Assembly: GCF_900101475.1 (NCBI RefSeq)
Contig: NZ_FMZV01000017.1
Location: forward strand, 1-64,000
Origin: Ruegeria marina
GTDB taxonomy: Bacteria; Pseudomonadota; Alphaproteobacteria; Rhodobacterales; Rhodobacteraceae
Length of the DNA stretch: 64,000 nucleotides
Direction of reading: 5' to 3'
How positions within the stretch are numbered: position 1 is the stretch's first letter; every line of letters begins with the position of its first letter. The position numbers and the translations under genes are program-made. This document shows positions 1-64,000 of this stretch, one piece after another. The notes beneath the pieces are model-generated. The model saw only the letters and a list, made by a program, of their open reading frames with translations, was not told the origin of the DNA and did no database searches.

Positions 1-254
1 GCCGTCGCCTGGCGCGCCGTGTCGCCCGACAGCCGGGACTTCCCCGCCTCGAGAAACTCCTTCGACCAGGAATAGTACAGGCTCTCGGCAATCCCCTCGC
101 GCCGACACAGCGCAGAGATGCTCTCTTCACCCCGCAGACCCGCCAGGACGATCCTGATTTTCTCCTCGGCAGAGTAATGTTTGCGGGTCTTGCGCTTGAT
201 ACCCCTGACTAACTTGTCAGCGGCGTCCTTCGATGTTCCGGATTTCTTGTCCAT
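1..254 (-). CDS. IS3-family transposase OrfA, partial at window edge
   Basis: The 84 visible residues begin MDKKSGTSKDAADK and read into the edge of the window. They show the helix-turn-helix pattern of IS3-type OrfA proteins (KIRIVLAGLRGEES, then CRREGIAESLYYSWSKEFL), which bind the element's terminal repeats. The ATG at 254 is chosen because it lies 55 bp inside a 31-bp terminal inverted repeat at 309-339, the usual layout for the left end of an IS3 element. OrfB would be expected further left, outside the window, made by programmed frameshifting. The part seen has no stop or frameshift. Whether the whole element is active cannot be judged. Confidence 0.85.
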   Translation of the reverse strand, partial: MDKKSGTSKDAADKLVRGIKRKTRKHYSAEEKIRIVLAGLRGEESISALCRREGIAESLYYSWSKEFLEAGKSRLSGDTARQAT

Positions 255-308
255 CTTCGCTCCATAATGGCTTCGATGAACCAGAAATCCTCCGTCGCTC
301 AAACCTCT

Positions 309-339
309 AAATCTGTCCGGTAGGTGCTGACGTCAGACA
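309..339 (-). repeat. Left terminal inverted repeat of the IS3-type element
   Basis: Read on the minus strand the repeat starts TGTCTGACGTCAGCACC and ends ACAGATTT. It is 31 bp long and starts with TG, as IS3 ends do. It matches the plus-strand copy at 524-554 at 29 of 31 positions by my count. Position 339 is taken as the outer edge of the insertion carrying the orfA at 1-254. Confidence 0.8.
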
Positions 340-341
340 GA

Positions 342-523
342 TCAAGACCCGAATGATCTCCAGAGACTCCGTGCCGCCAAGAAGTCGTCATCGACGATCC
401 GCATGGCGGGAGATTTCGTAACGACCTGGCCTGACGGCTCCTTCAGGCGGGACATGTTTTTGTCTGTCTCTGGGTCCTTTACGTAACGGAGCGGGTTCCG
501 GACCAGGCGGTCAGTGTAGAGCT
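342..523 (-). pseudogene. Fragment of a serine site-specific recombinase
   Basis: On the minus strand this 184-bp spacer between the two IS ends reads LYTDRLVRNPLRYVKDP, then a segment ending KSPAMRIVDDDFLA. That resembles the 'LYxGRLVWNR..YVKDPxTG... LRIVDD.LW' region in the recombinase domain of serine recombinases of the resolvase/invertase class. Only about 55-60 residues remain. The N-terminal catalytic domain and the C-terminus are missing, and both ends abut IS termini. It is best read as a gene scrap trapped between two insertions. The family call rests on motif memory alone. Confidence 0.5.
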
Positions 524-554
524 TGTCTGACGTCAGCGCCTATCGGACAGATTT
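524..554 (+). repeat. Second IS terminal inverted repeat, facing the first
   Basis: This plus-strand repeat starts TGTCTGACGTCAGCGCC and ends ACAGATTT. It mirrors 309-339 with two mismatches. The body of its element therefore lies to the right, where an OrfB-like remnant is found, so two related elements point away from each other. The 69 bp directly inside it do not encode a normal OrfA start, which suggests an internal deletion. Confidence 0.75.
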
Positions 555-599
555 CAGGGTCGGAGCAACGGGGTGTTTCACACCCTGTACAACATTGCC

Positions 600-807
600 T
601 GAAAGCTCTGCACGTCGATACGGGGATGTCACCGGTACGCTGGAGCGGCTGCTCACCAACAATAGCACATCTTGCCTCGCGGCCGATCTTGGTGCCTGCC
701 TGGATACCATGGGGTTGGATCACGTCCGGAGCGCGCGGCATCATCCGCATATCCAGTGCAGGATCGAACGTTGGTACCGGAGCCTGAAGAACCGCATCCT
801 TTCGTGA
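600..807 (+). pseudogene. Degenerate IS3-family OrfB (DDE transposase) remnant
   Basis: The reading frame ending at 807 contains LDTMGLDHVRSARHHPHIQ followed by CRIERWYRSLKNRILS. This recalls the end of the IS3 OrfB catalytic core, where 'GMDHVRGAPxHPQTQGKIERWHQTLKNRIL' is typical, including the catalytic glutamate (IER). The upstream stretch TLERLLTNNSTSCLAADLG resembles the 'L.LLSDNGSSY.S.DLA' block, with the usual catalytic DNG changed to NNS. Together with the stop at 805-807 and the loss of the N-terminal half, this marks an inactive fossil. It belongs with the terminal repeat at 524-554. Confidence 0.6.
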
Positions 808-990
808 AGACGTGGCGCTATGGTGTTTCCTGCCATTGTGACAAATGGATCGCAGCAACAAAGCGTGTGTTCATACAGGTCCATGAGCATGGTCCCGCCG
901 AAAAAAAGTCTTCGGAAGTTAGAATTTCGTATAACATGATCTGCAGATTGCACCGCGCTCTCGTACATCTCGTCAAGGTGGAGGAAACCG
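808..990. other. Gap between the IS fossil and the catalase operon
   Basis: No convincing gene is seen here. The last bases form the strong ribosome binding site GGAGG of the catalase-like gene, so the operon promoter probably lies in this stretch. I could not pick out reliable -35/-10 boxes. Confidence 0.4.
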
Positions 991-2025
991 ATGGCCGACC
1001 CGAAACTTGTCCAGGACATCGTTGAGGCGCTCGATATTCCGGGCGGGAGCACACAACGGCGGCCCGTTCACACAGTCGGAATTGGTGTGACTGGACATTT
1101 CGTTCCCTCCCCCATTGCGCCTGAATACTGCGTCGCCGAACATTTCCAGCCGCCGGCCAAGCCAGAGGGTGTGCCTGTGGACGTCCGGTTTTCCAATGGA
1201 ATCGGTCTGGTCAAAGAACACGATGGATGGTCGGATGTGCGGGGCATGGCGGTTCGGTTTCATCTCAAGGATGGGAAATCGACCGACCTCATCGCGATGA
1301 CGCTGTCCGTGTTCTTTGCGCCGACTGAAACGACTTTCCTGAAATTTGCGCGCCATGCGCGACCCCAACCCTGCAAGCGGGAAACGCCATGGCAGAAGAT
1401 CAAGCATTACCTGAAGCTTGAATTGCCATTGCCGGACCCCTATCCCGGACAGACGGAACGGCCGAATGAAGCGGCAATAGCCTTTGCCAACGAACATGCC
1501 TGGGCGCAGCCTGCCGTGGTCGAGGCGTCCGCAATCGGAGCGCCGGTCAGTTACGTTCGTGCAGATTACCATGCGGTCCACACCTTTGTGGTGACCGGTC
1601 GCGATGGTCAGGAACGCAGGGTGCGGTTCACATGGGCGCCGGTCGCGGGCGTTTTGAACACAAACCCCGAAGAAACTCCGAAGGACAAGTACCTCCAGAA
1701 GGATCTGAGAGACCGTCTTGCCGGGAAACAGACCGAACGCTTCACGTTGATGATGCAGATCGGTGAAATCGGCGATGACTTCGACGATTCCTCACGGCAA
1801 TGGCCGCCGCACCGCAAGCGGGTCATGATGGGGACGCTGACGCTGGAGCATGTGCCGGATGACCAGCAAGCCCATTCCGAGAAGTTGAGTTTCAACCCCT
1901 GGCATCTTGTAGAAGGGATCAAACCGTCCGGCGATCCGGTACTGAGGATTCGCAAGGATGTGTACGAATACTCCAGCAACCGGCGGGGTGGCATTCCCTG
2001 TCCCTTCAGCAACGTGAAAGGATAA
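991..2025 (+). CDS. Catalase-family heme protein (short, SrpA-like)
   Basis: A 344-aa protein with the landmarks of the heme-catalase core. These are a distal histidine in RRPVHTVGIGVTGHF (His27), the distal asparagine in VRFSNG (Asn69), and a proximal heme tyrosine in RKDVYEYSSNRR (Arg321-x3-Tyr325). It lacks the C-terminal flavodoxin or helical domains of large catalases and matches the small catalase-related class that decomposes or uses peroxides. There is no signal peptide. The ATG at 991 follows GGAGGAAACCG. It is first in a three-gene operon, 3 bp before the next gene. Base composition looks lower in GC than the core genes to the right. Activity on H2O2 versus organic peroxides cannot be told from sequence. 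Confidence 0.85.
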   Translation: MADPKLVQDIVEALDIPGGSTQRRPVHTVGIGVTGHFVPSPIAPEYCVAEHFQPPAKPEGVPVDVRFSNGIGLVKEHDGWSDVRGMAVRFHLKDGKSTDLIAMTLSVFFAPTETTFLKFARHARPQPCKRETPWQKIKHYLKLELPLPDPYPGQTERPNEAAIAFANEHAWAQPAVVEASAIGAPVSYVRADYHAVHTFVVTGRDGQERRVRFTWAPVAGVLNTNPEETPKDKYLQKDLRDRLAGKQTERFTLMMQIGEIGDDFDDSSRQWPPHRKRVMMGTLTLEHVPDDQQAHSEKLSFNPWHLVEGIKPSGDPVLRIRKDVYEYSSNRRGGIPCPFSNVKG

Positions 2026-2028
2026 GGC

Positions 2029-2745
2029 ATGAGCGATGACGGCGGATGGCTGAACACATATGTCAACAGCTTGCCAGAGCGCCGCTGGTTCCAGTTCCTC
2101 TCGAAATATGTCGTGGTGCCCTTCTGGGTCTGGCGCGATGGCAAGCCCAAGCTTCCGGGCGGGCCGCGCCCCTCGCCACAACCCAGCGACAGTACGCAGA
2201 GGATGATGAACCTGCTGATGCCGCTCAAGGATCCGTCCCCGATCGGGCGGGCCAAGGCTGTCATGGCGCTGGCGCAGAACGTGGACGAGGTGTTTGCCGG
2301 CCTCGACAATGTGGGAACCGTGCATTCCGCGCGGTTTCTTCTGATCGAGGACCATATCTGCATGATTAGTGTCTACGACGGGGATTTCAGCAACTACATC
2401 CGCGATTTCATTTCCACGATCGGCAGCGTCTTTGATGCCTTGATGCTGGTGGTCGAAGGTGGCGACAAGCTTCGCCCCTGCGAGAAGAACGTCGAGGCAT
2501 TCATAGACTGGGTCCGCGACCACGACCTGTTCCAGGCCCCCGACTTCCCGGTCGAATTGTTTGCTCTCCAGGATGCCCAGATCGGGAAAAAACCGAATGA
2601 TCCACCGCATGCGGTGGAGTCTCTTCCGCGTTCGCTGATCCTCCAGTTGCATGCGAACCGGAATATCTCGCTCGGCGGTGGCTACCGGGGTTATCCCGGT
2701 TATTCCGCTGCACAGATTCGCAACAAACTCGGGGTGGGGTGGTGA
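2029..2745 (+). CDS. Conserved hypothetical protein between catalase and DyP genes
   Basis: A 238-aa protein whose family I do not recognise. The middle has a hydrophobic strand-rich block, VGTVHSARFLLIEDHICMIS, then VYDGDFSNYIRDFI. It recalls heme-associated ferredoxin-like folds in which an H/R-containing strand is followed by an 'S.YDG....Y..DFI' motif. The C-terminus is glycine- and tyrosine-rich (SLGGGYRGYPGYS). No signal peptide or transmembrane helix is seen. It starts 3 bp after the catalase stop, and its TGA shares one base with the start of the DyP gene (TGATG), so the three are very likely co-translated. A role in peroxide chemistry is inferred from this context only. Confidence 0.75.
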   Translation: MSDDGGWLNTYVNSLPERRWFQFLSKYVVVPFWVWRDGKPKLPGGPRPSPQPSDSTQRMMNLLMPLKDPSPIGRAKAVMALAQNVDEVFAGLDNVGTVHSARFLLIEDHICMISVYDGDFSNYIRDFISTIGSVFDALMLVVEGGDKLRPCEKNVEAFIDWVRDHDLFQAPDFPVELFALQDAQIGKKPNDPPHAVESLPRSLILQLHANRNISLGGGYRGYPGYSAAQIRNKLGVGW

Positions 2746-4157
2746 TGTCCGAAATTGATGCTGCGGTCAGTCCAACCAAGGATTTTGCGCCCCAGAACGT
2801 TCAGGGCAACATCCTGAGAGGTTACAGGCACGGCAAAGTTCGCCACCTCATGCTGGAAGTGTCCAACCGGGACGTTGCCCGACGATTTCTGGCGGCATCG
2901 GCGGATGGAACGCAAAAGGATGTCCCCCGGATCACGCGTTCTGCCGATTGGAGCAGGGACAACCCTCTCGAAACTTGTTTCAACATAGGCATCACATTTG
3001 CCGGGTTGCGCGCCTTGGGACTGCCGGCAGAACAACTTGCGACATTTCCGTCCGAATATGCCGAGGGAATGGCCAGGCGTGCCATCAAACTGGGCGATTT
3101 CGGACAAAGTGCGCCTGAAAACTGGCCTTCGCCATTCGATCAGCCCGACCGCATCCACATCGTGGCGTCGATCTATTCCAACGATGAGACCGCCTTCGAT
3201 ACGGTAGAGGTACAAGTCGGGCGGGCCTTCACTATTCTGGGCACCCGCAACGGCCGCAATCTTCCCGACGACAAGGTATTCTTTGGCTACACAGACAGTA
3301 TTTCGCAACCGCGTTTCAAACATGTCTTCGACCCCGACCAGGTGGGAGTGGACGAACCGAAGGATCCGCTGGGCACTGTTCTTCTGGGCTATGTAACGCA
3401 TTTCGAGGGCGTGGAGTTTGCGATCCCGGAACCCAAGAACGTTTTTCGCGACAGCGCCTTCAATGCATTCCGCGTGCTGCAGCAGAATACGGATGCCTTT
3501 GAGGCCTATCTCAGCAAAGCCGCGACCGAATTGGAAAAGAACCCGAGGCAATACGAACTTCTGCCCAAGGGGGCGGAAGCGAACATCAATGGCGGCACGA
3601 ACCGGCACGAGGCCCTCCGCGAGGTTGTCGCCGCGCAGATGTGTGGGCGCTGGCGCAATGGAACGCCCTATGAATTGTCGCCGAATTCGGATGTTCTGGG
3701 TGATCTGTCGAAGACAAACTACGATTACAAATTCGGGTCGCGTTGTCCTGCCGGATCTCATATGCGGCGGGCAAACCCACGGGGCGGTCCCATCGTACAG
3801 AGAGTCGCAAATTATTCGCGCCGGCTTGTCCGGCGGGGAATGTCCTATGGGCCCGACCCCGAAACCGGTGAACATGGTCTGCTCGGCAATTTTATCGGCG
3901 CAAACTACGGCGCTCAGTTCGAGGCGGTCATGTGTGACTGGATCAATTTTGGACTTCAGGACCCCGAGATCACCGGTACGAACGATCCCTTGCTGGGTGC
4001 CAACGAACCGGAGACCAGCGTCTTCTACCTGACAACAAGCACCGAACACAGGATCAGGCTCAGCGGTTTTCCAAGGTTCGTGATCGCCCGCGGTGGTGCC
4101 TATACCATGCTGCCGAGCCTTTCCGCGATACGTTATCTGTCCGGGCTCAAAGGCTAA
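2745..4157 (+). CDS. DyP-type heme peroxidase
   Basis: A 470-aa dye-decolorizing-type peroxidase. The N-terminus has the family's QGNILRGY motif. The catalytic loop reads FFGYTDSISQP, where the family motif GXXDG has become GYTDS: the distal aspartate is kept but the last glycine is serine. The proximal heme histidine lies in CPAGSHMRRANPR, and the distal arginine in RRLVRRGMSYG. No Tat or Sec signal is seen, so it is probably cytoplasmic. The ATG at 2745 overlaps the upstream stop by one base; GTG codons at 2739 and 2742 are less likely. It is third in the catalase operon. The C-terminal MLPSLSAIRYLSGL is typical of the longer DyP class. Confidence 0.88.
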   Translation: MSEIDAAVSPTKDFAPQNVQGNILRGYRHGKVRHLMLEVSNRDVARRFLAASADGTQKDVPRITRSADWSRDNPLETCFNIGITFAGLRALGLPAEQLATFPSEYAEGMARRAIKLGDFGQSAPENWPSPFDQPDRIHIVASIYSNDETAFDTVEVQVGRAFTILGTRNGRNLPDDKVFFGYTDSISQPRFKHVFDPDQVGVDEPKDPLGTVLLGYVTHFEGVEFAIPEPKNVFRDSAFNAFRVLQQNTDAFEAYLSKAATELEKNPRQYELLPKGAEANINGGTNRHEALREVVAAQMCGRWRNGTPYELSPNSDVLGDLSKTNYDYKFGSRCPAGSHMRRANPRGGPIVQRVANYSRRLVRRGMSYGPDPETGEHGLLGNFIGANYGAQFEAVMCDWINFGLQDPEITGTNDPLLGANEPETSVFYLTTSTEHRIRLSGFPRFVIARGGAYTMLPSLSAIRYLSGLKG

Positions 4158-4183
4158 GCCGTTTCGGGACTACCCGAAAATCT

Positions 4184-7100
4184 CTAGGCAGAAAGATCTT
4201 CCAACGCTTGCTCGATCCGGTCGAGCATGGGCGAGGACCCTGTGGGCGCAATCAAGCGATGCGCGGTCCTGAGGTGTTCGACAGCTTCCTTGTTGCGCTT
4301 CTTCATCTTGCAGAGCAGGCCAAGGATCATCTCTCCGCGCGCAAAATAGTGACCGTCCTGATCGTATTGCGGATTTTGCCTTGCCTGTTCTATCAGGGCC
4401 GCGATCCGCTTTTCTCCGAAAATCATCACGCCCAACAAGGTTCGAAAGTTCCGTAGCAACACGCCTATCGACGCCCCACCTTCGCCCGACAGGATCTGAA
4501 GATAGACTTCGCTCAGGAACAACCGATTCCAGTCGGCACCGATCTGCATCCCCTCTGCCTGGCGCAGGTTGATCGTGTTTTCGATCTGGCGCAGGCCCTC
4601 GGCCACGCGGCCTTCCATCGCCAGGCCCACGCCCAACATGGTCTGAGGAACGCCGCTGAACAGCGTGCAACCGTCTGCCGCGCTCCTATTTACATAATCC
4701 TTTACGGCCTCAAGGGCGCCCGGTTTTTCAAGTGCGACCAGCGCGGCCACGCGCGAGGACTCTGCGATTGCCGTTTCGAATTCGGCCCGGGACAGGCTCA
4801 GGGCCTCTTCGGACAACTCCAATGCGGCCTGATGATCGTCGGTCACCACTGCGACAAGCGCTTTCATGGCCTTTCCGTAACCCAGCGCCCGCGGATCGTT
4901 GTTCTTGACGCCGAATTCGATCATGCGCTCGGCCGTGTCGCGCGCACCCAGGACGCGCCCTCGGGTCAACTCGTTCCAGCCAACAGTCGCAAGGTAGAAG
5001 TTCTGTAGATAGGCATCGTCGAACTTTGTGAGTGCAGCTTCGATCTTCTTTTTTCTGGCCTCGAATTCTGCATTCGTGATGGGTGCGCTGTAAATGGCCA
5101 CGGAAAGCTCGTTTACCATCGCATAAGCCAGGGATTTGGGATCGCCCAGGCGTTCGGCCATCTGTGTCAGCTCCCGCTGGACACGCAATGCCTCGTGAAA
5201 CTGGCTGTTGCAGACAAGGCAGGAAACATAGTGGTGCAGAAACAGGACGTGATCGCCATTGTCCCCGATCCTATTCAGGATCGGCCGAATTCGAGGCGCC
5301 AGTTCGATCATGGTCATCACGTCGAGCGAGATGTTCGAACACAGCGCGTAGTTGCCCAGGAATTCGGAGAAGGCTGCGTCGCTGGCGCAGCCCGGATCCT
5401 TTTCATAGAGTTCCAGGGCCGCAGCAAAATACCGATTGGCCTGATCATGTGAAAACACACCGAGGCTCTTTGCCCCCGCAAGCGCGGTATAGCGAAAGGC
5501 CATATCCGTGCGCGACGTCTGGGAATAGTGATGCGCCAGCATTTCGGCCGCTTCGGGCAGCCGGTTGGCATTGCGCTTCTCCAGAGCCTCGGCAATGGCC
5601 AGGTGAAGCTCTGACCTGCGATCAGCCAACAGGCTCTGATACACGGTGTCCCTCAGCAGGACATGCTTGAACATGTAGTCGGACGAATTGTCTTTCCGGT
5701 GAACGACGTCGAGCGCCTGCAACCTTTGAAGGACCGAACCCGTTTCATCCGATTGTTCGACGACCATCGACAACAGGCCGGGATCGAACTGCCTACCGAT
5801 TGCAGCTGCTGCTTGCAAAACCATGCGGTCGGCGGGTCGAAGCTGTTCAATACGCGCGAAAAGCAGGTTCTGCATGCTGGACGGCAGGACGCCGTCGGCA
5901 GAGCTGGTGTCGAACTGAACTTGTCCATCAACGATCTTCAGCGCGCCATTCTCGATCAGATAGGTCAGAATCTCTTCACCGAAAAGAGGATTCCCGCCAG
6001 AGCGCTCGATCACCGTGCGGACCAGCCCGTCAGGCAGGGATTCGACCTGCAACCGGCTTTGTGCAAGGTGGCGGATATCGTCTTCTGACAACGGCTGGAG
6101 CGCCAGTGTCACAGTGGCCGCGGACTCGCGCCAGGCCGGCGTATACTCCGGCCGTCGGGTCGTGATGATCAGCAAGTTGGCGATCCCGCCGTCGGCAATC
6201 AGCCTCCGCAGCATGTCTTCCGAAGCGCCGTCGATCCAATGGATATCCTCGATCAAAAGGATCACGGGCCCGATCTTGCATTGAGCCTTGAGCAGATTGG
6301 GCAATAAATCGCGTGTGCGCAAACCGATCAGAACCCCATCAAGGCCATCAAGCGCACCCTTTGGAGGCTCAAGGCCAAGGAGGTTCATCAAGAGCCCGAG
6401 GTTTTCAGCGGTGTCCAGCCCGGTAACTTGAAGCCCCGTCCGAAGCTTGCCTTCAATTTCCGCTGGCTCATCTTCGTCCTGGATCTGGAAGGAAGTTCGA
6501 ACAACTTCGATGAACGGCAGGAACGGAACCTGCTCGCCAACCGCAGTGCAGTGACCAGTGAATATTTTCGCGGCTTTCGATTTCTCGCTGCGCAGGAATT
6601 CGAACACCAGCCGCGTCTTGCCAAGGCCCGGTTCCGCGACGAGATCGACCACACGAAGGCTTGACCCAGCCGCGTCATATGCGTCTGCAAGGGCCGAAAG
6701 CTCGGCTTCGCGGCCAATGTACCGGCTCAACCCACGGCCGACCGAAGCGTCAAACCGGGTAGTGCCGTCCCGCAAGGATTGCAGCCGCCAGAGCTTTTGC
6801 TGCCGGGCCACGCCTTTGACTTCGTACTCGCCTTCAAAGCTCAGATCGACGCGCCATTCGACAAGCCGTCGGGTGTTGTCGCAAATCAGGCACCCGCCTT
6901 CGGGCGCCAGCGACTGAATGCGCGAGGCGAGGTTGACGGTATTGCCGACCGCCGTCAATTCACCCTTTTCGCCCTCGACTGCGGCAACGACGACTGAACC
7001 CGAACAGATGCCGACACGCAAGACGGGGCGTACTCCAAAACGGCTCTCGATATCGTCAGCGGCATTCGCGAAAGTTTGCTGGATCGCAATGGCGGTCCCG

Positions 7101-7372
7101 CAGGCCCTCAGCCCGACTTCCTCGATTGCCTTGGGAATACCGAAGATGGCCATGATGCTGTCGCCGGCAAATCCGCGTACCGCACCGCCGTGTTGCTGGA
7201 CTACGGCGGTCAGCATTTCGTACAGCATGCGGGTGAAGAAAACGGCCTTTTCTTCGCCGAGTTTATCGATCGTCGCAGTGTAGTCGACCATGTCGGTAAA
7301 GAGCACCGACACCAATCGCCTCTCAGGTGGGCGCTTTGACGGGATTCCGTCGATTTCGGCAGCATCAACCAT
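4184..7372 (-). CDS. Adenylate/guanylate cyclase with AAA-type ATPase and TPR region
   Basis: A 1062-aa cytoplasmic multidomain protein. Residues about 20-185 are a class III nucleotide cyclase domain: LFTDMVDYT with metal Asp27, FAGDSIMAIFG with Asp71, and TAVGNTVNLASRIQ. Residues about 215-470 are an orphan AAA/STAND-type ATPase with Walker A EPGLGKTRL (about 248-255) and Walker B ILLIEDIHW (about 371-379). The remainder is helical and TPR-like. This architecture is common in Rhizobiales and Rhodobacterales; signals are usually unknown. ATG 7372 is preferred over GTG 7390. An inverted repeat GTTAA-N6-TTAAC (7373-7388) lies directly against that ATG and could be an operator. It lies downstream of the lactonase gene on the same strand, 147 bp away. 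Confidence 0.88.
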   Translation of the reverse strand: MVDAAEIDGIPSKRPPERRLVSVLFTDMVDYTATIDKLGEEKAVFFTRMLYEMLTAVVQQHGGAVRGFAGDSIMAIFGIPKAIEEVGLRACGTAIAIQQTFANAADDIESRFGVRPVLRVGICSGSVVVAAVEGEKGELTAVGNTVNLASRIQSLAPEGGCLICDNTRRLVEWRVDLSFEGEYEVKGVARQQKLWRLQSLRDGTTRFDASVGRGLSRYIGREAELSALADAYDAAGSSLRVVDLVAEPGLGKTRLVFEFLRSEKSKAAKIFTGHCTAVGEQVPFLPFIEVVRTSFQIQDEDEPAEIEGKLRTGLQVTGLDTAENLGLLMNLLGLEPPKGALDGLDGVLIGLRTRDLLPNLLKAQCKIGPVILLIEDIHWIDGASEDMLRRLIADGGIANLLIITTRRPEYTPAWRESAATVTLALQPLSEDDIRHLAQSRLQVESLPDGLVRTVIERSGGNPLFGEEILTYLIENGALKIVDGQVQFDTSSADGVLPSSMQNLLFARIEQLRPADRMVLQAAAAIGRQFDPGLLSMVVEQSDETGSVLQRLQALDVVHRKDNSSDYMFKHVLLRDTVYQSLLADRRSELHLAIAEALEKRNANRLPEAAEMLAHHYSQTSRTDMAFRYTALAGAKSLGVFSHDQANRYFAAALELYEKDPGCASDAAFSEFLGNYALCSNISLDVMTMIELAPRIRPILNRIGDNGDHVLFLHHYVSCLVCNSQFHEALRVQRELTQMAERLGDPKSLAYAMVNELSVAIYSAPITNAEFEARKKKIEAALTKFDDAYLQNFYLATVGWNELTRGRVLGARDTAERMIEFGVKNNDPRALGYGKAMKALVAVVTDDHQAALELSEEALSLSRAEFETAIAESSRVAALVALEKPGALEAVKDYVNRSAADGCTLFSGVPQTMLGVGLAMEGRVAEGLRQIENTINLRQAEGMQIGADWNRLFLSEVYLQILSGEGGASIGVLLRNFRTLLGVMIFGEKRIAALIEQARQNPQYDQDGHYFARGEMILGLLCKMKKRNKEAVEHLRTAHRLIAPTGSSPMLDRIEQALEDLSA

Positions 7373-7519
7373 GTTAATCAATGTTAACACGACAGTTAGT
7401 GTTTCGGCTACTCTCCAACGAGAAGATCAACACCTCCGATCCCCACGGCAACACGACCGCCAGTAACCGCGTGGCGACAACATTCGATTCTCGTCTTGTG
7501 ACCTGGCCCTGTCACCCTG

Positions 7520-8530
7520 TCAGGCTGTAAAGGCCAGCTTAAGTCCAGGTCGTGGCCAGAGTGTCTTGTAGATCTTTCCGGTGCTCGACGCGGTTATCCA
7601 GACTTCGCACATGTCTTTTCCGCCAAAACAGAGATTGGTCGTGAACATGTCATTGACAGGCAGGTGCTGCGTCTGGCCATCGGGCGAAAACACCGTGATG
7701 CCGCCATTGAAGATCGTGCCGACACACACACGCCCGTCAGCCTCGACCTTGAGGCTGTCGAGCCATTGATTTGCGTTTTCCTGGGTTGGAAGCTTGAACG
7801 CCGGCAGCGTCTCAACCACTCCGCCGGGCATGGTCGGCAAAGGGCCCGGTTTCAGCTTGCCCGGACCAAGGATATCCATGACCCAGAGACGCCCGAAAAC
7901 CGTATCAGCAACATAAAGCTTGTCGCCTTTGGGCGAGAGGCCGATGCCGTTGGCCGTAGGTACCACGGCAGCAAGTATCAGGGTCTTTCGATCGATGGTG
8001 GCGTAATAGACCGCGCCCGACTCGGTCGTCATGCCCTCTTGCATGCCCGTATCGGTGAACCAGAATCCGCCGTTCCTGTCGAAGACGATATCGTCGGGGG
8101 CGATCAGGTTTTTCCCCTGATACTCATGATAAAGTGGTTCGACCTCTCCGGTCTTCAGATCGACTCGTTGAATCGAGCCGCCTTGGTAATTTGGGCGCTC
8201 TGGCCAGGGTATGGTAATTTCGCGCTCGGGGTCCGGGGTCTTGCCCGACCCCGGAGGCGCCAGGGGATCGTATTTGATGAAACTGTAAACCCCGCCGTTG
8301 TTGCAGACATAGGCGGCTCCGTCGGGTCCGATGGCGACCCCGTTCGGTCCACCGGGCAATTCGGCGACATTCACGATGCTCTTGTCGGGCATCAGCCGCC
8401 TCAGCAACTGGTCCTTGATGTCTACAAAAAGGACAGAACCATCGTTCATCGCGACGGGGCCCTCGGGAAAGCCCAAACCTTCGGCGACCGGTTCCAGATA
8501 CCCGTCTTCGATTGTCTTTCGATCTGACAT
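7520..8530 (-). CDS. SMP-30/gluconolactonase/LRE-family lactonase
   Basis: A 336-aa six-bladed beta-propeller hydrolase of the SMP-30/gluconolactonase type. Blade signatures include GFPEGPVAMNDGSVLFVD (metal-ligand Glu23 in PEG), GGPNGVAIGPDGAAYVCNN, APDDIVFDRNGGFWFTDTG, TANGIGLSPKGDKLYVADT and ADGRVCVGT. Together these supply the Glu/Asn/Asp metal site. The family hydrolyses sugar or other lactones; the substrate is not deducible. The ATG at 8530 follows GGGAG, and the upstream extension to 8650 lacks a ribosome site and looks non-coding. No signal peptide. It stands alone upstream of the cyclase gene. Confidence 0.85.
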   Translation of the reverse strand: MSDRKTIEDGYLEPVAEGLGFPEGPVAMNDGSVLFVDIKDQLLRRLMPDKSIVNVAELPGGPNGVAIGPDGAAYVCNNGGVYSFIKYDPLAPPGSGKTPDPEREITIPWPERPNYQGGSIQRVDLKTGEVEPLYHEYQGKNLIAPDDIVFDRNGGFWFTDTGMQEGMTTESGAVYYATIDRKTLILAAVVPTANGIGLSPKGDKLYVADTVFGRLWVMDILGPGKLKPGPLPTMPGGVVETLPAFKLPTQENANQWLDSLKVEADGRVCVGTIFNGGITVFSPDGQTQHLPVNDMFTTNLCFGGKDMCEVWITASSTGKIYKTLWPRPGLKLAFTA

Positions 8531-8865
8531 CCATCCGCTCCCTGCTGAATTCGTTTTCGATATCCAGTGCCGGCAGCCTTGGTTGTCAGGTGCCGCACAG
8601 CATGCTCTCATTTTTTCAATTTTAACGGTACATTCGGGCAGTCTAGCCACGACTCAGGTTGTTCACAACTGAAGTTTCGAGTTTCCGGCTTGCAAGCGCG
8701 CGGGACGCTCAGCCCAGTCGATGCCGCTGAAATGAAGCGGCTTATGGTACACCCGAGGCAGTCAATGCCGAGGTATCCCGACCTTGGATCCGTCTTGGCT
8801 CGCGAATTCATCGCAGACACGCATGCCAGTAAGTGACTGCGAATCACACAGCGTTATGAAAGGAG
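8531..8865. other. 335-bp intergenic region
   Basis: I see no gene here. Short candidate elements are an inverted repeat GTTGT-TC-ACAAC at 8658-8669 and a weak hairpin GCCGCT/AGCGGC at 8723-8741 without a T-run. The region should carry the promoter of the leftward lactonase gene and the 3' flank of tRNA-Lys. Confidence 0.4.
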
Positions 8866-8941
8866 TGGTGAGCCGTACAGGATTCGAACCTGTGACCCAC
8901 TGATTAAAAGTCAGTTGCTCTACCAACTGAGCTAACGGCCC
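8866..8941 (-). tRNA. tRNA-Lys (anticodon TTT)
   Basis: On the minus strand a complete 76-nt cloverleaf starts GGGCCGTTAGCTCAG and ends ACGGCTCACCA with CCA encoded. The acceptor stem pairs GGGCCGT with ACGGCTC (one G-T). The anticodon loop reads ACTTTTAAT with anticodon TTT, and the T loop has the invariant GGTTCGAATCC. It decodes AAA and, by wobble, AAG lysine codons. It stands alone between the lactonase and dapF. Confidence 0.97.
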
Positions 8942-9064
8942 ACTCTTTTTGCACGATCTTTCGATCCGTGGCGCTCTCTAAGCTATTTTGCCGAGGTGGT
9001 TCAAGAGCTTATTTGCGCCGCGAGTCGCTTTCGTTTCCGGAGTATCCGGCGACCCGATAGGCGG

Positions 9065-9076
9065 CCTAATTAGGCA
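9065..9076. promoter_or_regulatory. 12-bp perfect palindrome upstream of dapF
   Basis: GCCTAATTAGGC is a perfect palindrome 9 bp before the hairpin at 9085-9103 and about 76 bp before dapF. It could be a repressor site or part of a folded leader. No known regulator consensus is matched with confidence. Confidence 0.3.
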
Positions 9077-9084
9077 GGTGGTGA

Positions 9085-9106
9085 AAGGGGGTCAACCCCT
9101 TTTTTC
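9085..9106 (+). terminator. Intrinsic terminator-like hairpin just upstream of dapF
   Basis: AAAGGGG-GTCAA-CCCCTTT followed by more T (six in all) is a good plus-strand terminator. No plus-strand gene precedes it, since tRNA-Lys is on the other strand, and dapF starts 46 bp later. It therefore either ends an unannotated short transcript or acts as an attenuator in the dapF leader. Confidence 0.55.
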
Positions 9107-9151
9107 AGGAATCCTTCTGGCGGGCTGGAATATTTTTCGGCCCGACGTTAT

Positions 9152-9994
9152 ATGCCCGCCATGATGCAGCAGCAGAACGCCGGTTTGACCTTCATGAAGA
9201 TGCACGGGCTGGGCAATGACTTTGTCGTTGTCGATGCGCGGGTGCATCCTGTGGGGATTACGGCGGCATTGGCCAAGGGAATCGCCCATCGTCATTTCGG
9301 CGTGGGTTTCGACCAACTCGCCGTGATAGAGCCGGGCAAGGGCGACGCGCATCTGGTGTTCTACAATGCCGACGGCTCGACCTCGGCCGCATGCGGCAAT
9401 GCCACACGCTGTATCGCGCGACACCTGATGAACGAGACCGGCAAGACCGATCTGCACCTGACCACCGACCGGGGCGATCTATATGCACGCGACGCGGGTG
9501 ACGGGTTGACAGCGGTCAACATGGGCGCGCCACAACTTCTCTGGCACGAGATCCCGCTCGCCGAAGAGATGGACACGCTGGAACTGCCCATCGAGGGTGG
9601 CCCGACCGCCACAGGCATGGGCAATCCCCATTGCACGTTCTTCGTCGCCGACGCCGAAGCGATCCCGCTGGCAGAGTTCGGCGCACGCTACGAGTTTCAC
9701 CCGCTCTACCCGCAACGCACCAACGTGCAAGTGGCCCAGGTCACCGGCCCCGACCGTATCCGCATGCGGGTATGGGAACGGGGCGTCGGGATCACGCTGG
9801 CCTCGGGCTCGTCCTCCTGCGCCACTGCGGTGGCTGCCGCGCGCCGGGGCCTCACCGGTCGAAAGGTGCAGATCGATCTCGACGGCGGCACACTCTGGGT
9901 CGACTGGCGCGACGACGGGGTCTGGATGACTGGCCCCACCATGCATGTCTTCAGCGCCACGCTGACGCCTGAATTCCTGGCCAGCCTGGCATGA
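9152..9994 (+). CDS. dapF: Diaminopimelate epimerase
   Basis: A 280-aa cytoplasmic enzyme that interconverts LL- and meso-diaminopimelate for lysine and peptidoglycan synthesis. The N-terminal [13 protein letters not shown] motif is diagnostic. The two catalytic cysteines are Cys81 in AACGNATRC and Cys223 in [11 protein letters not shown], where many DapF proteins have [13 protein letters not shown] and WERGVG are also conserved. The ATG at 9152 is the first in frame; ATGs at 9161 and 9164 are possible alternatives. Its 3' end overlaps mtaB by 4 bp, so the two are probably translationally coupled. Confidence 0.96.
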
Positions 9995-11247
9995 GCGCGC
10001 CAAAGTTCACCACGCTTGGTTGCCGTCTCAACGCTTATGAGACCGAGGCGATGAAGGAACTGACGGCCCAGGCCGGACTGGACAACGCCGTCATCGTCAA
10101 CACCTGCGCCGTCACGGCCGAGGCGGTGCGCAAGGCAAGGCAGGAAATCCGCCGCCTGCGCCGTGAAAACCCCACCGCGCGGCTGATCGTGACCGGCTGT
10201 GCCGCTCAGACAGAGCCCGAGACCTTCGCTGCCATGGCCGAAGTCGACGCGGTGATCGGCAATTCCGAAAAGATGCGTCCCGAGACGTGGCAAGGCATGG
10301 CTGCCGATTTCATCGGCAAGACAGAAACCGTGCAGGTCGACGACATCATGAGCGTCACCGAGACCGCCGGCCACCTGATCGATGGGTTCGGCACCCGCTC
10401 GCGCGCCTATGTCCAGGTCCAGAATGGCTGCGACCATCGCTGCACCTTCTGCATCATTCCCTACGGCCGGGGCAATTCCCGCTCGGTCCCCGCCGGCGTC
10501 GTCGTGGACCAGATCAAGCGGCTGGTCGATCGCGGCTATTACGAGGTGGTGCTGACCGGTGTCGATCTCACCTCATGGGGCGCCGATCTGCCTGCCACTC
10601 CCAAGCTGGGTGATCTTGTCATGCGCATCCTGCGGTTGGTGCCCGACCTGCCGCGTCTGCGGATCAGCTCCATCGATTCGATCGAGGTGGACGAGAACCT
10701 GATGCAGGCGATCGCCACCGAATCCCGCCTGATGCCGCATCTGCATCTCAGCCTGCAACACGGCGACGACCTGATCCTGAAACGGATGAAACGTCGCCAT
10801 CTGCGCGACGACGCGATCCGTTTCGCCGAAGAGGCCCGCCGCCTGCGCCCAGAGATGACCTTTGGCGCCGACATCATCGCCGGTTTTCCGACCGAGACCG
10901 AGGCGCATTTCGAGAACTCGCTGAAACTGGTCGAAGACTGCCACCTGACCTGGCTGCATGTCTTTCCCTATTCACGGCGCGAGGGTACGCCTGCCGCGAA
11001 AATCCCCAACCAGGTAAACGGCAAGACGATCAAGAGCCGCGCCGCCCGCCTGCGGGCCGCAGGCGACGCGCGCGTCGCCCTGCACCTTGCCGCGCAGGTC
11101 GGCCAAACCCACCGCATCCTGATGGAAAGCCCCACCATGGGGCGCACCGAACAGTTCACCGAGGTCCGCTTCGCCCAGCCCCAGCCCGAAGGCCGGATCG
11201 TCACCGCGATGATCACCGGTACCTCCGGCGGTCAACTTACGGCCTGA
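9991..11247 (+). CDS. mtaB: tRNA t6A37 methylthiotransferase MtaB
   Basis: A 418-aa radical-SAM methylthiotransferase that makes ms2t6A at tRNA position 37. The N-terminal MTTase domain has cluster cysteines in [20 protein letters not shown] and [10 protein letters not shown]. The radical-SAM CX3CX2C motif is [20 protein letters not shown], with a TRAM-like C-terminus after about residue 360. The short N-terminus and CRLN motif favour MtaB over MiaB or RimO. The start overlaps the dapF stop (ATGA), an arrangement common in alphaproteobacteria. Confidence 0.93.
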
Positions 11248-11584
11248 ACCGACCCAGGCGACGGTCCTGATCCTGTCCGGCTCCGCTTTTCGCGGGGGTC
11301 TGGCACCCCCACACAAGGGCTTCTCTTCACTGGGGTCCATGCGCCGCCCGAAACCTGTGCCCAGCGGCAACCTCGACGATGCGACTTCACCCAGGGCAGC
11401 GCCGCTCTTGACCATGCCCATATGGAAACCGGGTCGCGATCCGGAACCTGACCAGACCGAAGACCCGCGCGGCCGACAGGTGTGATGCCGTTCTTGCCTT
11501 GCGCCCCGGTCCTTCCTGCTTCTTTCTGGTCGGAAATACTCCGGGGTGAATTGCCCGAAGGGCAAGAGGGGCAGCGCCCCTTGC
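11248..11584. other. 337-bp intergenic region between convergent genes
   Basis: This lies between mtaB (plus) and the LuxR-type gene (minus). Its right third is a copy of the dispersed two-hairpin repeat (11514-11580). In the rest I see no gene; a hairpin-prone stretch GGGGGTCTGGCACCCCC near 11295-11311 may help terminate mtaB. Confidence 0.5.
11514..11580 (+). repeat. Dispersed two-hairpin repeat, copy A
   Basis: It begins TTCCTGCTTCTTTCTGG and contains AAATACTCCGGGG. Hairpin 1 is TTGCCC-GAA-GGGCAA (11551-11565) and hairpin 2 is GGGGC-AGC-GCCCC (11568-11580). Its lead sequence closely matches copy C at 54537. It ends 5 bp before the stop codon of the leftward LuxR-type gene and may serve as its 3' structure. 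Confidence 0.75.
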
Positions 11585-12106
11585 TTACTCGGGTTCCGCC
11601 AGAAGCTCTTCCATGAACAGGCTCAACAACTGGGTCCGCCCGTCCACCCCCGCCTTGCCATAGATGGCAGCGGATTGGGCCCGTATGGTGCCCACGGCCC
11701 GGCCCCTTATGCCCGCGATGCTCTCGTTGTCGAATCCCTTGAGGATCATCAGCGCGACATCGCGCTCCGCGGGTGTCAGCCCCCAATCGGAGAAGAACGC
11801 CTCGATCACCTCCGCCATCTCGCCACGTGCCGCCATAAGACTGGCAGTAACGCGCTCCATCCGTGCCAACAATTGGCGCAGTTCGACAATCAGCACGCCC
11901 AGTCCGAACACCAGAACCAGGGCGACGAAGCCTTCCAGCCACAAATGGCCCGGCGCCTGCCCGTCGCCGGCATAAAGGTCGAACACCACATCTCCGATGA
12001 AGAACAGGGCGCACAGAGCCTGAATGACGACCATCCAGGCCAGAACCGCAGCCCGGCGTTCATCGGGTCCGCCGGGCCGCAGCAGTTTGCCTGCCGTGGC
12101 GTTCAT
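11585..12106 (-). CDS. Membrane-anchored LuxR-type regulator
   Basis: A 173-aa protein with two predicted transmembrane helices (about residues 21-42, AAVLAWMVVIQALCALFFIG, and about 57-75, LEGFVALVLVFGLGVLIVE). A short coiled region follows, then a C-terminal LuxR/GerE helix-turn-helix (about 108-165): LTPAERDVALMILKGFDNES, then TIRAQSAAIYGKAGVDGRTQ. DNA binding from a membrane anchor suggests direct sensing of a membrane or periplasmic state. Its ATG overlaps the stop of the cytochrome b561-like gene (ATGA), which strongly links the two. It is last in the PepSY-b561-LuxR operon. No receiver or autoinducer domain is present, so phosphorylation or homoserine lactone control is unlikely. Confidence 0.83.
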   Translation of the reverse strand: MNATAGKLLRPGGPDERRAAVLAWMVVIQALCALFFIGDVVFDLYAGDGQAPGHLWLEGFVALVLVFGLGVLIVELRQLLARMERVTASLMAARGEMAEVIEAFFSDWGLTPAERDVALMILKGFDNESIAGIRGRAVGTIRAQSAAIYGKAGVDGRTQLLSLFMEELLAEPE

Positions 12107-12669
12107 TTTACCGGCCTGTCGCGGGCCACCGCCTTGCGCCCGTCGATCATCGCCCGCACCAGGGGCACGCCGGTCCGCCACTGGTCGAACAGGACACCGC
12201 CGACATGAAGCGCAACCGACACCATCAGCCAGCCATAGGCTGCCTCGTGGACTTCTTCGACCCATTCGACGCCAAAAAAGGCGACCGTGCCCATCATGAT
12301 CCCGGTTATCGACAGGACCAGCAAGGTGAGCCAGAGATTGTAGGCCATCAACGCCCCCAGCGGGTTATGTGACAGATGCACGGCCCGGTCCCCGCCCAGC
12401 ATGTCCCGCACATGTGCCAGTGCCGCAGCGGGAGACGGGGGAAAGGCCGCGAACCGTGCCATTCTCGGCCCCACGATACACCACAAGAGGCGCAGCACAA
12501 CCAGACCCAACACCACGTAGCCGACTTGCTCGTGCAGTGTTCCTTCAGGGTCCGTGAGGGCAGCGTTCAACAGAACGCCCAAGGCAACGCCCCAATGGGT
12601 GATACGTACCAGCGGGTCCCAGACCCTGTATTTGCGGGCGCCAGGGCGCCCGCCGCTGTTCATGGACAT
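12103..12669 (-). CDS. Cytochrome b561-type membrane diheme protein
   Basis: A 188-aa inner-membrane protein with four hydrophobic helices. Histidines suited to heme b ligation lie in RITHWGVALG, TLHEQVGYVVL, HLSHNPLGA and in the last helix (EVHEAAYGWLMVSVALHVGG). This is the pattern of b561 / hydrogenase-type cytochrome b subunits, which move electrons across the membrane between periplasmic and quinone or cytoplasmic partners. The ATG at 12669 lies 6 bp after the PepSY stop, and the next gene overlaps by 4 bp. No hydrogenase or molybdoenzyme partner is nearby, so its electron donor is unknown. A second ATG sits two codons in. Confidence 0.85.
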   Translation of the reverse strand: MSMNSGGRPGARKYRVWDPLVRITHWGVALGVLLNAALTDPEGTLHEQVGYVVLGLVVLRLLWCIVGPRMARFAAFPPSPAAALAHVRDMLGGDRAVHLSHNPLGALMAYNLWLTLLVLSITGIMMGTVAFFGVEWVEEVHEAAYGWLMVSVALHVGGVLFDQWRTGVPLVRAMIDGRKAVARDRPVK

Positions 12670-12675
12670 GGCCGG

Positions 12676-12930
12676 TCACTTCGTCTCGATCTTGACAACC
12701 TTGCCGGTTGCCGGGTCGACATAGACTTCAGCCATTTTCTTGTCCTTGACCACATAGGCCTCGATCTTGCCGTCCTCGGCCTCGACCTTGCGCACGTCGT
12801 AACCAAGGTCCTTCAGGCTGGTGCGAACGGCCTCCTCGGTCGTGCCCAAAATGGTGTCGGTGGTCATCTCCAAGGCGAACAGGGGGCCAGCGGCCAGAGC
12901 CATCACGGCGACAAGGGACAGGGTTCTCAT
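12676..12930 (-). CDS. Small secreted PepSY-domain protein
   Basis: An 84-aa protein with a Sec signal peptide (MRTLSLVAVMALAAGPLFA, cleavage near residue 19). A single PepSY-like domain follows: EEAVRTSLKDLGYDVRKVEA, KIEAYVVKDKKMAEVYVDPA, then TGKVVKIETK. Such small periplasmic proteins often accompany membrane cytochromes or sensor systems and may bind a ligand or shield a partner. The ATG follows GGAGAAACCG. It is first in the three-gene operon with b561 and LuxR, 218 bp downstream of petC on the same strand, with the petC terminator in between. Confidence 0.85.
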   Translation of the reverse strand: MRTLSLVAVMALAAGPLFALEMTTDTILGTTEEAVRTSLKDLGYDVRKVEAEDGKIEAYVVKDKKMAEVYVDPATGKVVKIETK

Positions 12931-13091
12931 TCCGGTTTCTCCTTTTCATCAGCGCAGACGGGTGTTCCAACTGCGTGAATTCAAACTGACCTCATCCGCT
13001 ACTCTGCACCATTTGCCGGGGGCTTATGCGCCGGAAACAAGCGCGCGCTGATGTCGACGTCCGGCCGATACACAGCATCTGCCGGCGCAAC

Positions 13092-13122
13092 GAAAAACCC
13101 CCGCAACCTGGGCTGCGGGGGC
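13092..13122 (-). terminator. Intrinsic terminator of petABC
   Basis: Read on the minus strand: CCCCCGCA, an 8-nt loop, TGCGGGGG, then TTTTTCG. It begins 27 bp after the petC stop and separates the petABC transcript from the PepSY-b561-LuxR operon. Confidence 0.88.
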
Positions 13123-13148
13123 TGGTCTTTCGGAACCAGTGAAAGGGC

Positions 13149-13943
13149 TCAGTGTGCTTTCTTGCCCTTGTGCGGAGCCCAAAGGCGCTTGTTGGTCAGG
13201 TACAGCATGCTGGCCAGGATGGTCAGGAACACGACGCCGACCAGGCCGGCCTGCTTGCGTGCCATCATCTTGGGCTCGGCCGCCCACATCAGAAAGGCCG
13301 AAACGTCAGCCGACAGGTGATGCAGGTCGTTGGCATGACCATCGGCGAATTCCACCTGTTCGTCGCTGAGCGGCGGGGCCATCGAGATCCAGCCGCCCGG
13401 GAAGGCGGTGTTTTCATAGAGGATCGATCCGGCCTCTTCCTTCTCTTGGCCGGTGTACCCGGTTAGCAACGAGGCGATGTATTCCGCGCCACCGATGCCC
13501 TTGAACATCTGGTTGATGCCCAGGCCATAGGGGCCGTGGAAGCCCGCGCGCGCCTTGGCCATCATGCTGAGGTCCGGAGCGCCGGCGGCAGTATTGGCCG
13601 GGAAGTGATCGGTCGGGATCGCCGGGCGATCGTCTTCCAGTTCCGGATCATAGACGGTGAACATCTCGGCCGCATAGGCGCGGACCTGATCTTCGCTCCA
13701 GCCGATGCCGCCCTCGTCGCCCAGCGTGCGCAGCGGCACGTATTTCAGGCCGTGGCAGGCCGCACAGACCTCGGTATAGACCTGAAGGCCGCGTTGCAGC
13801 TGGTTCTGGTCGTAAGTGCCGAAGGGGCCTTCGAACGAGAACTGGAAATCCTCGATATGCTGCTCGCCGCCGCCTGCCGCATGAGATGCGACAGGAGCAA
13901 GCGCCAGGGCAAAAGCGGCACCGATTGCAAGTTTCTTGAACAT
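13149..13943 (-). CDS. petC: Cytochrome c1 of the bc1 complex
   Basis: A 264-aa c-type cytochrome that passes electrons from the Rieske protein to cytochrome c. It has an N-terminal signal peptide (about residues 1-22, ending SHAA), a CAACH heme site at residues 60-64, and the [15 protein letters not shown] region. A single C-terminal membrane anchor ([16 protein letters not shown]) is followed by a basic tail. It is third in petABC, 18 bp after petB, and is followed by a strong terminator. Confidence 0.96.
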
Positions 13944-13961
13944 GAGTCCCGGTCCCTCTTC

Positions 13962-15290
13962 TTACTCGGCCGGAGTGGCGTCAGACGCCGTGCCGTAGTG
14001 CGCGTTGAAGTCTTCTTCGATCGTCGCCGGTTGCGGCAGCGGCTTCTCGATCACACCCAGGATCGGGAGAATCACGAAGAAATAGCCGAACCAGTAGGCC
14101 GAGGCGATCAGCGAGAACGATGCATACGGCTCTTCCGCGGGCATCGCGCCCAGCCACATCAGGGCAAAGAAGTCGATGATCAGCAGGTAGAACCACCATT
14201 TGAACATCGGACGGTACTTGCCCGAACGGACCGACGAGGTGTCGAGCCAGGGCGCCAGAGCCATTGCCAGGATCGCACCGAACATCGCCAGCACACCAAA
14301 GAATTTGGCGTCGATGATGCCCCCGGTGACGAAGGATGCGAACTGCACCACCCAGACGTCGGAAGTAAAGGCACGCAGGATCGCGTAGAAGGGCAGGAAG
14401 TACCACTCCGGCACGATATGCGCGGGCGTCACCAGCGGGTTGGCCTCGATATAGTTGTCGGGGTGACCCAGGTAGTTCGGCATGAAGCCCACGATTGCCC
14501 AGAACACGGCCAGAACGACGGCCAGGGCAAAAAGGTCCTTGATCACGAAGTAGGGCCAGAACGGCAGCGTGTCCTTCTCGGCCTCGGCTTTCGACCCACG
14601 ACGAACTTCAACACCTGTGGGGTTGTTGTTGCCGGTGGTGTGGAAGGCCCAGATATGCACCACGACCAGCGCTGCGATGACGAAGGGCAGCAGGTAATGC
14701 AACGAGAAGAAGCGGTTCAGCGTGGCATTGTCCACGGCGGGTCCGCCCAGCAGCCAGGTCTGGATCGCTTCGCCGACGAAGGGGATCGCGCCAAACAGGC
14801 CGGTGATCACGGTTGCGCCCCAGAACGACATCTGGCCCCAAGGCAGCACGTAGCCCATGAAGGCAGTGCCCATCATGCAGAGGTAGATCAGCATGCCGAT
14901 GATCCAGGTCACTTCGCGCGGGGCCTTGTAAGAGCCGTAGAACAGGCCGCGGAAGATGTGGATGTATACGGCGACAAAGAACAGCGATGCACCGTTTGCG
15001 TGCAGATAGCGCAGCATGTAACCGCCGTTCACGTTGCGCATGATGTGCTCGACACTGGCGAAGGCCATGTCGACATGCGGCGTGTAATGCATCACCAGCA
15101 CGATGCCGGTGATGATTTGAAGCGCCAGGCAGAAGGCCAGGACGATGCCCCAGATCCACCACCAGTTCAGGTTCTTGGGGGTGGGGATCATGATTGTATC
15201 ATAGATCAGACCGACGATGGGCAGGCGGCTGTTCAGCCACTTCTCGGCGCCCGTCTTCGGTTCGTAATGGTCGTGCGGAATACCGGCCAT
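13962..15290 (-). CDS. petB: Cytochrome b of the bc1 complex
   Basis: A 442-aa polytopic diheme cytochrome b, full-length without the b6/subunit IV split, as in proteobacteria and mitochondria. Heme-ligand histidine pairs lie in [21 protein letters not shown] / VYIHIFRGL and in [20 protein letters not shown]. The Qo-site [10 protein letters not shown] motif is intact. It oxidises ubiquinol and drives the Q cycle in the inner membrane. It starts 12 bp downstream of the petA stop. Confidence 0.97.
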
Positions 15291-15302
15291 GAGCGCGCTT
15301 CC

Positions 15303-15863
15303 TTATCCCAGCTTGATGGTGTTTTCGTCGACGAACTCTGCCACCGGAATGTGCAGGTTCTCAGGCGCGGGGCCTTTGCGGATCCGGCCAGACGTATCGT
15401 AGTGCGAACCGTGGCAGGGGCAGAACCAGCCGTGGAAATCGCCGGCGCCATCGCCCAGAGGCACGCAGCCCAGGTGGGTGCAGACACCCATCATCACCAG
15501 CCATTCACCGCTTTCGTCCAGCGAACGGTTCTCGTCGCTGGCATCGGCGCCCGGCTTGTTGGGGTTCTCGGCGCTCTGGTCGATCAGTTCGCTCAGTTCA
15601 ACGGCGCGTGCCTCGCTGATTTCTTCCTCGGTGCGGCGGCGGATGAACACCGGCTTGCCCAGGAATTTCACGCTGATCTGGGTGCCCACTTCGACGCCGC
15701 TCACATCCACGCGAATCGACGACAGAGCCTGCACGTCGGCCGAGGGGTTCATTTGGTTCACCAGGGGCCAGACAACGGCTCCCGTGGCTACGGCACCTGC
15801 GCCAGCCGTGGCGTAGTAGAGGAAATCTCTGCGGGTGCCTTCGTGGTCTTCTGCGTGGGACAC
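15303..15863 (-). CDS. petA: Rieske iron-sulfur protein of the bc1 complex
   Basis: A 186-aa Rieske [2Fe-2S] subunit. A Tat-like N-terminus ([19 protein letters not shown]) supplies the membrane anchor. The cluster boxes are CTHLGC (Cys128 and His130 as ligands) and [13 protein letters not shown] (Cys148 and His151), with Cys133 and Cys150 forming the stabilising disulfide. I choose the GTG at 15863 because GGAGA lies 7 bp upstream and the protein then begins [14 protein letters not shown], as in its relatives. It is first gene of petABC; the promoter should lie in 15864-16060. Confidence 0.95.
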
Positions 15864-16062
15864 GAGGTTTTCTCCGATTCCAGCGCCCGGGTTCGGGCAA
15901 ACATGCATGTACGCCGCAGGAAAATGCGGTGTCTCATCGCGGGTATCTAGCCGGGAGAAAACCGTTCGTCCAGCGGTCAAAGGCGCGCAGGACGCCGCAG
16001 TTTGCCTTTCATGTCGCGGCAGAGCCACACAATTTCAAGCGCAACCCGGAATTTTACCCCTC

Positions 16063-16677
16063 TCAGCCTGCGGGCGGGCGCGTCGATTCCATTGACGGGC
16101 GCGATTCGAAATCCGCAAACCACGCGGCCAGCGCCGGGTTCCCGTTGCGCCATCCGCGCGCGTCGTGCCGGAAATCGACATAGGCCAGCGCACAGGCCAC
16201 CGCAATCTGCCCCATGTCCACCGGACCGGCCAGATGTGCCATCCAGCGGCTCTCCAGCGCGGCGCAGGCGCGGGCGATCTTGTTCCATTGCCCTTCGGTC
16301 CAGTCGTCCCATCGCCTGTCCTCGGGCCGCAGCCGCCCCTCGTAAGTCATCAACAGCGCCGCATCGGTGATACCATCGCCCAGCGCCTCGAGCGTCATCG
16401 TGTTCCAGCGCCCGTCGCCCGCCGGATAGAGCCCGCCCTTGTAGCGCGTATCCAGATAGGCGGTGATCACCCGGCTGTCGAACAGGGTCGGACCCTCGGG
16501 CCGTTCCAGCGCCGGCACCTTGGTCAGCGGGTTCTTGGCCAGCAGCGCCTCGGCCGGGGCCAGCGGTGTGCCGCTGGCGGTGACAAGTTCGACATCGCCC
16601 AGCTTGCCGGTCTCGTGCAGCAGGACCATGACCTTGCGCACATAGGGCGACGTCGCGCTGTAGTAGAGTTTCATCAT
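16063..16677 (-). CDS. Glutathione S-transferase family protein
   Basis: A 204-aa cytosolic thioredoxin-fold plus helical GST. The N-terminal KLYYSATSPYVRKVMVLLHE, the cis-proline region NPLTKVPALE and the GSH-contact DSRVITAYLD fit the family. The S-P-Y-V-R segment suggests a serine/tyrosine-type active site rather than a cysteine. Substrate unknown. Two adjacent ATGs lie at 16677 and 16674, with GGGAG 10 bp upstream. Divergent from the hydrolase gene at 16845. Confidence 0.88.
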   Translation of the reverse strand: MMKLYYSATSPYVRKVMVLLHETGKLGDVELVTASGTPLAPAEALLAKNPLTKVPALERPEGPTLFDSRVITAYLDTRYKGGLYPAGDGRWNTMTLEALGDGITDAALLMTYEGRLRPEDRRWDDWTEGQWNKIARACAALESRWMAHLAGPVDMGQIAVACALAYVDFRHDARGWRNGNPALAAWFADFESRPSMESTRPPAG

Positions 16678-16844
16678 GCTGCGTTCTCCCGACTTCCCGT
16701 GTAACGGCCCGAAACGGCCACCGATGCGACAAGTGGTATCCTGCCCACCCGCCAAATCAAGCCCCGAACCTGACCCAACGTCCCGTTTGAGCGCGTGGCA
16801 CCCCAGCCGCTAGGCTGCCTGCAACTCTCGCAGCAGGTAGCCAG

Positions 16845-17735
16845 ATGGACATGCCAAACCGCCCAAGCCGCAAATCCTGCCTGATCGGCGACATCACCCT
16901 GTCCTACGTGGAACGGCATTCCGATCTGCGCGGTCGGGGCAAGACCCTGTTCCTCTCTCACGCAACCGGGTTTCATGCCCGCGTTTGGGATCCGGTGATC
17001 GCTTGCCTGCCGCCGGTGCATTCGATCTGCGTCGATCTGCGCGGCCACGGCCACAGCACCGGCGGCCCGTTCGATCACTGGCATGTCATAGCTGAGGACC
17101 TGGCCGCGCTGCTCGATATGCTCGATTTGCGCGACATCGTCGGCATCGGCCACTCGATCAGCGGCCATGCCCTGACCCAGGCCACGTCGATGAGGCCCGA
17201 CAGGGTGGCTGCGCTGGTCCTCATCGACCCGGTGATCATGGATCCGGAGTTCTACGAAACCGGGGCCCGGATCATGCAGGCCGTGGGCCTGCATCCGGCT
17301 GCCCTGCGCAAGCGCGATTTCACCGGCCCGGACGAAATGTTCGCCCGCTTTCGCGACCGCAGTCCCTATGCACTGTTCACGCCCGAGGCTTTGCACGCCT
17401 ATTGCGACCACGCCCTGCGCCCCGACGGCGAGGGGGGCCTGACGCTCGCCTGCGCGCCCGAGACCGAGGCCGCGGCCTATATGGCGGCTTTCTCTAACCC
17501 GGCCATCTTCGATCACGTGGCCCGTGTCGCCTGCCCGGTTTGCGTTCTGCGCTCGGACCCGTTCGACCTGCAAACGATGCACGATTTCACCCGCTCGCCG
17601 ACCTGGCCGGGGCTGGCGGCGACCTTTCCCGATGGCACCGACATCCAACGTCCTGACCTGACGCATTTCATGCCGATGCAGGCGCCCGATTTCGTTGCCG
17701 CGGAAATCGCCCACGCCGCCGGGCTGACAGCCTAG
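16845..17735 (+). CDS. Alpha/beta hydrolase
   Basis: A 296-aa alpha/beta-hydrolase fold protein. The oxyanion-hole strand is LFLSHATGFHARVWD, the nucleophile elbow GIGHSISGHAL (Ser104), the likely acid Asp in LRSDPFDL and the histidine in LTHFMPMQ. DLRGHGHS is also typical. It is probably an esterase or similar hydrolase with unknown substrate. No signal peptide. Its last 4 bp overlap the convergent PaiB-like gene. Confidence 0.87.
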   Translation: MDMPNRPSRKSCLIGDITLSYVERHSDLRGRGKTLFLSHATGFHARVWDPVIACLPPVHSICVDLRGHGHSTGGPFDHWHVIAEDLAALLDMLDLRDIVGIGHSISGHALTQATSMRPDRVAALVLIDPVIMDPEFYETGARIMQAVGLHPAALRKRDFTGPDEMFARFRDRSPYALFTPEALHAYCDHALRPDGEGGLTLACAPETEAAAYMAAFSNPAIFDHVARVACPVCVLRSDPFDLQTMHDFTRSPTWPGLAATFPDGTDIQRPDLTHFMPMQAPDFVAAEIAHAAGLTA

Positions 17736-18349
17736 GACACTGCCCGCATCAACGCCGCCAGCGCCGCCACTTCGGCCCCGGTCCCGGCTTTCTCCAGCGC
17801 CTCTGCGGCCCCCATCCGCGCGGCGTCGGGCTTGTTCTGCCCCAGCTTCCAAGTCCCCTGCACATCTTCAATGCGGAACCGGCAGGGCACGATCATCCGC
17901 ATCATGCGTTCCAGCCCCTCGGGCTGCATCTTGTCCGCGACCCAGCGCACCTTGGGGCTAAGGCGCCCCTCGAACTCGGCCGATAGCCGGTCGAGCAGGC
18001 CGCGCATCTCCTCCTGCGGCCGCAGTTCCAGTCGGCCGACCAGATGCACGGCGACATAGTTCCAGGTCGGCACCTGCTCCTCCATCCCGTACCAGTCGGG
18101 CGAGACATAGCTGTCCGGCCCGCTGACCACGAGCCGCCCCGGCACCGGCTCTGCCAGCAGCCGCACGATCGGGTTCGATCGCACCAGATGCAGTTCGACC
18201 ACATCCCCGGCCGGGTTCAGCAGGAATGGCACATGGCTGATCAACGGCGCGCCTTGCGCCGCCATCGCCAGCACGCCGAACCCTCGGGCGCGTGCGAACT
18301 CCAGATTGCGCGCGGTGCTTTCGCCGCGAAACGCGAGGTTGGGGTGCAT
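17732..18349 (-). CDS. PaiB-like FMN-binding protein
   Basis: A 205-aa protein of the PaiB/FMN-binding split-barrel family. It has the family's opening [42 protein letters not shown], and [14 protein letters not shown]. The Bacillus member was linked to protease and sporulation control; here a flavin-dependent or regulatory role is only possible. ATG 18349 follows a perfect AGGAGG. Convergent with the hydrolase gene, with overlapping stops. Confidence 0.9.
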
Positions 18350-18650
18350 GCTTGTCCTCCTGTCCTGCAGGAACGTCTTGCAGCGCAGCCCGCTGCTTGG
18401 CAAGCGCTCCTCGGTTCGTGCTCGCACCGAGGCGCGCCAGCCGGCATGCCTGCGTCACCGGCCGCGCCGCGCTCCAGATCACGGCCACCCGGCCGAAACG
18501 TCACGGCACCGCCTGATCTTCATCTTTCCACAAATGCTCCGGAGGCGTCTCCGCAGCACGGAGACGGGGGCAGCGCCCCCCTCCCGCCCCGTAAACCCCT
18601 TGAGGCCCGGGACGCAGCCCGCTAAGCACATCGCGCAAAGGAGCCCGCCC
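18350..18650. other. 301-bp intergenic region upstream of aroC
   Basis: This lies between the divergent PaiB-like gene and aroC. It holds the ribosome sites of both, and copy B of the two-hairpin repeat (about 18524-18580) some 70 bp before aroC. No gene seen otherwise. Confidence 0.5.
18524..18580 (+). repeat. Dispersed two-hairpin repeat, copy B
   Basis: It contains CAAATGCTCCGGAGG, then hairpin 1 CGTCTCCG-CAGCA-CGGAGACG (18546-18566) and hairpin 2 GGGGGC-AGC-GCCCCC (18566-18580). The lead sequence has diverged from copies A and C, but the two-hairpin layout is the same. Confidence 0.7.
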
Positions 18651-19751
18651 ATGTCGATGAACAGCTTTGGCCATCTTTTCCGCGTCACCACCTGGGGCGA
18701 AAGCCACGGACCCGCGCTTGGCGCCACGGTCGACGGTTGCCCGCCGGGCGTGCCCATCGACGAGGCGATGATCCAGCACTGGCTCGACCGCCGCAAACCC
18801 GGTCAGAACAAATACACGACCCAGCGCCGCGAAGCGGACGAGGTGAAGATCCTGTCCGGCGTGTTCGAGGGCCAGACCACCGGCACGCCGGTGCAGCTGA
18901 TGATCGAGAACACCGATCAGCGCTCCAAGGACTACGGTGACATCAAGGACAAGTTTCGCCCCGGCCACGCCGACATCACCTATTTCCAGAAATACGGCAT
19001 CCGCGACTATCGCGGCGGCGGCCGCAGTTCGGCCCGCGAAACCGCCGCGCGGGTGGCCGCCGGTGGGCTGGCGCGTGAGGCGATCCGGGCGCTTGCGCCA
19101 AATGTCCAGATCACCGGCTACATGGTGCAGATGGGCCCGAACCGGATCGACCGCACCCGTTTCGACTGGTCGCAGATCGAACAGAACCCGTTCTGGGTGC
19201 CCGACGCCCAGGCCGCCTCCGACTGGGCCGACTATCTCGACGGGCTGCGCAAATCCGGCAACTCGGTCGGCGCGGTGATCGAGGTCGTTGCACGCGGCGT
19301 GCCCGCTGGCCTCGGCGCGCCGGTCTATGGCAAGCTCGACACCGATCTGGCCGCCGCGATGATGTCGATCAACGCGGTCAAGGGCGTCGAGATCGGCGAG
19401 GGCATGGCCGCCGCCGAACTGACTGGCGAGGCCAATGCCGACGAGATCTTCATGGGACAGAACGGCCCGCAATACAGCTCGAACCACGCCGGCGGCATTC
19501 TGGGCGGCATTTCCACCGGGCAGGACATCGTGGTGCGGTTCGCGGTGAAACCCACCTCCTCGATCCTGACCACCCGCAAGACCATTACCAGGACCGGCGA
19601 GGAAACCGAGATCATCACCAAGGGCCGCCACGACCCCTGCGTCGGCATCCGTGCCGTGCCGGTGGGCGAGGCAATGATGGCCTGCGTGATTCTCGACCAC
19701 CTGCTGCTGCACCGCGGCCAGATCGGGGCCAATCGTGGCCATATCGGCTGA
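18651..19751 (+). CDS. aroC: Chorismate synthase
   Basis: A 366-aa cytoplasmic enzyme that converts EPSP to chorismate, the last shikimate step, using reduced FMN. The hallmarks are present: [10 protein letters not shown] (family signature 1), [54 protein letters not shown], and the C-terminal [21 protein letters not shown] 18651 follows AAAGGAG; a long upstream extension in the same frame is rejected. The 3' end overlaps the HD-domain gene by 17 bp. Confidence 0.97.
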
Positions 19752-20397
19752 CCTGCACGACGCGCTACGCAGCCTTGTCGCCACGCGCATGGTCACCGAC
19801 CCGGCACATGACCTGGCGCATCTGGACCGGGTCTGGGTCAATGTGCAGGCCATTGCCGGACCCGGGGCCGACAGGGATGTGCTGCTTGCCGCCAGCTATC
19901 TGCACGACCTCGTGAACCTGCCCAAGAACGCGCCCGACCGGCACACCGCCTCACGCCGCTCGGCGGAGGCGGCCGAGCCGCTGCTGCGCGAGCTTGGTTT
20001 CGATGCCATGCGCATCGCCGCCACCCGGCACGCCATCGTGGCGCACAGTTTCTCTGCCGGCATCCCGCCCGAGACCGAGGAGGCCCGTATCCTGCGCGAC
20101 GCCGACCGGCTCGATGCGCTGGGCGCCATCGGCATCGCACGCAACTTTTCCGTCTCGGGGTCGCTGGGCCGGGCGCTCTATGACCCCGCCGACCCGTTCT
20201 GCGAACACCGCGCCCCCGACGATACGCTCTATTCGCTCGATCACTGGCGGGTGAAACTTCTGGCCCTGCCGCAGGGCATGCTGACCACCAAGGGCCGCGT
20301 CCTGGCCGAGGCGCGCATCGCGCTGATGCTGCGCTTTCTCGACGATTTCGCCGCCGAGATCGGCACCCCCCTGCCTGTCGGTTGGATTCAGGCTTGA
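19735..20397 (+). CDS. HD-domain phosphohydrolase
   Basis: A 220-aa HD-superfamily protein. The metal site is visible as H in [12 protein letters not shown], the HD pair in [13 protein letters not shown], the H in [11 protein letters not shown] and the D in [13 protein letters not shown]. This pattern fits YedJ-like metal-dependent phosphohydrolases acting on nucleotides or other phosphoesters. The GTG at 19735 lies within the end of aroC, and the next gene starts at its stop, so aroC, HD and AEC genes look coupled. Confidence 0.85.
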
Positions 20398-21335
20398 GCC
20401 AGATCCTGAGCATCACCTTCCCGATCTACGCCGCTCTGGCGGTCGGGTTCCTGGTGGTCCGGCAGGGCTGGTTCAGCACCGGCGACATGCGGGTTCTGGG
20501 CCGCTATGTGATGGATATCGCGCTGCCCGCGCTTCTCTTCAACGCGGTGGCCAGCCGCGATGTGGCCGAGGTGTTTCACCCCGGCTACATGCTGGCCTTT
20601 GCTGCCGCCGGCCTTGCCACAGTCGGGCTCAGCTATCTGTGGTTCACGCTGGCGGGCACCGAGGCCAGCCGCCGCGCGGTGGCCGTGATGGGCAGTTCCT
20701 GCCCCAATTCCGGTTTTGTCGGCTATCCTGTGATGCTGCTCACCTTTCCCGATCTGGCGGGCGTGATTCTGGCGCTCAACATGCTGGTCGAGAACGTGCT
20801 GATCATCCCCGCCTGCCTGATCCTGATGGACATGGCGCGTGGGCGCGGCCAGGGCGGCATCGGCCAGCGAATCGCGGGCATCCTCTGGGGCGTGCTGAAA
20901 CGTCCGATGGTGATCGGCCTGCTTTTGGGTCTGGCGGTCAGCCTCGCAGGCGTACCCATGCCGCAGGCCGTGACCCGGCTGATGCAGATGCTGGCCGCCT
21001 CCGCCTCGGCGCTGGCGCTCGTCGTGATCGGCGGTTCGCTCGCGGGCCTCAGCTGGCGCGGCAGCCGCTGGCATGCGGTGCAGATCTCGGCGCTGAAACT
21101 GCTGCTTCATCCGGCGCTGGCCCTTCTGGCGGTGATGCTGGTCGCCGCGATCGGCCTGCCGCTGGACGCCAACATGCGCACCGCCCTGATCCTGTCGGCG
21201 GCGATGCCGATGTTCGGCATCTACGCCGTTCTTGCGCAGGAACTGAGGCACGAAGGCATGGCCTCGATCGCGCTGCTCACGGCAACCACGCTGGCCTTCT
21301 TTACACTCTCGGGCCTCCTCTGGTGGCTGACCTGA
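20394..21335 (+). CDS. AEC-family permease
   Basis: A 313-aa integral membrane protein of the auxin-efflux-carrier (AEC) family with about ten hydrophobic helices. Typical features are the N-terminal PIYAALAVGFLVVRQGW, the central SCPNSGFVGYPVMLL and the late SAAMPMFGIYAVLAQEL. Bacterial members export or import small carboxylates and similar solutes; the substrate is unknown. No ATG is available near the start. TTG 20394, overlapping the HD stop (TTGA), gives the expected N-terminus MSQILSIT; TTG 20382 is an alternative. Confidence 0.87.
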   Translation: MSQILSITFPIYAALAVGFLVVRQGWFSTGDMRVLGRYVMDIALPALLFNAVASRDVAEVFHPGYMLAFAAAGLATVGLSYLWFTLAGTEASRRAVAVMGSSCPNSGFVGYPVMLLTFPDLAGVILALNMLVENVLIIPACLILMDMARGRGQGGIGQRIAGILWGVLKRPMVIGLLLGLAVSLAGVPMPQAVTRLMQMLAASASALALVVIGGSLAGLSWRGSRWHAVQISALKLLLHPALALLAVMLVAAIGLPLDANMRTALILSAAMPMFGIYAVLAQELRHEGMASIALLTATTLAFFTLSGLLWWLT

Positions 21336-22667
21336 TCAGCGCCAGGCGGCGGGCGACGATCCCAGATCGCAAGCCGCACTGTCCCAGTGCATCGGCGCCC
21401 CCTCGACGCTCAGCGCCGGCTTCAACCGCCGCGCCGGTCCCCAAGGCGTCTGCTCCTGCCAATCCGACAGGTCATCGGGCGCAGACCCGGTGATCGCCGG
21501 ACCCTCCTCGGCCGCCTCCAAGGCACAATGCAGTTCTGCCGTCCGCGCCAAGGACAACCGGGCCGAGGACACGCCCTCGCCCCGCGCCGCCCGCGCCAGC
21601 GCCGACAAGACCGCCGCCGCCATCAGGTAGCCCGTCGCATGGTCCAGCGCCTGCACCGGCAACGGATGCGGCTTGTCGGCCCCGGCCCAACCCATGCCCG
21701 CCTTGGCGATGCCACAGCTCATCTGCACCAGCGAATCGAACCCGCGACGCCCCGCCCATGGCCCGGTCCAGCCATAGGCGCAGAGGCTCACCTCGATCAG
21801 GTTCGGCGCCAGTTCCATCCGCCGCTCGGGCGGCACCAACGCATCCAGCGCGCCGGGCCGATAGCCATGCACCAGCACATCCGCCCCCTCCAGCAGCGCC
21901 TCGAACCGGACCCGGTCGGCGGCCTGTTTCAGGTCCAGATGGGCACAGGTCTTGCCCAGTGTTACATCTGGCACCACCCCCGGTTCCGACCAGCTTGGCG
22001 GGTCGATGCGCAGCACCTCGGCCCCGTACCCGGCCAGCGTCCGAGTCGCCATCGGCCCCGCCAGCACCCGTGTCAGGTCGAGCACCCTCAGCCCCGCCAG
22101 CGGCCGCGCCCGCGTGCCGCCATAATCGCGCAAGGCACCTGCGCGCGTCGCCCAATGCACCAGCGGTTCCGCCGCCACCGCTGCCCCCTGCGGATGCGCC
22201 AGCCAGGCCGCGCGATCGCGCATCGCCGCCGCAGCTCCGCCCGCGCTCACAACAGCGGTTTCCAGCGCGTCGATCTGCCAGCCGCGCAGCGCCTCGGCCA
22301 CCTTTGCGCGCTCGGCCCCGCACCCAAGTACCGACAGCGCCGCATCCCGGTGATGCGGCGCATTGGTATGCAACCTGATCCAGCCATCCGCCGCCGCATA
22401 GTCACCCGCAATCGGATCCCAGGCGCCGGGCATCTGCCAGCCCTGTGGATGGATTGACCAGGAGTACCACAGCGACGCCAACCGCCGGTCGACCATGACC
22501 GCCGGGCGCGGCCCAAGACCCTTGGCCTCGATCAACGCGCCCAGCGCCGAACCCACCGCGCCAAAGCATCTGGTCGCGAGTTCTGTCACCGCGAACCGCG
22601 AAGGCCACGCGCCCCGACCCTGAACATCAAACGCCTGCGGTCCGAATGCGGCTGATACCTGATCCAT
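21336..22667 (-). CDS. CaiB/BaiF-type (class III) CoA-transferase
   Basis: A 443-aa family III CoA-transferase. LRVLDLTRVLAGPMATRTLA, YGAEVLRIDPP, DVLVHGYRPGAL, and RGFDSLVQMSCGIA with the expected catalytic Asp are all present. It moves CoA between organic acids; the acids are unknown. The first half before about residue 190 is less typical and may be a diverged duplicate domain. ATG 22667 follows GGGAG. Its stop abuts the convergent AEC gene, with no spacer. Confidence 0.85.
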   Translation of the reverse strand: MDQVSAAFGPQAFDVQGRGAWPSRFAVTELATRCFGAVGSALGALIEAKGLGPRPAVMVDRRLASLWYSWSIHPQGWQMPGAWDPIAGDYAAADGWIRLHTNAPHHRDAALSVLGCGAERAKVAEALRGWQIDALETAVVSAGGAAAAMRDRAAWLAHPQGAAVAAEPLVHWATRAGALRDYGGTRARPLAGLRVLDLTRVLAGPMATRTLAGYGAEVLRIDPPSWSEPGVVPDVTLGKTCAHLDLKQAADRVRFEALLEGADVLVHGYRPGALDALVPPERRMELAPNLIEVSLCAYGWTGPWAGRRGFDSLVQMSCGIAKAGMGWAGADKPHPLPVQALDHATGYLMAAAVLSALARAARGEGVSSARLSLARTAELHCALEAAEEGPAITGSAPDDLSDWQEQTPWGPARRLKPALSVEGAPMHWDSAACDLGSSPAAWR

Positions 22668-22768
22668 ACCCTGTGCTCCCGTGAACTTTCTGCACTTGCA
22701 CAATGACTGTTACCGTTACCAGAAATCAACCAATTGATCTTTCCCAGCCAAAGGCGCAGGTTCGCGCC

Positions 22769-23704
22769 ATGGCAAAGCCCTTAACATCGCATCGACCGAT
22801 TCTGGCGGTCACACTGAAACTCGGCGCGCTGTTCCTGTTCACCGGCATGTCGGCGATGATCAAGGCATTATCCGCCGATTTTCCACCCGGCGAGATGGTG
22901 TTCTTCCGGTCGCTCTTTGCCATCCCGGTCATCTTCGTCTGGCTGATCGCACGCGGCGAGATGCGGCAGGGTCTGATCGTCAAGAAACCGATGGGCCATT
23001 TCTGGCGCGGCGTTCTGGGTACCGGAGCCATGGGGCTGACCTTTACCGGGCTTGGCCTGCTGCCCTTGCCCGAAGTGACGGCCATCGGCTATGCCACCCC
23101 GATCTTTACCCTGATCCTGGCGGCACTGATGCTGGGCGAGACCATCCGGCTGGTGCGCATCGGCGCCGTGGTACTGGGTCTGCTGGGGGTGATCGTCATG
23201 CTCTGGCCGCGGCTGGGCGCGGGGGCCTCGCTGGACCAGGCGGCCACCATCGGGGCGCTCTGCATATTGGGGGCTACCATCGCCCGCGCCTTTGTCCAGA
23301 TCCATATCCGGCAATTGGTGCAGGTCGATCATGCCGCCGCCATTGTCTTCTATTTCTCGCTGACGGCGACACTGCTTTCCGGGCTGACAGTCTTTTTCGG
23401 CTGGACCATGCCAACCTGGGAGCAGGCCGCGATCCTGATCCTGACCGGGCTGGTCGGCGGCGTGGCGCAGATCCTCGTCACCTCCTCCTACCGGTTTGCC
23501 CAGGCCTCGATGCTGGCGCCCTACGACTATGCCTCGATGCTGTTCGCCATCGTCATCGGCTATCTCTGGTTCGACGAATTGCCGACCCTGGTGATGCTGG
23601 CCGGCGCCACGCTGGTGATTGCGGGCAACGTGGTCGTGATCTGGCGCGAGCGGCAGCTGGGCCTCGACACGGCCAAGACACGCCCGCTCAATCCCAAGGC
23701 ATGA
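22769..23704 (+). CDS. DMT-superfamily (EamA) permease
   Basis: A 311-aa membrane protein with ten predicted helices and two EamA repeats. Landmarks are FPPGEMVFFRSLFAIPVIF, TGLGLLPLPEVTAIGYATPI, LGETIRLVRIGAVVLGLLGV and the second-repeat ASMLAPYDYASMLFAIVIGY. It probably exports or imports a small metabolite. The start is uncertain: ATG 22769 gives MAKPLTSHRP, while the frame is open from 22703. Divergent from the CoA-transferase gene. Confidence 0.87.
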   Translation: MAKPLTSHRPILAVTLKLGALFLFTGMSAMIKALSADFPPGEMVFFRSLFAIPVIFVWLIARGEMRQGLIVKKPMGHFWRGVLGTGAMGLTFTGLGLLPLPEVTAIGYATPIFTLILAALMLGETIRLVRIGAVVLGLLGVIVMLWPRLGAGASLDQAATIGALCILGATIARAFVQIHIRQLVQVDHAAAIVFYFSLTATLLSGLTVFFGWTMPTWEQAAILILTGLVGGVAQILVTSSYRFAQASMLAPYDYASMLFAIVIGYLWFDELPTLVMLAGATLVIAGNVVVIWRERQLGLDTAKTRPLNPKA

Positions 23705-23760
23705 CCTTTACCTTTCCGCGCCACGCCCTAGGGTAGCGCGCAACCGGGAAAGGAATGAAG

Positions 23761-24360
23761 ATGACCGACGCACAGGATCACAAGGAAAAGATGAAGGCCG
23801 TGCAGGCCGAGCACCGCAAGAAAGTGTCCGAGGCGGTCGACCCCGGCCGCGGGCTGGTGCTGATCAATACCGGCAAGGGCAAGGGCAAGTCCTCGGCTGC
23901 CTTCGGCGTGGTGATCCGGGCGCTGGGCTGGGGGCAAAAGGTCGCCGTGGTCCAGTTCATCAAGGGCAAGTGGAAAACCGGCGAGCGGCGTTTCTTCGAA
24001 GAACACAATCTGGTGACCTGGCACACGATGGGCGAGGGTTTCACCTGGGACACCCAGGACCGCGACCGCGACATCGCCGCCGCCACCGCCGCCTTTGCCA
24101 AGGCGCGCGAATTGATGGAGAGCGGCGATTACGACCTGGTGGTGCTGGACGAGATCAACATCGCGCTGCGCTATGAATACCTGTCGGTCGATACTGTGCT
24201 TGACGGGCTCAAGGCGCGCTCGGACCGCACCAGCGCGTTTCTTACGGGGCGCGACGCGCCGCAGGCGCTGCGCGACTATGCCGATCTGGTGACCGAGATG
24301 ACGGTCGAGAAACACCCGTTCGAAGCCGGGATCAAGGCGCAGCGCGGCGTGGATTTCTGA
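23761..24360 (+). CDS. cobO: Cob(I)yrinic acid a,c-diamide adenosyltransferase
   Basis: A 199-aa CobO/BtuR-type ATP:corrinoid adenosyltransferase acting in adenosylcobalamin synthesis or salvage. The P-loop is INTGKGKGKSSAAFG. VVQFIKGKWKTGER, GEGFTWDTQDRDRD and VVLDEINIALRY are diagnostic. The N-terminal basic helix (DHKEKMKAVQAEHRKK) is usual for the alphaproteobacterial form. ATG 23761 is preferred, with AAGGA upstream; ATG 23755 is possible. No other cob genes are in the window. Confidence 0.95.
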   Translation: MTDAQDHKEKMKAVQAEHRKKVSEAVDPGRGLVLINTGKGKGKSSAAFGVVIRALGWGQKVAVVQFIKGKWKTGERRFFEEHNLVTWHTMGEGFTWDTQDRDRDIAAATAAFAKARELMESGDYDLVVLDEINIALRYEYLSVDTVLDGLKARSDRTSAFLTGRDAPQALRDYADLVTEMTVEKHPFEAGIKAQRGVDF

Positions 24361-24365
24361 CCCGC

Positions 24366-25232
24366 ATGACCCGGCAGGCCGAGAACCTCAGCGGCAGTCT
24401 CTACATGGTCGCCGCCATGGGCGCCTTTGCGCTCGAGGATATGTTCGTCAAATCCGCCACCGCCGTCCTGCCCGTCGGGCAGGTGCTGATCCTCTTCGGG
24501 CTTGGCGGCATGGCGATATTTGCCCTGCTGGCCCGCTGGCGCGGTGAGGCGGCGCTGGTCCGGCCTGACCGGACCTTAGCCGTCCGTTCCGGTTTCGAGG
24601 TGATGGGCCGCATCTGCTATACGCTGGCGCTGGCGTTGACGCCCCTCACCAGCACCTCGGCCATCCTTCAGGCGACCCCGCTGGTGGTGGCGATGGGGGC
24701 GGCACTGTTTCTGGGCGAAACCGTGGGCTGGCGGCGTTGGGTGGCGATCCTGATCGGGCTGGCCGGTGTGCTGCTGATCCTGCGGCCCGGAATGGAAGGG
24801 TTCGTCCCCGCCTCGATCTTTGCCGTCCTCGGCATGATCGGCTTTGCCGGGCGCGATCTGGCCACCCGCGCCGCGCGGCCCCGGCTGAGCAACGCGCAAC
24901 TGGGCGTCTACGGTTTCGGCGCGCTGGTCGTGTCGGGCGTGCTGGCGCTCGGCTGGACCGGCGGAGCCACCTTGCCCGATCCGCATACGGCCCTGCACCT
25001 GGCCGCCGCGATCCTGTTCGGTGTTCTGGCCTACGAATGCCTGACCCGCGCGATGCGGCGGGGCGAGATCTCGGTCATCGCACCCTTCCGTTATGTCCGG
25101 CTGGTCTTTGCCATGATCCTCGGCATCGTCGTTTTCGGCGAAAGCCCCGATGCCGCCACCTGGGCTGGCAGCGCCATCATCGTTGCCGGCGGCATCTACA
25201 CCATCCTGCGCGAGCGGCGTGCAAGACGCTGA
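24366..25232 (+). CDS. DMT-superfamily (EamA) permease
   Basis: A 288-aa ten-helix EamA permease only 5 bp after cobO, so probably in one transcript. Motifs are MGAFALEDMFVKSATAVLP, LTSTSAILQATPLVVAMGA, LGETVGWRRWVAILIGLAGV and APFRYVRLVFAMILGIVVFG. Its coupling with cobO hints at, but does not show, a cobalamin-related substrate. It is distinct in sequence from the EamA protein at 22769. Confidence 0.86.
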   Translation: MTRQAENLSGSLYMVAAMGAFALEDMFVKSATAVLPVGQVLILFGLGGMAIFALLARWRGEAALVRPDRTLAVRSGFEVMGRICYTLALALTPLTSTSAILQATPLVVAMGAALFLGETVGWRRWVAILIGLAGVLLILRPGMEGFVPASIFAVLGMIGFAGRDLATRAARPRLSNAQLGVYGFGALVVSGVLALGWTGGATLPDPHTALHLAAAILFGVLAYECLTRAMRRGEISVIAPFRYVRLVFAMILGIVVFGESPDAATWAGSAIIVAGGIYTILRERRARR

Positions 25233-25289
25233 CTGGCCCCGCCGGGGCCAGCCGCAGAATTTCTGTCACGGGAAGATTTTCGATCTTCC
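25233..25289. terminator. Paired hairpins between convergent genes
   Basis: Two hairpins lie between the EamA gene and phoD. CTGGCCCC-GCC-GGGGCCAG at 25233-25251 begins directly after the EamA stop. GGAAGAT-TTTCG-ATCTTCC follows at 25271-25289. Neither has a long T-run, but their placement fits a bidirectional terminator. Confidence 0.6.
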
Positions 25290-25299
25290 GCCCCAACCG

Positions 25300-26868
25300 T
25301 CAGAGCGCGGTCAGGACCGGGTCGAGCGTGACAGACCACAGTTCGCTATTGCCGCGATCCATCAGCCGCACCTTCATCTGCTGGGTCGCGCCGTTGATGT
25401 CCACGAGACCGAAGAACTGCAGCCCCATGCTGGGCGGCAGGTTCGCCCCCTGCTCTGGCGCAGGCGCCTTGACGAATTTCACCTCGGGGCCAAAGGTTTG
25501 GTCCAGCTCGTTGGGGCCGAATGTTCCGGCATGCAGCGGGCCCGAGACGAATTCCCAGAACGGGTCGAAATCCTGGAACTGCGCCCGGTCCGGGCTGTAG
25601 TGATGCGCGGCGGTGTAATGCACATCCGCGGTGAACCACACGGTGTTCCGGATACCCGCGCTCTTGATGAACCGCAACAGATCGGCAATCTCCAGCTCGC
25701 GCCCTCTGACCGGACCATTGTCGCCGTTCGCGATCGCCTCGGCCCCGGCCTGCTCCTTCCAGTTGTCCCAGACGATCACGCCGATCGGCATGTCCGAGGC
25801 GATCACCTTCCACGTCGCGGTCGAGGCCGCCAGTTCCCGCTTGATCCAGGCCAGCTGCTCGGCACCCAGGATGCGGCTCTGGTCGGTAATCTCTTCCTCC
25901 ATAGAGGCACCGTTCGGCCCGCGGTAGCTGCGCAGGTCAAGGAAGAACACGTCCAGCATCGGCCCGTAAGAGATCTTGCGATAGACCCGGCCTGGCTCGG
26001 CCGGGGTGATCCTGAGCGGCGTCATCTCGTGGAAGGCGCGGGCTGCCCGGCTTTGCAGCACATGCACGGATTTTTCGGAGTAGCGGTCATCGCTCAACAG
26101 GTCCTTTGCATCGGACCAGTTGTTGACCACCTCGTGGTCGTCCCACTGGAAGAACGTCGGGCAAACGGCGTTCATCGCCTGCACATGCGCGTCCATCAGG
26201 TTGTATTTCCACTGGCCGCGGAATTCGTCCAGGGATTCGGCGACCTTGCGCTTCTCGTCGATCAGGGTGGTGTTTTTCCAGATCACCGCGCCGTCCTTTT
26301 CGACCACGTCCTTCATCGGACCGTCCGCATAGATCGTGTCGCCTGAGTGGATGAAGAAATCGGGCTGGTGCTGCGCCATCGTGGCATAGGTCCGCATGCC
26401 CTCGTCATCGATGCCCCAGCCCTGGCCGGCGGTATCGCCCGACCAGGCAAAGCGCACGTCGCGCCTTGCGTTGGGCGCGGTGCGGAACCGGCCGACAATC
26501 GGCTCGGACAGCGCGCTGATGTCGTTCAGGTCCGCGGCGACAAAGCGATAGAACACGTCCTGATCCGACGGCAGCCCCTCGACCAGCCGCTTTACGGCAA
26601 AATCGCTGTCCGGCGTGGCGAACATCGGCGTCAGGCGGCGCGCATCCGCAAAACTCTCGGTGGTGGATATGTCCATCATCACCCTTGCCGGGCGGTCGGT
26701 GCGCGTCCAGATCATCCCCGAGACGGTGTCAACGTCACCGGATTGCACCCCATGGGTAAACATCGGGCGCGACGAGGCCCGGCTGATCGCGGGCATCGCC
26801 AACGTGGCTGTAAAGGCTGTGCCACCGGCCAGAAATGCGCGGCGCGAAGGGTGAAGAATGCGTGTCAT
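25300..26868 (-). CDS. phoD: PhoD-type alkaline phosphatase/phosphodiesterase, Tat-exported
   Basis: A 522-aa secreted metallophosphoesterase. The N-terminus MTRILHPSRRAFLAGGTA is a Tat signal (SRRAFLAG), cleaved near residue 31. GVQSGDVDTVSGMIWTRTDR is the PhoD N-terminal domain. The metal and catalytic region includes WSGDTAGQGWGID, FFIHSGDTIYADGP, QWDDHEVVNNW, ASDMPIGVIVW and WFTADVHYTAAHHYSP. The family uses Ca2+/Fe3+ to release phosphate from mono- and diesters, usually under phosphate limitation; I did not find a clear Pho box. It is monocistronic. Confidence 0.92.
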   Translation of the reverse strand: MTRILHPSRRAFLAGGTAFTATLAMPAISRASSRPMFTHGVQSGDVDTVSGMIWTRTDRPARVMMDISTTESFADARRLTPMFATPDSDFAVKRLVEGLPSDQDVFYRFVAADLNDISALSEPIVGRFRTAPNARRDVRFAWSGDTAGQGWGIDDEGMRTYATMAQHQPDFFIHSGDTIYADGPMKDVVEKDGAVIWKNTTLIDEKRKVAESLDEFRGQWKYNLMDAHVQAMNAVCPTFFQWDDHEVVNNWSDAKDLLSDDRYSEKSVHVLQSRAARAFHEMTPLRITPAEPGRVYRKISYGPMLDVFFLDLRSYRGPNGASMEEEITDQSRILGAEQLAWIKRELAASTATWKVIASDMPIGVIVWDNWKEQAGAEAIANGDNGPVRGRELEIADLLRFIKSAGIRNTVWFTADVHYTAAHHYSPDRAQFQDFDPFWEFVSGPLHAGTFGPNELDQTFGPEVKFVKAPAPEQGANLPPSMGLQFFGLVDINGATQQMKVRLMDRGNSELWSVTLDPVLTAL

Positions 26869-27110
26869 GCGAAAACTCTCCTGTCTGGCGGCCGGGTGTT
26901 CCGGTCCGCTCGATTGGCAAGACGCATGAGAGCCGCAGAAGTGTAAAATCCGCGGCTCAGATTCTTGAACTTCTCACGATGATACTGTGACAGGTCCGGC
27001 CCGTCACCACATGCCGGCACGGAGTTCCGCGCCTGTCGCGCCACTTGATCCTGTTCCAACGCGACCCACTGCATCGTCGAGGTCACGACCCGGATCGTCT
27101 AAACGAAGAA

Positions 27111-27132
27111 GGGCGCCGGATTACCGGCGCCC
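27111..27132 (-). terminator. Intrinsic terminator of ilvE
   Basis: GGGCGCCGG-4 nt-CCGGCGCCC is a perfect 9-bp stem 22 bp past the ilvE stop, followed on the minus strand by TTCTTCGTT. The T-run is interrupted, but the stem is strong. Confidence 0.75.
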
Positions 27133-27153
27133 AAACTTAACACGGGTCGAGCT

Positions 27154-28020
27154 TTAGGCCCGAACCAGCGCCTCATACTCCGCCGCGATATCGCGGGTCA
27201 TCTGGCCCACTTCGAAAGTATAGGGGCCGATCTGACCCACCGGGGTGACCTCGGCGGCGGTGCCGGTCAGCCAGCACTGTTCGAACCCTTCCATCTCTTC
27301 CGGCTTGATGCGGCGCTCATGCACGGTGATGCCCTTGTCCTTGAGCATCTGGATTACCGTCTGCCGGGTGATCCCGTTCAGGAAGCAGTCGGCCAGCGGC
27401 GTATGCACTTCGCCATCCTTGACAAAGAACACGTTGGCGCCGGTCGCCTCGGCCACATAGCCGCGCCAGTCCATGAACAGCGCGTCCGAACAGCCCTTGG
27501 CCTCGGCCTTGTGCTTGGAGATGGTGCAGATCATGTAAAGACCCGCCGCCTTGGCATGCACCGGGATGGTATCCGGGCTGGGCCGCTTCCATTCCGCGAT
27601 GTCCAGCTTGGCGCCCTGCATCTTGGCGTCGCCGTAATAGGCGCCCCAGGGCCAGACCGCGATTGCCATCCGCACCGGGTTGCGGGCCGAGGCCACGCCC
27701 ATATCTTCGCCCGAACCGCGCCAGACCAGCGCGCGCACATAGGCGTCCGTCAACCCGCTGGCTTTCAGCGTCGCTTCCTTGGCGGCCTCGATCTCGTCCA
27801 CCGAATAGGGCATCGGCATGTCCAGAGCCTTGGCGGACGCGACCAGGCGTTCGGAGTGTTCGCGGCTCTTGAAGATCTTGCCGTTATAGGCCCGCTCGCC
27901 TTCGAAAACCGAACTGGCATAGTGCATCGCATGGGTCAGAATATGGACCTTGGCATCGCGCCAGGGAACAAACTCGCCATCCATCCAGATCACGCCGTCG
28001 CGATCGTCATAAGCCGTCAT
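27154..28020 (-). CDS. ilvE: Branched-chain amino acid aminotransferase
   Basis: A 288-aa fold-type IV PLP aminotransferase for the last step of Val/Leu/Ile synthesis. The PLP lysine lies in PVHAKAAGLYMICT. EATGANVFFVKDGEVHTP and FLNGITRQTVIQM are family signatures, with THAMHYASSVFEGERAY near the N-terminus. The start ATG 28020 follows GGAGGATATGAC. Divergent from petP, with a 155-bp shared promoter region. Confidence 0.93.
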   Translation of the reverse strand: MTAYDDRDGVIWMDGEFVPWRDAKVHILTHAMHYASSVFEGERAYNGKIFKSREHSERLVASAKALDMPMPYSVDEIEAAKEATLKASGLTDAYVRALVWRGSGEDMGVASARNPVRMAIAVWPWGAYYGDAKMQGAKLDIAEWKRPSPDTIPVHAKAAGLYMICTISKHKAEAKGCSDALFMDWRGYVAEATGANVFFVKDGEVHTPLADCFLNGITRQTVIQMLKDKGITVHERRIKPEEMEGFEQCWLTGTAAEVTPVGQIGPYTFEVGQMTRDIAAEYEALVRA

Positions 28021-28175
28021 GTCATATCCTCCAGCCCAGCCGTTTTCCAATAATTGCGCACATTAGGTCCGACCCGGACACAAAGTTGCGCAAAAACTGC
28101 GACTCGATACTTGTTCCATATTGGAATGTCAATAAGACTGACATAAACTGTCCGAACCCAAGGAAGAGGCACACC
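28021..28175. promoter_or_regulatory. Divergent ilvE/petP promoter region with inverted repeat
   Basis: The region holds the inverted repeat TTCCA-TAT-TGGAA at 28114-28126, a candidate MarR-type operator 50 bp before petP. Two TTGCGCA-like stretches also occur (on the plus strand near 28053-28059 and 28086-28092). No factor is assigned. Confidence 0.4.
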
Positions 28176-28688
28176 ATGTCCGATGCACGGCCGGCTCAGG
28201 CCTTTGGCGGGGAAAGCTTGCTGTTTCTGACAGACGAGCAGTTGCGTCAGGGGATAGAAGCAATGTTCTTCGCCTATCGCGGCTTTACCGCCGATCCCGA
28301 CCGGATTCTGGCCGAACTGGCCTATGGACGCGCGCACCACAGGGCCATCCATTTCATAAACCGCGCGCCGGGAACCACGGTGAACAACCTGCTGGCCATC
28401 CTCGGCGTCACCAAGCAGTCGCTCAACCGGGTTCTGCGCACCCTGATTGCTGATGGCCTTGTCGAAAGCCGGGTCGGCACCGAAGACAAGCGCGAACGCC
28501 ATCTATACCTTACAGCCGAGGGAGCCGCGCTTGAATCCAAACTTTCGGACGCCCAGCGCGTCCGTATGCGCAGCGCCTACAAGGAGGCCGGCCCCGAGGC
28601 CGTCGCCGGGTTCCGCCAGGTGCTCGAGGCGATGATGGACCGCGAGATGCGGCGCACCTATGCCAAACTGCGGGACAGTTCCTCATGA
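28176..28688 (+). CDS. petP: MarR-family regulator, PetP-like
   Basis: A 170-aa MarR-type winged-helix protein. The recognition region is TTVNNLLAILGVTKQSLNRV and the wing LVESRVGTEDKRERHLYLTA. In Rhodobacter capsulatus a PetP-PetR pair sits next to the bc1 operon and is needed for growth. The same order (MarR gene overlapping an OmpR-type regulator, near ilvE) supports the name here. ATG 28176 follows AAGGAAGAGG. Its stop overlaps petR (ATGA). Confidence 0.8.
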   Translation: MSDARPAQAFGGESLLFLTDEQLRQGIEAMFFAYRGFTADPDRILAELAYGRAHHRAIHFINRAPGTTVNNLLAILGVTKQSLNRVLRTLIADGLVESRVGTEDKRERHLYLTAEGAALESKLSDAQRVRMRSAYKEAGPEAVAGFRQVLEAMMDREMRRTYAKLRDSSS

Positions 28689-29386
28689 CCACGCTCGAGT
28701 CCCACCTGCTGATCGTCGACGATGACGAGCGTATCCGCGACCTGCTCAAGAAGTTCCTGATTCGCAACGGTTTCCTCGTGACCGCTGCCCGCGATGCCGC
28801 CCATGCGCGCAGGGTGCTGTCGGGACTCGACTTCGACCTGATCGTGATGGACGTGATGATGCCGGGCGAGGATGGCGTCAGCCTGACCCGGTCACTGCGC
28901 GAAACCCTGTCTATCCCGATCCTGCTTCTTACCGGGCGCGGCGAGACCGAGCACCGCATCGCCGGACTTGAAGCCGGGGCCGACGACTATCTGGCGAAGC
29001 CGTTCGAGCCGCGCGAGCTATTGCTCAGGATAAATGCCATCCTGCGACGGGTCCCCGAAACGCTCGCCCAGGAGGCGGCACCCAAATTCCTGCAACTGGG
29101 CCCGATCCGTTACGATATCGAGCGTGGCGAACTGTGGCAGGGCGACAAGCTCGTCCGCCTCACCGCGACCGAAAGCCAGCTTATGAAGATCTTTTCGGCT
29201 CGACCGGGAGAGGCTTTCTCGCGAACGAAACTGGTCGAAGAACTGGGCCGAGATCGCGGTCAGGCGCAGGAACGCGCGGTCGACGTGCAGATCACCCGCC
29301 TCCGGCGGAAGATCGAGCCGAACCCGAAACAACCACGATACCTGCAAACGGTGCGCGGCGCGGGCTATATGCTGGCGCCGGATTGA
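28685..29386 (+). CDS. petR: OmpR-family response regulator, PetR-like
   Basis: A 233-aa response regulator: receiver domain (residues 7-120) with acidic pocket VDDDERIRDL, phospho-acceptor Asp56 in LIVMDVMMPGEDG, Thr in LLLTGRGE and Lys in DDYLAKPFEPRELL. A winged-helix OmpR-type DNA-binding domain follows (about 140-232). No histidine kinase is adjacent, as is also the case for the Rhodobacter petPR pair. Translation overlaps petP; the HDAC-like gene follows after 28 bp. Confidence 0.84.
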   Translation: MTTLESHLLIVDDDERIRDLLKKFLIRNGFLVTAARDAAHARRVLSGLDFDLIVMDVMMPGEDGVSLTRSLRETLSIPILLLTGRGETEHRIAGLEAGADDYLAKPFEPRELLLRINAILRRVPETLAQEAAPKFLQLGPIRYDIERGELWQGDKLVRLTATESQLMKIFSARPGEAFSRTKLVEELGRDRGQAQERAVDVQITRLRRKIEPNPKQPRYLQTVRGAGYMLAPD

Positions 29387-29414
29387 CCCCAGCGCATCGC
29401 CACAAGGAACGCTG

Positions 29415-30341
29415 ATGAAAACCGCCCTGATCACCCATGCCGACTGTCTGAACCATGTCACCCCCACGGGACACCCCGAGCGGGTGGCCCGGCTCGAACA
29501 TGTGCTTCACGCCCTCGAACCGCTCGACCTGCGCCGCGTCACCGCGCCGCTGGCTGCCGAAGACGACCTGCTGCGCGTTCATCCTGCAGGCTATATCTCC
29601 GATATCCGCGATGCCCGCCCTGACGAGGGGTTCACACAGATCGACGGCGACACCTTCCTGTCGCCCGGATCGGTCGATGCCGCGTTCCGTGCCGCAGGCG
29701 CGGTGGTGCGCGCGGTTGATATCGTGCTGGGCGGCGCGGTGCAAAATGCGTTCTGTGCCATCCGTCCGCCGGGGCACCATGCCGAACGGGAAACCGCGAT
29801 GGGCTTCTGCCTCTTCGGCAATGCCGCGCTTGCGGCGAAACACGCGCTCGACCATCACGGACTTTCGCGTGTGGCCGTGGTCGATTTCGACGTGCATCAC
29901 GGCAACGGCACCCAGGACCTCTTGTGGGACGAGGCGCGCGCGCTTCTGATCACCAGCCAGCAGATGCCGCTCTGGCCCGGCACTGGCCGCCCGGACGAGG
30001 ATGGCGCGCATGGCCAGATCCTCAACATCCCGCTGGCCCCCGGCACCGGCGGTGCCGAGATGCGCGCGGCCTACACGGCCCAGGCTTTCCCGCGCCTGCG
30101 CGCCTTCAAGCCCGAACTCATCATCATCTCCGCCGGATTCGACGCCCACCAGGACGACCCGCTGGCCAACCTGAACTGGTCCACGGCCGACTTCGCCTGG
30201 CTCACCGCCGAGCTGTGCACGCTGGCGCAGGAACTGTGCCAGGGCCGTATCGTCTCGACTCTCGAAGGCGGTTATGATCTGAACGCGCTCGCCGCCGCCA
30301 CGCGCGCGCATGTACAGGAACTGATAAAGGCCGCGACATGA
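29415..30341 (+). CDS. Histone-deacetylase-family deacetylase
   Basis: A 308-aa arginase/HDAC-fold zinc hydrolase. The active-site His pair lies in RPPGHHAERETAMGFC (121-122), zinc Asp159 and His161 in VVDFDVHHGNGTQD, and a third ligand Asp in ISAGFDAHQDDPLA, with the C-terminal EGGYDLNAL. Bacterial members deacetylate acetylpolyamines, acetoin-pathway proteins or other acyl-amines; the substrate here is open. Its stop overlaps xseB (ATGA), starting the HDAC-xseB-ispA-dxs run. Confidence 0.9.
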   Translation: MKTALITHADCLNHVTPTGHPERVARLEHVLHALEPLDLRRVTAPLAAEDDLLRVHPAGYISDIRDARPDEGFTQIDGDTFLSPGSVDAAFRAAGAVVRAVDIVLGGAVQNAFCAIRPPGHHAERETAMGFCLFGNAALAAKHALDHHGLSRVAVVDFDVHHGNGTQDLLWDEARALLITSQQMPLWPGTGRPDEDGAHGQILNIPLAPGTGGAEMRAAYTAQAFPRLRAFKPELIIISAGFDAHQDDPLANLNWSTADFAWLTAELCTLAQELCQGRIVSTLEGGYDLNALAAATRAHVQELIKAAT

Positions 30342-30580
30342 CCGAGACACCCGTCGAACAGATGAGTTTTGAACAGGCGATGAAAGAGTTGGAAACCGTG
30401 GTCGGCCAGCTTGAACGCGGCGATGTGGCGCTGGACCAGTCCATTGCCCTTTACGAACGCGGCGCGGCACTGAAAAAGCGTTGCGAGGACGAGCTGCAGC
30501 GCGCCGAGGAAAAGGTCGCCGCCATCACGCTCGACTCCAATGGTCAGCCCACCGGAACCAAGCCGGTCGAAGGTCTCTGA
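30338..30580 (+). CDS. xseB: Exodeoxyribonuclease VII small subunit
   Basis: An 80-aa protein with the conserved core MSFEQAMKELETVVGQLERG, then DVALDQSIALYERGAALKKR. It forms the helical small subunit that binds XseA to give the single-strand exonuclease. The length is normal. ATG 30338 overlaps the deacetylase stop, and ispA starts 2 bp after its TGA. Confidence 0.95.
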   Translation: MTETPVEQMSFEQAMKELETVVGQLERGDVALDQSIALYERGAALKKRCEDELQRAEEKVAAITLDSNGQPTGTKPVEGL

Positions 30581-30582
30581 CC

Positions 30583-31449
30583 ATGTTCGGCGAAAGGCTG
30601 GCGCGGGACGCCGCGCTGATCCAGCGCACATTCGACGCTGTGCTGGGTGAGCTGGAGTCGCTCGACATCACCCGCGCCATGGCCTGGACGACCGAAGGCG
30701 GCAAGCGCCTGCGCGGTTTCCTTGTGCTGGAAAGCGCGCGTCTGCACGGTGTGGACGAGGCGCGCGCCATCTGGCCCGCCACCGCCATCGAGGCGCTGCA
30801 TGCCTATAGCCTGGTACATGACGACCTGCCCTGCATGGACGACGACGACCTGCGCCGGGGCCGCCCCACCGCCCATGTGAAGTGGGACGAGGGCACCGCC
30901 GTGCTGGCCGGGGACGCATTGCAATCGCTGGCCTTCGAACTGTGTACCCGCCCCGAGGTCGGCTCCGCCGAGGTTCGCGTCGCCCTGGCGCTGACGCTGG
31001 CGCAGGCCGCCGGCGCGCGCGGCATGGTGCTGGGCCAGGCGCTCGATATCGCCGCCGAAACCGCACCCGAACCGCTGACACTCGACCAGATCACCCACCT
31101 TCAGGCGGGCAAGACCGGCGCGCTGATCGAATGGTCCGCCGCCGCAGGCGCCGTGCTGGCGCAGGCCGATCCCACCCCCTTGCGCCAATATGCCCGCGCG
31201 CTGGGCCTTGCCTTCCAGATCGCCGACGACATCTTGGATGTCGAAGGCGATGCTGAAAAGGCCGGCAAGCGGCTGCAAAAGGACGCGGGCGCGGGCAAGG
31301 CCACCTTTGTCTCGCTACTGGGTCTCGATGCCGCCAGGAACCGCGCGCGCGATCTCGTCGACCAGGCCTGCACCGCGCTCGCCCCCTATGGCGCGAGCGC
31401 CGAAACCTTGAAGGAAGCCGCCCGCTTCGTTATTGCGCGCGAGAACTGA
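30583..31449 (+). CDS. ispA: Farnesyl/geranylgeranyl-type polyprenyl synthase
   Basis: A 288-aa trans-prenyltransferase. The first Asp-rich motif is VHDDLPCMDDDDLRRGRPT and the second FQIADDILDVEGD. GKRLRGFLVLESARLHG and LQAGKTGALIEW are also typical. It condenses IPP with DMAPP/GPP to FPP, next to dxs, which feeds the same pathway. The xseB-ispA-dxs order is widespread in proteobacteria. ATG 30583. Confidence 0.93.
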   Translation: MFGERLARDAALIQRTFDAVLGELESLDITRAMAWTTEGGKRLRGFLVLESARLHGVDEARAIWPATAIEALHAYSLVHDDLPCMDDDDLRRGRPTAHVKWDEGTAVLAGDALQSLAFELCTRPEVGSAEVRVALALTLAQAAGARGMVLGQALDIAAETAPEPLTLDQITHLQAGKTGALIEWSAAAGAVLAQADPTPLRQYARALGLAFQIADDILDVEGDAEKAGKRLQKDAGAGKATFVSLLGLDAARNRARDLVDQACTALAPYGASAETLKEAARFVIAREN

Positions 31450-31464
31450 ACCACGAAGGACGCC

Positions 31465-33393
31465 ATGCCTGACCGCCCGCATACCCCGCTTCTTGACCAG
31501 GTGACCCGTCCGGCGGACCTGAAACGGTTCTCCGACGCGCAGCTGACCCAACTGGCAAGCGAACTGCGCGCCGAAACCGTCTCGGCCGTGTCGGTCACCG
31601 GCGGCCACCTGGGCGCGGGGCTTGGCGTGGTGGAACTGACCGTGGCGCTGCACGCTGTCTTTGACACACCGCGCGACAAGGTGATTTGGGACGTCGGCCA
31701 TCAGTGCTATCCGCACAAGATCCTGACCGAACGCCGCGACCGTATCCGCACGCTGCGCGCAAAGGACGGGCTGTCAGGCTTCACCAAGCGCTCCGAGTCG
31801 CCTTATGACCCCTTTGGCGCCGCGCACAGCTCTACCTCGATCAGCGCGGCACTGGGCTTTGCCGTGGCCCGCGACCTGGGCGGCGTGACGCCCGAGGGGC
31901 TGGGTGACGCCATTGCGGTGATTGGCGACGGCTCGATGTCCGCCGGCATGGCCTTCGAGGCGATGAACAACGCCGGCCACCTGAAAAAGCGCCTCATCGT
32001 CATCCTCAACGACAACGAGATGTCGATCGCCCCGCCGACCGGCGCGCTCTCGACCTATCTCTCGCGCCTCTACACCGAAGCCCCCTTTCACGAGCTGAAG
32101 GCCGCCGCCAAGGGCGCGGTGTCGCTCTTGCCTGAACCCTTCCGCGAAGGCGCCAAACGCGCCAAGGAGATGCTCAAGGGCATGGCCGTGGGCGGCACCT
32201 TGTTCGAGGAACTGGGGTTCTCCTACATCGGTCCCATCGACGGGCACGATCTGAGTCAGCTGCTGCCCGTCCTGCGCACCATCAAGGCCCGCGCCACCGG
32301 CCCGATCCTGCTGCATGTGCTGACCAAAAAGGGCAAGGGCTATGCCCCCGCCGAACGCGCCCGCGACCGGGGCCATGCCACCGCGAAATTCGACGTGGTC
32401 ACCGGCAAGCAGCACAAGGCCCCCTCCAACGCGCCCTCCTATACCTCGGTTTTCGGCAAGGCGCTGGTCGATCAGGCCGCACGCGACGACAAGATTGTCG
32501 CCGTCACCGCCGCCATGCCCGATGGCACCGGGCTGAACCTCTTTGCCGAACGCTACCCCTCGCGCTGTTTCGACGTGGGCATAGCGGAACAGCACGGCGT
32601 GACCTTCTCCGCCGCGCTGGCCGCAGGCGGCATGAAACCCTTCTGCGCGATGTATTCGACCTTCCTCCAGCGCGGCTATGACCAGGTGGTGCATGATGTC
32701 GCGATCCAGCGTCTGCCGGTGCGTTTCGCCATCGACCGGGCTGGGCTGGTCGGTGCCGACGGTGCCACCCATGCCGGCAGTTTCGACATCGCCTACATGG
32801 CCAACCTGCCGGGCATGGTGGTGATGGCCGCCGCGGACGAGGCCGAACTGGTGCACATGGTCGCCACCGCCGCCGCGCATGACGACGGCCCCATCGCCTT
32901 CCGTTATCCGCGCGGCGAGGGCGTGGGCGTCGAAATGCCCGAACAGGGCGAGGTGCTGGAAATCGGCAAGGGCCGGATGATCCAGCAAGGCGCCCGCGTG
33001 GCGATCCTGTCCTTTGGCACAAGGCTGGCCGAGGTGCAAAAGGCCGCCGAGGCGCTGGCGGCCAAGGGAATCACCCCCACCATCGCCGACGCCCGCTTCG
33101 CCAAACCGCTCGACCGCGACCTGATCCTGCAACTGGCTCATGACCACGAGGCGTTGATCACCATCGAAGAAGGCGCCGTTGGCGGCTTTGGCAGTCACGT
33201 GGCGCAACTGCTCTCGGACGAGGGCGTGTTCGACCATGGGCTGAAATTCCGCTCGATGGTCCTGCCCGACACGTTCATCGACCAGTCCAGCCCCGAGGAT
33301 ATGTACACCACCGCCGCCATGAACGCCCCCCAGATCGAGGCCAAGGTGCTCGAGGTGCTGGGCGTAGCGAAGATCGGGGAAAAGCGGGCGTAA
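31465..33393 (+). CDS. dxs: 1-deoxy-D-xylulose-5-phosphate synthase
   Basis: A 642-aa TPP-dependent enzyme joining pyruvate and glyceraldehyde 3-phosphate, the first MEP-pathway step. The TPP/Mg motif is [20 protein letters not shown], continuing to [25 protein letters not shown] (substrate His) and [18 protein letters not shown] are conserved, as is the transketolase C-terminal domain. The length is the usual one. It starts 15 bp after ispA and ends the operon; a weak GC stem follows. Confidence 0.97.
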
Positions 33394-33496
33394 ACGCCTC
33401 TCCGGGTTCCCCTTCCCGGTGTTTCGGACATCGTGCCCGAAAGGAGTGCAGGGCAGGCCGGCTTCGGCCTTCCCGGAAAGTATCGAACAGCCGATC

Positions 33497-34486
33497 ATGG
33501 CTGGAATGTCAGACGTTGTCCGCGCCTCGCCGGAACTTGCCGCCATCGTGGAACGATGGATCAACGCCTATGGCAATGGAGATGGGGAAACGGTCGAGCA
33601 TCTCTTCTCCGAAGAAACCGCTCTATCCTATTTCGGCTCTGCCGAGGGCGAGTACTGGCGCGACGACGCATTGCGGCGCAGTTTTGCAAGCTAAATTGGC
33701 GAGGTTCCCCGGTTCCGCTGGAAACCGGCCGAAATCTGCGGATATGAATGCGGGTCGATCAGCTGGGTCGAGTGGCAGGCCGAGATCGAAGCGATCAAGA
33801 CCGGCCAAACCCTAGGGATGCGGTCGACCGTGATCTTCAGGCTCGCGAAAGGCACGTGGAAGATCATCCATGTTCACAACTCGCTCCCTGTCAACAACGT
33901 CAAAGGCTTCGGCTACGAGGCGCGGGGGTTCGAGGAACTTCTCGACGCGGCCCTGTCCTCACCCTACGAACTGGGGCCAAGCGGCATGGCATCGGTGATG
34001 TTCACCGACATCGCGGACAGTACGCGGATCGCCGAGACCATCGGGGACCACCTTTGGACCGAGGCAGTGCGCCGGCATCTGCGCCTGATCCAGAAACATA
34101 ACGTCGAAGGCGGAGGAAAGGTCGTCAAATCGCTCGGGGATGGCGTGATGTCGAGCTTTTCCTCGGCCCGAGCGGCCTTGTCGACCGCCAGGATGATTCA
34201 GCGCGCGAACTCGGCAGAGACGACAGAACCGAAACTCCAGGTTCGCATCAGTGTACACACGGGCGAAGTGATGGCATCCGACAGCGACCATTTCGGAACC
34301 GTCGTCAACAAGGCCGCGAGAATTGCCGCGTTGGCCGCACCCGGTGACATCTGCGTATCGGATGCCACCCGGATCATGGTCGGCGGAGCGACCGACTTTG
34401 TATTCCACGATCAGATGACGGTTCCGTTGAAGGCGCTGGAAGGCGAACATTCACTCTGTAAGCTGAGTTGGCGAGACCGGGGATGA
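33497..34486 (+). pseudogene. NTF2/SnoaL-like plus adenylate cyclase gene with in-frame stop
   Basis: One reading frame runs from ATG 33497 (or 33506) to 34486 but is cut at codon 66 by TAA at 33692-33694. Before the stop the protein looks like an NTF2/SnoaL-type domain (ELAAIVERWINAYGNGDGET, then YFGSAEGEYWRDDALRRSF). After it the same fold continues to VIFRLAKGTWKIIHVHNS. A class III cyclase domain then follows: SVMFTDIADSTRIAE, KSLGDGVMSSFSSA and GTVVNKAARIAALA. All else is intact, so this is a recent nonsense mutation, a sequencing error, or two separate products with re-initiation at 33818. No frameshift is needed. Confidence 0.75.
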
Positions 34487-34620
34487 TCCCGATAACCGAA
34501 CGCCTTGTTCTACGGCGTCCGAAGTTCGGCACGGACGGTGCCTGAACTCCGTTTCAAAACGGCCAATTGCCGTCTCGGACCAAGTGCAAAACGGTCAAGA
34601 TACCTGTGCATTGGCGTACA

Positions 34621-35466
34621 TCACCCCTCTTGCGCCAGCGCCTCCAGCCCGATCCTGTAATTGGGATATTTCAGCGTGACGCCCAGTTCATTCTTGATGC
34701 GGTCATTTCGCACCCGCTTGTTTTCGCTGTAGAAACTGCGCGCCATCGGGGTCAGGTCGGCCTTGTCGAAATCCACCGCGGGCGGCAGGGGGAGGCCCTG
34801 CAACTCGGCCGCATAGGCGATCACATCCTGCGGCGGCACCGGTTCGTCATCGCAGACATTGTAGATCGTACCGGGGTTCGGCCGATCCATGGAGGCCGAT
34901 AAAACCTGAGCTATATCAGCAACATGAATGCGCGAGAACACCTGTCCCGGCTTGATGATCCGGCGGATGCCGCCCTTGCCCAGCTTGGAAAACGGCCCTC
35001 GTCCGGGACCATAGATTCCGGCCAGCCGAAAGATGTGAACCGGCAGATCGGGCACCGCCTGCCATTGCTGTTCGGCCATCACCCGCCAGCGTCCCCGTGC
35101 TGCGGTCGGCGCGACCGGCGTGGTCTCGTCGACCCAGGCACCGTCGTGATCGCCATAGACGGCGGTGGTGGATAGATAGCCAACCCATTGAAATTGATTT
35201 GCTCTTTTCGCGATCTCGTCCCCCAGTGCCGCGAGGATCGGATCGCCCGAGGCATCGGGCGCCGTCGAGATCAGCAGATGCGTAACGCCGTCAAGGGTCA
35301 CGTCGCTGCCCGGCCACAGCACCGGTTCCGCGCCGGCCTGCCGGATCTCCTCCAGTTGATCGGGGTTGCGGGTGGTGCCGATGATCCGCCAGCCGCGCGG
35401 CGCCAGCAGCCGTGACAGCGCCCGAGCCGAGTATCCGTGTCCAAAGGAAAGAAGCGTACTTGTCAT
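34621..35466 (-). CDS. NAD-dependent epimerase/SDR-like protein
   Basis: A 281-aa Rossmann-fold protein related to extended SDRs/YeeZ-like proteins. The nucleotide site near the N-terminus is LLSFGHGYSARALS. VGYLSTTAVYGDHDG, the FRLAGIYGPGRGPF region and YNVCDDEPVPPQDVI fit the NAD-dependent epimerase class. The usual YxxxK is not obvious, with Y in STTAVYG, so catalysis may be lost or altered. Divergent from the methyltransferase gene. Confidence 0.82.
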   Translation of the reverse strand: MTSTLLSFGHGYSARALSRLLAPRGWRIIGTTRNPDQLEEIRQAGAEPVLWPGSDVTLDGVTHLLISTAPDASGDPILAALGDEIAKRANQFQWVGYLSTTAVYGDHDGAWVDETTPVAPTAARGRWRVMAEQQWQAVPDLPVHIFRLAGIYGPGRGPFSKLGKGGIRRIIKPGQVFSRIHVADIAQVLSASMDRPNPGTIYNVCDDEPVPPQDVIAYAAELQGLPLPPAVDFDKADLTPMARSFYSENKRVRNDRIKNELGVTLKYPNYRIGLEALAQEG

Positions 35467-35554
35467 GTCCCATTGATGCGATCCGCCGCCGGAACAATCA
35501 AGCGTGTGATCGCCGCACTTGATTCGAATCTGTCATTGAGCCTTTCATTTGTAC

Positions 35555-36187
35555 ATGAGTACAAAAACACCAGACCTGACCGCCGCCTACGGCCTCAAAA
35601 CCCCTGACGACAACCGCAAGCTCTATGCCGAGTGGGCCGGGGACTATGACGACGGCTTTGCCGCGCGCGAGGATTACCAGCTTCCGATGCACACCGCGCG
35701 CGCTTTCGTCGCGGCAGGTGGTCAGGGGCCTGTCCTGGATGTCGGCGCGGGCACGGGATTGTGCGGCGCCGTACTGTCCGGGTTCGGGGTCGGCCCCCTC
35801 GACGCCACCGACATCAGTGCCGAGATGCTGGCGCAGGCCATGCGCAAGGATATCTACCGCGATGCCATCGAAGCTGACTTGAACCTGGGCATTCCTGTCC
35901 CGCGCGACAGCTATTCGGGGGTCGTGTCCTCGGGCACCTTCACCCATGGCCATCTGGGTCCCGAGGTCCTGCATGCACTTCTGCGTGTCGCCCGCCCAGG
36001 CGCACAATTCGCGATCTCGATCAACGCCGCGCATTTTGTGGAAAAGGGGTTCGACTTTGCGCTGCGCCGGATGGCACAAGGGCAGATCGAGAACCTCAAA
36101 CTGCCCCAGGTTCGCATCTATGGCGACCTGGCCGCCGGCCCGCACAAGGACGACATGGCCTATATTGCCCTGTTCGAGAAGTCCTAG
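35555..36187 (+). CDS. Class I SAM-dependent methyltransferase
   Basis: A 210-aa methyltransferase with SAM-binding motif I PVLDVGAGTGLCGAVLSGFG, motif II PLDATDISAEMLAQA and the post-II acidic segment ADLNLGIPVPRDSY. The N-terminal YAEWAGDYDDGFA resembles small-molecule (Williams-Beuren-like) methyltransferases. The substrate is unknown. ATG 35555 is chosen over the upstream TTG at 35549; no strong ribosome site is seen. Confidence 0.86.
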   Translation: MSTKTPDLTAAYGLKTPDDNRKLYAEWAGDYDDGFAAREDYQLPMHTARAFVAAGGQGPVLDVGAGTGLCGAVLSGFGVGPLDATDISAEMLAQAMRKDIYRDAIEADLNLGIPVPRDSYSGVVSSGTFTHGHLGPEVLHALLRVARPGAQFAISINAAHFVEKGFDFALRRMAQGQIENLKLPQVRIYGDLAAGPHKDDMAYIALFEKS

Positions 36188-36224
36188 GCGCGTAGGCCCG
36201 GTTCCCGTTCTCACGCGATGCGCT

Positions 36225-36692
36225 TCAGCCGCGCCCGCGGTAGGTCGGCACGCCCTGATCGGGGATCCACACACCCGGCAACTCAGGTCCGGTCTGATAG
36301 AACACGTCGATCGGCATACCACCGCGCGGATACCAGTAGGCGCCGACCCGCAGCCATTTGGGGGTCAGCGTCTCGACAAGGCGCTTGCCGATGGAAACGC
36401 TGCAATCCTCGTGAAACGCACCGTGATTGCGGAATGAGCCCAGATACAGTTTCAGCGACTTGCTCTCGACCAGCCAGTCGCCCGGCACGTAGTCGATCAC
36501 GATATGGGCGAAATCGGGCTGCGCCGTCAGCGGACAGAGCGAGGTGAACTCGGGCGCGGTAAAGCGCACCGCGTAATCGGTGCCCGCCTGCGGGTTGGGC
36601 ACCTTTTCCAGCACCGCCTCTTCGGGCGAGTTCGGCAGCTCGGTCTTGCCGCCCAATTGGGTCAGGTTTGCATAGATGTCCTGATTTACCAT
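36225..36692 (-). CDS. queF: 7-cyano-7-deazaguanine (preQ0) reductase
   Basis: A 155-aa short-form (YkvM-type) QueF that reduces preQ0 to preQ1 with NADPH. The catalytic Cys53 and Asp60 lie in [15 protein letters not shown]. The substrate/NADPH motif is [23 protein letters not shown] 36692 follows AAGGAG. It is last gene of the queC-queD-queE-queF operon. Confidence 0.95.
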
Positions 36693-36712
36693 TTGATACT
36701 CCTTCCGGCGTC

Positions 36713-37432
36713 TCAGACGCCGCGCTTGTTGCCCCAGACCAGCACATGCAGCTGCGGCAGAATTGTAGGGGTGAACCAGCGGTCGGCCAGTGCCCGCCCG
36801 ATCAGCCATTCGTACCGGGCCATGATGCCGTCCATGTCGATGGCGGCATCATGCTCGTCCGGGGGCGGTGGCGTGTGGTTGCCCGGTTGCAGATAGATCG
36901 GCAGATGCGGATAGCGCGCCGCCACCTCGCGCGCCCACAGGTAATCGGCCTCGTCGAACACGACGATCTTGATTACCGTTACCGCGTTGCGGGCCTGCGC
37001 GATACAGTCCCCGAACCGCTCCCAGTCCACCGTTTCGCCCGACGAAGGCGGTTTCGGGCTCAGGATCAGGGGAGACAGTTCCCTGAACCAGTTCCGCGCG
37101 ACAGAGCCTTGGGTCTCCAGCGCAAAGCGATAGCCCTGCTCCTTGCCCATCTCGATCAGCGGGCCGAAATCCTGGATCGCGGGATTGCCACCCGACAGTG
37201 ATACCGTCAGCGGCACCCCGCCCGAGAGACGCTCGACCTCGGCCCAGACCTCCTCGGTCGTCATCGGAGCCCATGTGTCGCGATAGGCGCTGTCCACCGC
37301 ATGCAGGCTGTCGCACCAGGCACAGCGGTAATCGCAACCGCCCGCCCGGACGAACACGGTGGGCGCGCCAATGACCGCGCCCTCGCCCTGAATGGTGGGG
37401 CCGAAAATCTCGGCAATGCGCAACGTGGTCAT
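36713..37432 (-). CDS. queE: 7-carboxy-7-deazaguanine synthase
   Basis: A 239-aa radical-SAM enzyme that contracts CPH4 to CDG. The cluster motif is CX3CX2[17 protein letters not shown] (Cys33, 37, 40). The N-terminal [20 protein letters not shown] and [12 protein letters not shown] are family marks. Its ATG overlaps the queD stop (ATGA), so the two are coupled. Confidence 0.95.
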
Positions 37433-37785
37433 GGCCGGTACTCGGCCCAGGTCTTGGGCGTTTCACTGACCCGCACAGCGCTGGTTTCCGGCCAGCGCGC
37501 CTTGCAGAAATCATAGACTTCTTTCGCCAGCCGCTCGGACGTGACCATGTCATGACCGAACACTTCGTTCAGGTGGCGGTGGTCCAGCGCATCGTCGATC
37601 CAGGTCTTGAGCGGTTTCAACGCGCGGTAATCGCGTACGAACCCGTTGGCATCCAGCTCGGCCGAGGCCAGCTCGACCTCGACGATATAGTTGTGCCCAT
37701 GCAGTCGGGCGCAGGGGTGATCGTCGGGCAGATGGCAGAGCTGGTGCGAGGCCGAGAAATGGAACTCCTTGGTGATCCGGTACAT
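37429..37785 (-). CDS. queD: 6-carboxy-5,6,7,8-tetrahydropterin synthase
   Basis: A 118-aa PTPS-fold enzyme that makes CPH4 from dihydroneopterin triphosphate. The zinc histidines are His14 (FSASHQL), His29 and His31 (ARLHGHNY), with the catalytic Cys25 in [10 protein letters not shown]. The downstream LDHRHLNEV and [10 protein letters not shown] are typical. ATG 37785 abuts the queC stop. FolE, its supplier, is not in the window. Confidence 0.95.
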
Positions 37786-38498
37786 TAGCGCCCCTCCACC
37801 GCCGCGCGCCAGAACTCGGGGTCGGCATAGGCTGTCGGGTCCGTGACGCCCGCCAGATGAAACGCCTCGCGCCGTTCGACGCAGGTGCCGCAGCGGCCGC
37901 AATGCACCTCGCCCCCCTTGTAGCAGGACCAGGTATCGGCAAAGGGCGTGTTGTGCCGCGCCCCCTCGGTCACGATGGCCGATTTCGGCACATGCACGAA
38001 GGGGGTGTAGAGCCGGACATTGGCATAGCCGTCCAGCGCCTGCGCCTGCATCGCTTCGAACGCCTGGGTAAAGGCCGGGCGGCAATCGGGATATATGAAG
38101 TGGTCGCCGCCATGCACGGCGGTCGCCACCGCGTCGGCCTGTTTGGCGGCGGCGATGCCAAAGGCGATGGCCAGCATGATCGCATTGCGGTTGGGCACCA
38201 CGGTGATCCTCATGGTGTCCTCGGCGTAATGCCCGTCGGGGACATCCACATCGTCGGTCAGCGCGCTGCCCGACAGATGCGCGCCGATCTGGCGCATGTC
38301 GATCAGGTCATGCGGCACGCCCAGACGCGCTGCGCATCGTGCGGCGAATTCCAGTTCCTTGTGGTGACGCTGACCGTAGTCGAAAGAAATAAGGCCGATC
38401 AGTTCCTGCTCGGCGGCCACCTTGTGGGCCAGCGATACCGAATCCAATCCGCCGGAGCAGATGACAAGTGTCTTCACGTTCGGGTCCCTTGTTTTCAT
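37785..38498 (-). CDS. queC: 7-cyano-7-deazaguanine synthase
   Basis: A 237-aa ATP-dependent enzyme that turns CDG into preQ0. The PP-loop is VICSGGLDSVSLAHK. The zinc cysteines lie in WSCYKGGEVHCGRCGTCVER. VPNRNAIMLAIAFGIAAAK is also conserved. ATG 38498 gives a short extension MKTRDPN; the GTG at 38477 has a better-placed GGGA and gives the typical VKTLVICSGG start, so the true start is unsettled. It is first gene of the que operon. Confidence 0.94.
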   Translation of the reverse strand: MKTRDPNVKTLVICSGGLDSVSLAHKVAAEQELIGLISFDYGQRHHKELEFAARCAARLGVPHDLIDMRQIGAHLSGSALTDDVDVPDGHYAEDTMRITVVPNRNAIMLAIAFGIAAAKQADAVATAVHGGDHFIYPDCRPAFTQAFEAMQAQALDGYANVRLYTPFVHVPKSAIVTEGARHNTPFADTWSCYKGGEVHCGRCGTCVERREAFHLAGVTDPTAYADPEFWRAAVEGR

Positions 38499-38508
38499 TA
38501 GCCGGGTA

Positions 38509-38546
38509 GGCTGCGACCGGCGCCCGGATGATCCGGGCCGATAGCC
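38509..38546 (-). promoter_or_regulatory. Stem-loop in the queC leader
   Basis: Just upstream of queC an outer GGCT/AGCC pair encloses a GC-rich inner stem, GCCCGG-ATGAT-CCGGGC. It could be an attenuator or part of a leader. It does not show the known preQ1-I pattern, so no riboswitch is claimed. Confidence 0.3.
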
Positions 38547-38648
38547 TGTAACAGAGGGGAAGGGCAAAGGTAAAGACCCAGCACCTGCCCCGGCGAAAAC
38601 GTGAAGGTCCGCCCAAGCGGGCGGCCCTCCCAAACCGGTGGAGCGAGT

Positions 38649-39638
38649 TCAGGTATACATCTGCTTTTTATACGCACGGGTCCGCGTGGTTGCCTCGGCG
38701 CTGCCATCGTGGAAGGTGCCGAACCACTTGTCGAACGGGATTTCCGAGGTGCCGTAGTTGCACTCGAAATACCGGTGATGCAGTTGATGAAAGAAGTCGC
38801 CGGTCTTGGCCGCTTCGGTCTTGCCGGCCTTGATCTTCTCGAACCCCGAATGCGACAGGATCGGGCTGACCTGCTGGAAGTAGATATGGAACAGCAGGTG
38901 CAGGGGATGCGACGGCACCACCAGGTGGATGAAATAGGTCGTGAAATAGAGGATGTTCTCGTACCAGTGATTCGAGATCCCGGACCACGGCCCGATGTTG
39001 ACGTTGCGGTGATGCACCGCGTGCACGTGTTTGTAGAGCTTCGGGTGATGCTCCAGCCGGTGCACCCAGTAGAAATGCAGTCCCGACCACATCGGGATGA
39101 AGAACAGCCAGACCACGAACCAGACTGGTCCTTGAGCCCAGGTCACGGTGGGGACCCAGCCATTGGCCATGACCCAGTAGATCAGCCATTGATAGACCGT
39201 ACAGACGGTCATCGCGCTGCCCAGCGTCCACCAGATATTGTCCCGGACCTGGTTGCGAAAGGTGAAGGTGCCGTTGTCCTGGGTCAGATCGCGGCGGTCG
39301 AACTTCTTGTACATGCCCTGACCCTTGCGCATGTAAAGCCACCAGTGCAGCGCGCCCGCCACCAGGATCTGCGGCACCATGTTCAAAAGCCACACCCGGA
39401 CCATCCAGCCGGGCGCGAAGCTTTGCATCGCCTCCAGCGGTGGCAGGAACCAGGCATAGGTCGCTATGGCGAGCGCCAAACAGAGTGTCAGCGAGGTCAG
39501 CTGAAGCCACGCCCCGCGATACCACCGCAGCACCGCCGCCGGGCGCGGCGGCCAGCTGAACAGCGGGTTCAGCCCGACGGGGTTTTCAGGGCGATAATTC
39601 CAGCGTGCCGCCTCGGCGTCCTGACTGAAATCCGTCAT
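38649..39638 (-). CDS. Sterol desaturase/fatty acid hydroxylase-family protein
   Basis: A 329-aa membrane di-iron oxygenase. Histidine boxes appear as HFYWVHRLEHHPKLYKHVHA, continuing VHHRNVN, and FFHQLHHRYFECNYGT. Hydrophobic helices lie at about residues 42-65, 78-100, 140-158 and 165-185. The family hydroxylates or desaturates lipids, sterols or carotenoids, with the active site facing the cytoplasm. ATG 39638 follows GAGGCACGACC. It is 78 bp downstream of the aldolase gene on the same strand and may share its promoter. Confidence 0.87.
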   Translation of the reverse strand: MTDFSQDAEAARWNYRPENPVGLNPLFSWPPRPAAVLRWYRGAWLQLTSLTLCLALAIATYAWFLPPLEAMQSFAPGWMVRVWLLNMVPQILVAGALHWWLYMRKGQGMYKKFDRRDLTQDNGTFTFRNQVRDNIWWTLGSAMTVCTVYQWLIYWVMANGWVPTVTWAQGPVWFVVWLFFIPMWSGLHFYWVHRLEHHPKLYKHVHAVHHRNVNIGPWSGISNHWYENILYFTTYFIHLVVPSHPLHLLFHIYFQQVSPILSHSGFEKIKAGKTEAAKTGDFFHQLHHRYFECNYGTSEIPFDKWFGTFHDGSAEATTRTRAYKKQMYT

Positions 39639-39716
39639 GGTCGTGCCTCGTGTTTGGACAAGCCCCTTCATCCGGCCCCACTGGGCCGGTTCGGGAAGGT
39701 TGCGATTTGCAAATGT

Positions 39717-40472
39717 TCAGCTTGCGTAGGTGGACCCTTCGGCGTCCAGAACGGCCTTGACCTCGCGTAGATGCGCTTCGGCCTGACCGGGATAGTCGTC
39801 GAGTTCCTGCGCGGTCTTTTCGGCGATCTCGTCGCTCAGCATCCGCAGCGGGCGACCCGTTTGCAGGGCGCGGATGTAGGTCTCGGCGGCGCGCTCGAAG
39901 TAGTAGAGCCGATTCAGCGTATCGCCCACGTCGCTGCCGATCACCAGCACGCCGTGGTTGCCCATGATCATCACCCGCTTCTTCGGGTCGCTCAGCATCG
40001 AGGCACAGCGTTCCCCCTCGCTTTCAAAGGCCAGCCCGCCGAATTCATCGTCGATCACATAGCGGTTGTAGAAGGTCGCCGTGTTCTGGTCGATGGGTGG
40101 CAAGGTGCTGTCGGCGAGCGACGCCAGCACGGTGGCAAAGATCGAATGCACATGCATCACGCAACGCGCATGCGGACAGCGGCGATGGATCGAACCATGC
40201 AGACCCCAGGCCGTCGGATCGGGCGCGCCGGGCAGGTCCATCGTCGCGGGGTCGTTGGCGTCGAGCAGGAGCAGATCCGACGCCCGGATACGCGCGAAAT
40301 GCATCTGGTTCGGGTTCATCAGGAATCGGGTGCCCTCTGGGTTCACCGCAAGGCTGAAATGATTGGCAACCCCTTCGTGCATGTTCAGCCGCTCGATCCA
40401 GCGAAAGGACGCGGCCAGATCGACGCGGTCCTGCCAATGGTCGATATTGGGGCGCAGGCTGGTGACGGACAT
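39717..40472 (-). CDS. Class II aldolase/adducin-family protein
   Basis: A 251-aa protein with the class II aldolase fold. The zinc histidines lie in CVMHVHSIFATVLAS and in the later IMGNHGVLVIG, with the N-terminal NHFSLAVNPEGTRFLMNP (the 'N-H-S/G' substrate loop). Relatives include fuculose-phosphate-type aldolases and other lyases; the substrate is unknown. ATG 40472 follows AGGAG. Divergent from the LysR gene, which is likely its regulator. Confidence 0.86.
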   Translation of the reverse strand: MSVTSLRPNIDHWQDRVDLAASFRWIERLNMHEGVANHFSLAVNPEGTRFLMNPNQMHFARIRASDLLLLDANDPATMDLPGAPDPTAWGLHGSIHRRCPHARCVMHVHSIFATVLASLADSTLPPIDQNTATFYNRYVIDDEFGGLAFESEGERCASMLSDPKKRVMIMGNHGVLVIGSDVGDTLNRLYYFERAAETYIRALQTGRPLRMLSDEIAEKTAQELDDYPGQAEAHLREVKAVLDAEGSTYAS

Positions 40473-40592
40473 GGGTGTGCTCCTGATCTCGTGTGGCATT
40501 CGGGTCGCCCAAAACCTGCCTTTTGACGTCAGGTTTGACCAACGAAAAATTTGCCTGTTTCACATTAGAAATACTTATGACAAGGTTATGGG
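40473..40592. promoter_or_regulatory. Divergent aldolase/LysR control region
   Basis: It contains the inverted repeat AAACCTG-N11-CAGGTTT (40512-40536), a good LysR-type operator candidate with arms 18 bp apart centre to centre, placed between the two divergent genes. Confidence 0.5.
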
Positions 40593-41465
40593 ATGCAGAA
40601 CCCCCTTCCCCCGCTGGGCTGGTTGCGCACCTTCGAGGCCGCCGCCCGCCACCTGTCGTTCACCGGTGCGGCGCGCGACCTGAACATGACGCAAAGTGCT
40701 GTCAGCCAGCAGATCAAGGCGCTTGAAACACATCTGGGCCAGCCGCTGTTTCACCGTCGGCCCCGGGCGCTGGAACTGACCGAGGCCGGGATCACCTATC
40801 TGCCGGTGGTGCGCGAGGCGTTCCGCACCCTGATCCGGGGCACGCGTGCGGTGACCGGCGACCGGCAGAACACGGTGCAGGTGCAATGCAACATCACCTT
40901 TGCCGTCAACTGGCTGGGGCCACGCTTGCCCCGGTTTCGTGCGCTGCATCCGGATGTGCATCTGAACATCTTCACCGAACTGTGGGAGCCGCGCGAGATG
41001 GCCGAAGGCGCGGCGGTCGAGATCCGCTATTCGCTGCGCCCCGCAGATACGGTGCGCACCGAACTCTTGCGCACGGATCATTACTATCCGGTCTGCGCTC
41101 CCGATTACCCGGTGACATTGGAGACGCTGGCGGCACAACCGCTTTATGATTGTTCCAACCTGCTGTCGAACTGGGCGACCTGGGCCGAGGAACAGGGGCT
41201 GGCATGGCCCGATCCGCCGATCACCCATGCCACCACCTACATGGTCGGCCTGTCGGTGGCGATGGCCGGGGGCGGGCTGTGTCTGGCGCATGACACCATC
41301 GCGCGCGGCCTGATCGGGCAGGGCCGGCTGGCCGCCCCCTTTTCGCACCGGGCGGCGATGCCCGAAGCCTATTACCTGCTTCTCTCGCCACAGGCCGAGG
41401 AAACCCCCGGAGCCTTGGCCTTTGCCGACTGGATCCGGGAAGAGATTGCCCGGGAAACTGGGTGA
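40593..41465 (+). CDS. LysR-family regulator (GcvA-like)
   Basis: A 290-aa LTTR. The helix-turn-helix is LSFTGAARDLNMTQSAVSQQ, then KALETHLGQPLFHRRPRALE. The PLGWLRTFEAAARH start is typical of the GcvA/AmpR subgroup. The C-terminal effector domain follows from about residue 92. It probably controls the divergent aldolase and perhaps the hydroxylase, sensing an unknown ligand. Confidence 0.88.
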   Translation: MQNPLPPLGWLRTFEAAARHLSFTGAARDLNMTQSAVSQQIKALETHLGQPLFHRRPRALELTEAGITYLPVVREAFRTLIRGTRAVTGDRQNTVQVQCNITFAVNWLGPRLPRFRALHPDVHLNIFTELWEPREMAEGAAVEIRYSLRPADTVRTELLRTDHYYPVCAPDYPVTLETLAAQPLYDCSNLLSNWATWAEEQGLAWPDPPITHATTYMVGLSVAMAGGGLCLAHDTIARGLIGQGRLAAPFSHRAAMPEAYYLLLSPQAEETPGALAFADWIREEIARETG

Positions 41466-41557
41466 CCGGATCAGGGAGTCCTCCCGCCCGTCGTCGATGC
41501 CGCTGACGCGACACCTCCTCCCGTTGGGCCGGGCAGCGCGCCTGTGGCGCGCTGCGG

Positions 41558-41986
41558 TCAGTCGGTATCCTTGGGTCGGCTGGGCACCCAGGCATAGCCA
41601 TCGGAACACAGGATATAGGCTTCGCGCAGACCGTGCGGCTTGTCCGTCGGCGCCTGCAATATAGTGGCGCCCAATCCTTTGGCTCGTTCAAACGCCCTGT
41701 CCGGATCGCTGTCATAGAGCCTGATCTCGATACCGGCGCCGCGCGGCGGGTTTTCCGGCAGCAGACCCAGCAACGGATTGGAGTGATAGGTTCCGTCGCG
41801 ATGCAACTGGAACACCTGATCGCCATAGTTAACGATGGCGAAATCCGCAGTGATCCGGTGACAGGACATGTCGAAGACGCCTTTCAAAAAGGCGCAGGTG
41901 GCGGGAACATCCCGCACCAGCAGGTTCAGGCCGATACCGCGCAAGGACCGGCCGAAACCGTCAGCATCTATCGTTTCATAGTCCAT
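41558..41986 (-). CDS. Glyoxalase/VOC-family protein
   Basis: A 142-aa vicinal-oxygen-chelate fold protein. GIGLNLLVRDVPATCAFLKG opens the first beta-alpha-beta3 unit; AGIEIRLYDSDPDRAFERAK opens the second. Metal ligands are not certain, so it may be an enzyme or a binding protein. ATG 41986 follows AAGG. Divergent from ade, 110 bp apart. Confidence 0.85.
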   Translation of the reverse strand: MDYETIDADGFGRSLRGIGLNLLVRDVPATCAFLKGVFDMSCHRITADFAIVNYGDQVFQLHRDGTYHSNPLLGLLPENPPRGAGIEIRLYDSDPDRAFERAKGLGATILQAPTDKPHGLREAYILCSDGYAWVPSRPKDTD

Positions 41987-42096
41987 TCCGGAAACCTTGA
42001 TGGCGATTGATGGCAAGTCAACCGGGTTGAATGAAGCTTTTGCGAAACCATTTTTGCGGGGCTTGCACCCGGCCCCGGTTTCGGAAAAGCTGCGCC

Positions 42097-43899
42097 ATGG
42101 AATACAAGACCTTCCCCGATTGGGCCGATGTGGCCCCCCGACTTATCGACGTGGCCGCAGGCCGCGCCCCGGCAGATACGATCATCCGTGACGGTATCTG
42201 GGTCAACGTCCACACGCGCGAAACCTTGCCGAACCACTCCATCGCCATCGCCGAAGGCCGGATCGCCTTTGTCGGTCCCGATGCCAGCCACTGCATCGGC
42301 CCCGGCACCCGGATCATCGAGGCGAACGGACGTCACATGATCCCGGGCCTGTGCGATGGACACATGCATATCGAAAGCGGCATGCTGACCCCGGCGGAAT
42401 TCGCCGCCGCCGTCATTCCGCATGGCACCACGACCATGTTCACCGACCCGCACGAGATCGCCAATGTGTTGGGCCTCACGGGTGTGCGGATGATGCATGA
42501 CGAGGCGCTGATGCAGCCCGTCAACATCTTTACCCAGATGCCGTCCTGTGCGCCCTCGGCGCCGGGTCTGGAAACCACAGGGTACGAGATCACGCCCGAG
42601 GATGTGGCCGAGGCGATGACCTGGCCCGGCATCATCGGCCTGGGCGAGATGATGAACTTTCCCGGCGTCACCAATGCCGACCCCAAGATGCTGGCAGAGA
42701 TTGCCGCCACACAGCGCGCGGGCAAGACGGTGGGCGGGCATTACGCCTCGCCCGACCTGGGTCCGGCCTTTGCCGCCTATGTAGCGGGCGGGCCTGCGGA
42801 CGACCACGAAGGCACCTGCGAGGCGGACGCCATCGCCCGGGTGCGGCAGGGCATGCGCAGCATGATGCGGCTGGGCAGCGCCTGGTATGACGTGGAAACC
42901 CAGATCACCGCGGTGACGGAAAAGGGGCTCGACCCGCGCAACTTCATCCTGTGTACCGACGATTGCCATTCGGCCACGCTGGTAAACGACGGGCATATGA
43001 ACCGGGTGGTGCGCCATGCCATCGCCTGTGGCTGCGACCCGCTGGTGGCGCTGCAGATGGCCACGATCAACACGGCCACCCATTTCGGGCTGGAGCGCGA
43101 ACTGGGCTCCATCACGCCGGGCCGCCGGGCCGATGTGATCCTGACCTCGGACCTGCGCGAATTGCCCGTCGAACTGGTGATCGCACGCGGGCAGGTGGTG
43201 GCCGAAAACGGCAGGATCATCGTGGACTGTCCGCATTACGACTGGCCCGACACGGCCCGCAACACCGTGCATCTGGGCCATACGCTCAGCGCGACCGATT
43301 TCGAGATCAAGGCCCCCACCGGCGCCAACCGGGTGCGCGCCAATGTGATCGGCGTGGTGGAAAACCAGGCGCCCACCAGGGCACTCAAGGCGGAGCTGCC
43401 GATCATCGGCGGGCTGGTCGAGGGCGAGGGCGATGTCTGCCAGATCGCGCTGGTGGAACGCCACCGCGCCACCGGCGGCGTCACCAACGCCTTTGTCTCG
43501 GGCTTCGGCTACAGGGGCCGGATGGCCATGGCCTCGACCGTGGCGCATGACAGCCATCACATGATCGTGGTGGGCACCGACCGCGACCAGATGGCGCTGG
43601 CCGCGAACCGGCTGGCCGAGGTCGGCGGCGGCATCACCATCTGGCGCGACGGGCAGGAACTGGCGCTTGTGGAACTGCCCATCGCCGGTCTGATGTCCGA
43701 CAGCCCCGCCGCCGAGGTTGCCGCCAAGGCACAGAAGATGGTCGAGGCGATGGTCGCCTGCGGCTGCACGCTGAACAACGCCTACATGCAGCATTCGCTG
43801 CTGGCGCTGGTGGTGATCCCCGAATTGCGCATCTCGGACCTGGGCCTGGTCGATGTCCGCACCTTTGAAAAGATCGACCTGCTGGAGCCGCTTGCATGA
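42097..43899 (+). CDS. ade: Adenine deaminase
   Basis: A 600-aa amidohydrolase-superfamily enzyme that deaminates adenine to hypoxanthine. The metal site starts at IPGLCDGHMHIESGMLTPAE, then TTTMFTDPHEIANVLG; CTDDCHSATLVNDGHMNRV and GSITPGRRADVIL follow. The long C-terminal Ade-specific domain (from about 400) includes SGFGYRGRMAMASTVAHDSH. The frame is open from 42031, but ATG 42097 (MEYKTFPDW) gives the usual start. Its stop overlaps amn by 4 bp. Confidence 0.93.
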   Translation: MEYKTFPDWADVAPRLIDVAAGRAPADTIIRDGIWVNVHTRETLPNHSIAIAEGRIAFVGPDASHCIGPGTRIIEANGRHMIPGLCDGHMHIESGMLTPAEFAAAVIPHGTTTMFTDPHEIANVLGLTGVRMMHDEALMQPVNIFTQMPSCAPSAPGLETTGYEITPEDVAEAMTWPGIIGLGEMMNFPGVTNADPKMLAEIAATQRAGKTVGGHYASPDLGPAFAAYVAGGPADDHEGTCEADAIARVRQGMRSMMRLGSAWYDVETQITAVTEKGLDPRNFILCTDDCHSATLVNDGHMNRVVRHAIACGCDPLVALQMATINTATHFGLERELGSITPGRRADVILTSDLRELPVELVIARGQVVAENGRIIVDCPHYDWPDTARNTVHLGHTLSATDFEIKAPTGANRVRANVIGVVENQAPTRALKAELPIIGGLVEGEGDVCQIALVERHRATGGVTNAFVSGFGYRGRMAMASTVAHDSHHMIVVGTDRDQMALAANRLAEVGGGITIWRDGQELALVELPIAGLMSDSPAAEVAAKAQKMVEAMVACGCTLNNAYMQHSLLALVVIPELRISDLGLVDVRTFEKIDLLEPLA

Positions 43900-45359
43900 C
43901 CCGTTTGATCACGCCTCAGATGCCCGAGGCCGAACTGTTCACCAATGCCGAGGCCGCCGTGGATCGTTTGCAGGCGTTGTATGAACAGGCAACCGGATTT
44001 TTGGGCGACAGCTTCGCACGCGCGATGCAGAAGTTCGAACCGGGAACCCGCTACCGCGCCTTTTACCCCGAAATACGGTTCACGAATTCTTCTTATGCGC
44101 AGGTCGACAGCCGACTCAGCTTTGGTCACGTTTCGCAACCCGGCACCCATGCCACGACAGTCACCCGGCCCGATCTGTTTCGCGCCTATCTGACCCAGCA
44201 GATCGGCCTGTTGATCCGCAATCACGGTCAGCCGGTGCAGATCGGTCCATCGAACACACCGATCCCGTTGCATTTCGCCGTGGCGAACACGCCTGACCTG
44301 ATTGTCCCGCACGAAGGCGCTGCTGGTTTCACGTTGCGCGACGTGTTCGACGTGCCCGACCTGGCCACCACCAATGACGATATCGTCAACGGCACCCATG
44401 TGTCCGAAGATGGCTCGGGCCCGTTGTCACTGTTCACGGCGCAACGGGTAGACTACTCCCTTGCCCGGCTGGCGCATTACACCGCCACGGACCCCGAGCA
44501 TTTCCAGAACCACGTCCTGTTCACGAACTACCAGTTTTACGTGTCCGAATTCGAAGCCTATGCCCGAACGCAACTGGCCGATCCGGACAGCGGTTATACC
44601 AGTTTCGTCAGCACGGGAAACATCGAGATCTCGTCGCCGGATGCACCGCTGGATACGCCTGCCAAGCTGCCGCAGATGCCATGCTATCACCTGAAACGCG
44701 AGGATGGCTCTGGCATCACCCTGGTCAACATCGGCGTCGGCCCGTCCAATGCAAAAACGGCGACGGACCACATTGCCGTTCTGCGGCCGCACGCTTGGCT
44801 GATGGTCGGCCATTGCGCGGGGCTGCGCAATACCCAGGCGCTGGGCGACTTCGTTCTGGCCCATGCCTATCTGCGCGAGGACCATGTGCTGGATGACGAT
44901 CTGCCGGTCTGGGTGCCGATCCCGGCGCTGGCCGAAATCCAGATCGCGCTGGAACAGGCCGTGGCCGAGGTGACAAGACTTTCGGGCTACGACCTGAAAC
45001 GGATCATGCGCACGGGCACGGTCGCCACCATCGACAATCGCAACTGGGAACTGCGCGACCAGTCCGGCCCGGTCCAGCGGCTCAGCCAGTCGCGGGCCAT
45101 AGCGCTGGACATGGAAAGCGCCACCATCGCCGCCAACGGCTACCGGTTCAGGGTGCCCTACGGCACCTTGCTGTGCGTCAGCGACAAACCGCTGCATGGT
45201 GAACTCAAGCTGCCGGGAATGGCTTCCGCCTTCTATACGACCCAGGTCAGCCGCCACTTGCACATCGGAATCCGGGCTATGGAGGCGCTGCGCGGAATGC
45301 CTTTGGAACGGCTCCACAGCCGAAAACTGCGTTCCTTCGACGAAACAGCCTTCCTCTGA
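43896..45359 (+). CDS. amn: AMP nucleosidase
   Basis: A 487-aa enzyme that splits AMP into adenine and ribose 5-phosphate. The N-terminal Amn-specific domain (AFYPEIRFTNSSYAQVDSRL, then LSFGHVSQPGTH) is followed by the phosphorylase fold: GVGPSNAKTATDHIAVLRPH, MVGHCAGLRNTQALGD and ALDMESATIAANGYRF. It is coupled to ade (ATGA), giving a two-step route AMP to adenine to hypoxanthine. Confidence 0.94.
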   Translation: MTRLITPQMPEAELFTNAEAAVDRLQALYEQATGFLGDSFARAMQKFEPGTRYRAFYPEIRFTNSSYAQVDSRLSFGHVSQPGTHATTVTRPDLFRAYLTQQIGLLIRNHGQPVQIGPSNTPIPLHFAVANTPDLIVPHEGAAGFTLRDVFDVPDLATTNDDIVNGTHVSEDGSGPLSLFTAQRVDYSLARLAHYTATDPEHFQNHVLFTNYQFYVSEFEAYARTQLADPDSGYTSFVSTGNIEISSPDAPLDTPAKLPQMPCYHLKREDGSGITLVNIGVGPSNAKTATDHIAVLRPHAWLMVGHCAGLRNTQALGDFVLAHAYLREDHVLDDDLPVWVPIPALAEIQIALEQAVAEVTRLSGYDLKRIMRTGTVATIDNRNWELRDQSGPVQRLSQSRAIALDMESATIAANGYRFRVPYGTLLCVSDKPLHGELKLPGMASAFYTTQVSRHLHIGIRAMEALRGMPLERLHSRKLRSFDETAFL

Positions 45360-45490
45360 GCGTGAAAAACGCCAAAAATCCCCTATTTTCGGGTTTTCTG
45401 GTGCTACTATTCGTTGTGTTTGATCACAAGATAAAGTTAGATTGCCGCGATGAGGCCCAATGGATCGGGCACGAAAAAGGAGACCAAGAA

Positions 45491-45778
45491 ATGGCAAAGC
45501 CTATGACCAAGACTCAGCTCGTCGCCGCACTGGCCGAGGAAATGGGCAGTGACAAGAAAACCGCCGGCATGGCGCTGGACGCCATCGGCGCGCTGATCAC
45601 CCGCGAAGTGGCAGGCGGTGGTGCCGTGACCCTGCCGGGTGTCGGCAAGATCTATTGCCGCGAGCGTCCCGAGCGTCAGGTTCGCAATCCCGCCACCGGT
45701 GAATCCTTCACCAAGGAAGCGGACAAGGTCGTCAAGGTGACCATCGCCAAGGCCCTGAAGGACAGCGTCAACGGCTGA
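45491..45778 (+). CDS. HU-family DNA-binding protein
   Basis: A 95-aa histone-like protein. It has the HU fold with the arm motif RNPATGESFTKEADKVVKVT and the helical MTKTQLVAALAEEMGSDKKT. It bends and packages DNA as a dimer. ATG 45491 follows AAAGGAG. It has its own promoter region downstream of amn and a strong terminator. The arm is intact, but the exact paralogue name is not assigned. Confidence 0.93.
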   Translation: MAKPMTKTQLVAALAEEMGSDKKTAGMALDAIGALITREVAGGGAVTLPGVGKIYCRERPERQVRNPATGESFTKEADKVVKVTIAKALKDSVNG

Positions 45779-45801
45779 TCCCTGCCGAATCCCAAGCACA
45801 A

Positions 45802-45826
45802 GGCCGCCCCCGAGGCGGCCTTTTTT
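45802..45826 (+). terminator. Intrinsic terminator of the HU gene
   Basis: GGCCGCC-CCCGA-GGCGGCC followed by TTTTTT, 23 bp after the HU stop: a textbook plus-strand terminator. Confidence 0.92.
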
Positions 45827-45898
45827 CATTTTCGGACAGGGCATGTTTACCTGAACCGATTTCCGGCGCAGGGTTGCGGTGTAACCCGGAGTAACGCC

Positions 45899-47320
45899 AT
45901 GAACGAACATCCAGTATGGTCCTATGTCCATCGCGCGCAGGGCGACCTGCACGCCTTGTCGAATGCCGTATGGGCAACGCCCGAAACCTGCTATGCGGAG
46001 ACGCGCTCGGCGGCGGCCCATGTGGCCGAGTTGAAACGGCAGGGGTTCACGGTCACCGAAAACATCGCCGGTATCCCGACGGCGATCATGGGTGAGGCCG
46101 GCGAAGGCGGGCCCGTCATCGCCTTTCTCGGCGAATACGACGCGCTGGCCGGATTGAGCCAGATCGCCGATCTGGTCGAGCGCAAACCGATGGAACAGGG
46201 CGCCAATGGCCATGGCTGCGGCCACAACCTGCTGGGCTCGGCCGCGATGCTGGCGGCGGTCGCGGTGCGCGACTGGTTGCGCGACACCGGCACGCCGGGG
46301 CGCGTGCGCTACTATGGCTGCCCGGCCGAAGAGGGCGGCGCCGGCAAGACCTTCATGGTGCGCGACGGCGCATTCGCCGATGTCGACATCGCCATCTCGT
46401 GGCATCCGCATTCCATCCCGGCCGTGATGCTGGGCAGTTCGCTGGCCAATGCCCGCGTCGATTTCTCCTTCACCGGCCGCGCCTCGCATGCCGCCGCCTC
46501 GCCCCACTTGGGGCGCAGCGCGCTCGATGCGATGGAACTGATGAACGTCGGCGTCAACTACCTGCGCGAACACATGCCCGACAGCGCCCGCATCCATTAC
46601 GCGATCATCGACGGCGGAGGGATCTCGCCCAATGTGGTGCAGGGCGAGACCAAGGTCCGCTACGTGGTGCGGGACAAGACCGCGCCCGAGATGCTGAAAC
46701 TGCTCGCGCGGGTGCGCAAGGTGGCGCAAGGCGCTGCGCTGATGACCGAGACCGAGGTGCAGGACGAGGTGCTGGCCGCCGTGTCAAACCTGATCCCGAA
46801 CGACCCGCTCTGCGCCGCAATGCAGCGCAATCTCGACCTGCTGGGCCCGCCCCCGTTCGACGATCTGGACCGCGCCTATGCCGCCCGGTTCCAGGCGACC
46901 ATGACCGAAGAGGACATCGCCACCGCCTATGAAAGCGTCGGCATGCGCCCGCGCGCCGATCTTGCCCTGCCCGATTTCGTGGTGCCCGAGGGCACGCCGG
47001 TACCGGCGCTTGCCGGGTCCACGGATGTGGCCGATGTCAGCTGGGTGGTCCCCACGGTTCAGCTCTGGGGCGCGACTTATGCAATCGGCACCCCGTTCCA
47101 CTCGTGGCAGATGGTGGCCCAGGGCAAGAGCCCGCTGGCGCTGAAAGGCATGACGCATGCCGCCGCCGTCATGGCCGCGACCGGTGTCGACGCGATTCTT
47201 GATTCCGACTTGCGCAAGCGCGCCCGCGATGACCTTGCCGCGCGGGTCGGCCCGCAGGGATATGTCTGCCCGCTGCCGTCGGAAGCCGAACCGCCTGTTG
47301 CCGCCATGGCAGGAAAATAG
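45899..47320 (+). CDS. M20-family amidohydrolase, AbgB-like
   Basis: A 473-aa M20D-type metallopeptidase. Metal ligands appear in GANGHGCGHNLLGSAAM, CPAEEGGAGKTFMVRDG and ISWHPHSIPAVM, with the dimerisation domain (FTGRASHAAASPHLGRSALD) in the middle and the last ligand near AIGTPFHSWQMVAQG. Overall it resembles AbgB (p-aminobenzoyl-glutamate hydrolase subunit), but no abgA or abgT is adjacent. The substrate is probably an N-acyl amino acid. Confidence 0.87.
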   Translation: MNEHPVWSYVHRAQGDLHALSNAVWATPETCYAETRSAAAHVAELKRQGFTVTENIAGIPTAIMGEAGEGGPVIAFLGEYDALAGLSQIADLVERKPMEQGANGHGCGHNLLGSAAMLAAVAVRDWLRDTGTPGRVRYYGCPAEEGGAGKTFMVRDGAFADVDIAISWHPHSIPAVMLGSSLANARVDFSFTGRASHAAASPHLGRSALDAMELMNVGVNYLREHMPDSARIHYAIIDGGGISPNVVQGETKVRYVVRDKTAPEMLKLLARVRKVAQGAALMTETEVQDEVLAAVSNLIPNDPLCAAMQRNLDLLGPPPFDDLDRAYAARFQATMTEEDIATAYESVGMRPRADLALPDFVVPEGTPVPALAGSTDVADVSWVVPTVQLWGATYAIGTPFHSWQMVAQGKSPLALKGMTHAAAVMAATGVDAILDSDLRKRARDDLAARVGPQGYVCPLPSEAEPPVAAMAGK

Positions 47321-47439
47321 CTGCGGTCTGGCGCCTGCGTCACGGAACTATCGTTTGGCCCCGGCTATCCGACGCGGCATAGTGCCGGCAACATGCCGCG
47401 GCGGCCTGCCGCCGATACGCACCGTTCGGGAGAAGACAC

Positions 47440-48732
47440 ATGACCCTGCGCGACGCATACGGGAATCCGCTTTCGACCGGCAGCACCACTGCTGTCGACC
47501 ACTACGATCAGGCGGTCAGGCTGTTTCTGGCTGGCCAGTTCGGCGCGGTTTCCGAGTTCGAGAATGCCGTTGCAGCCGATCCCGGTTTTTCCCTGGGCCA
47601 TGCCGGCCTCGCTCGCGCGCGCATGATGTCCGGCGACATGCCGGGGGTCAGGGCGGCGATCGCCACGGCGCTCGAGCTTGCGCCACATGCCGACACGCGC
47701 GAACAACAGCACATCGAAGCCATGAATCTCTTGCTGGGCGGCCAACCAAGGGCCGCGCGGCAGGTGGTGCTGGCGCATGTTCGCGACTACCCGCGCGACG
47801 CCATGGCCGCACAGCTCTGCACCAATATCTTCGGCCTGATCGGCTTTTCAGGCGAGGTCGGGCGCGAGGCGGAGCTGCTCGCCTATACATCGGCCCTGCT
47901 GCCCCATTACGGCGAGGACTGGTGGATGATGTCGATGCATGCCTTGTCGCTCTGCGAAACCGGGCAAGTCGACGCTTCGCTGCGGCTGATGGAGAAATCG
48001 CTGGCGCTCAACCCGGACAACGCCAACGGCTCGCACTTCAAGGCCCATGCGCTTTACGAGGCGGGCGACATGGCCGCTGGCCGAACCTATCTGGCCGACT
48101 GGATGCGTGGCTATGACGACCGCGCCGTTCTGCACGGGCACCTGTCCTGGCACCAGGCGCTCTGGGCGCTGCATGACGGCGACGAGGCCGAGATGTGGGC
48201 GCTGGTGGATCGCAGCATCGGCCCCGGCGCCGCCAAGGGCCTGCCGATCAACGTGCTGACCGATACCGCCGCCATCCTCTATCGCGCCGAACTGGCCGGG
48301 GTCGCGGTGGACCCGATGCGCTGGACCGCGATCAGCGACTATGCCGCTCGCTTCTTTCCCGAGACCGGCCAGAGTTTTGCCGACATGCATGCCGCCCTTG
48401 CACATGCGATGGCGGGTCAGGGCGACAGGGTGGTCCATATCGCCGAGACCGCGACGGGATTTGCCGGCGACATGGTGCGCCCCGTCGCCCGCGCCTGGGC
48501 CGCAATCGCCAGACAGGACTGGGCCGGCGCGCTTGCGGATCTTGTTCAGGTCCTGGCCACGAACGAACGCCTGGGTGGCAGCCGGGCCCAGCGTGACCTG
48601 TTAGAACTGGCTTATGTGAACGTTCTTGTCAGGCTCGGCCTGACGGAGGAGGCGCGGCGCAACCTGAAAGCCCGCCGTCCGGTGCTGTCCTCGGCACCGC
48701 CGGTTTCCGATCTCGTCGGAACGGTCGCATAG
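47440..48732 (+). CDS. Tetratricopeptide-repeat protein
   Basis: A 430-aa soluble protein built of helical repeats, for example FLAGQFGAVSEFENAVAADP, SLGHAGLARARMMSGDMP, CETGQVDASLRLMEKSLALN and YEAGDMAAGRTYLADWMRGY. There is no signal peptide or catalytic motif. It resembles the 'TPR repeat protein 38' class, whose function is not established. It lies 119 bp after the AbgB-like gene. Confidence 0.83.
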   Translation: MTLRDAYGNPLSTGSTTAVDHYDQAVRLFLAGQFGAVSEFENAVAADPGFSLGHAGLARARMMSGDMPGVRAAIATALELAPHADTREQQHIEAMNLLLGGQPRAARQVVLAHVRDYPRDAMAAQLCTNIFGLIGFSGEVGREAELLAYTSALLPHYGEDWWMMSMHALSLCETGQVDASLRLMEKSLALNPDNANGSHFKAHALYEAGDMAAGRTYLADWMRGYDDRAVLHGHLSWHQALWALHDGDEAEMWALVDRSIGPGAAKGLPINVLTDTAAILYRAELAGVAVDPMRWTAISDYAARFFPETGQSFADMHAALAHAMAGQGDRVVHIAETATGFAGDMVRPVARAWAAIARQDWAGALADLVQVLATNERLGGSRAQRDLLELAYVNVLVRLGLTEEARRNLKARRPVLSSAPPVSDLVGTVA

Positions 48733-48796
48733 CCTCTTGCACCCCGGGGCGTTTTCGGAAACTGTCCGCCCGACCGAAGCGAAGGGTAAATAGATC

Positions 48797-49675
48797 ATGG
48801 ACATGCGTGCCGTCGCGATGGGGCTGGCTTTTGCCTTCATGTGGTCCTCGGCCTTCACCTCGGCCCGGATCATCGTCGCGGATGCCTCGCCGCTCTTCTC
48901 GCTGGCCTGCCGGTTCCTGATCTCGGGGCTGATCGGCGTTCTGATCGCGCTGGCCATGGGCCAGTCATGGCGCCTGAGCCGGAACCAGTGGAAGGCCACC
49001 ATCGTTTTCGGTATCTGCCAGAACGCGCTGTACCTCGGTCTGAACTTCTACGCGATGCAGACGGTCGAGGCATCGCTTGCCGCCATCATCGCCTCGACCA
49101 TGCCGCTGCTGGTCGCCCTGGCCAGTTGGCTTTTCCTGGGCGAGCGTCTGCCCGCGCTGGGCATTGCCGGGTTGCTGGCCGGTTTCCTGGGCGTGGCGCT
49201 GATCATGGGGGAACGGATCAACGCCGGTGTCGATCTGTTCGGCGTGTTCCTGTGCGGACTGGGCGCTTTGGGGCTGGCCGTGGCAACATTGGCACTGCGC
49301 GGAGCCACATCGGGCGGCAACTACATGATGGTCGTCGGATTGCAGATGCTGGTCGGATCGGCGATCCTGTTCGTCGCGACCCCTGTTTTCGAAACCGTGT
49401 ATATCAACCCTACGCTGCCGCTGGCGCTAGCCTTTGCTTATACGACGCTGATCCCCGGCCTGACGGCAACATTCGTCTGGGTGCTGCTGCTGAACCGGAT
49501 CGGCGCGATCCGTGCCGCGACCTTCCACTTTCTCAATCCGGTATTCGGCGTCGCCATCGCTGCCGCCCTGCTGGGCGAGCGCCTGGGTGCGCTTGATCTT
49601 GCCGGTGTTGCCGTAACAACCGCCGGAATCCTCGCGGTGCAGCTTTCCCGGCAGGCTGCGGTGCGCCCGGCCTAA
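48797..49675 (+). CDS. DMT-superfamily (EamA) permease
   Basis: A 292-aa ten-helix permease with two EamA repeats: GLAFAFMWSSAFTSARIIVA, ASLAAIIASTMPLLVALASW, LGERLPALGIAGLLAGFLGV and FHFLNPVFGVAIAAALLGER. Substrate unknown. It ends 4 bp into the convergent glutathione peroxidase gene. Confidence 0.88.
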   Translation: MDMRAVAMGLAFAFMWSSAFTSARIIVADASPLFSLACRFLISGLIGVLIALAMGQSWRLSRNQWKATIVFGICQNALYLGLNFYAMQTVEASLAAIIASTMPLLVALASWLFLGERLPALGIAGLLAGFLGVALIMGERINAGVDLFGVFLCGLGALGLAVATLALRGATSGGNYMMVVGLQMLVGSAILFVATPVFETVYINPTLPLALAFAYTTLIPGLTATFVWVLLLNRIGAIRAATFHFLNPVFGVAIAAALLGERLGALDLAGVAVTTAGILAVQLSRQAAVRPA

Positions 49676-50193
49676 TTCAACAGCGCTTCGATCTCGCGAC
49701 GCATACGGGTGGACTCCGGCCGGACAGCCGAGCCGAATGTCGCGGCAACAGTGCCGTCCGGCCCAACAAGGATCTTGTTGAAGTTCCAGCCCGGCTCGAA
49801 CCCGGTTTCGGCCTTGACCGCCTTGTAGAACGGATGTGCCTGCGCTCCCTTCACGTGCAGAATATCTGTCATCGGCAAGGTCAGGTCATAATTCAGCGCG
49901 CAGAACTCCTTGACCTCTGCCGCCGTCGCCAGTTCCTGGTTGAAGTCATCCGAAGGGACGGCGAGCACCACCAGGCCCTTGTCCTTGTAGGTCTCCCACA
50001 AGGTTTGCAGCCCGGCATACTGGCCGGTGAACCCGCATTGCGAGGCGGTGTTGACCACCAGCACCGGCCGCCCGCGCCATTCCTCCATGGACAGGGTACC
50101 GCCGTCGATGGACGGGAACACACCTGAGAGCGGCGCGGCCTGAACGGTATGGCCGACAAGCAGAAGAACGGTCAGAAAAACGATCCGAAACAT
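49672..50193 (-). CDS. Exported glutathione peroxidase-like protein
   Basis: A 173-aa GPX-fold peroxidase. The signal peptide [20 protein letters not shown] places it in the periplasm, which is less usual than the cytosolic form. The peroxidatic Cys53 lies in [18 protein letters not shown] and is encoded by TGC, not a selenocysteine TGA. Gln and Trp partners are in [12 protein letters not shown] and [14 protein letters not shown] 50193 follows AGGAGAACC. Divergent from msrB. Confidence 0.88.
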
Positions 50194-50332
50194 CTTGGTT
50201 CTCCTTTCCTGAAGTTTACGTATCAAAGGGACCGCCGGATCAATGCACGTCTGCGCGAGCGACATGAAACAACCCTTTGCTTTCGCCAATCCGATCTCAA
50301 ATACTGTGCCCAAGACCCTAAGCGGAGGTTCC

Positions 50333-50782
50333 ATGACCCGTTACACCAAATCGCCCGAAGCCCTTGCCGCCCTGACGCCGGAAGAGTTCTACGTGACGCA
50401 GCGCAGCGGCACCGAGCGTCCCGGTACCGGCAAGCTCCTGCACCACAAGGAACCGGGCATCTATGTCGACATCGTTTCGGGCGAACCGCTGTTCGCCTCG
50501 TCCGACAAGTACGAATCCGGCTGCGGCTGGCCCAGCTTCACCAAACCGATCGAACCGGCGCACGTGACCGAGATCGAAGACCGCACTCACGGCATGATCC
50601 GCACCGAGGTCCGTTCGAAACATGGCGACAGCCATCTGGGCCATGTCTTTCCGGACGGACCACGCGACCGGGGCGGGCTGCGCTACTGCATCAACTCGGC
50701 CTCGCTCCGCTTCGTCCACCGCGACGACATGGAAGCGGAAGGCTACGGAGACTATATCGACCAGGTGGAGGATATCGCATGA
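50333..50782 (+). CDS. msrB: Methionine-R-sulfoxide reductase
   Basis: A 149-aa MsrB that repairs methionine-R-sulfoxide. The catalytic Cys119 lies in [14 protein letters not shown] and the likely resolving Cys64 in [10 protein letters not shown]. The two CXXC zinc pairs of many MsrB proteins are absent, so it is the non-zinc form. [13 protein letters not shown] is conserved. ATG 50333 follows GGAGG; its stop overlaps msrA. Confidence 0.95.
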
Positions 50783-51291
50783 CCATTGAACGCGCTGTAC
50801 TGGCGGGGGGATGTTTCTGGGGGATGCAGGACCTGATCCGCAGGCTCCCCGGCGTACAGTCCACCCGCGTGGGCTATACCGGCGGCGACGTCGCCAACGC
50901 CACCTATCGCGACCACGGCACCCATGCCGAAGGGATCGAGATCATGTTCGATCCCGCAAGGATAACCTATCGCGAGCTGCTGGAGTTCTTCTTTCAGATC
51001 CACGACCCGACCACCCCGGGCCGTCAGGGCAACGACATCGGCACCAGCTATCGTTCAGCGATCTACTACGTGGACGAGGCCCAGAAAGCCGTCGCCCTCG
51101 ACACGATCGCGGATGTGGACGCCTCTGGCCTCTGGCCCGGCAAGGTCGTGACCGAGGTGGAACCCGTGGGCGATTTCTGGGAGGCCGAGGATTACCATCA
51201 GGACTATCTGGAAAAGCACCCCAATGGCTATACCTGCCATTTCCCGCGCCGGGATTGGGTGCTGCCGAAACGGTCGAATGCCGCTGAATAA
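50779..51291 (+). CDS. msrA: Methionine-S-sulfoxide reductase
   Basis: A 170-aa MsrA. The catalytic Cys12 is in [45 protein letters not shown] and [19 protein letters not shown] are typical, the last giving the recycling cysteine. It begins inside the msrB stop (ATGA), so the two stereospecific repair enzymes are made together. Confidence 0.96.
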
Positions 51292-51430
51292 AGCCGTCGG
51301 GAAATACCTGAAACAGACAGCATCGCCAATGTCACGCGCGGTATTGCATTGGCGATGCAGGGGTTTCCCGAAATGTTCTGAAACCTGAAACGCGATGGGG
51401 CGCGCGGCCTTTCCCCCCGCGCGCCCCGTA

Positions 51431-53434
51431 TCAATCGTGCGCCACCCGTGGCCGCCCGCTGGCTTCGACAGTGACGGTCGCCTCGACGAACACTTCGCGC
51501 CCTTCGATCGGCACCTGCCGGATATCCCGGGATACCAGTACGCGGATGTCCTCGGCCCCGGCCGCGCGCGCCTCTGCCACGGCCTCGGCCCTCAGAACCT
51601 CTTCCAGCAGTTTCAACGCCGCGTCCGACGATCCGAAATCCTGCGGACCTTCTTCCAGATGCACGCGGTAGCGCCCTTCGGACGGCGCCGTGACCGTGCC
51701 GGACTTGCGAAAGGTCACACGCCCGACAACCGCGCCGATGGCATTCGCCACGCCGGCGTGTTGCGGCAGGATCATGCCACAGTGCAACCGCTCTCCGACG
51801 GTCGGGTAGTAACTCGGCGCAGAGGCGCCCAGCCCCACGACATCGACATCCAGGGCGGCATCGAGCCTGATCAACCCGCGATGTCCCGCAAGGCCCCTTT
51901 GGGTCAGGACATGCCGGGCCAGTTGCTCGGGCGGCAGACCGAAATCCGTGCCGTCTTCGGCAAAAGCGGTCTCCAGCAGGGTCAATGCCGTCTGCTCGGT
52001 CAGCTGGTCGATGATCATCCGCGCCAATGTCTCCGGCCCGTCCGCCAGCCGCTCACCGCTGCCCGTGCGTTTGCGGGCAAACAGCTCCAGTCCCTTGCGG
52101 GCGGCCGCGGCATCCCAGGCGTCGAGCCGGCCCAGTACATGGCTGGCATCCGACGGGGTGATCCCGGACACCTGCACGATGCCGCGGTCGACCAGCCGGG
52201 TCAGGGCGCCCTGTTCCATCCGGGTCCGCAGCAGCGCCGACAGCGGCAGGACTTGCGTCCCCAGGCGATCGAGCAGCACCGTTTCGCGCGGGCCGATCCC
52301 GTCTGTCGGCACGCCGGGAACCTGCCGGGCAAAGCGGACATCGTACTCGCCCACGGTCGTGGCCCGCAGTTGTTCATCCAGCACGGCATGCACCAGCGCG
52401 CCCGCCTCGGTCGCGATCAGCGACACCGGCAGAACCCGGCGCGGGCCAAGCAGGACCCCGCCCTTCAACCCCTCGGCGACCACATGCACCTGGCTGTCGC
52501 CGCCCAGGCCATGGGTGCGCATCGCCACTGCCTCGACCATGGTCCGGAACCCGCCCACCTGCGCGCCGGCGGGGTCGATCTTGGGCCGCCCATCCTTGAT
52601 CAGGGCCACATCCGTCGTCGTCCCGCCGATGTCCGAGACCAGCGCATTCTCGACCCCGGTCAGCCAGCGCGCGCCAACGATCGAGGCCGCGGGGCCACTG
52701 AGAATGGTCTCGATCGGCCGTTCCCGCGCCTGTTCCGCGCTCATCAGCGCCCCGTCGCCGCGCACCACCATCATCGGCGCATCGATCCCCAGCTCGGCCA
52801 GCGTATCCTGCGCCCGTCCGATCAGGCGGTCGATCATCCCGATCAGGCGCGCGTTCAAGACCGCCGTCACCGCCCGTTTCGGGCCATTGAGCTTGGCGGA
52901 CAACTGGTGCGAGCACGTGACCGGCGCGGTGGTCCGTTCGGCGATCAGACGCGCGGCCTCCAGTTCATGCGCCGGATTGCGCGTCGCGAATTGTGCGGCC
53001 ACAGCAAAACCCGAAATTCCCTTGTTTGAATCCAGAAAGGCTTCTAACGCCGCCAGATCCAGCGGCGCGACCTCGCTGCCCGCATGGCTGTGCCCGCCCG
53101 ATATGACCAGCGCGGGATCGCCCTTCAACGCGTCGCGCAGGCCATGCTTGTCCAGGTCGCCTTCGGCGAAGCCGATATAGATCAGCGCCACCCGGCCGCC
53201 CTGGCCTTCGACCAGCGCATTGGTGGCAAGCGTGGTCGACAGGGAGGCTAGCCCGATCTGCCCGGCCGACACACCGGCCTCATCCATCACCGCCCGAATG
53301 GCCTGCCCGACCCCGATCGCCAGATCCGACCGGGTGGTCAGCGCCTTGGCCGAGGCGATCACCTCGCGCTCGTCGCGGATCAGCACCGCATCCGTGTATG
53401 TACCGCCCGTATCAACGCCCAATGACAGTGTCAT
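51431..53434 (-). CDS. Hydantoinase/oxoprolinase-family protein (HyuA-like)
   Basis: A 667-aa actin-like ATPase-fold protein: SLGVDTGGTYTDAVLIRD at the N-terminus, SLSTTLATNALVEGQGGRVA, and the central VSDIGGTTTDVALIKDG, as in the A subunit of hydantoinases, acetone carboxylase and 5-oxoprolinase. No HyuB-like partner is adjacent, so the reaction is uncertain. It starts 43 bp upstream of the queG stop, on the same strand and downstream of queG. Confidence 0.87.
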   Translation of the reverse strand: MTLSLGVDTGGTYTDAVLIRDEREVIASAKALTTRSDLAIGVGQAIRAVMDEAGVSAGQIGLASLSTTLATNALVEGQGGRVALIYIGFAEGDLDKHGLRDALKGDPALVISGGHSHAGSEVAPLDLAALEAFLDSNKGISGFAVAAQFATRNPAHELEAARLIAERTTAPVTCSHQLSAKLNGPKRAVTAVLNARLIGMIDRLIGRAQDTLAELGIDAPMMVVRGDGALMSAEQARERPIETILSGPAASIVGARWLTGVENALVSDIGGTTTDVALIKDGRPKIDPAGAQVGGFRTMVEAVAMRTHGLGGDSQVHVVAEGLKGGVLLGPRRVLPVSLIATEAGALVHAVLDEQLRATTVGEYDVRFARQVPGVPTDGIGPRETVLLDRLGTQVLPLSALLRTRMEQGALTRLVDRGIVQVSGITPSDASHVLGRLDAWDAAAARKGLELFARKRTGSGERLADGPETLARMIIDQLTEQTALTLLETAFAEDGTDFGLPPEQLARHVLTQRGLAGHRGLIRLDAALDVDVVGLGASAPSYYPTVGERLHCGMILPQHAGVANAIGAVVGRVTFRKSGTVTAPSEGRYRVHLEEGPQDFGSSDAALKLLEEVLRAEAVAEARAAGAEDIRVLVSRDIRQVPIEGREVFVEATVTVEASGRPRVAHD

Positions 53435-53476
53435 CCGGGTCCTCCATTCTGTTGGCTCGGGCCTGAATACCGGCTT

Positions 53477-54538
53477 TCAGCGACACGTCCCGCCTGTTTG
53501 CGGCACTTGCTTCAGCTTCTCGACCGCCCAGCGTGCGGCATCGGCGACGGTAGCGTCCGGATCGCCTGTCAACCCCTGCGCAGCCGGGAGCAATTCGGCC
53601 ATCCCGGAATTGCCGATGGCGTAAAGCACGTTCCGCACGAACCGGTCGCGCCCGATACGCTTGATCGGCGAGCCCGAAAACATCGCGCGGAACCCGGCAT
53701 CGTCCAGCTGCACGAGCGCGGCCAGACGCGGCGCGGTCAGCTCCTCGCGCGCCGCATGTCGCAGGTCGCTGGCGGCGACCGCGAACTTGTTCCACGGGCA
53801 GACGGCCAGGCAATCGTCGCAGCCGTAGATGCGGTTCCCCAGCTTTTCCCGCAATTCCTCGTCCACCGGCCCCTTGTGCTCGATCGTCAGGTAGGAAATG
53901 CAGCGCCGCGCATCCAGCCGGTAGGGCGCCGGAAAGGCTCCGGTCGGACAGACATCCAGGCAGGCGCGGCACGACCCGCAGTTGTCCCGCTCGGGTTCAT
54001 CCGCGGGCAGGTCGAGTGTGGTGAAAACGGACCCTAGAAAGGCCCAATTGCCCCAGTCGCGGCTCACCAGGTTGGTATGTTTGCCCTGCCAGCCCAGTCC
54101 GGCCGCCTGTCCCAGCGGCTTTTCCGGAACCGGGGCGGTATCGACGAACACCTTCACCTCGCCGCCCGCCTCGGCGATCAGCCAGCGTGCCAGCCGTTTC
54201 AGGCGCTTCTTGACCAGGTCGTGATAATCCCTGTTGCGCGCATAGACCGATATCGCGCCCCGGTCCGGCCGGCCGACGACCGCCATCGGGTCCTCCTGCG
54301 GAGTATAGCTTTCCGCCAGCATGATCACGGATCGCGCCTCGGGCCACAGCGCAGCAGGGTTGCCGCGCCATTCCATCCGCTCCGCCATCCAGCCCATCTG
54401 CCCGTGATACCCGGCGGCGACAAAACTCGCCAGCCGCGCGGGCACCTCCGGCACGTCCCAGGGGCGGCAGATCCGGCAGGCCACGAAACCCTCCTGCAGG
54501 GCCATCGCAACCAGTTTCTGTTTCAGCTCCCGGCTCAT
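53477..54538 (-). CDS. queG: Epoxyqueuosine reductase
   Basis: A 353-aa cobalamin-dependent iron-sulfur enzyme for the last step to queuosine in tRNA. The catalytic Asp133 is in [13 protein letters not shown]. Two 4Fe-4S motifs are [17 protein letters not shown] and [17 protein letters not shown]-like repeats form the C-terminus. It is about 15 kb from the queCDEF operon. Upstream GST and copy C of the repeat flank its start at 54538. Confidence 0.95.
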
Positions 54539-54604
54539 GCTTCTTTCTGGTCCCAAATACTCCGGGGGAGTCGCCCGGCACGGGCGACGGGGGCAGCGCC
54601 CCCC
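54537..54604 (+). repeat. Dispersed two-hairpin repeat, copy C
   Basis: It begins TGCTTCTTTCTGGTCC and contains AAATACTCCGGGGG. Hairpin 1 is GTCGCCCG-GCA-CGGGCGAC (54570-54588) and hairpin 2 GGGGGC-AGC-GCCCCC (54589-54603). It lies between the stop of the GST gene and the start of queG on the minus strand, overlapping the first codon of queG. Confidence 0.75.
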
Positions 54605-54613
54605 CGAACCCGA

Positions 54614-55279
54614 TCAGAAGTCGAGATCGGCATAATGCGGCGGCGGCCGGAACCCGGGCACCTGATCCGCCAGGATCGACCGGAACGATGGCCGCGACTT
54701 GATCTTGGCATACCAGTCCTTGACCACCTGGCTGCGGTTCCAGTCCACATCCGAGATATAGTCGAGCGCCGACAGATGTGCGGCGGCGGCGAAATCGGCC
54801 AGGGTCATCTGGTCGCCCGCCAGCCAGCGGCGGTGATCCAGCAGCCAGGCCATGTAATCGAGGTGATACTTGATCGCCCGCGCCCCGTCCTTGACATTGC
54901 GGCTGTCGGGATAGCCCTGACCGGTGACCTTCTTGTTCACCCGCTCATACAGCAGTTTCGATGTCACCTCGTTGTGGAACTTGTCATCGAACCAGCTTAC
55001 CAGCCGGCGCACCTCGTAACGTCCATCGGCATCCCTGGGCATCAGGGCGGGATCCGGGCGGGTTTCCTCGATATACTCGCAGATTGCCCCGCTCTCGGCC
55101 AGCATCCGCCCGTCCAGTTTCAGAACCGGAACCTTGCCGGCGGGATTGCGGCGCAGGAAATCCGGATCGGCTTCCCAATAGCGTTCCTCGACCAGTTCGA
55201 CCTCGATCTTCTTTTCGGCCAGCGACAGGCGCACCTTGCGGCAGAACGGAGAAAGGGGAACGTGAAAGAGGCGCGCCAT
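54614..55279 (-). CDS. Glutathione S-transferase family protein
   Basis: A 221-aa GST. LFHVPLSPFCRKVRLSLAEK carries a SPFC active-site motif like that of omega/zeta-type GSTs. NPAGKVPVLKLDGRMLAESG is the GSH site and ADQMTL-like LAGDQMTLADFAAAAHLSAL the N-capping box. Substrate unknown. It precedes queG on the same strand, with 75 bp between them holding repeat copy C. Confidence 0.88.
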   Translation of the reverse strand: MARLFHVPLSPFCRKVRLSLAEKKIEVELVEERYWEADPDFLRRNPAGKVPVLKLDGRMLAESGAICEYIEETRPDPALMPRDADGRYEVRRLVSWFDDKFHNEVTSKLLYERVNKKVTGQGYPDSRNVKDGARAIKYHLDYMAWLLDHRRWLAGDQMTLADFAAAAHLSALDYISDVDWNRSQVVKDWYAKIKSRPSFRSILADQVPGFRPPPHYADLDF

Positions 55280-55560
55280 GGTGATCCGGATGATTAAAAA
55301 TCTTGCCTGTCAGCAATAGCCTTGCCGGCAGTACAAGTGCAAGTTCCCCTGCACGCCTCGGGCAGACCGTCGCTGGTCAGCCGCACATAAGCGAGACGCG
55401 GTTGCACATGAGTGCATCCGCTGGTTGGCCCGGATGCGGACAGAGAATGAACAACCCGATATATGCATGCCAACCTATTACGGCTTGGGACAAAGCGATT
55501 GCCCGTCATTGAATATCACAGGGTGCGCTTCCTGACATTCAGGCTTGATACCGACCAGGC

Positions 55561-56289
55561 TCATTCGAAACAATCCGCGCGCCCGTCCGCCTTGATGGTC
55601 GCTGCTCCGTCCATGATGGAGGCCGCTCGTTTCTGCAACCGACCGGATGGTCTGGAGGCCGAACGTTCCTTTGGGTTGGGAAGCACGGCGGCCAGCCGTG
55701 CCGCCTGCACCGGACTCAACTTGTCCGGTTCCACTCCGAAGTAATGCCGAGACGCGGCGGCCACTCCGAAAACGCCTTCATCCATCTCGGCCACGTTCAG
55801 ATAAACCTCGATGATGCGCCGTTTCGACCAGAGCAGTTCGACCATCGGAGTGATCCCGGTTTCCAACGCCTTGCGAGGCCAGCTGCGTCCTTGCCAGAGG
55901 AACACATTCTTGACCACCTGCTGTGAAATGGTCGATGCGCCGCGTCCCCCACCTTCGTCGATTGCGGCCCTGATCGCGTTGACGTCAAATCCCCAATGCA
56001 GGCAGAAATTCGCGTCCTCGGCAGCAACAACGGATCGCGCCATGACCGGTGCCACGTCTTCGAGAGATACCCAGTCCCGTTCTACCGCCCCCAGCCGCCG
56101 ATACTCGCTCCAGATGGTATGGGTCACGGGTGGATTGATGAACGAGAACAGCAGGACAAGTAAAACAAGCAGGCCAAAGACCGCAAGCAGGGCAAGACCC
56201 GCCCAGCGCATGATGCGCTTGCTGATCCTGCTCATGATACTGGCCTGGGGGGCCTTTTTCTTTCTGGATTTTGCTGTCCGCTTGGCCAT
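55561..56289 (-). CDS. mtgA: Monofunctional peptidoglycan transglycosylase
   Basis: A 242-aa GT51 enzyme that polymerises lipid II. A lysine/arginine-rich N-terminus is followed by one membrane anchor (about 30-50). The catalytic Glu lies in VAAEDANFCLHWGFDV. GGRGASTISQQVVKNVFLWQ, RSWPRKALE and VYLNVAEMDEGVFGVAAASR are GT51 motifs. Penicillin-binding domains are absent, hence 'monofunctional'. Confidence 0.94.
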   Translation of the reverse strand: MAKRTAKSRKKKAPQASIMSRISKRIMRWAGLALLAVFGLLVLLVLLFSFINPPVTHTIWSEYRRLGAVERDWVSLEDVAPVMARSVVAAEDANFCLHWGFDVNAIRAAIDEGGGRGASTISQQVVKNVFLWQGRSWPRKALETGITPMVELLWSKRRIIEVYLNVAEMDEGVFGVAAASRHYFGVEPDKLSPVQAARLAAVLPNPKERSASRPSGRLQKRAASIMDGAATIKADGRADCFE

Positions 56290-56341
56290 GGACGAGTATT
56301 AGCCCAGTTCTCTTGCGACCAAAACGGTCAAAGCAACCCGC

Positions 56342-57283
56342 TCAAGCGGCGGTCAATAAACGGACCTCGGAGGTTTTGGCGACCCTGCGGGCAGTTTGCC
56401 AGCCTTGTCGGTTCAAATTCGCGAGATGTGGAAACAGACCTGTTTCCGCGTCTCCCGACGTCGCGTCGTTGCATTGAAATGCGCCGGGGAAATAGCTTTC
56501 GGTGGGGATGCCCTCGGAGAACACGATCTCATGCTGCGCGAACAGCAGATGGTAGTAGGAAACCTTGTGGCGCGGCACGATTCGTATCGTTGTGTCGTTC
56601 ACCAGCATTTGGGCCGGGGCAAAAACCTCTTGTACTCCACAGACAAGTTCAGTCTGCCAGCCCGAGAGCAACATGCGATGCTGCTGGCTGACCACCAGAT
56701 CGCGAAAATTTCCCAGGGCGCCCGCCTTGAACACTACTGGTGCCAGGGCCCCTTCACCACGAACCGTGGTGTGCGCTAGATGCGCAAGGGGCTGAAATCC
56801 GTTGTCCAGCGTCCGGACCATGTCGCCCGGGCGCAAGGTTTCAACCGGGACGGGTCCGCCTTCGACCTCGATGAACGTGCCCGCAGCAAAGCAGGCGAAA
56901 CCGGGAAACCAGTTTGTCGAGGTCGTGTCGAGCGTGCCGATCGTAAGTTGGGTGTTGCCATTCTGGAGATCGGGCAGGTCGTCGAAATCGGCATTCATGT
57001 CCAGGGCGACGGTCATGAAATTGCCGTCACCCAAATCGATCCTGATGAAGGAGGCACACTGACCAGGGTCACCGCGTACGTCTCCGACACCCAGGTATTG
57101 ATAGCTCAGCAGCGTCAGCCCGCCGTCAAACGAAACGTATTCTCCTGACAGCGGATCATTCAACTGCGTATCGACATCGACAAATGTCAGAACGCTCGTA
57201 GAGTTGTTCACGATATTGATCGTTCCGCCATTAACGAACGGGTCTCCGTTCACGTTCTGCGCGGTCAACGTGATATTCGCCAT
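56342..57283 (-). CDS. Hint_2-domain protein
   Basis: A 313-aa protein. The N-terminal 125 residues are a beta-rich, Asn/Asp/Gly-rich domain I do not recognise (ITLTAQNVNGDPFVNGGTIN and onward). At Cys131 a Hint_2 (hedgehog/intein-type) domain begins: CFAAGTFIEVEGGPVPVETL, RPGDMVRTLDNGFQPLAHLA, then LVVSQQHRMLLSGWQTEL. Such domains self-cleave or splice; common in Roseobacter surface proteins. No signal peptide and no extein follows, only about 60 residues. ATG 57283 follows GGAG. Confidence 0.84.
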   Translation of the reverse strand: MANITLTAQNVNGDPFVNGGTINIVNNSTSVLTFVDVDTQLNDPLSGEYVSFDGGLTLLSYQYLGVGDVRGDPGQCASFIRIDLGDGNFMTVALDMNADFDDLPDLQNGNTQLTIGTLDTTSTNWFPGFACFAAGTFIEVEGGPVPVETLRPGDMVRTLDNGFQPLAHLAHTTVRGEGALAPVVFKAGALGNFRDLVVSQQHRMLLSGWQTELVCGVQEVFAPAQMLVNDTTIRIVPRHKVSYYHLLFAQHEIVFSEGIPTESYFPGAFQCNDATSGDAETGLFPHLANLNRQGWQTARRVAKTSEVRLLTAA

Positions 57284-57421
57284 TTCTCTGCTCCGCCCGG
57301 TTTTCCGGGTCTGTTGCCCGCACGCCAAGGCGCGCGCCTGCCTCGCCGGTCAGATTAAGGTGAAAATGGGGCGGAAATGTGGCCAATTTCACAAAGTGTT
57401 AACCAAGGCACCGGGAACAAA

Positions 57422-57452
57422 CGAAAATGACCGGGCTGTTCTGGCAGCCCGG
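57422..57452 (-). terminator. Intrinsic terminator of gltB
   Basis: CCGGGCTG-TTCTGG-CAGCCCGG, then TCATTTTCG on the minus strand, 51 bp past the gltB stop. Confidence 0.78.
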
Positions 57453-57503
57453 TCGTATCGTATGTGCCAAGGTGCGGCCCGGCAAAGGGCCGCCTCCTGC
57501 CCG

Positions 57504-62032
<4,529 letters not shown>

Positions 62033-62036
<4 letters not shown>

Positions 62037-62470
62037 TGGCTGTCTCCTTGCTCAGAGGGGGCATACATGGCTTCGACCTCGGCTTGGGTCATCTGCCGGC
62101 GTTCGTCCGCGAACGCGTAGCCCTCGGGCTTCTTGTCGATGTAAAGTTCCAGTTTCAGGGCGTTGCCGCCCGCGTTTTCGAACAGACCGGCCGCCATATG
62201 GGTCTGTCCGTGCATCTGCCCAGGGGCAGTAATCCTGTACCACAGCGCCGAACCGCACTGGCCGCAGAACGCCCGTTCGGCCCAGTCCGAGGACTGATAG
62301 ACCTGTATCGGACCCAAGGCGGCATATCCGGGTTCGGCCTGAAAGGTGATCAGCATCGAACTGGTCCAGCGCCGGCACATGTCGCAATGACAGGCGCTCA
62401 GTGCATCCCGTGTCGCGGTCGCGCTGACGGTTACCGCGCCACACATGCATTGTCCGTGGAGTTCCGTCAT
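62033..62470 (-). CDS. GFA-family protein between gltD and gltB
   Basis: A 145-aa protein with the cysteine pattern of the GFA (glutathione-dependent formaldehyde-activating) family: HGQCMCGAV, ACHCDMCRRW and FCGQCGSALWY. These residues bind zinc; most family members have no proven enzyme activity. It sits between gltD (58 bp upstream) and gltB (4-bp overlap), an insertion into the usual gltBD order seen in some Rhodobacteraceae. A link to GOGAT assembly or regulation is only a guess. Confidence 0.85.
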
Positions 62471-62528
62471 TGGGTGCCTCGCTGCCGTCGGGACGTGAAA
62501 GGGTCGCTTCGTTTCCTGTCTTTGAGCC

Positions 62529-63962
62529 TTACTCTGCCGCCATGGCGGTCCTGGCGCCAAAGCCCTCCAGAATCGCTTCGGCGCAGTCGCGCCCGTCGCG
62601 GATCGCCCAGACCACCAGCGAGGCGCCGCGCACGATGTCACCAACGGCATAGACGCCCTCCATCTCGGTGGCGCCGGTGCGGAAGGCCGCCTTGACCGTG
62701 CCCCAGCGGGTGACCGGCAGATCGGGCTGGCCAAACAACGCCGGCAGGTCCTCGGGCTCGAAACCCAGCGCCTTGATCACCAGGTCGGCCTCTTCGACAT
62801 AGTCCGCGCCTTCGATCACCTCGGGCGACTGGCGACCGCTGGCGTCCGGCTGTCCCAGGCGCATCTTCTGCACCGTGACGCCATTCACCCTGTCCTGGCC
62901 GGTAAATCCGATCGGGGCGGACAGCCATTCAAAGATCACGCCTTCTTCCTCGGCATTCTGGGTTTCGCGCTGGCTGCCCGGCATGTTGGCCCGGTCGCGG
63001 CGATACAGGCATTTGACGCTGACGGCGCCCTGCCGGATCGCGGTGCGCACACAGTCCATCGCGGTGTCGCCGCCGCCGATCACCACCACCCGCTTGCCCT
63101 CTGCATTCAGGCGGCCATTGTCGAAATCGGCAACCTCGTCACCAAAGCTCTTGCGGTTCGAGGCTGACAGATAGTCGATCGCCTTCTCGATTCCGGGCAG
63201 ATCGCTGCCGGGCATCGACAGGTCGCGCGACTTGTAGACACCGGTCGCGATGATCACCGCGTCATGGGCGGCGCGGATCTCGCCGAACTTGGCCGCGTCC
63301 ACGTCACAGTTCAGCTCGAACCGAACCCCGCCATCGGCCAGCAAACGGTTGCGGCGCTCCACTATGTCCTTTTCCAGCTTGAAGCCCGGAATGCCGTACA
63401 TCAGCAGCCCGCCAGCCCTGTCGTAACGGTCATAGACCGTGACCTGAACACCGGCCTGCCGCAGCATGTCGGCGGCCGCCAGCCCGCCGGGGCCCGCCCC
63501 GATGATGCCCACGCTTTCGCTGCGCTCCGCCACCGGCGACGCGGGCTTGACCCAGCCCATGTCCCAGGCGGTATCGGTAATGTACTTCTCGACCGCGCCA
63601 ATGGTCACCGTGCCGTGGCCCGACTGTTCGATCACGCAGTTGCCTTCGCACAACCTGTCCTGCGGGCAGATGCGGCCACAGATCTCGGGAAAGGTGTTGG
63701 TCGCCTGACTGGTCTGGTACGCCTCTTCCAGCCGTCCCATCGCGGTCAGCCGCAGCCAGTCGGGGATGTTGTTGTGCAGCGGGCAATGCGTCTGGCAATA
63801 GGGAACGCCGCACTGGCTGCACCGGCTCGCCTGTTCCGCAGCCTTGGCTGCCGCGAATTCGGCATAGATCTCGTCAAAGTCTTCTTTGCGCGCAGAGGCC
63901 GCACGCTTTTCCGGCATGTCACGCTCGATCTGCACAAATTTCAGCATCGGTTGCTTGGCCAC
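62529..63962 (-). CDS. gltD: Glutamate synthase small subunit
   Basis: A 477-aa NADPH-binding beta subunit. The N-terminal 4Fe-4S cysteines lie in ASRCSQCGVPYCQTHCPLH and EICGRICPQDRLCEGNC. The FAD motif is VGIIGAGPGGLAAADMLRQA and the NADPH motif VVVIGGGDTAMDCVRTA. GVYAVGDIVRGASLVVWAIR closes the FAD fold. The GTG at 63962 has GGAG 8 bp upstream; ATG 63947 is an alternative. It is first of the gltD-GFA-gltB operon. Confidence 0.95.
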   Translation of the reverse strand: MAKQPMLKFVQIERDMPEKRAASARKEDFDEIYAEFAAAKAAEQASRCSQCGVPYCQTHCPLHNNIPDWLRLTAMGRLEEAYQTSQATNTFPEICGRICPQDRLCEGNCVIEQSGHGTVTIGAVEKYITDTAWDMGWVKPASPVAERSESVGIIGAGPGGLAAADMLRQAGVQVTVYDRYDRAGGLLMYGIPGFKLEKDIVERRNRLLADGGVRFELNCDVDAAKFGEIRAAHDAVIIATGVYKSRDLSMPGSDLPGIEKAIDYLSASNRKSFGDEVADFDNGRLNAEGKRVVVIGGGDTAMDCVRTAIRQGAVSVKCLYRRDRANMPGSQRETQNAEEEGVIFEWLSAPIGFTGQDRVNGVTVQKMRLGQPDASGRQSPEVIEGADYVEEADLVIKALGFEPEDLPALFGQPDLPVTRWGTVKAAFRTGATEMEGVYAVGDIVRGASLVVWAIRDGRDCAEAILEGFGARTAMAAE

Positions 63963-64000
63963 GGGTCGAACTCCACGAATTTCCTGTTGCGCGACTTGGT

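Follow-up and report, generated by a model that had tools for sequence, protein, structure and literature searches.

A recurrent PepSY, cytochrome b561 and LuxR-type regulator gene unit in Ruegeria marina and its candidate operator

Introduction

PepSY domains and membrane-bound hemes are united in a single chain in the PepSY_TM proteins. According to the available part of PMC13038864, members such as FoxB and CrpH combine transmembrane helices carrying two bis-His hemes with periplasmic PepSY domains and function in transmembrane electron transfer. Operons for membrane cytochromes b have also been described in other settings. In the SHP/diheme operons, membrane cytochrome b genes are accompanied by a regulator that can be of several types, and where a particular type of kinase is present, so is a periplasmic accessory protein; in the available sections of PMC2909971 these operons provide a precedent for a cytochrome b operon with exchangeable regulators. 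A further likeness is offered by LcoA and BcnA, a b561 paired with a small periplasmic protein; the partner there is a lipocalin, not PepSY, and the accessible text of PMC9113575 makes no mention of PepSY. E. coli CybB (5OC0) and HyaC (4GD3) represent the PF01292-type cytochromes b whose histidines align with those of the protein described here. On the regulatory side, one-component regulators of the ToxR/CadC kind tether a DNA-binding domain directly to the membrane.

Here, we analyze a three-gene unit in the window, a stretch of 64,000 nucleotides from Ruegeria marina (NZ_FMZV01000017.1), which resembles each of these systems in part. Unlike in PepSY_TM proteins, PepSY and the heme-bearing helices are encoded by two genes, and the helices belong to the b561 family (PF01292). 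In contrast to CybB and HyaC, the b561 protein lacks a cationic patch on its P side and is linked to PepSY and a LuxR-type regulator. The Ruegeria operon differs from the SHP operons in having no c-type cytochrome gene and in being served by a membrane LuxR rather than a sensor kinase and response regulator. In the predicted regulator, a GerE/LuxR-type domain at the C-terminus follows an anchor of two helices that hardly extends into the periplasm, unlike in ToxR/CadC. Each part belongs to a known family. PepSY together with cytochrome b561, with or without LuxR, was not found in the open-licence literature searched.

Results and Discussion

Gene layout and protein families

The three genes follow petC (13943-13149) and a terminator-like hairpin, and are arranged as follows:

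13096-13123, minus strand: hairpin resembling a terminator, between petC and the palindrome described below
12930-12676, minus strand: PepSY_2 gene, 84 aa
12669-12103, minus strand: cytochrome b561 gene, 188 aa
12106-11585, minus strand: LuxR/GerE-type regulator gene, 173 aa

A gap of 6 bp separates PepSY from b561, and b561 and LuxR share an ATGA overlap at 12106-12103. This arrangement downstream of the petC terminator, as described in an earlier sequence-only reading, was recovered at exactly these coordinates. None of the three proteins had a match in PHROGs. Elsewhere in the window, a 1068-aa ORF on the minus strand (4184-7390) appears by eye to combine a cyclase-like domain with an ATPase-like remainder.

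The PepSY protein matched PepSY_2 (PF13670) at 2e-19 with 69.8 bits, above the cut-off of 24.3, and was the single match across its own 4.99-Mb genome. Its AlphaFold2 model (pLDDT 86.4) predicts one helix and four strands, and the protein is apparently exported, judging by eye from an N-terminal hydrophobic segment. A Foldseek search with the model returned nothing below E 0.001, the weak matches including BLIP-like and DUF2874 proteins. PepSY_TM membership was rejected, as PF03929 had no match in the genome.

The second protein matched Ni_hydr_CYTB/b561 (PF01292) at 1e-20 with 74.7 bits (cut-off 30.1). PF01292 had four matches in the genome, one of them partial (G000:C20:119515-119685, locus L004), with one TAG inside the matched frame. 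His25, His46, His101, His141 and His155 are invariant in all 17 aligned LuxR-linked relatives, and His25, 46, 141 and 155 align with His13, 45, 137 and 151 of the E. coli CybB chain 5OC0, in a numbering counted by hand. The first three of these CybB positions we take to be heme-ligand positions. The last, H151 of this superoxide oxidase (SOO), is a ligand of heme 1 in the available part of PMC11869295. The b561 protein would thus have four candidate heme-ligand histidines, in a four-helix membrane domain.

This likeness raises the question of whether the protein works as E. coli CybB does, as a superoxide:quinone oxidoreductase, and is induced by LuxR under periplasmic superoxide. The function of CybB is described in the same partial source (PMC11869295), and the relation to 5OC0, although remote (E 0.009), includes the four aligned histidines; however, the hydrogenase cytochrome b 4GD3 is the better match (4e-6). 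With the topology assumed, the two P-side loops of the window protein contain no Arg or Lys, leaving the SOO patch residues R30, R35, R38, R108 and K134 without counterpart. By net charge, a crude measure under the same assumed topology, loop 1 ranges from -1 to -4 in 16 of 17 relatives (+1 in L064) and loop 2 from -2 to -8 in all 17, compared with +1 and -1 for the matching SOO segments. The Q-site His158 of SOO aligns, by eye, with an acidic position. We rejected superoxide oxidase membership because the cationic patch that collects superoxide on the P side has no counterpart, and we regard a CybB-like oxidoreductase induced by LuxR under superoxide as very unlikely.

The third protein matched GerE (PF00196) at 5.9e-5 with 23.0 bits, just under the cut-off of 23.5, and all 31 scanned relatives matched GerE at E<=0.01. 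Its AlphaFold model (pLDDT 90.8, pTM 0.66) contains helices at residues 14-46 and 52-108, followed by four short helices (112-169), and was weakly matched by Foldseek to DNA-binding domains of the FixJ/VraR/RcsB/NarL type (best E 0.008, none below 0.001). A receiver domain is absent from the model, and Response_reg was unmatched in Pfam up to E 1. Nor was an autoinducer-binding domain matched up to E 1, which sets the protein apart from quorum-sensing LuxR regulators. Residues 74-172 align with the LIC13292 regulator (NCBIfam NF047608; 4.4e-18), but membership of that family was rejected at 65.9 bits against a cut-off of 200. The model agrees with the sequence-only reading of a regulator predicted to be held in the membrane by two helices, with a GerE-type DNA-binding end and no receiver.

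Conservation of the unit and exchange of its regulator

To place the unit among its relatives, we used the LuxR protein as a query. In a first sample, 57 of 101 genomes had matches at E<=1e-3, and 58 places at E<=2e-9 besides the window were fetched with their flanks. Neighboring genes in the LuxR-anchored and phylum-sample neighborhoods were called with a crude, home-made caller (GC3 score) that leaves starts uncertain and misses or miscalls some genes; PepSY, b561 and LuxR were therefore identified with HMMs over all ORFs, the PepSY HMM being built from these same loci. Among the 59 loci including the window, 20 had both PepSY and b561 (in L046, with b561 on the opposite strand), 26 had PepSY only and 13 had neither. 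In named genomes, the best 80 of at least 590 LuxR relatives comprised 50 loci with both genes, 20 with PepSY only, six with b561 only (two of which, L114 and L155, stop close to the end of a contig) and four with neither. The two sets overlap in four loci, L093 and L094 repeating L035 (G002) and L036 (G003). Two records are probably mislabelled: L107, titled Oceanobacillus, is identical to L041 from the window's own family, and L134, titled Exiguobacterium, groups with alphaproteobacterial loci in the tree.

Aiming at less circularity than in the LuxR-anchored search, we also searched with b561 alone. A match at E<=1e-40 was present in 55 of the 149 family genomes. Among the 74 matches listed, 17 high-ranking ones belonged to loci already collected and the 17 weakest were left out; the other 40 were fetched, two of which (L251 and L257) repeat the named loci L105 and L153. 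PepSY adjoins b561 in 38 of these 40 loci, and the membrane LuxR adjoins b561 in 18 (in two pieces in L248). Two loci, L276 and L279, have b561 without PepSY and instead carry a gene for a CxxCH-motif protein directly upstream. The sequence-only reading had named a lack of co-conservation beforehand as one result that would refute its proposal; the three genes do occur together elsewhere, in 20 of 59 first-sample loci and 50 of the 80 best relatives, and the b561-found set agrees. This recurrence in other genera, together with the sole PepSY_2 match in 4.99 Mb, argues that the arrangement is not due to chance.

The remaining 22 b561-found loci have a divergent response-regulator candidate (14 loci) or neither regulator (8 loci). 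Ten of the 14 candidates were scanned, and all ten were of the OmpR type with Response_reg and Trans_reg_C; the other four are assigned by sequence motif only. Similarly, of 13 PepSY-b561 pairs without this LuxR whose surroundings were inspected in the phylum sample, six (L203, L205, L206, L207, L210 and L211) have a Pfam-confirmed kinase and/or OmpR-type regulator, from a scan of ten proteins that included one spurious ORF. Near another pair, a GGDEF protein is encoded on the other strand (L209:5173-6498). Because two-component regulators, and perhaps a GGDEF protein, take the place of LuxR in this way, PepSY and b561 appear as a steady pair whose adjoining regulator is exchangeable. Of the signaling chain from PepSY through b561 to LuxR that had been proposed earlier, the co-conservation of the three-gene unit is supported; the chain is not an obligatory line, since PepSY-LuxR, b561-LuxR and PepSY-b561 with two-component regulators all occur.

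PepSY is the commonest neighbor of this LuxR family, at 46 of 59 first-sample loci. PepSY domains have a protease-inhibitor role. Their name derives from protease propeptides, as the Pfam description states. One could accordingly imagine PepSY as a protease inhibitor or chaperone protecting LuxR or b561, with LuxR switched by regulated proteolysis of its anchor. However, the predicted periplasmic turn between the two LuxR helices comprises about five residues (47-51) and would make a poor protease target, and in an incidental reading of the neighborhoods no recurrent protease gene was noticed. We consider such a proteolytic switch distinctly unlikely.

A second large branch of loci (L051:4335-6520, L061, L049, L060 and similar) encodes, directly before LuxR, PepSY proteins whose long tails are rich in Asp or Gly. 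These loci are without b561, sometimes have two PepSY genes in a row and, by eye, often have trpB nearby; they are possibly related to divalent cations.

Residues at the periplasmic edge of the LuxR anchor

Two residues flank the predicted periplasmic turn of the regulator:

11978-11980, minus strand: LuxR Asp43 codon, close to where helix 1 is predicted to end at the periplasm
11945-11947, minus strand: LuxR His54 codon, close to where helix 2 is predicted to begin at the periplasm

We compared 129 distinct LuxR sequences, kept from 139, and constructed a tree from them. His54 was present in 64 of the 72 LuxRs with b561 adjoining, in 9 of 43 with PepSY only and in 11 of 14 with neither. At position 43, LuxRs adjoining b561 had Asp (67 of 72) or Glu (5 of 72); Asp occurred in 8 of 43 with PepSY only, and one of the two acidic residues in 13 of the 14 that lack both neighbors. 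The b561-found set gave His54 in 17 of 18 LuxRs and Asp or Glu at position 43 in 18 of 18 (15/16 and 16/16 without the two repeats).

The window's LuxR falls in a clade of 60 members, supported at 99/95 by a bootstrap that had not settled, of which 51 have PepSY and b561, five b561 only and four neither; the PepSY-only loci form two main groups. On this tree, the coupling between b561 and His54 was not significant. Leaving out the loci with neither neighbor yielded 2 independent pairs, 1.7 changing the same way and 0.3 unchanged, and including them yielded 7 pairs, 1.7 the same way, 0.2 opposite and 5.1 unchanged. The association of Asp43 and His54 with b561 is a lead, not proof.

A candidate operator before the operon

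Alignment of the upstream regions of Ruegeria and its neighbors revealed one conserved block before PepSY in otherwise diverged DNA. It has the palindromic form GCTTA-N11-TAAGC, with an N12 spacer in others, a size that we take to be lux-box-like. The window contains the following version:

13022-13042, no strand assigned: GCTTG-TTTCCGGCGCA-TAAGC, candidate operator, 112 bp ahead of the PepSY start and differing from GCTTA-N11-TAAGC at one position

Allowing one mismatch, the palindrome was present in 41 of 68 three-gene upstream regions (27 exact), compared with 0.48 expected from shuffling, in a count where L093 and L094 repeat L035 and L036. None of 45 PepSY-only upstream regions had such a site (expectation 0.2). 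At two mismatches, however, 13 of these 45 had one, compared with 2.9 in shuffles, and because of this excess the clade boundary of the site may be less sharp than the zero suggests. Three PepSY-only loci (L149, L170 and L172) carry a variant palindrome, GTTTAT-N9-ATAAAC, before PepSY. Sorted by LuxR clade, the site was found at 38 of 50 three-gene loci of the window's clade, about 110 bp before the operon, and at none of the loci of three other clades (0/9, 0/13 and 0/34; 0/56 together), for which a de novo palindrome search also gave no convincing site.

In the named loci (754 kb in all), the zone 600-1400 bp upstream of LuxR, which was picked with the site already known, amounts to 64 kb and held 20 exact sites, compared with one in the remaining 690 kb; with one mismatch allowed, the counts were 36 and 8. 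Four LuxR loci with b561 but no PepSY carry the palindrome before b561 (exact in L143, L156 and L163; one mismatch in L122), and it is absent from all four window-clade LuxRs without b561. Of sixteen regions around b561 genes (including L214, with LuxR on the other strand), two held a one-mismatch site, neither directly before PepSY. Outside the discovery set, the palindrome was present at 6 of 18 LuxR-linked b561 loci, or 4 of 16 without repeats, counted irrespective of LuxR clade. The 22 b561-found loci without this LuxR had no upstream palindrome, the one stray site (L275) not being upstream.

In the window's own genome, the operon site is the single place with at most one mismatch to GCTTAT-N9-ATAAGC. 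With up to two mismatches to this 12-base pattern, the genome held 35 places compared with 68 for a reversed control, indicating no enrichment. Five Ruegeria genomes had 1, 7, 1, 3 and 3 places with at most one mismatch, compared with 3, 2, 2, 1 and 1 for the reversed control, all positions being counted without annotation; in G000 and G002, the sole place was the operon site. No further targets were evident in seven genomes in which sites were counted in the same way.

The palindrome might instead be bound by another conserved regulator, with the targets of LuxR lying elsewhere. A recognizable site is missing from 12 of 50 three-gene loci of the clade and from 12 of 18 LuxR-linked b561-found loci, as such an explanation would allow. 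However, the site follows the LuxR clade across families (Roseibium L101, Hwanghaeella L097 and Oceaniradius L127) and did not turn up upstream of PepSY-b561 pairs whose regulator is a LuxR of another clade or a two-component system, making a foreign regulator highly improbable. Because the palindrome tracks the LuxR clade, sits before the operon and, at up to one mismatch to the 12-base form, occurs at no other place in its own genome, autoregulation of the operon through this candidate operator is most likely. We report the palindrome here as a new observation from sequence comparison. A wider regulon with weaker sites may exist.

The petABC neighborhood

In the window, the unit lies next to petABC, and the sequence-only reading had tied it to respiration. 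petABC and mtaB adjoin 7 of the 20 first-sample three-gene loci, the window included (its own genome, G001-G004, G009 and G046), and petABC adjoins 3 of the 50 named ones (L093, L094 and L095, the first two repeating G002 and G003). Other three-gene loci adjoin, by eye, ssb and a lytic transglycosylase, perM and proS, RTX or gapdh genes. As petABC is an exceptional neighbor, a tie to the bc1 complex is not supported; the three-gene unit travels independently of bc1, and its link to petABC is incidental.

These counts weigh on the fuller proposal, in which a ligand or redox state is sensed by PepSY, electrons pass through b561 and LuxR relays the signal to a respiratory regulon tied to petABC. 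Such a chain would fit the co-conservation of the three genes, as well as the greater frequency of His54 and Asp43 beside b561 than beside PepSY alone. However, the petABC context is confined to the few loci above, LuxR also occurs paired with PepSY alone or with b561 alone, and no second palindrome target was seen in the Ruegeria genomes scanned. Instead of a respiratory regulon, the sole predicted target found was the operon itself, through the palindrome at 13022-13042. We therefore regard this proposal as unlikely.

A working model

On balance, we lean toward the view that the operon is a self-contained PepSY/b561 membrane electron-transfer unit with its own membrane-anchored LuxR regulator, which acts mainly on the operon through the palindrome. 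Because FoxB-type PepSY_TM proteins are two-heme transmembrane reductases with periplasmic PepSY domains, a split PepSY and b561 electron-transfer pair is the most economical guess. The periplasmic PepSY protein and b561 would act together as a split counterpart of the one-chain PepSY_TM heme reductases. Electrons would cross the membrane via two hemes, linking a quinone or the cytoplasmic side with a partner that PepSY binds or presents. LuxR would be a one-component regulator whose main target, by site comparison, is its own operon, presumably bound at GCTTA-N11/12-TAAGC. Its anchor might read the condition of this unit or of the membrane itself, probably near Asp43 and His54 at its periplasmic edge, and such a reading could alter dimerization of the long helix that bears the DNA-binding domain.

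Several observations count against this self-contained unit. No cofactor motif is evident in PepSY. Because LuxRs lacking b561 occur, the LuxR anchor can exist without b561; His54 is kept in most LuxRs that have neither neighbor, and the tree test was not significant. The recognizable site is missing from the clade and b561-found loci counted above, and the window's own site has one mismatch.

A more specific version of the model is a direct switch, in which Asp43 and His54 of LuxR read the heme or quinone state of b561 and the regulator, acting as a one-component system without a phosphorelay, adjusts its own operon, PepSY-b561 being served elsewhere by alternative regulators (membrane LuxR, OmpR/kinase and perhaps GGDEF). 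We put this version forward only tentatively.

The palindrome offers a direct handle on the system, with one short site, one regulator and one operon, and the genus includes strains that can be handled in the laboratory. If the switch does read the heme or quinone state, it would constitute a minimal redox-sensing route from the membrane to DNA. That LuxR is exchanged for two-component regulators around a constant PepSY-b561 pair suggests a periplasmic redox activity of wide occurrence.
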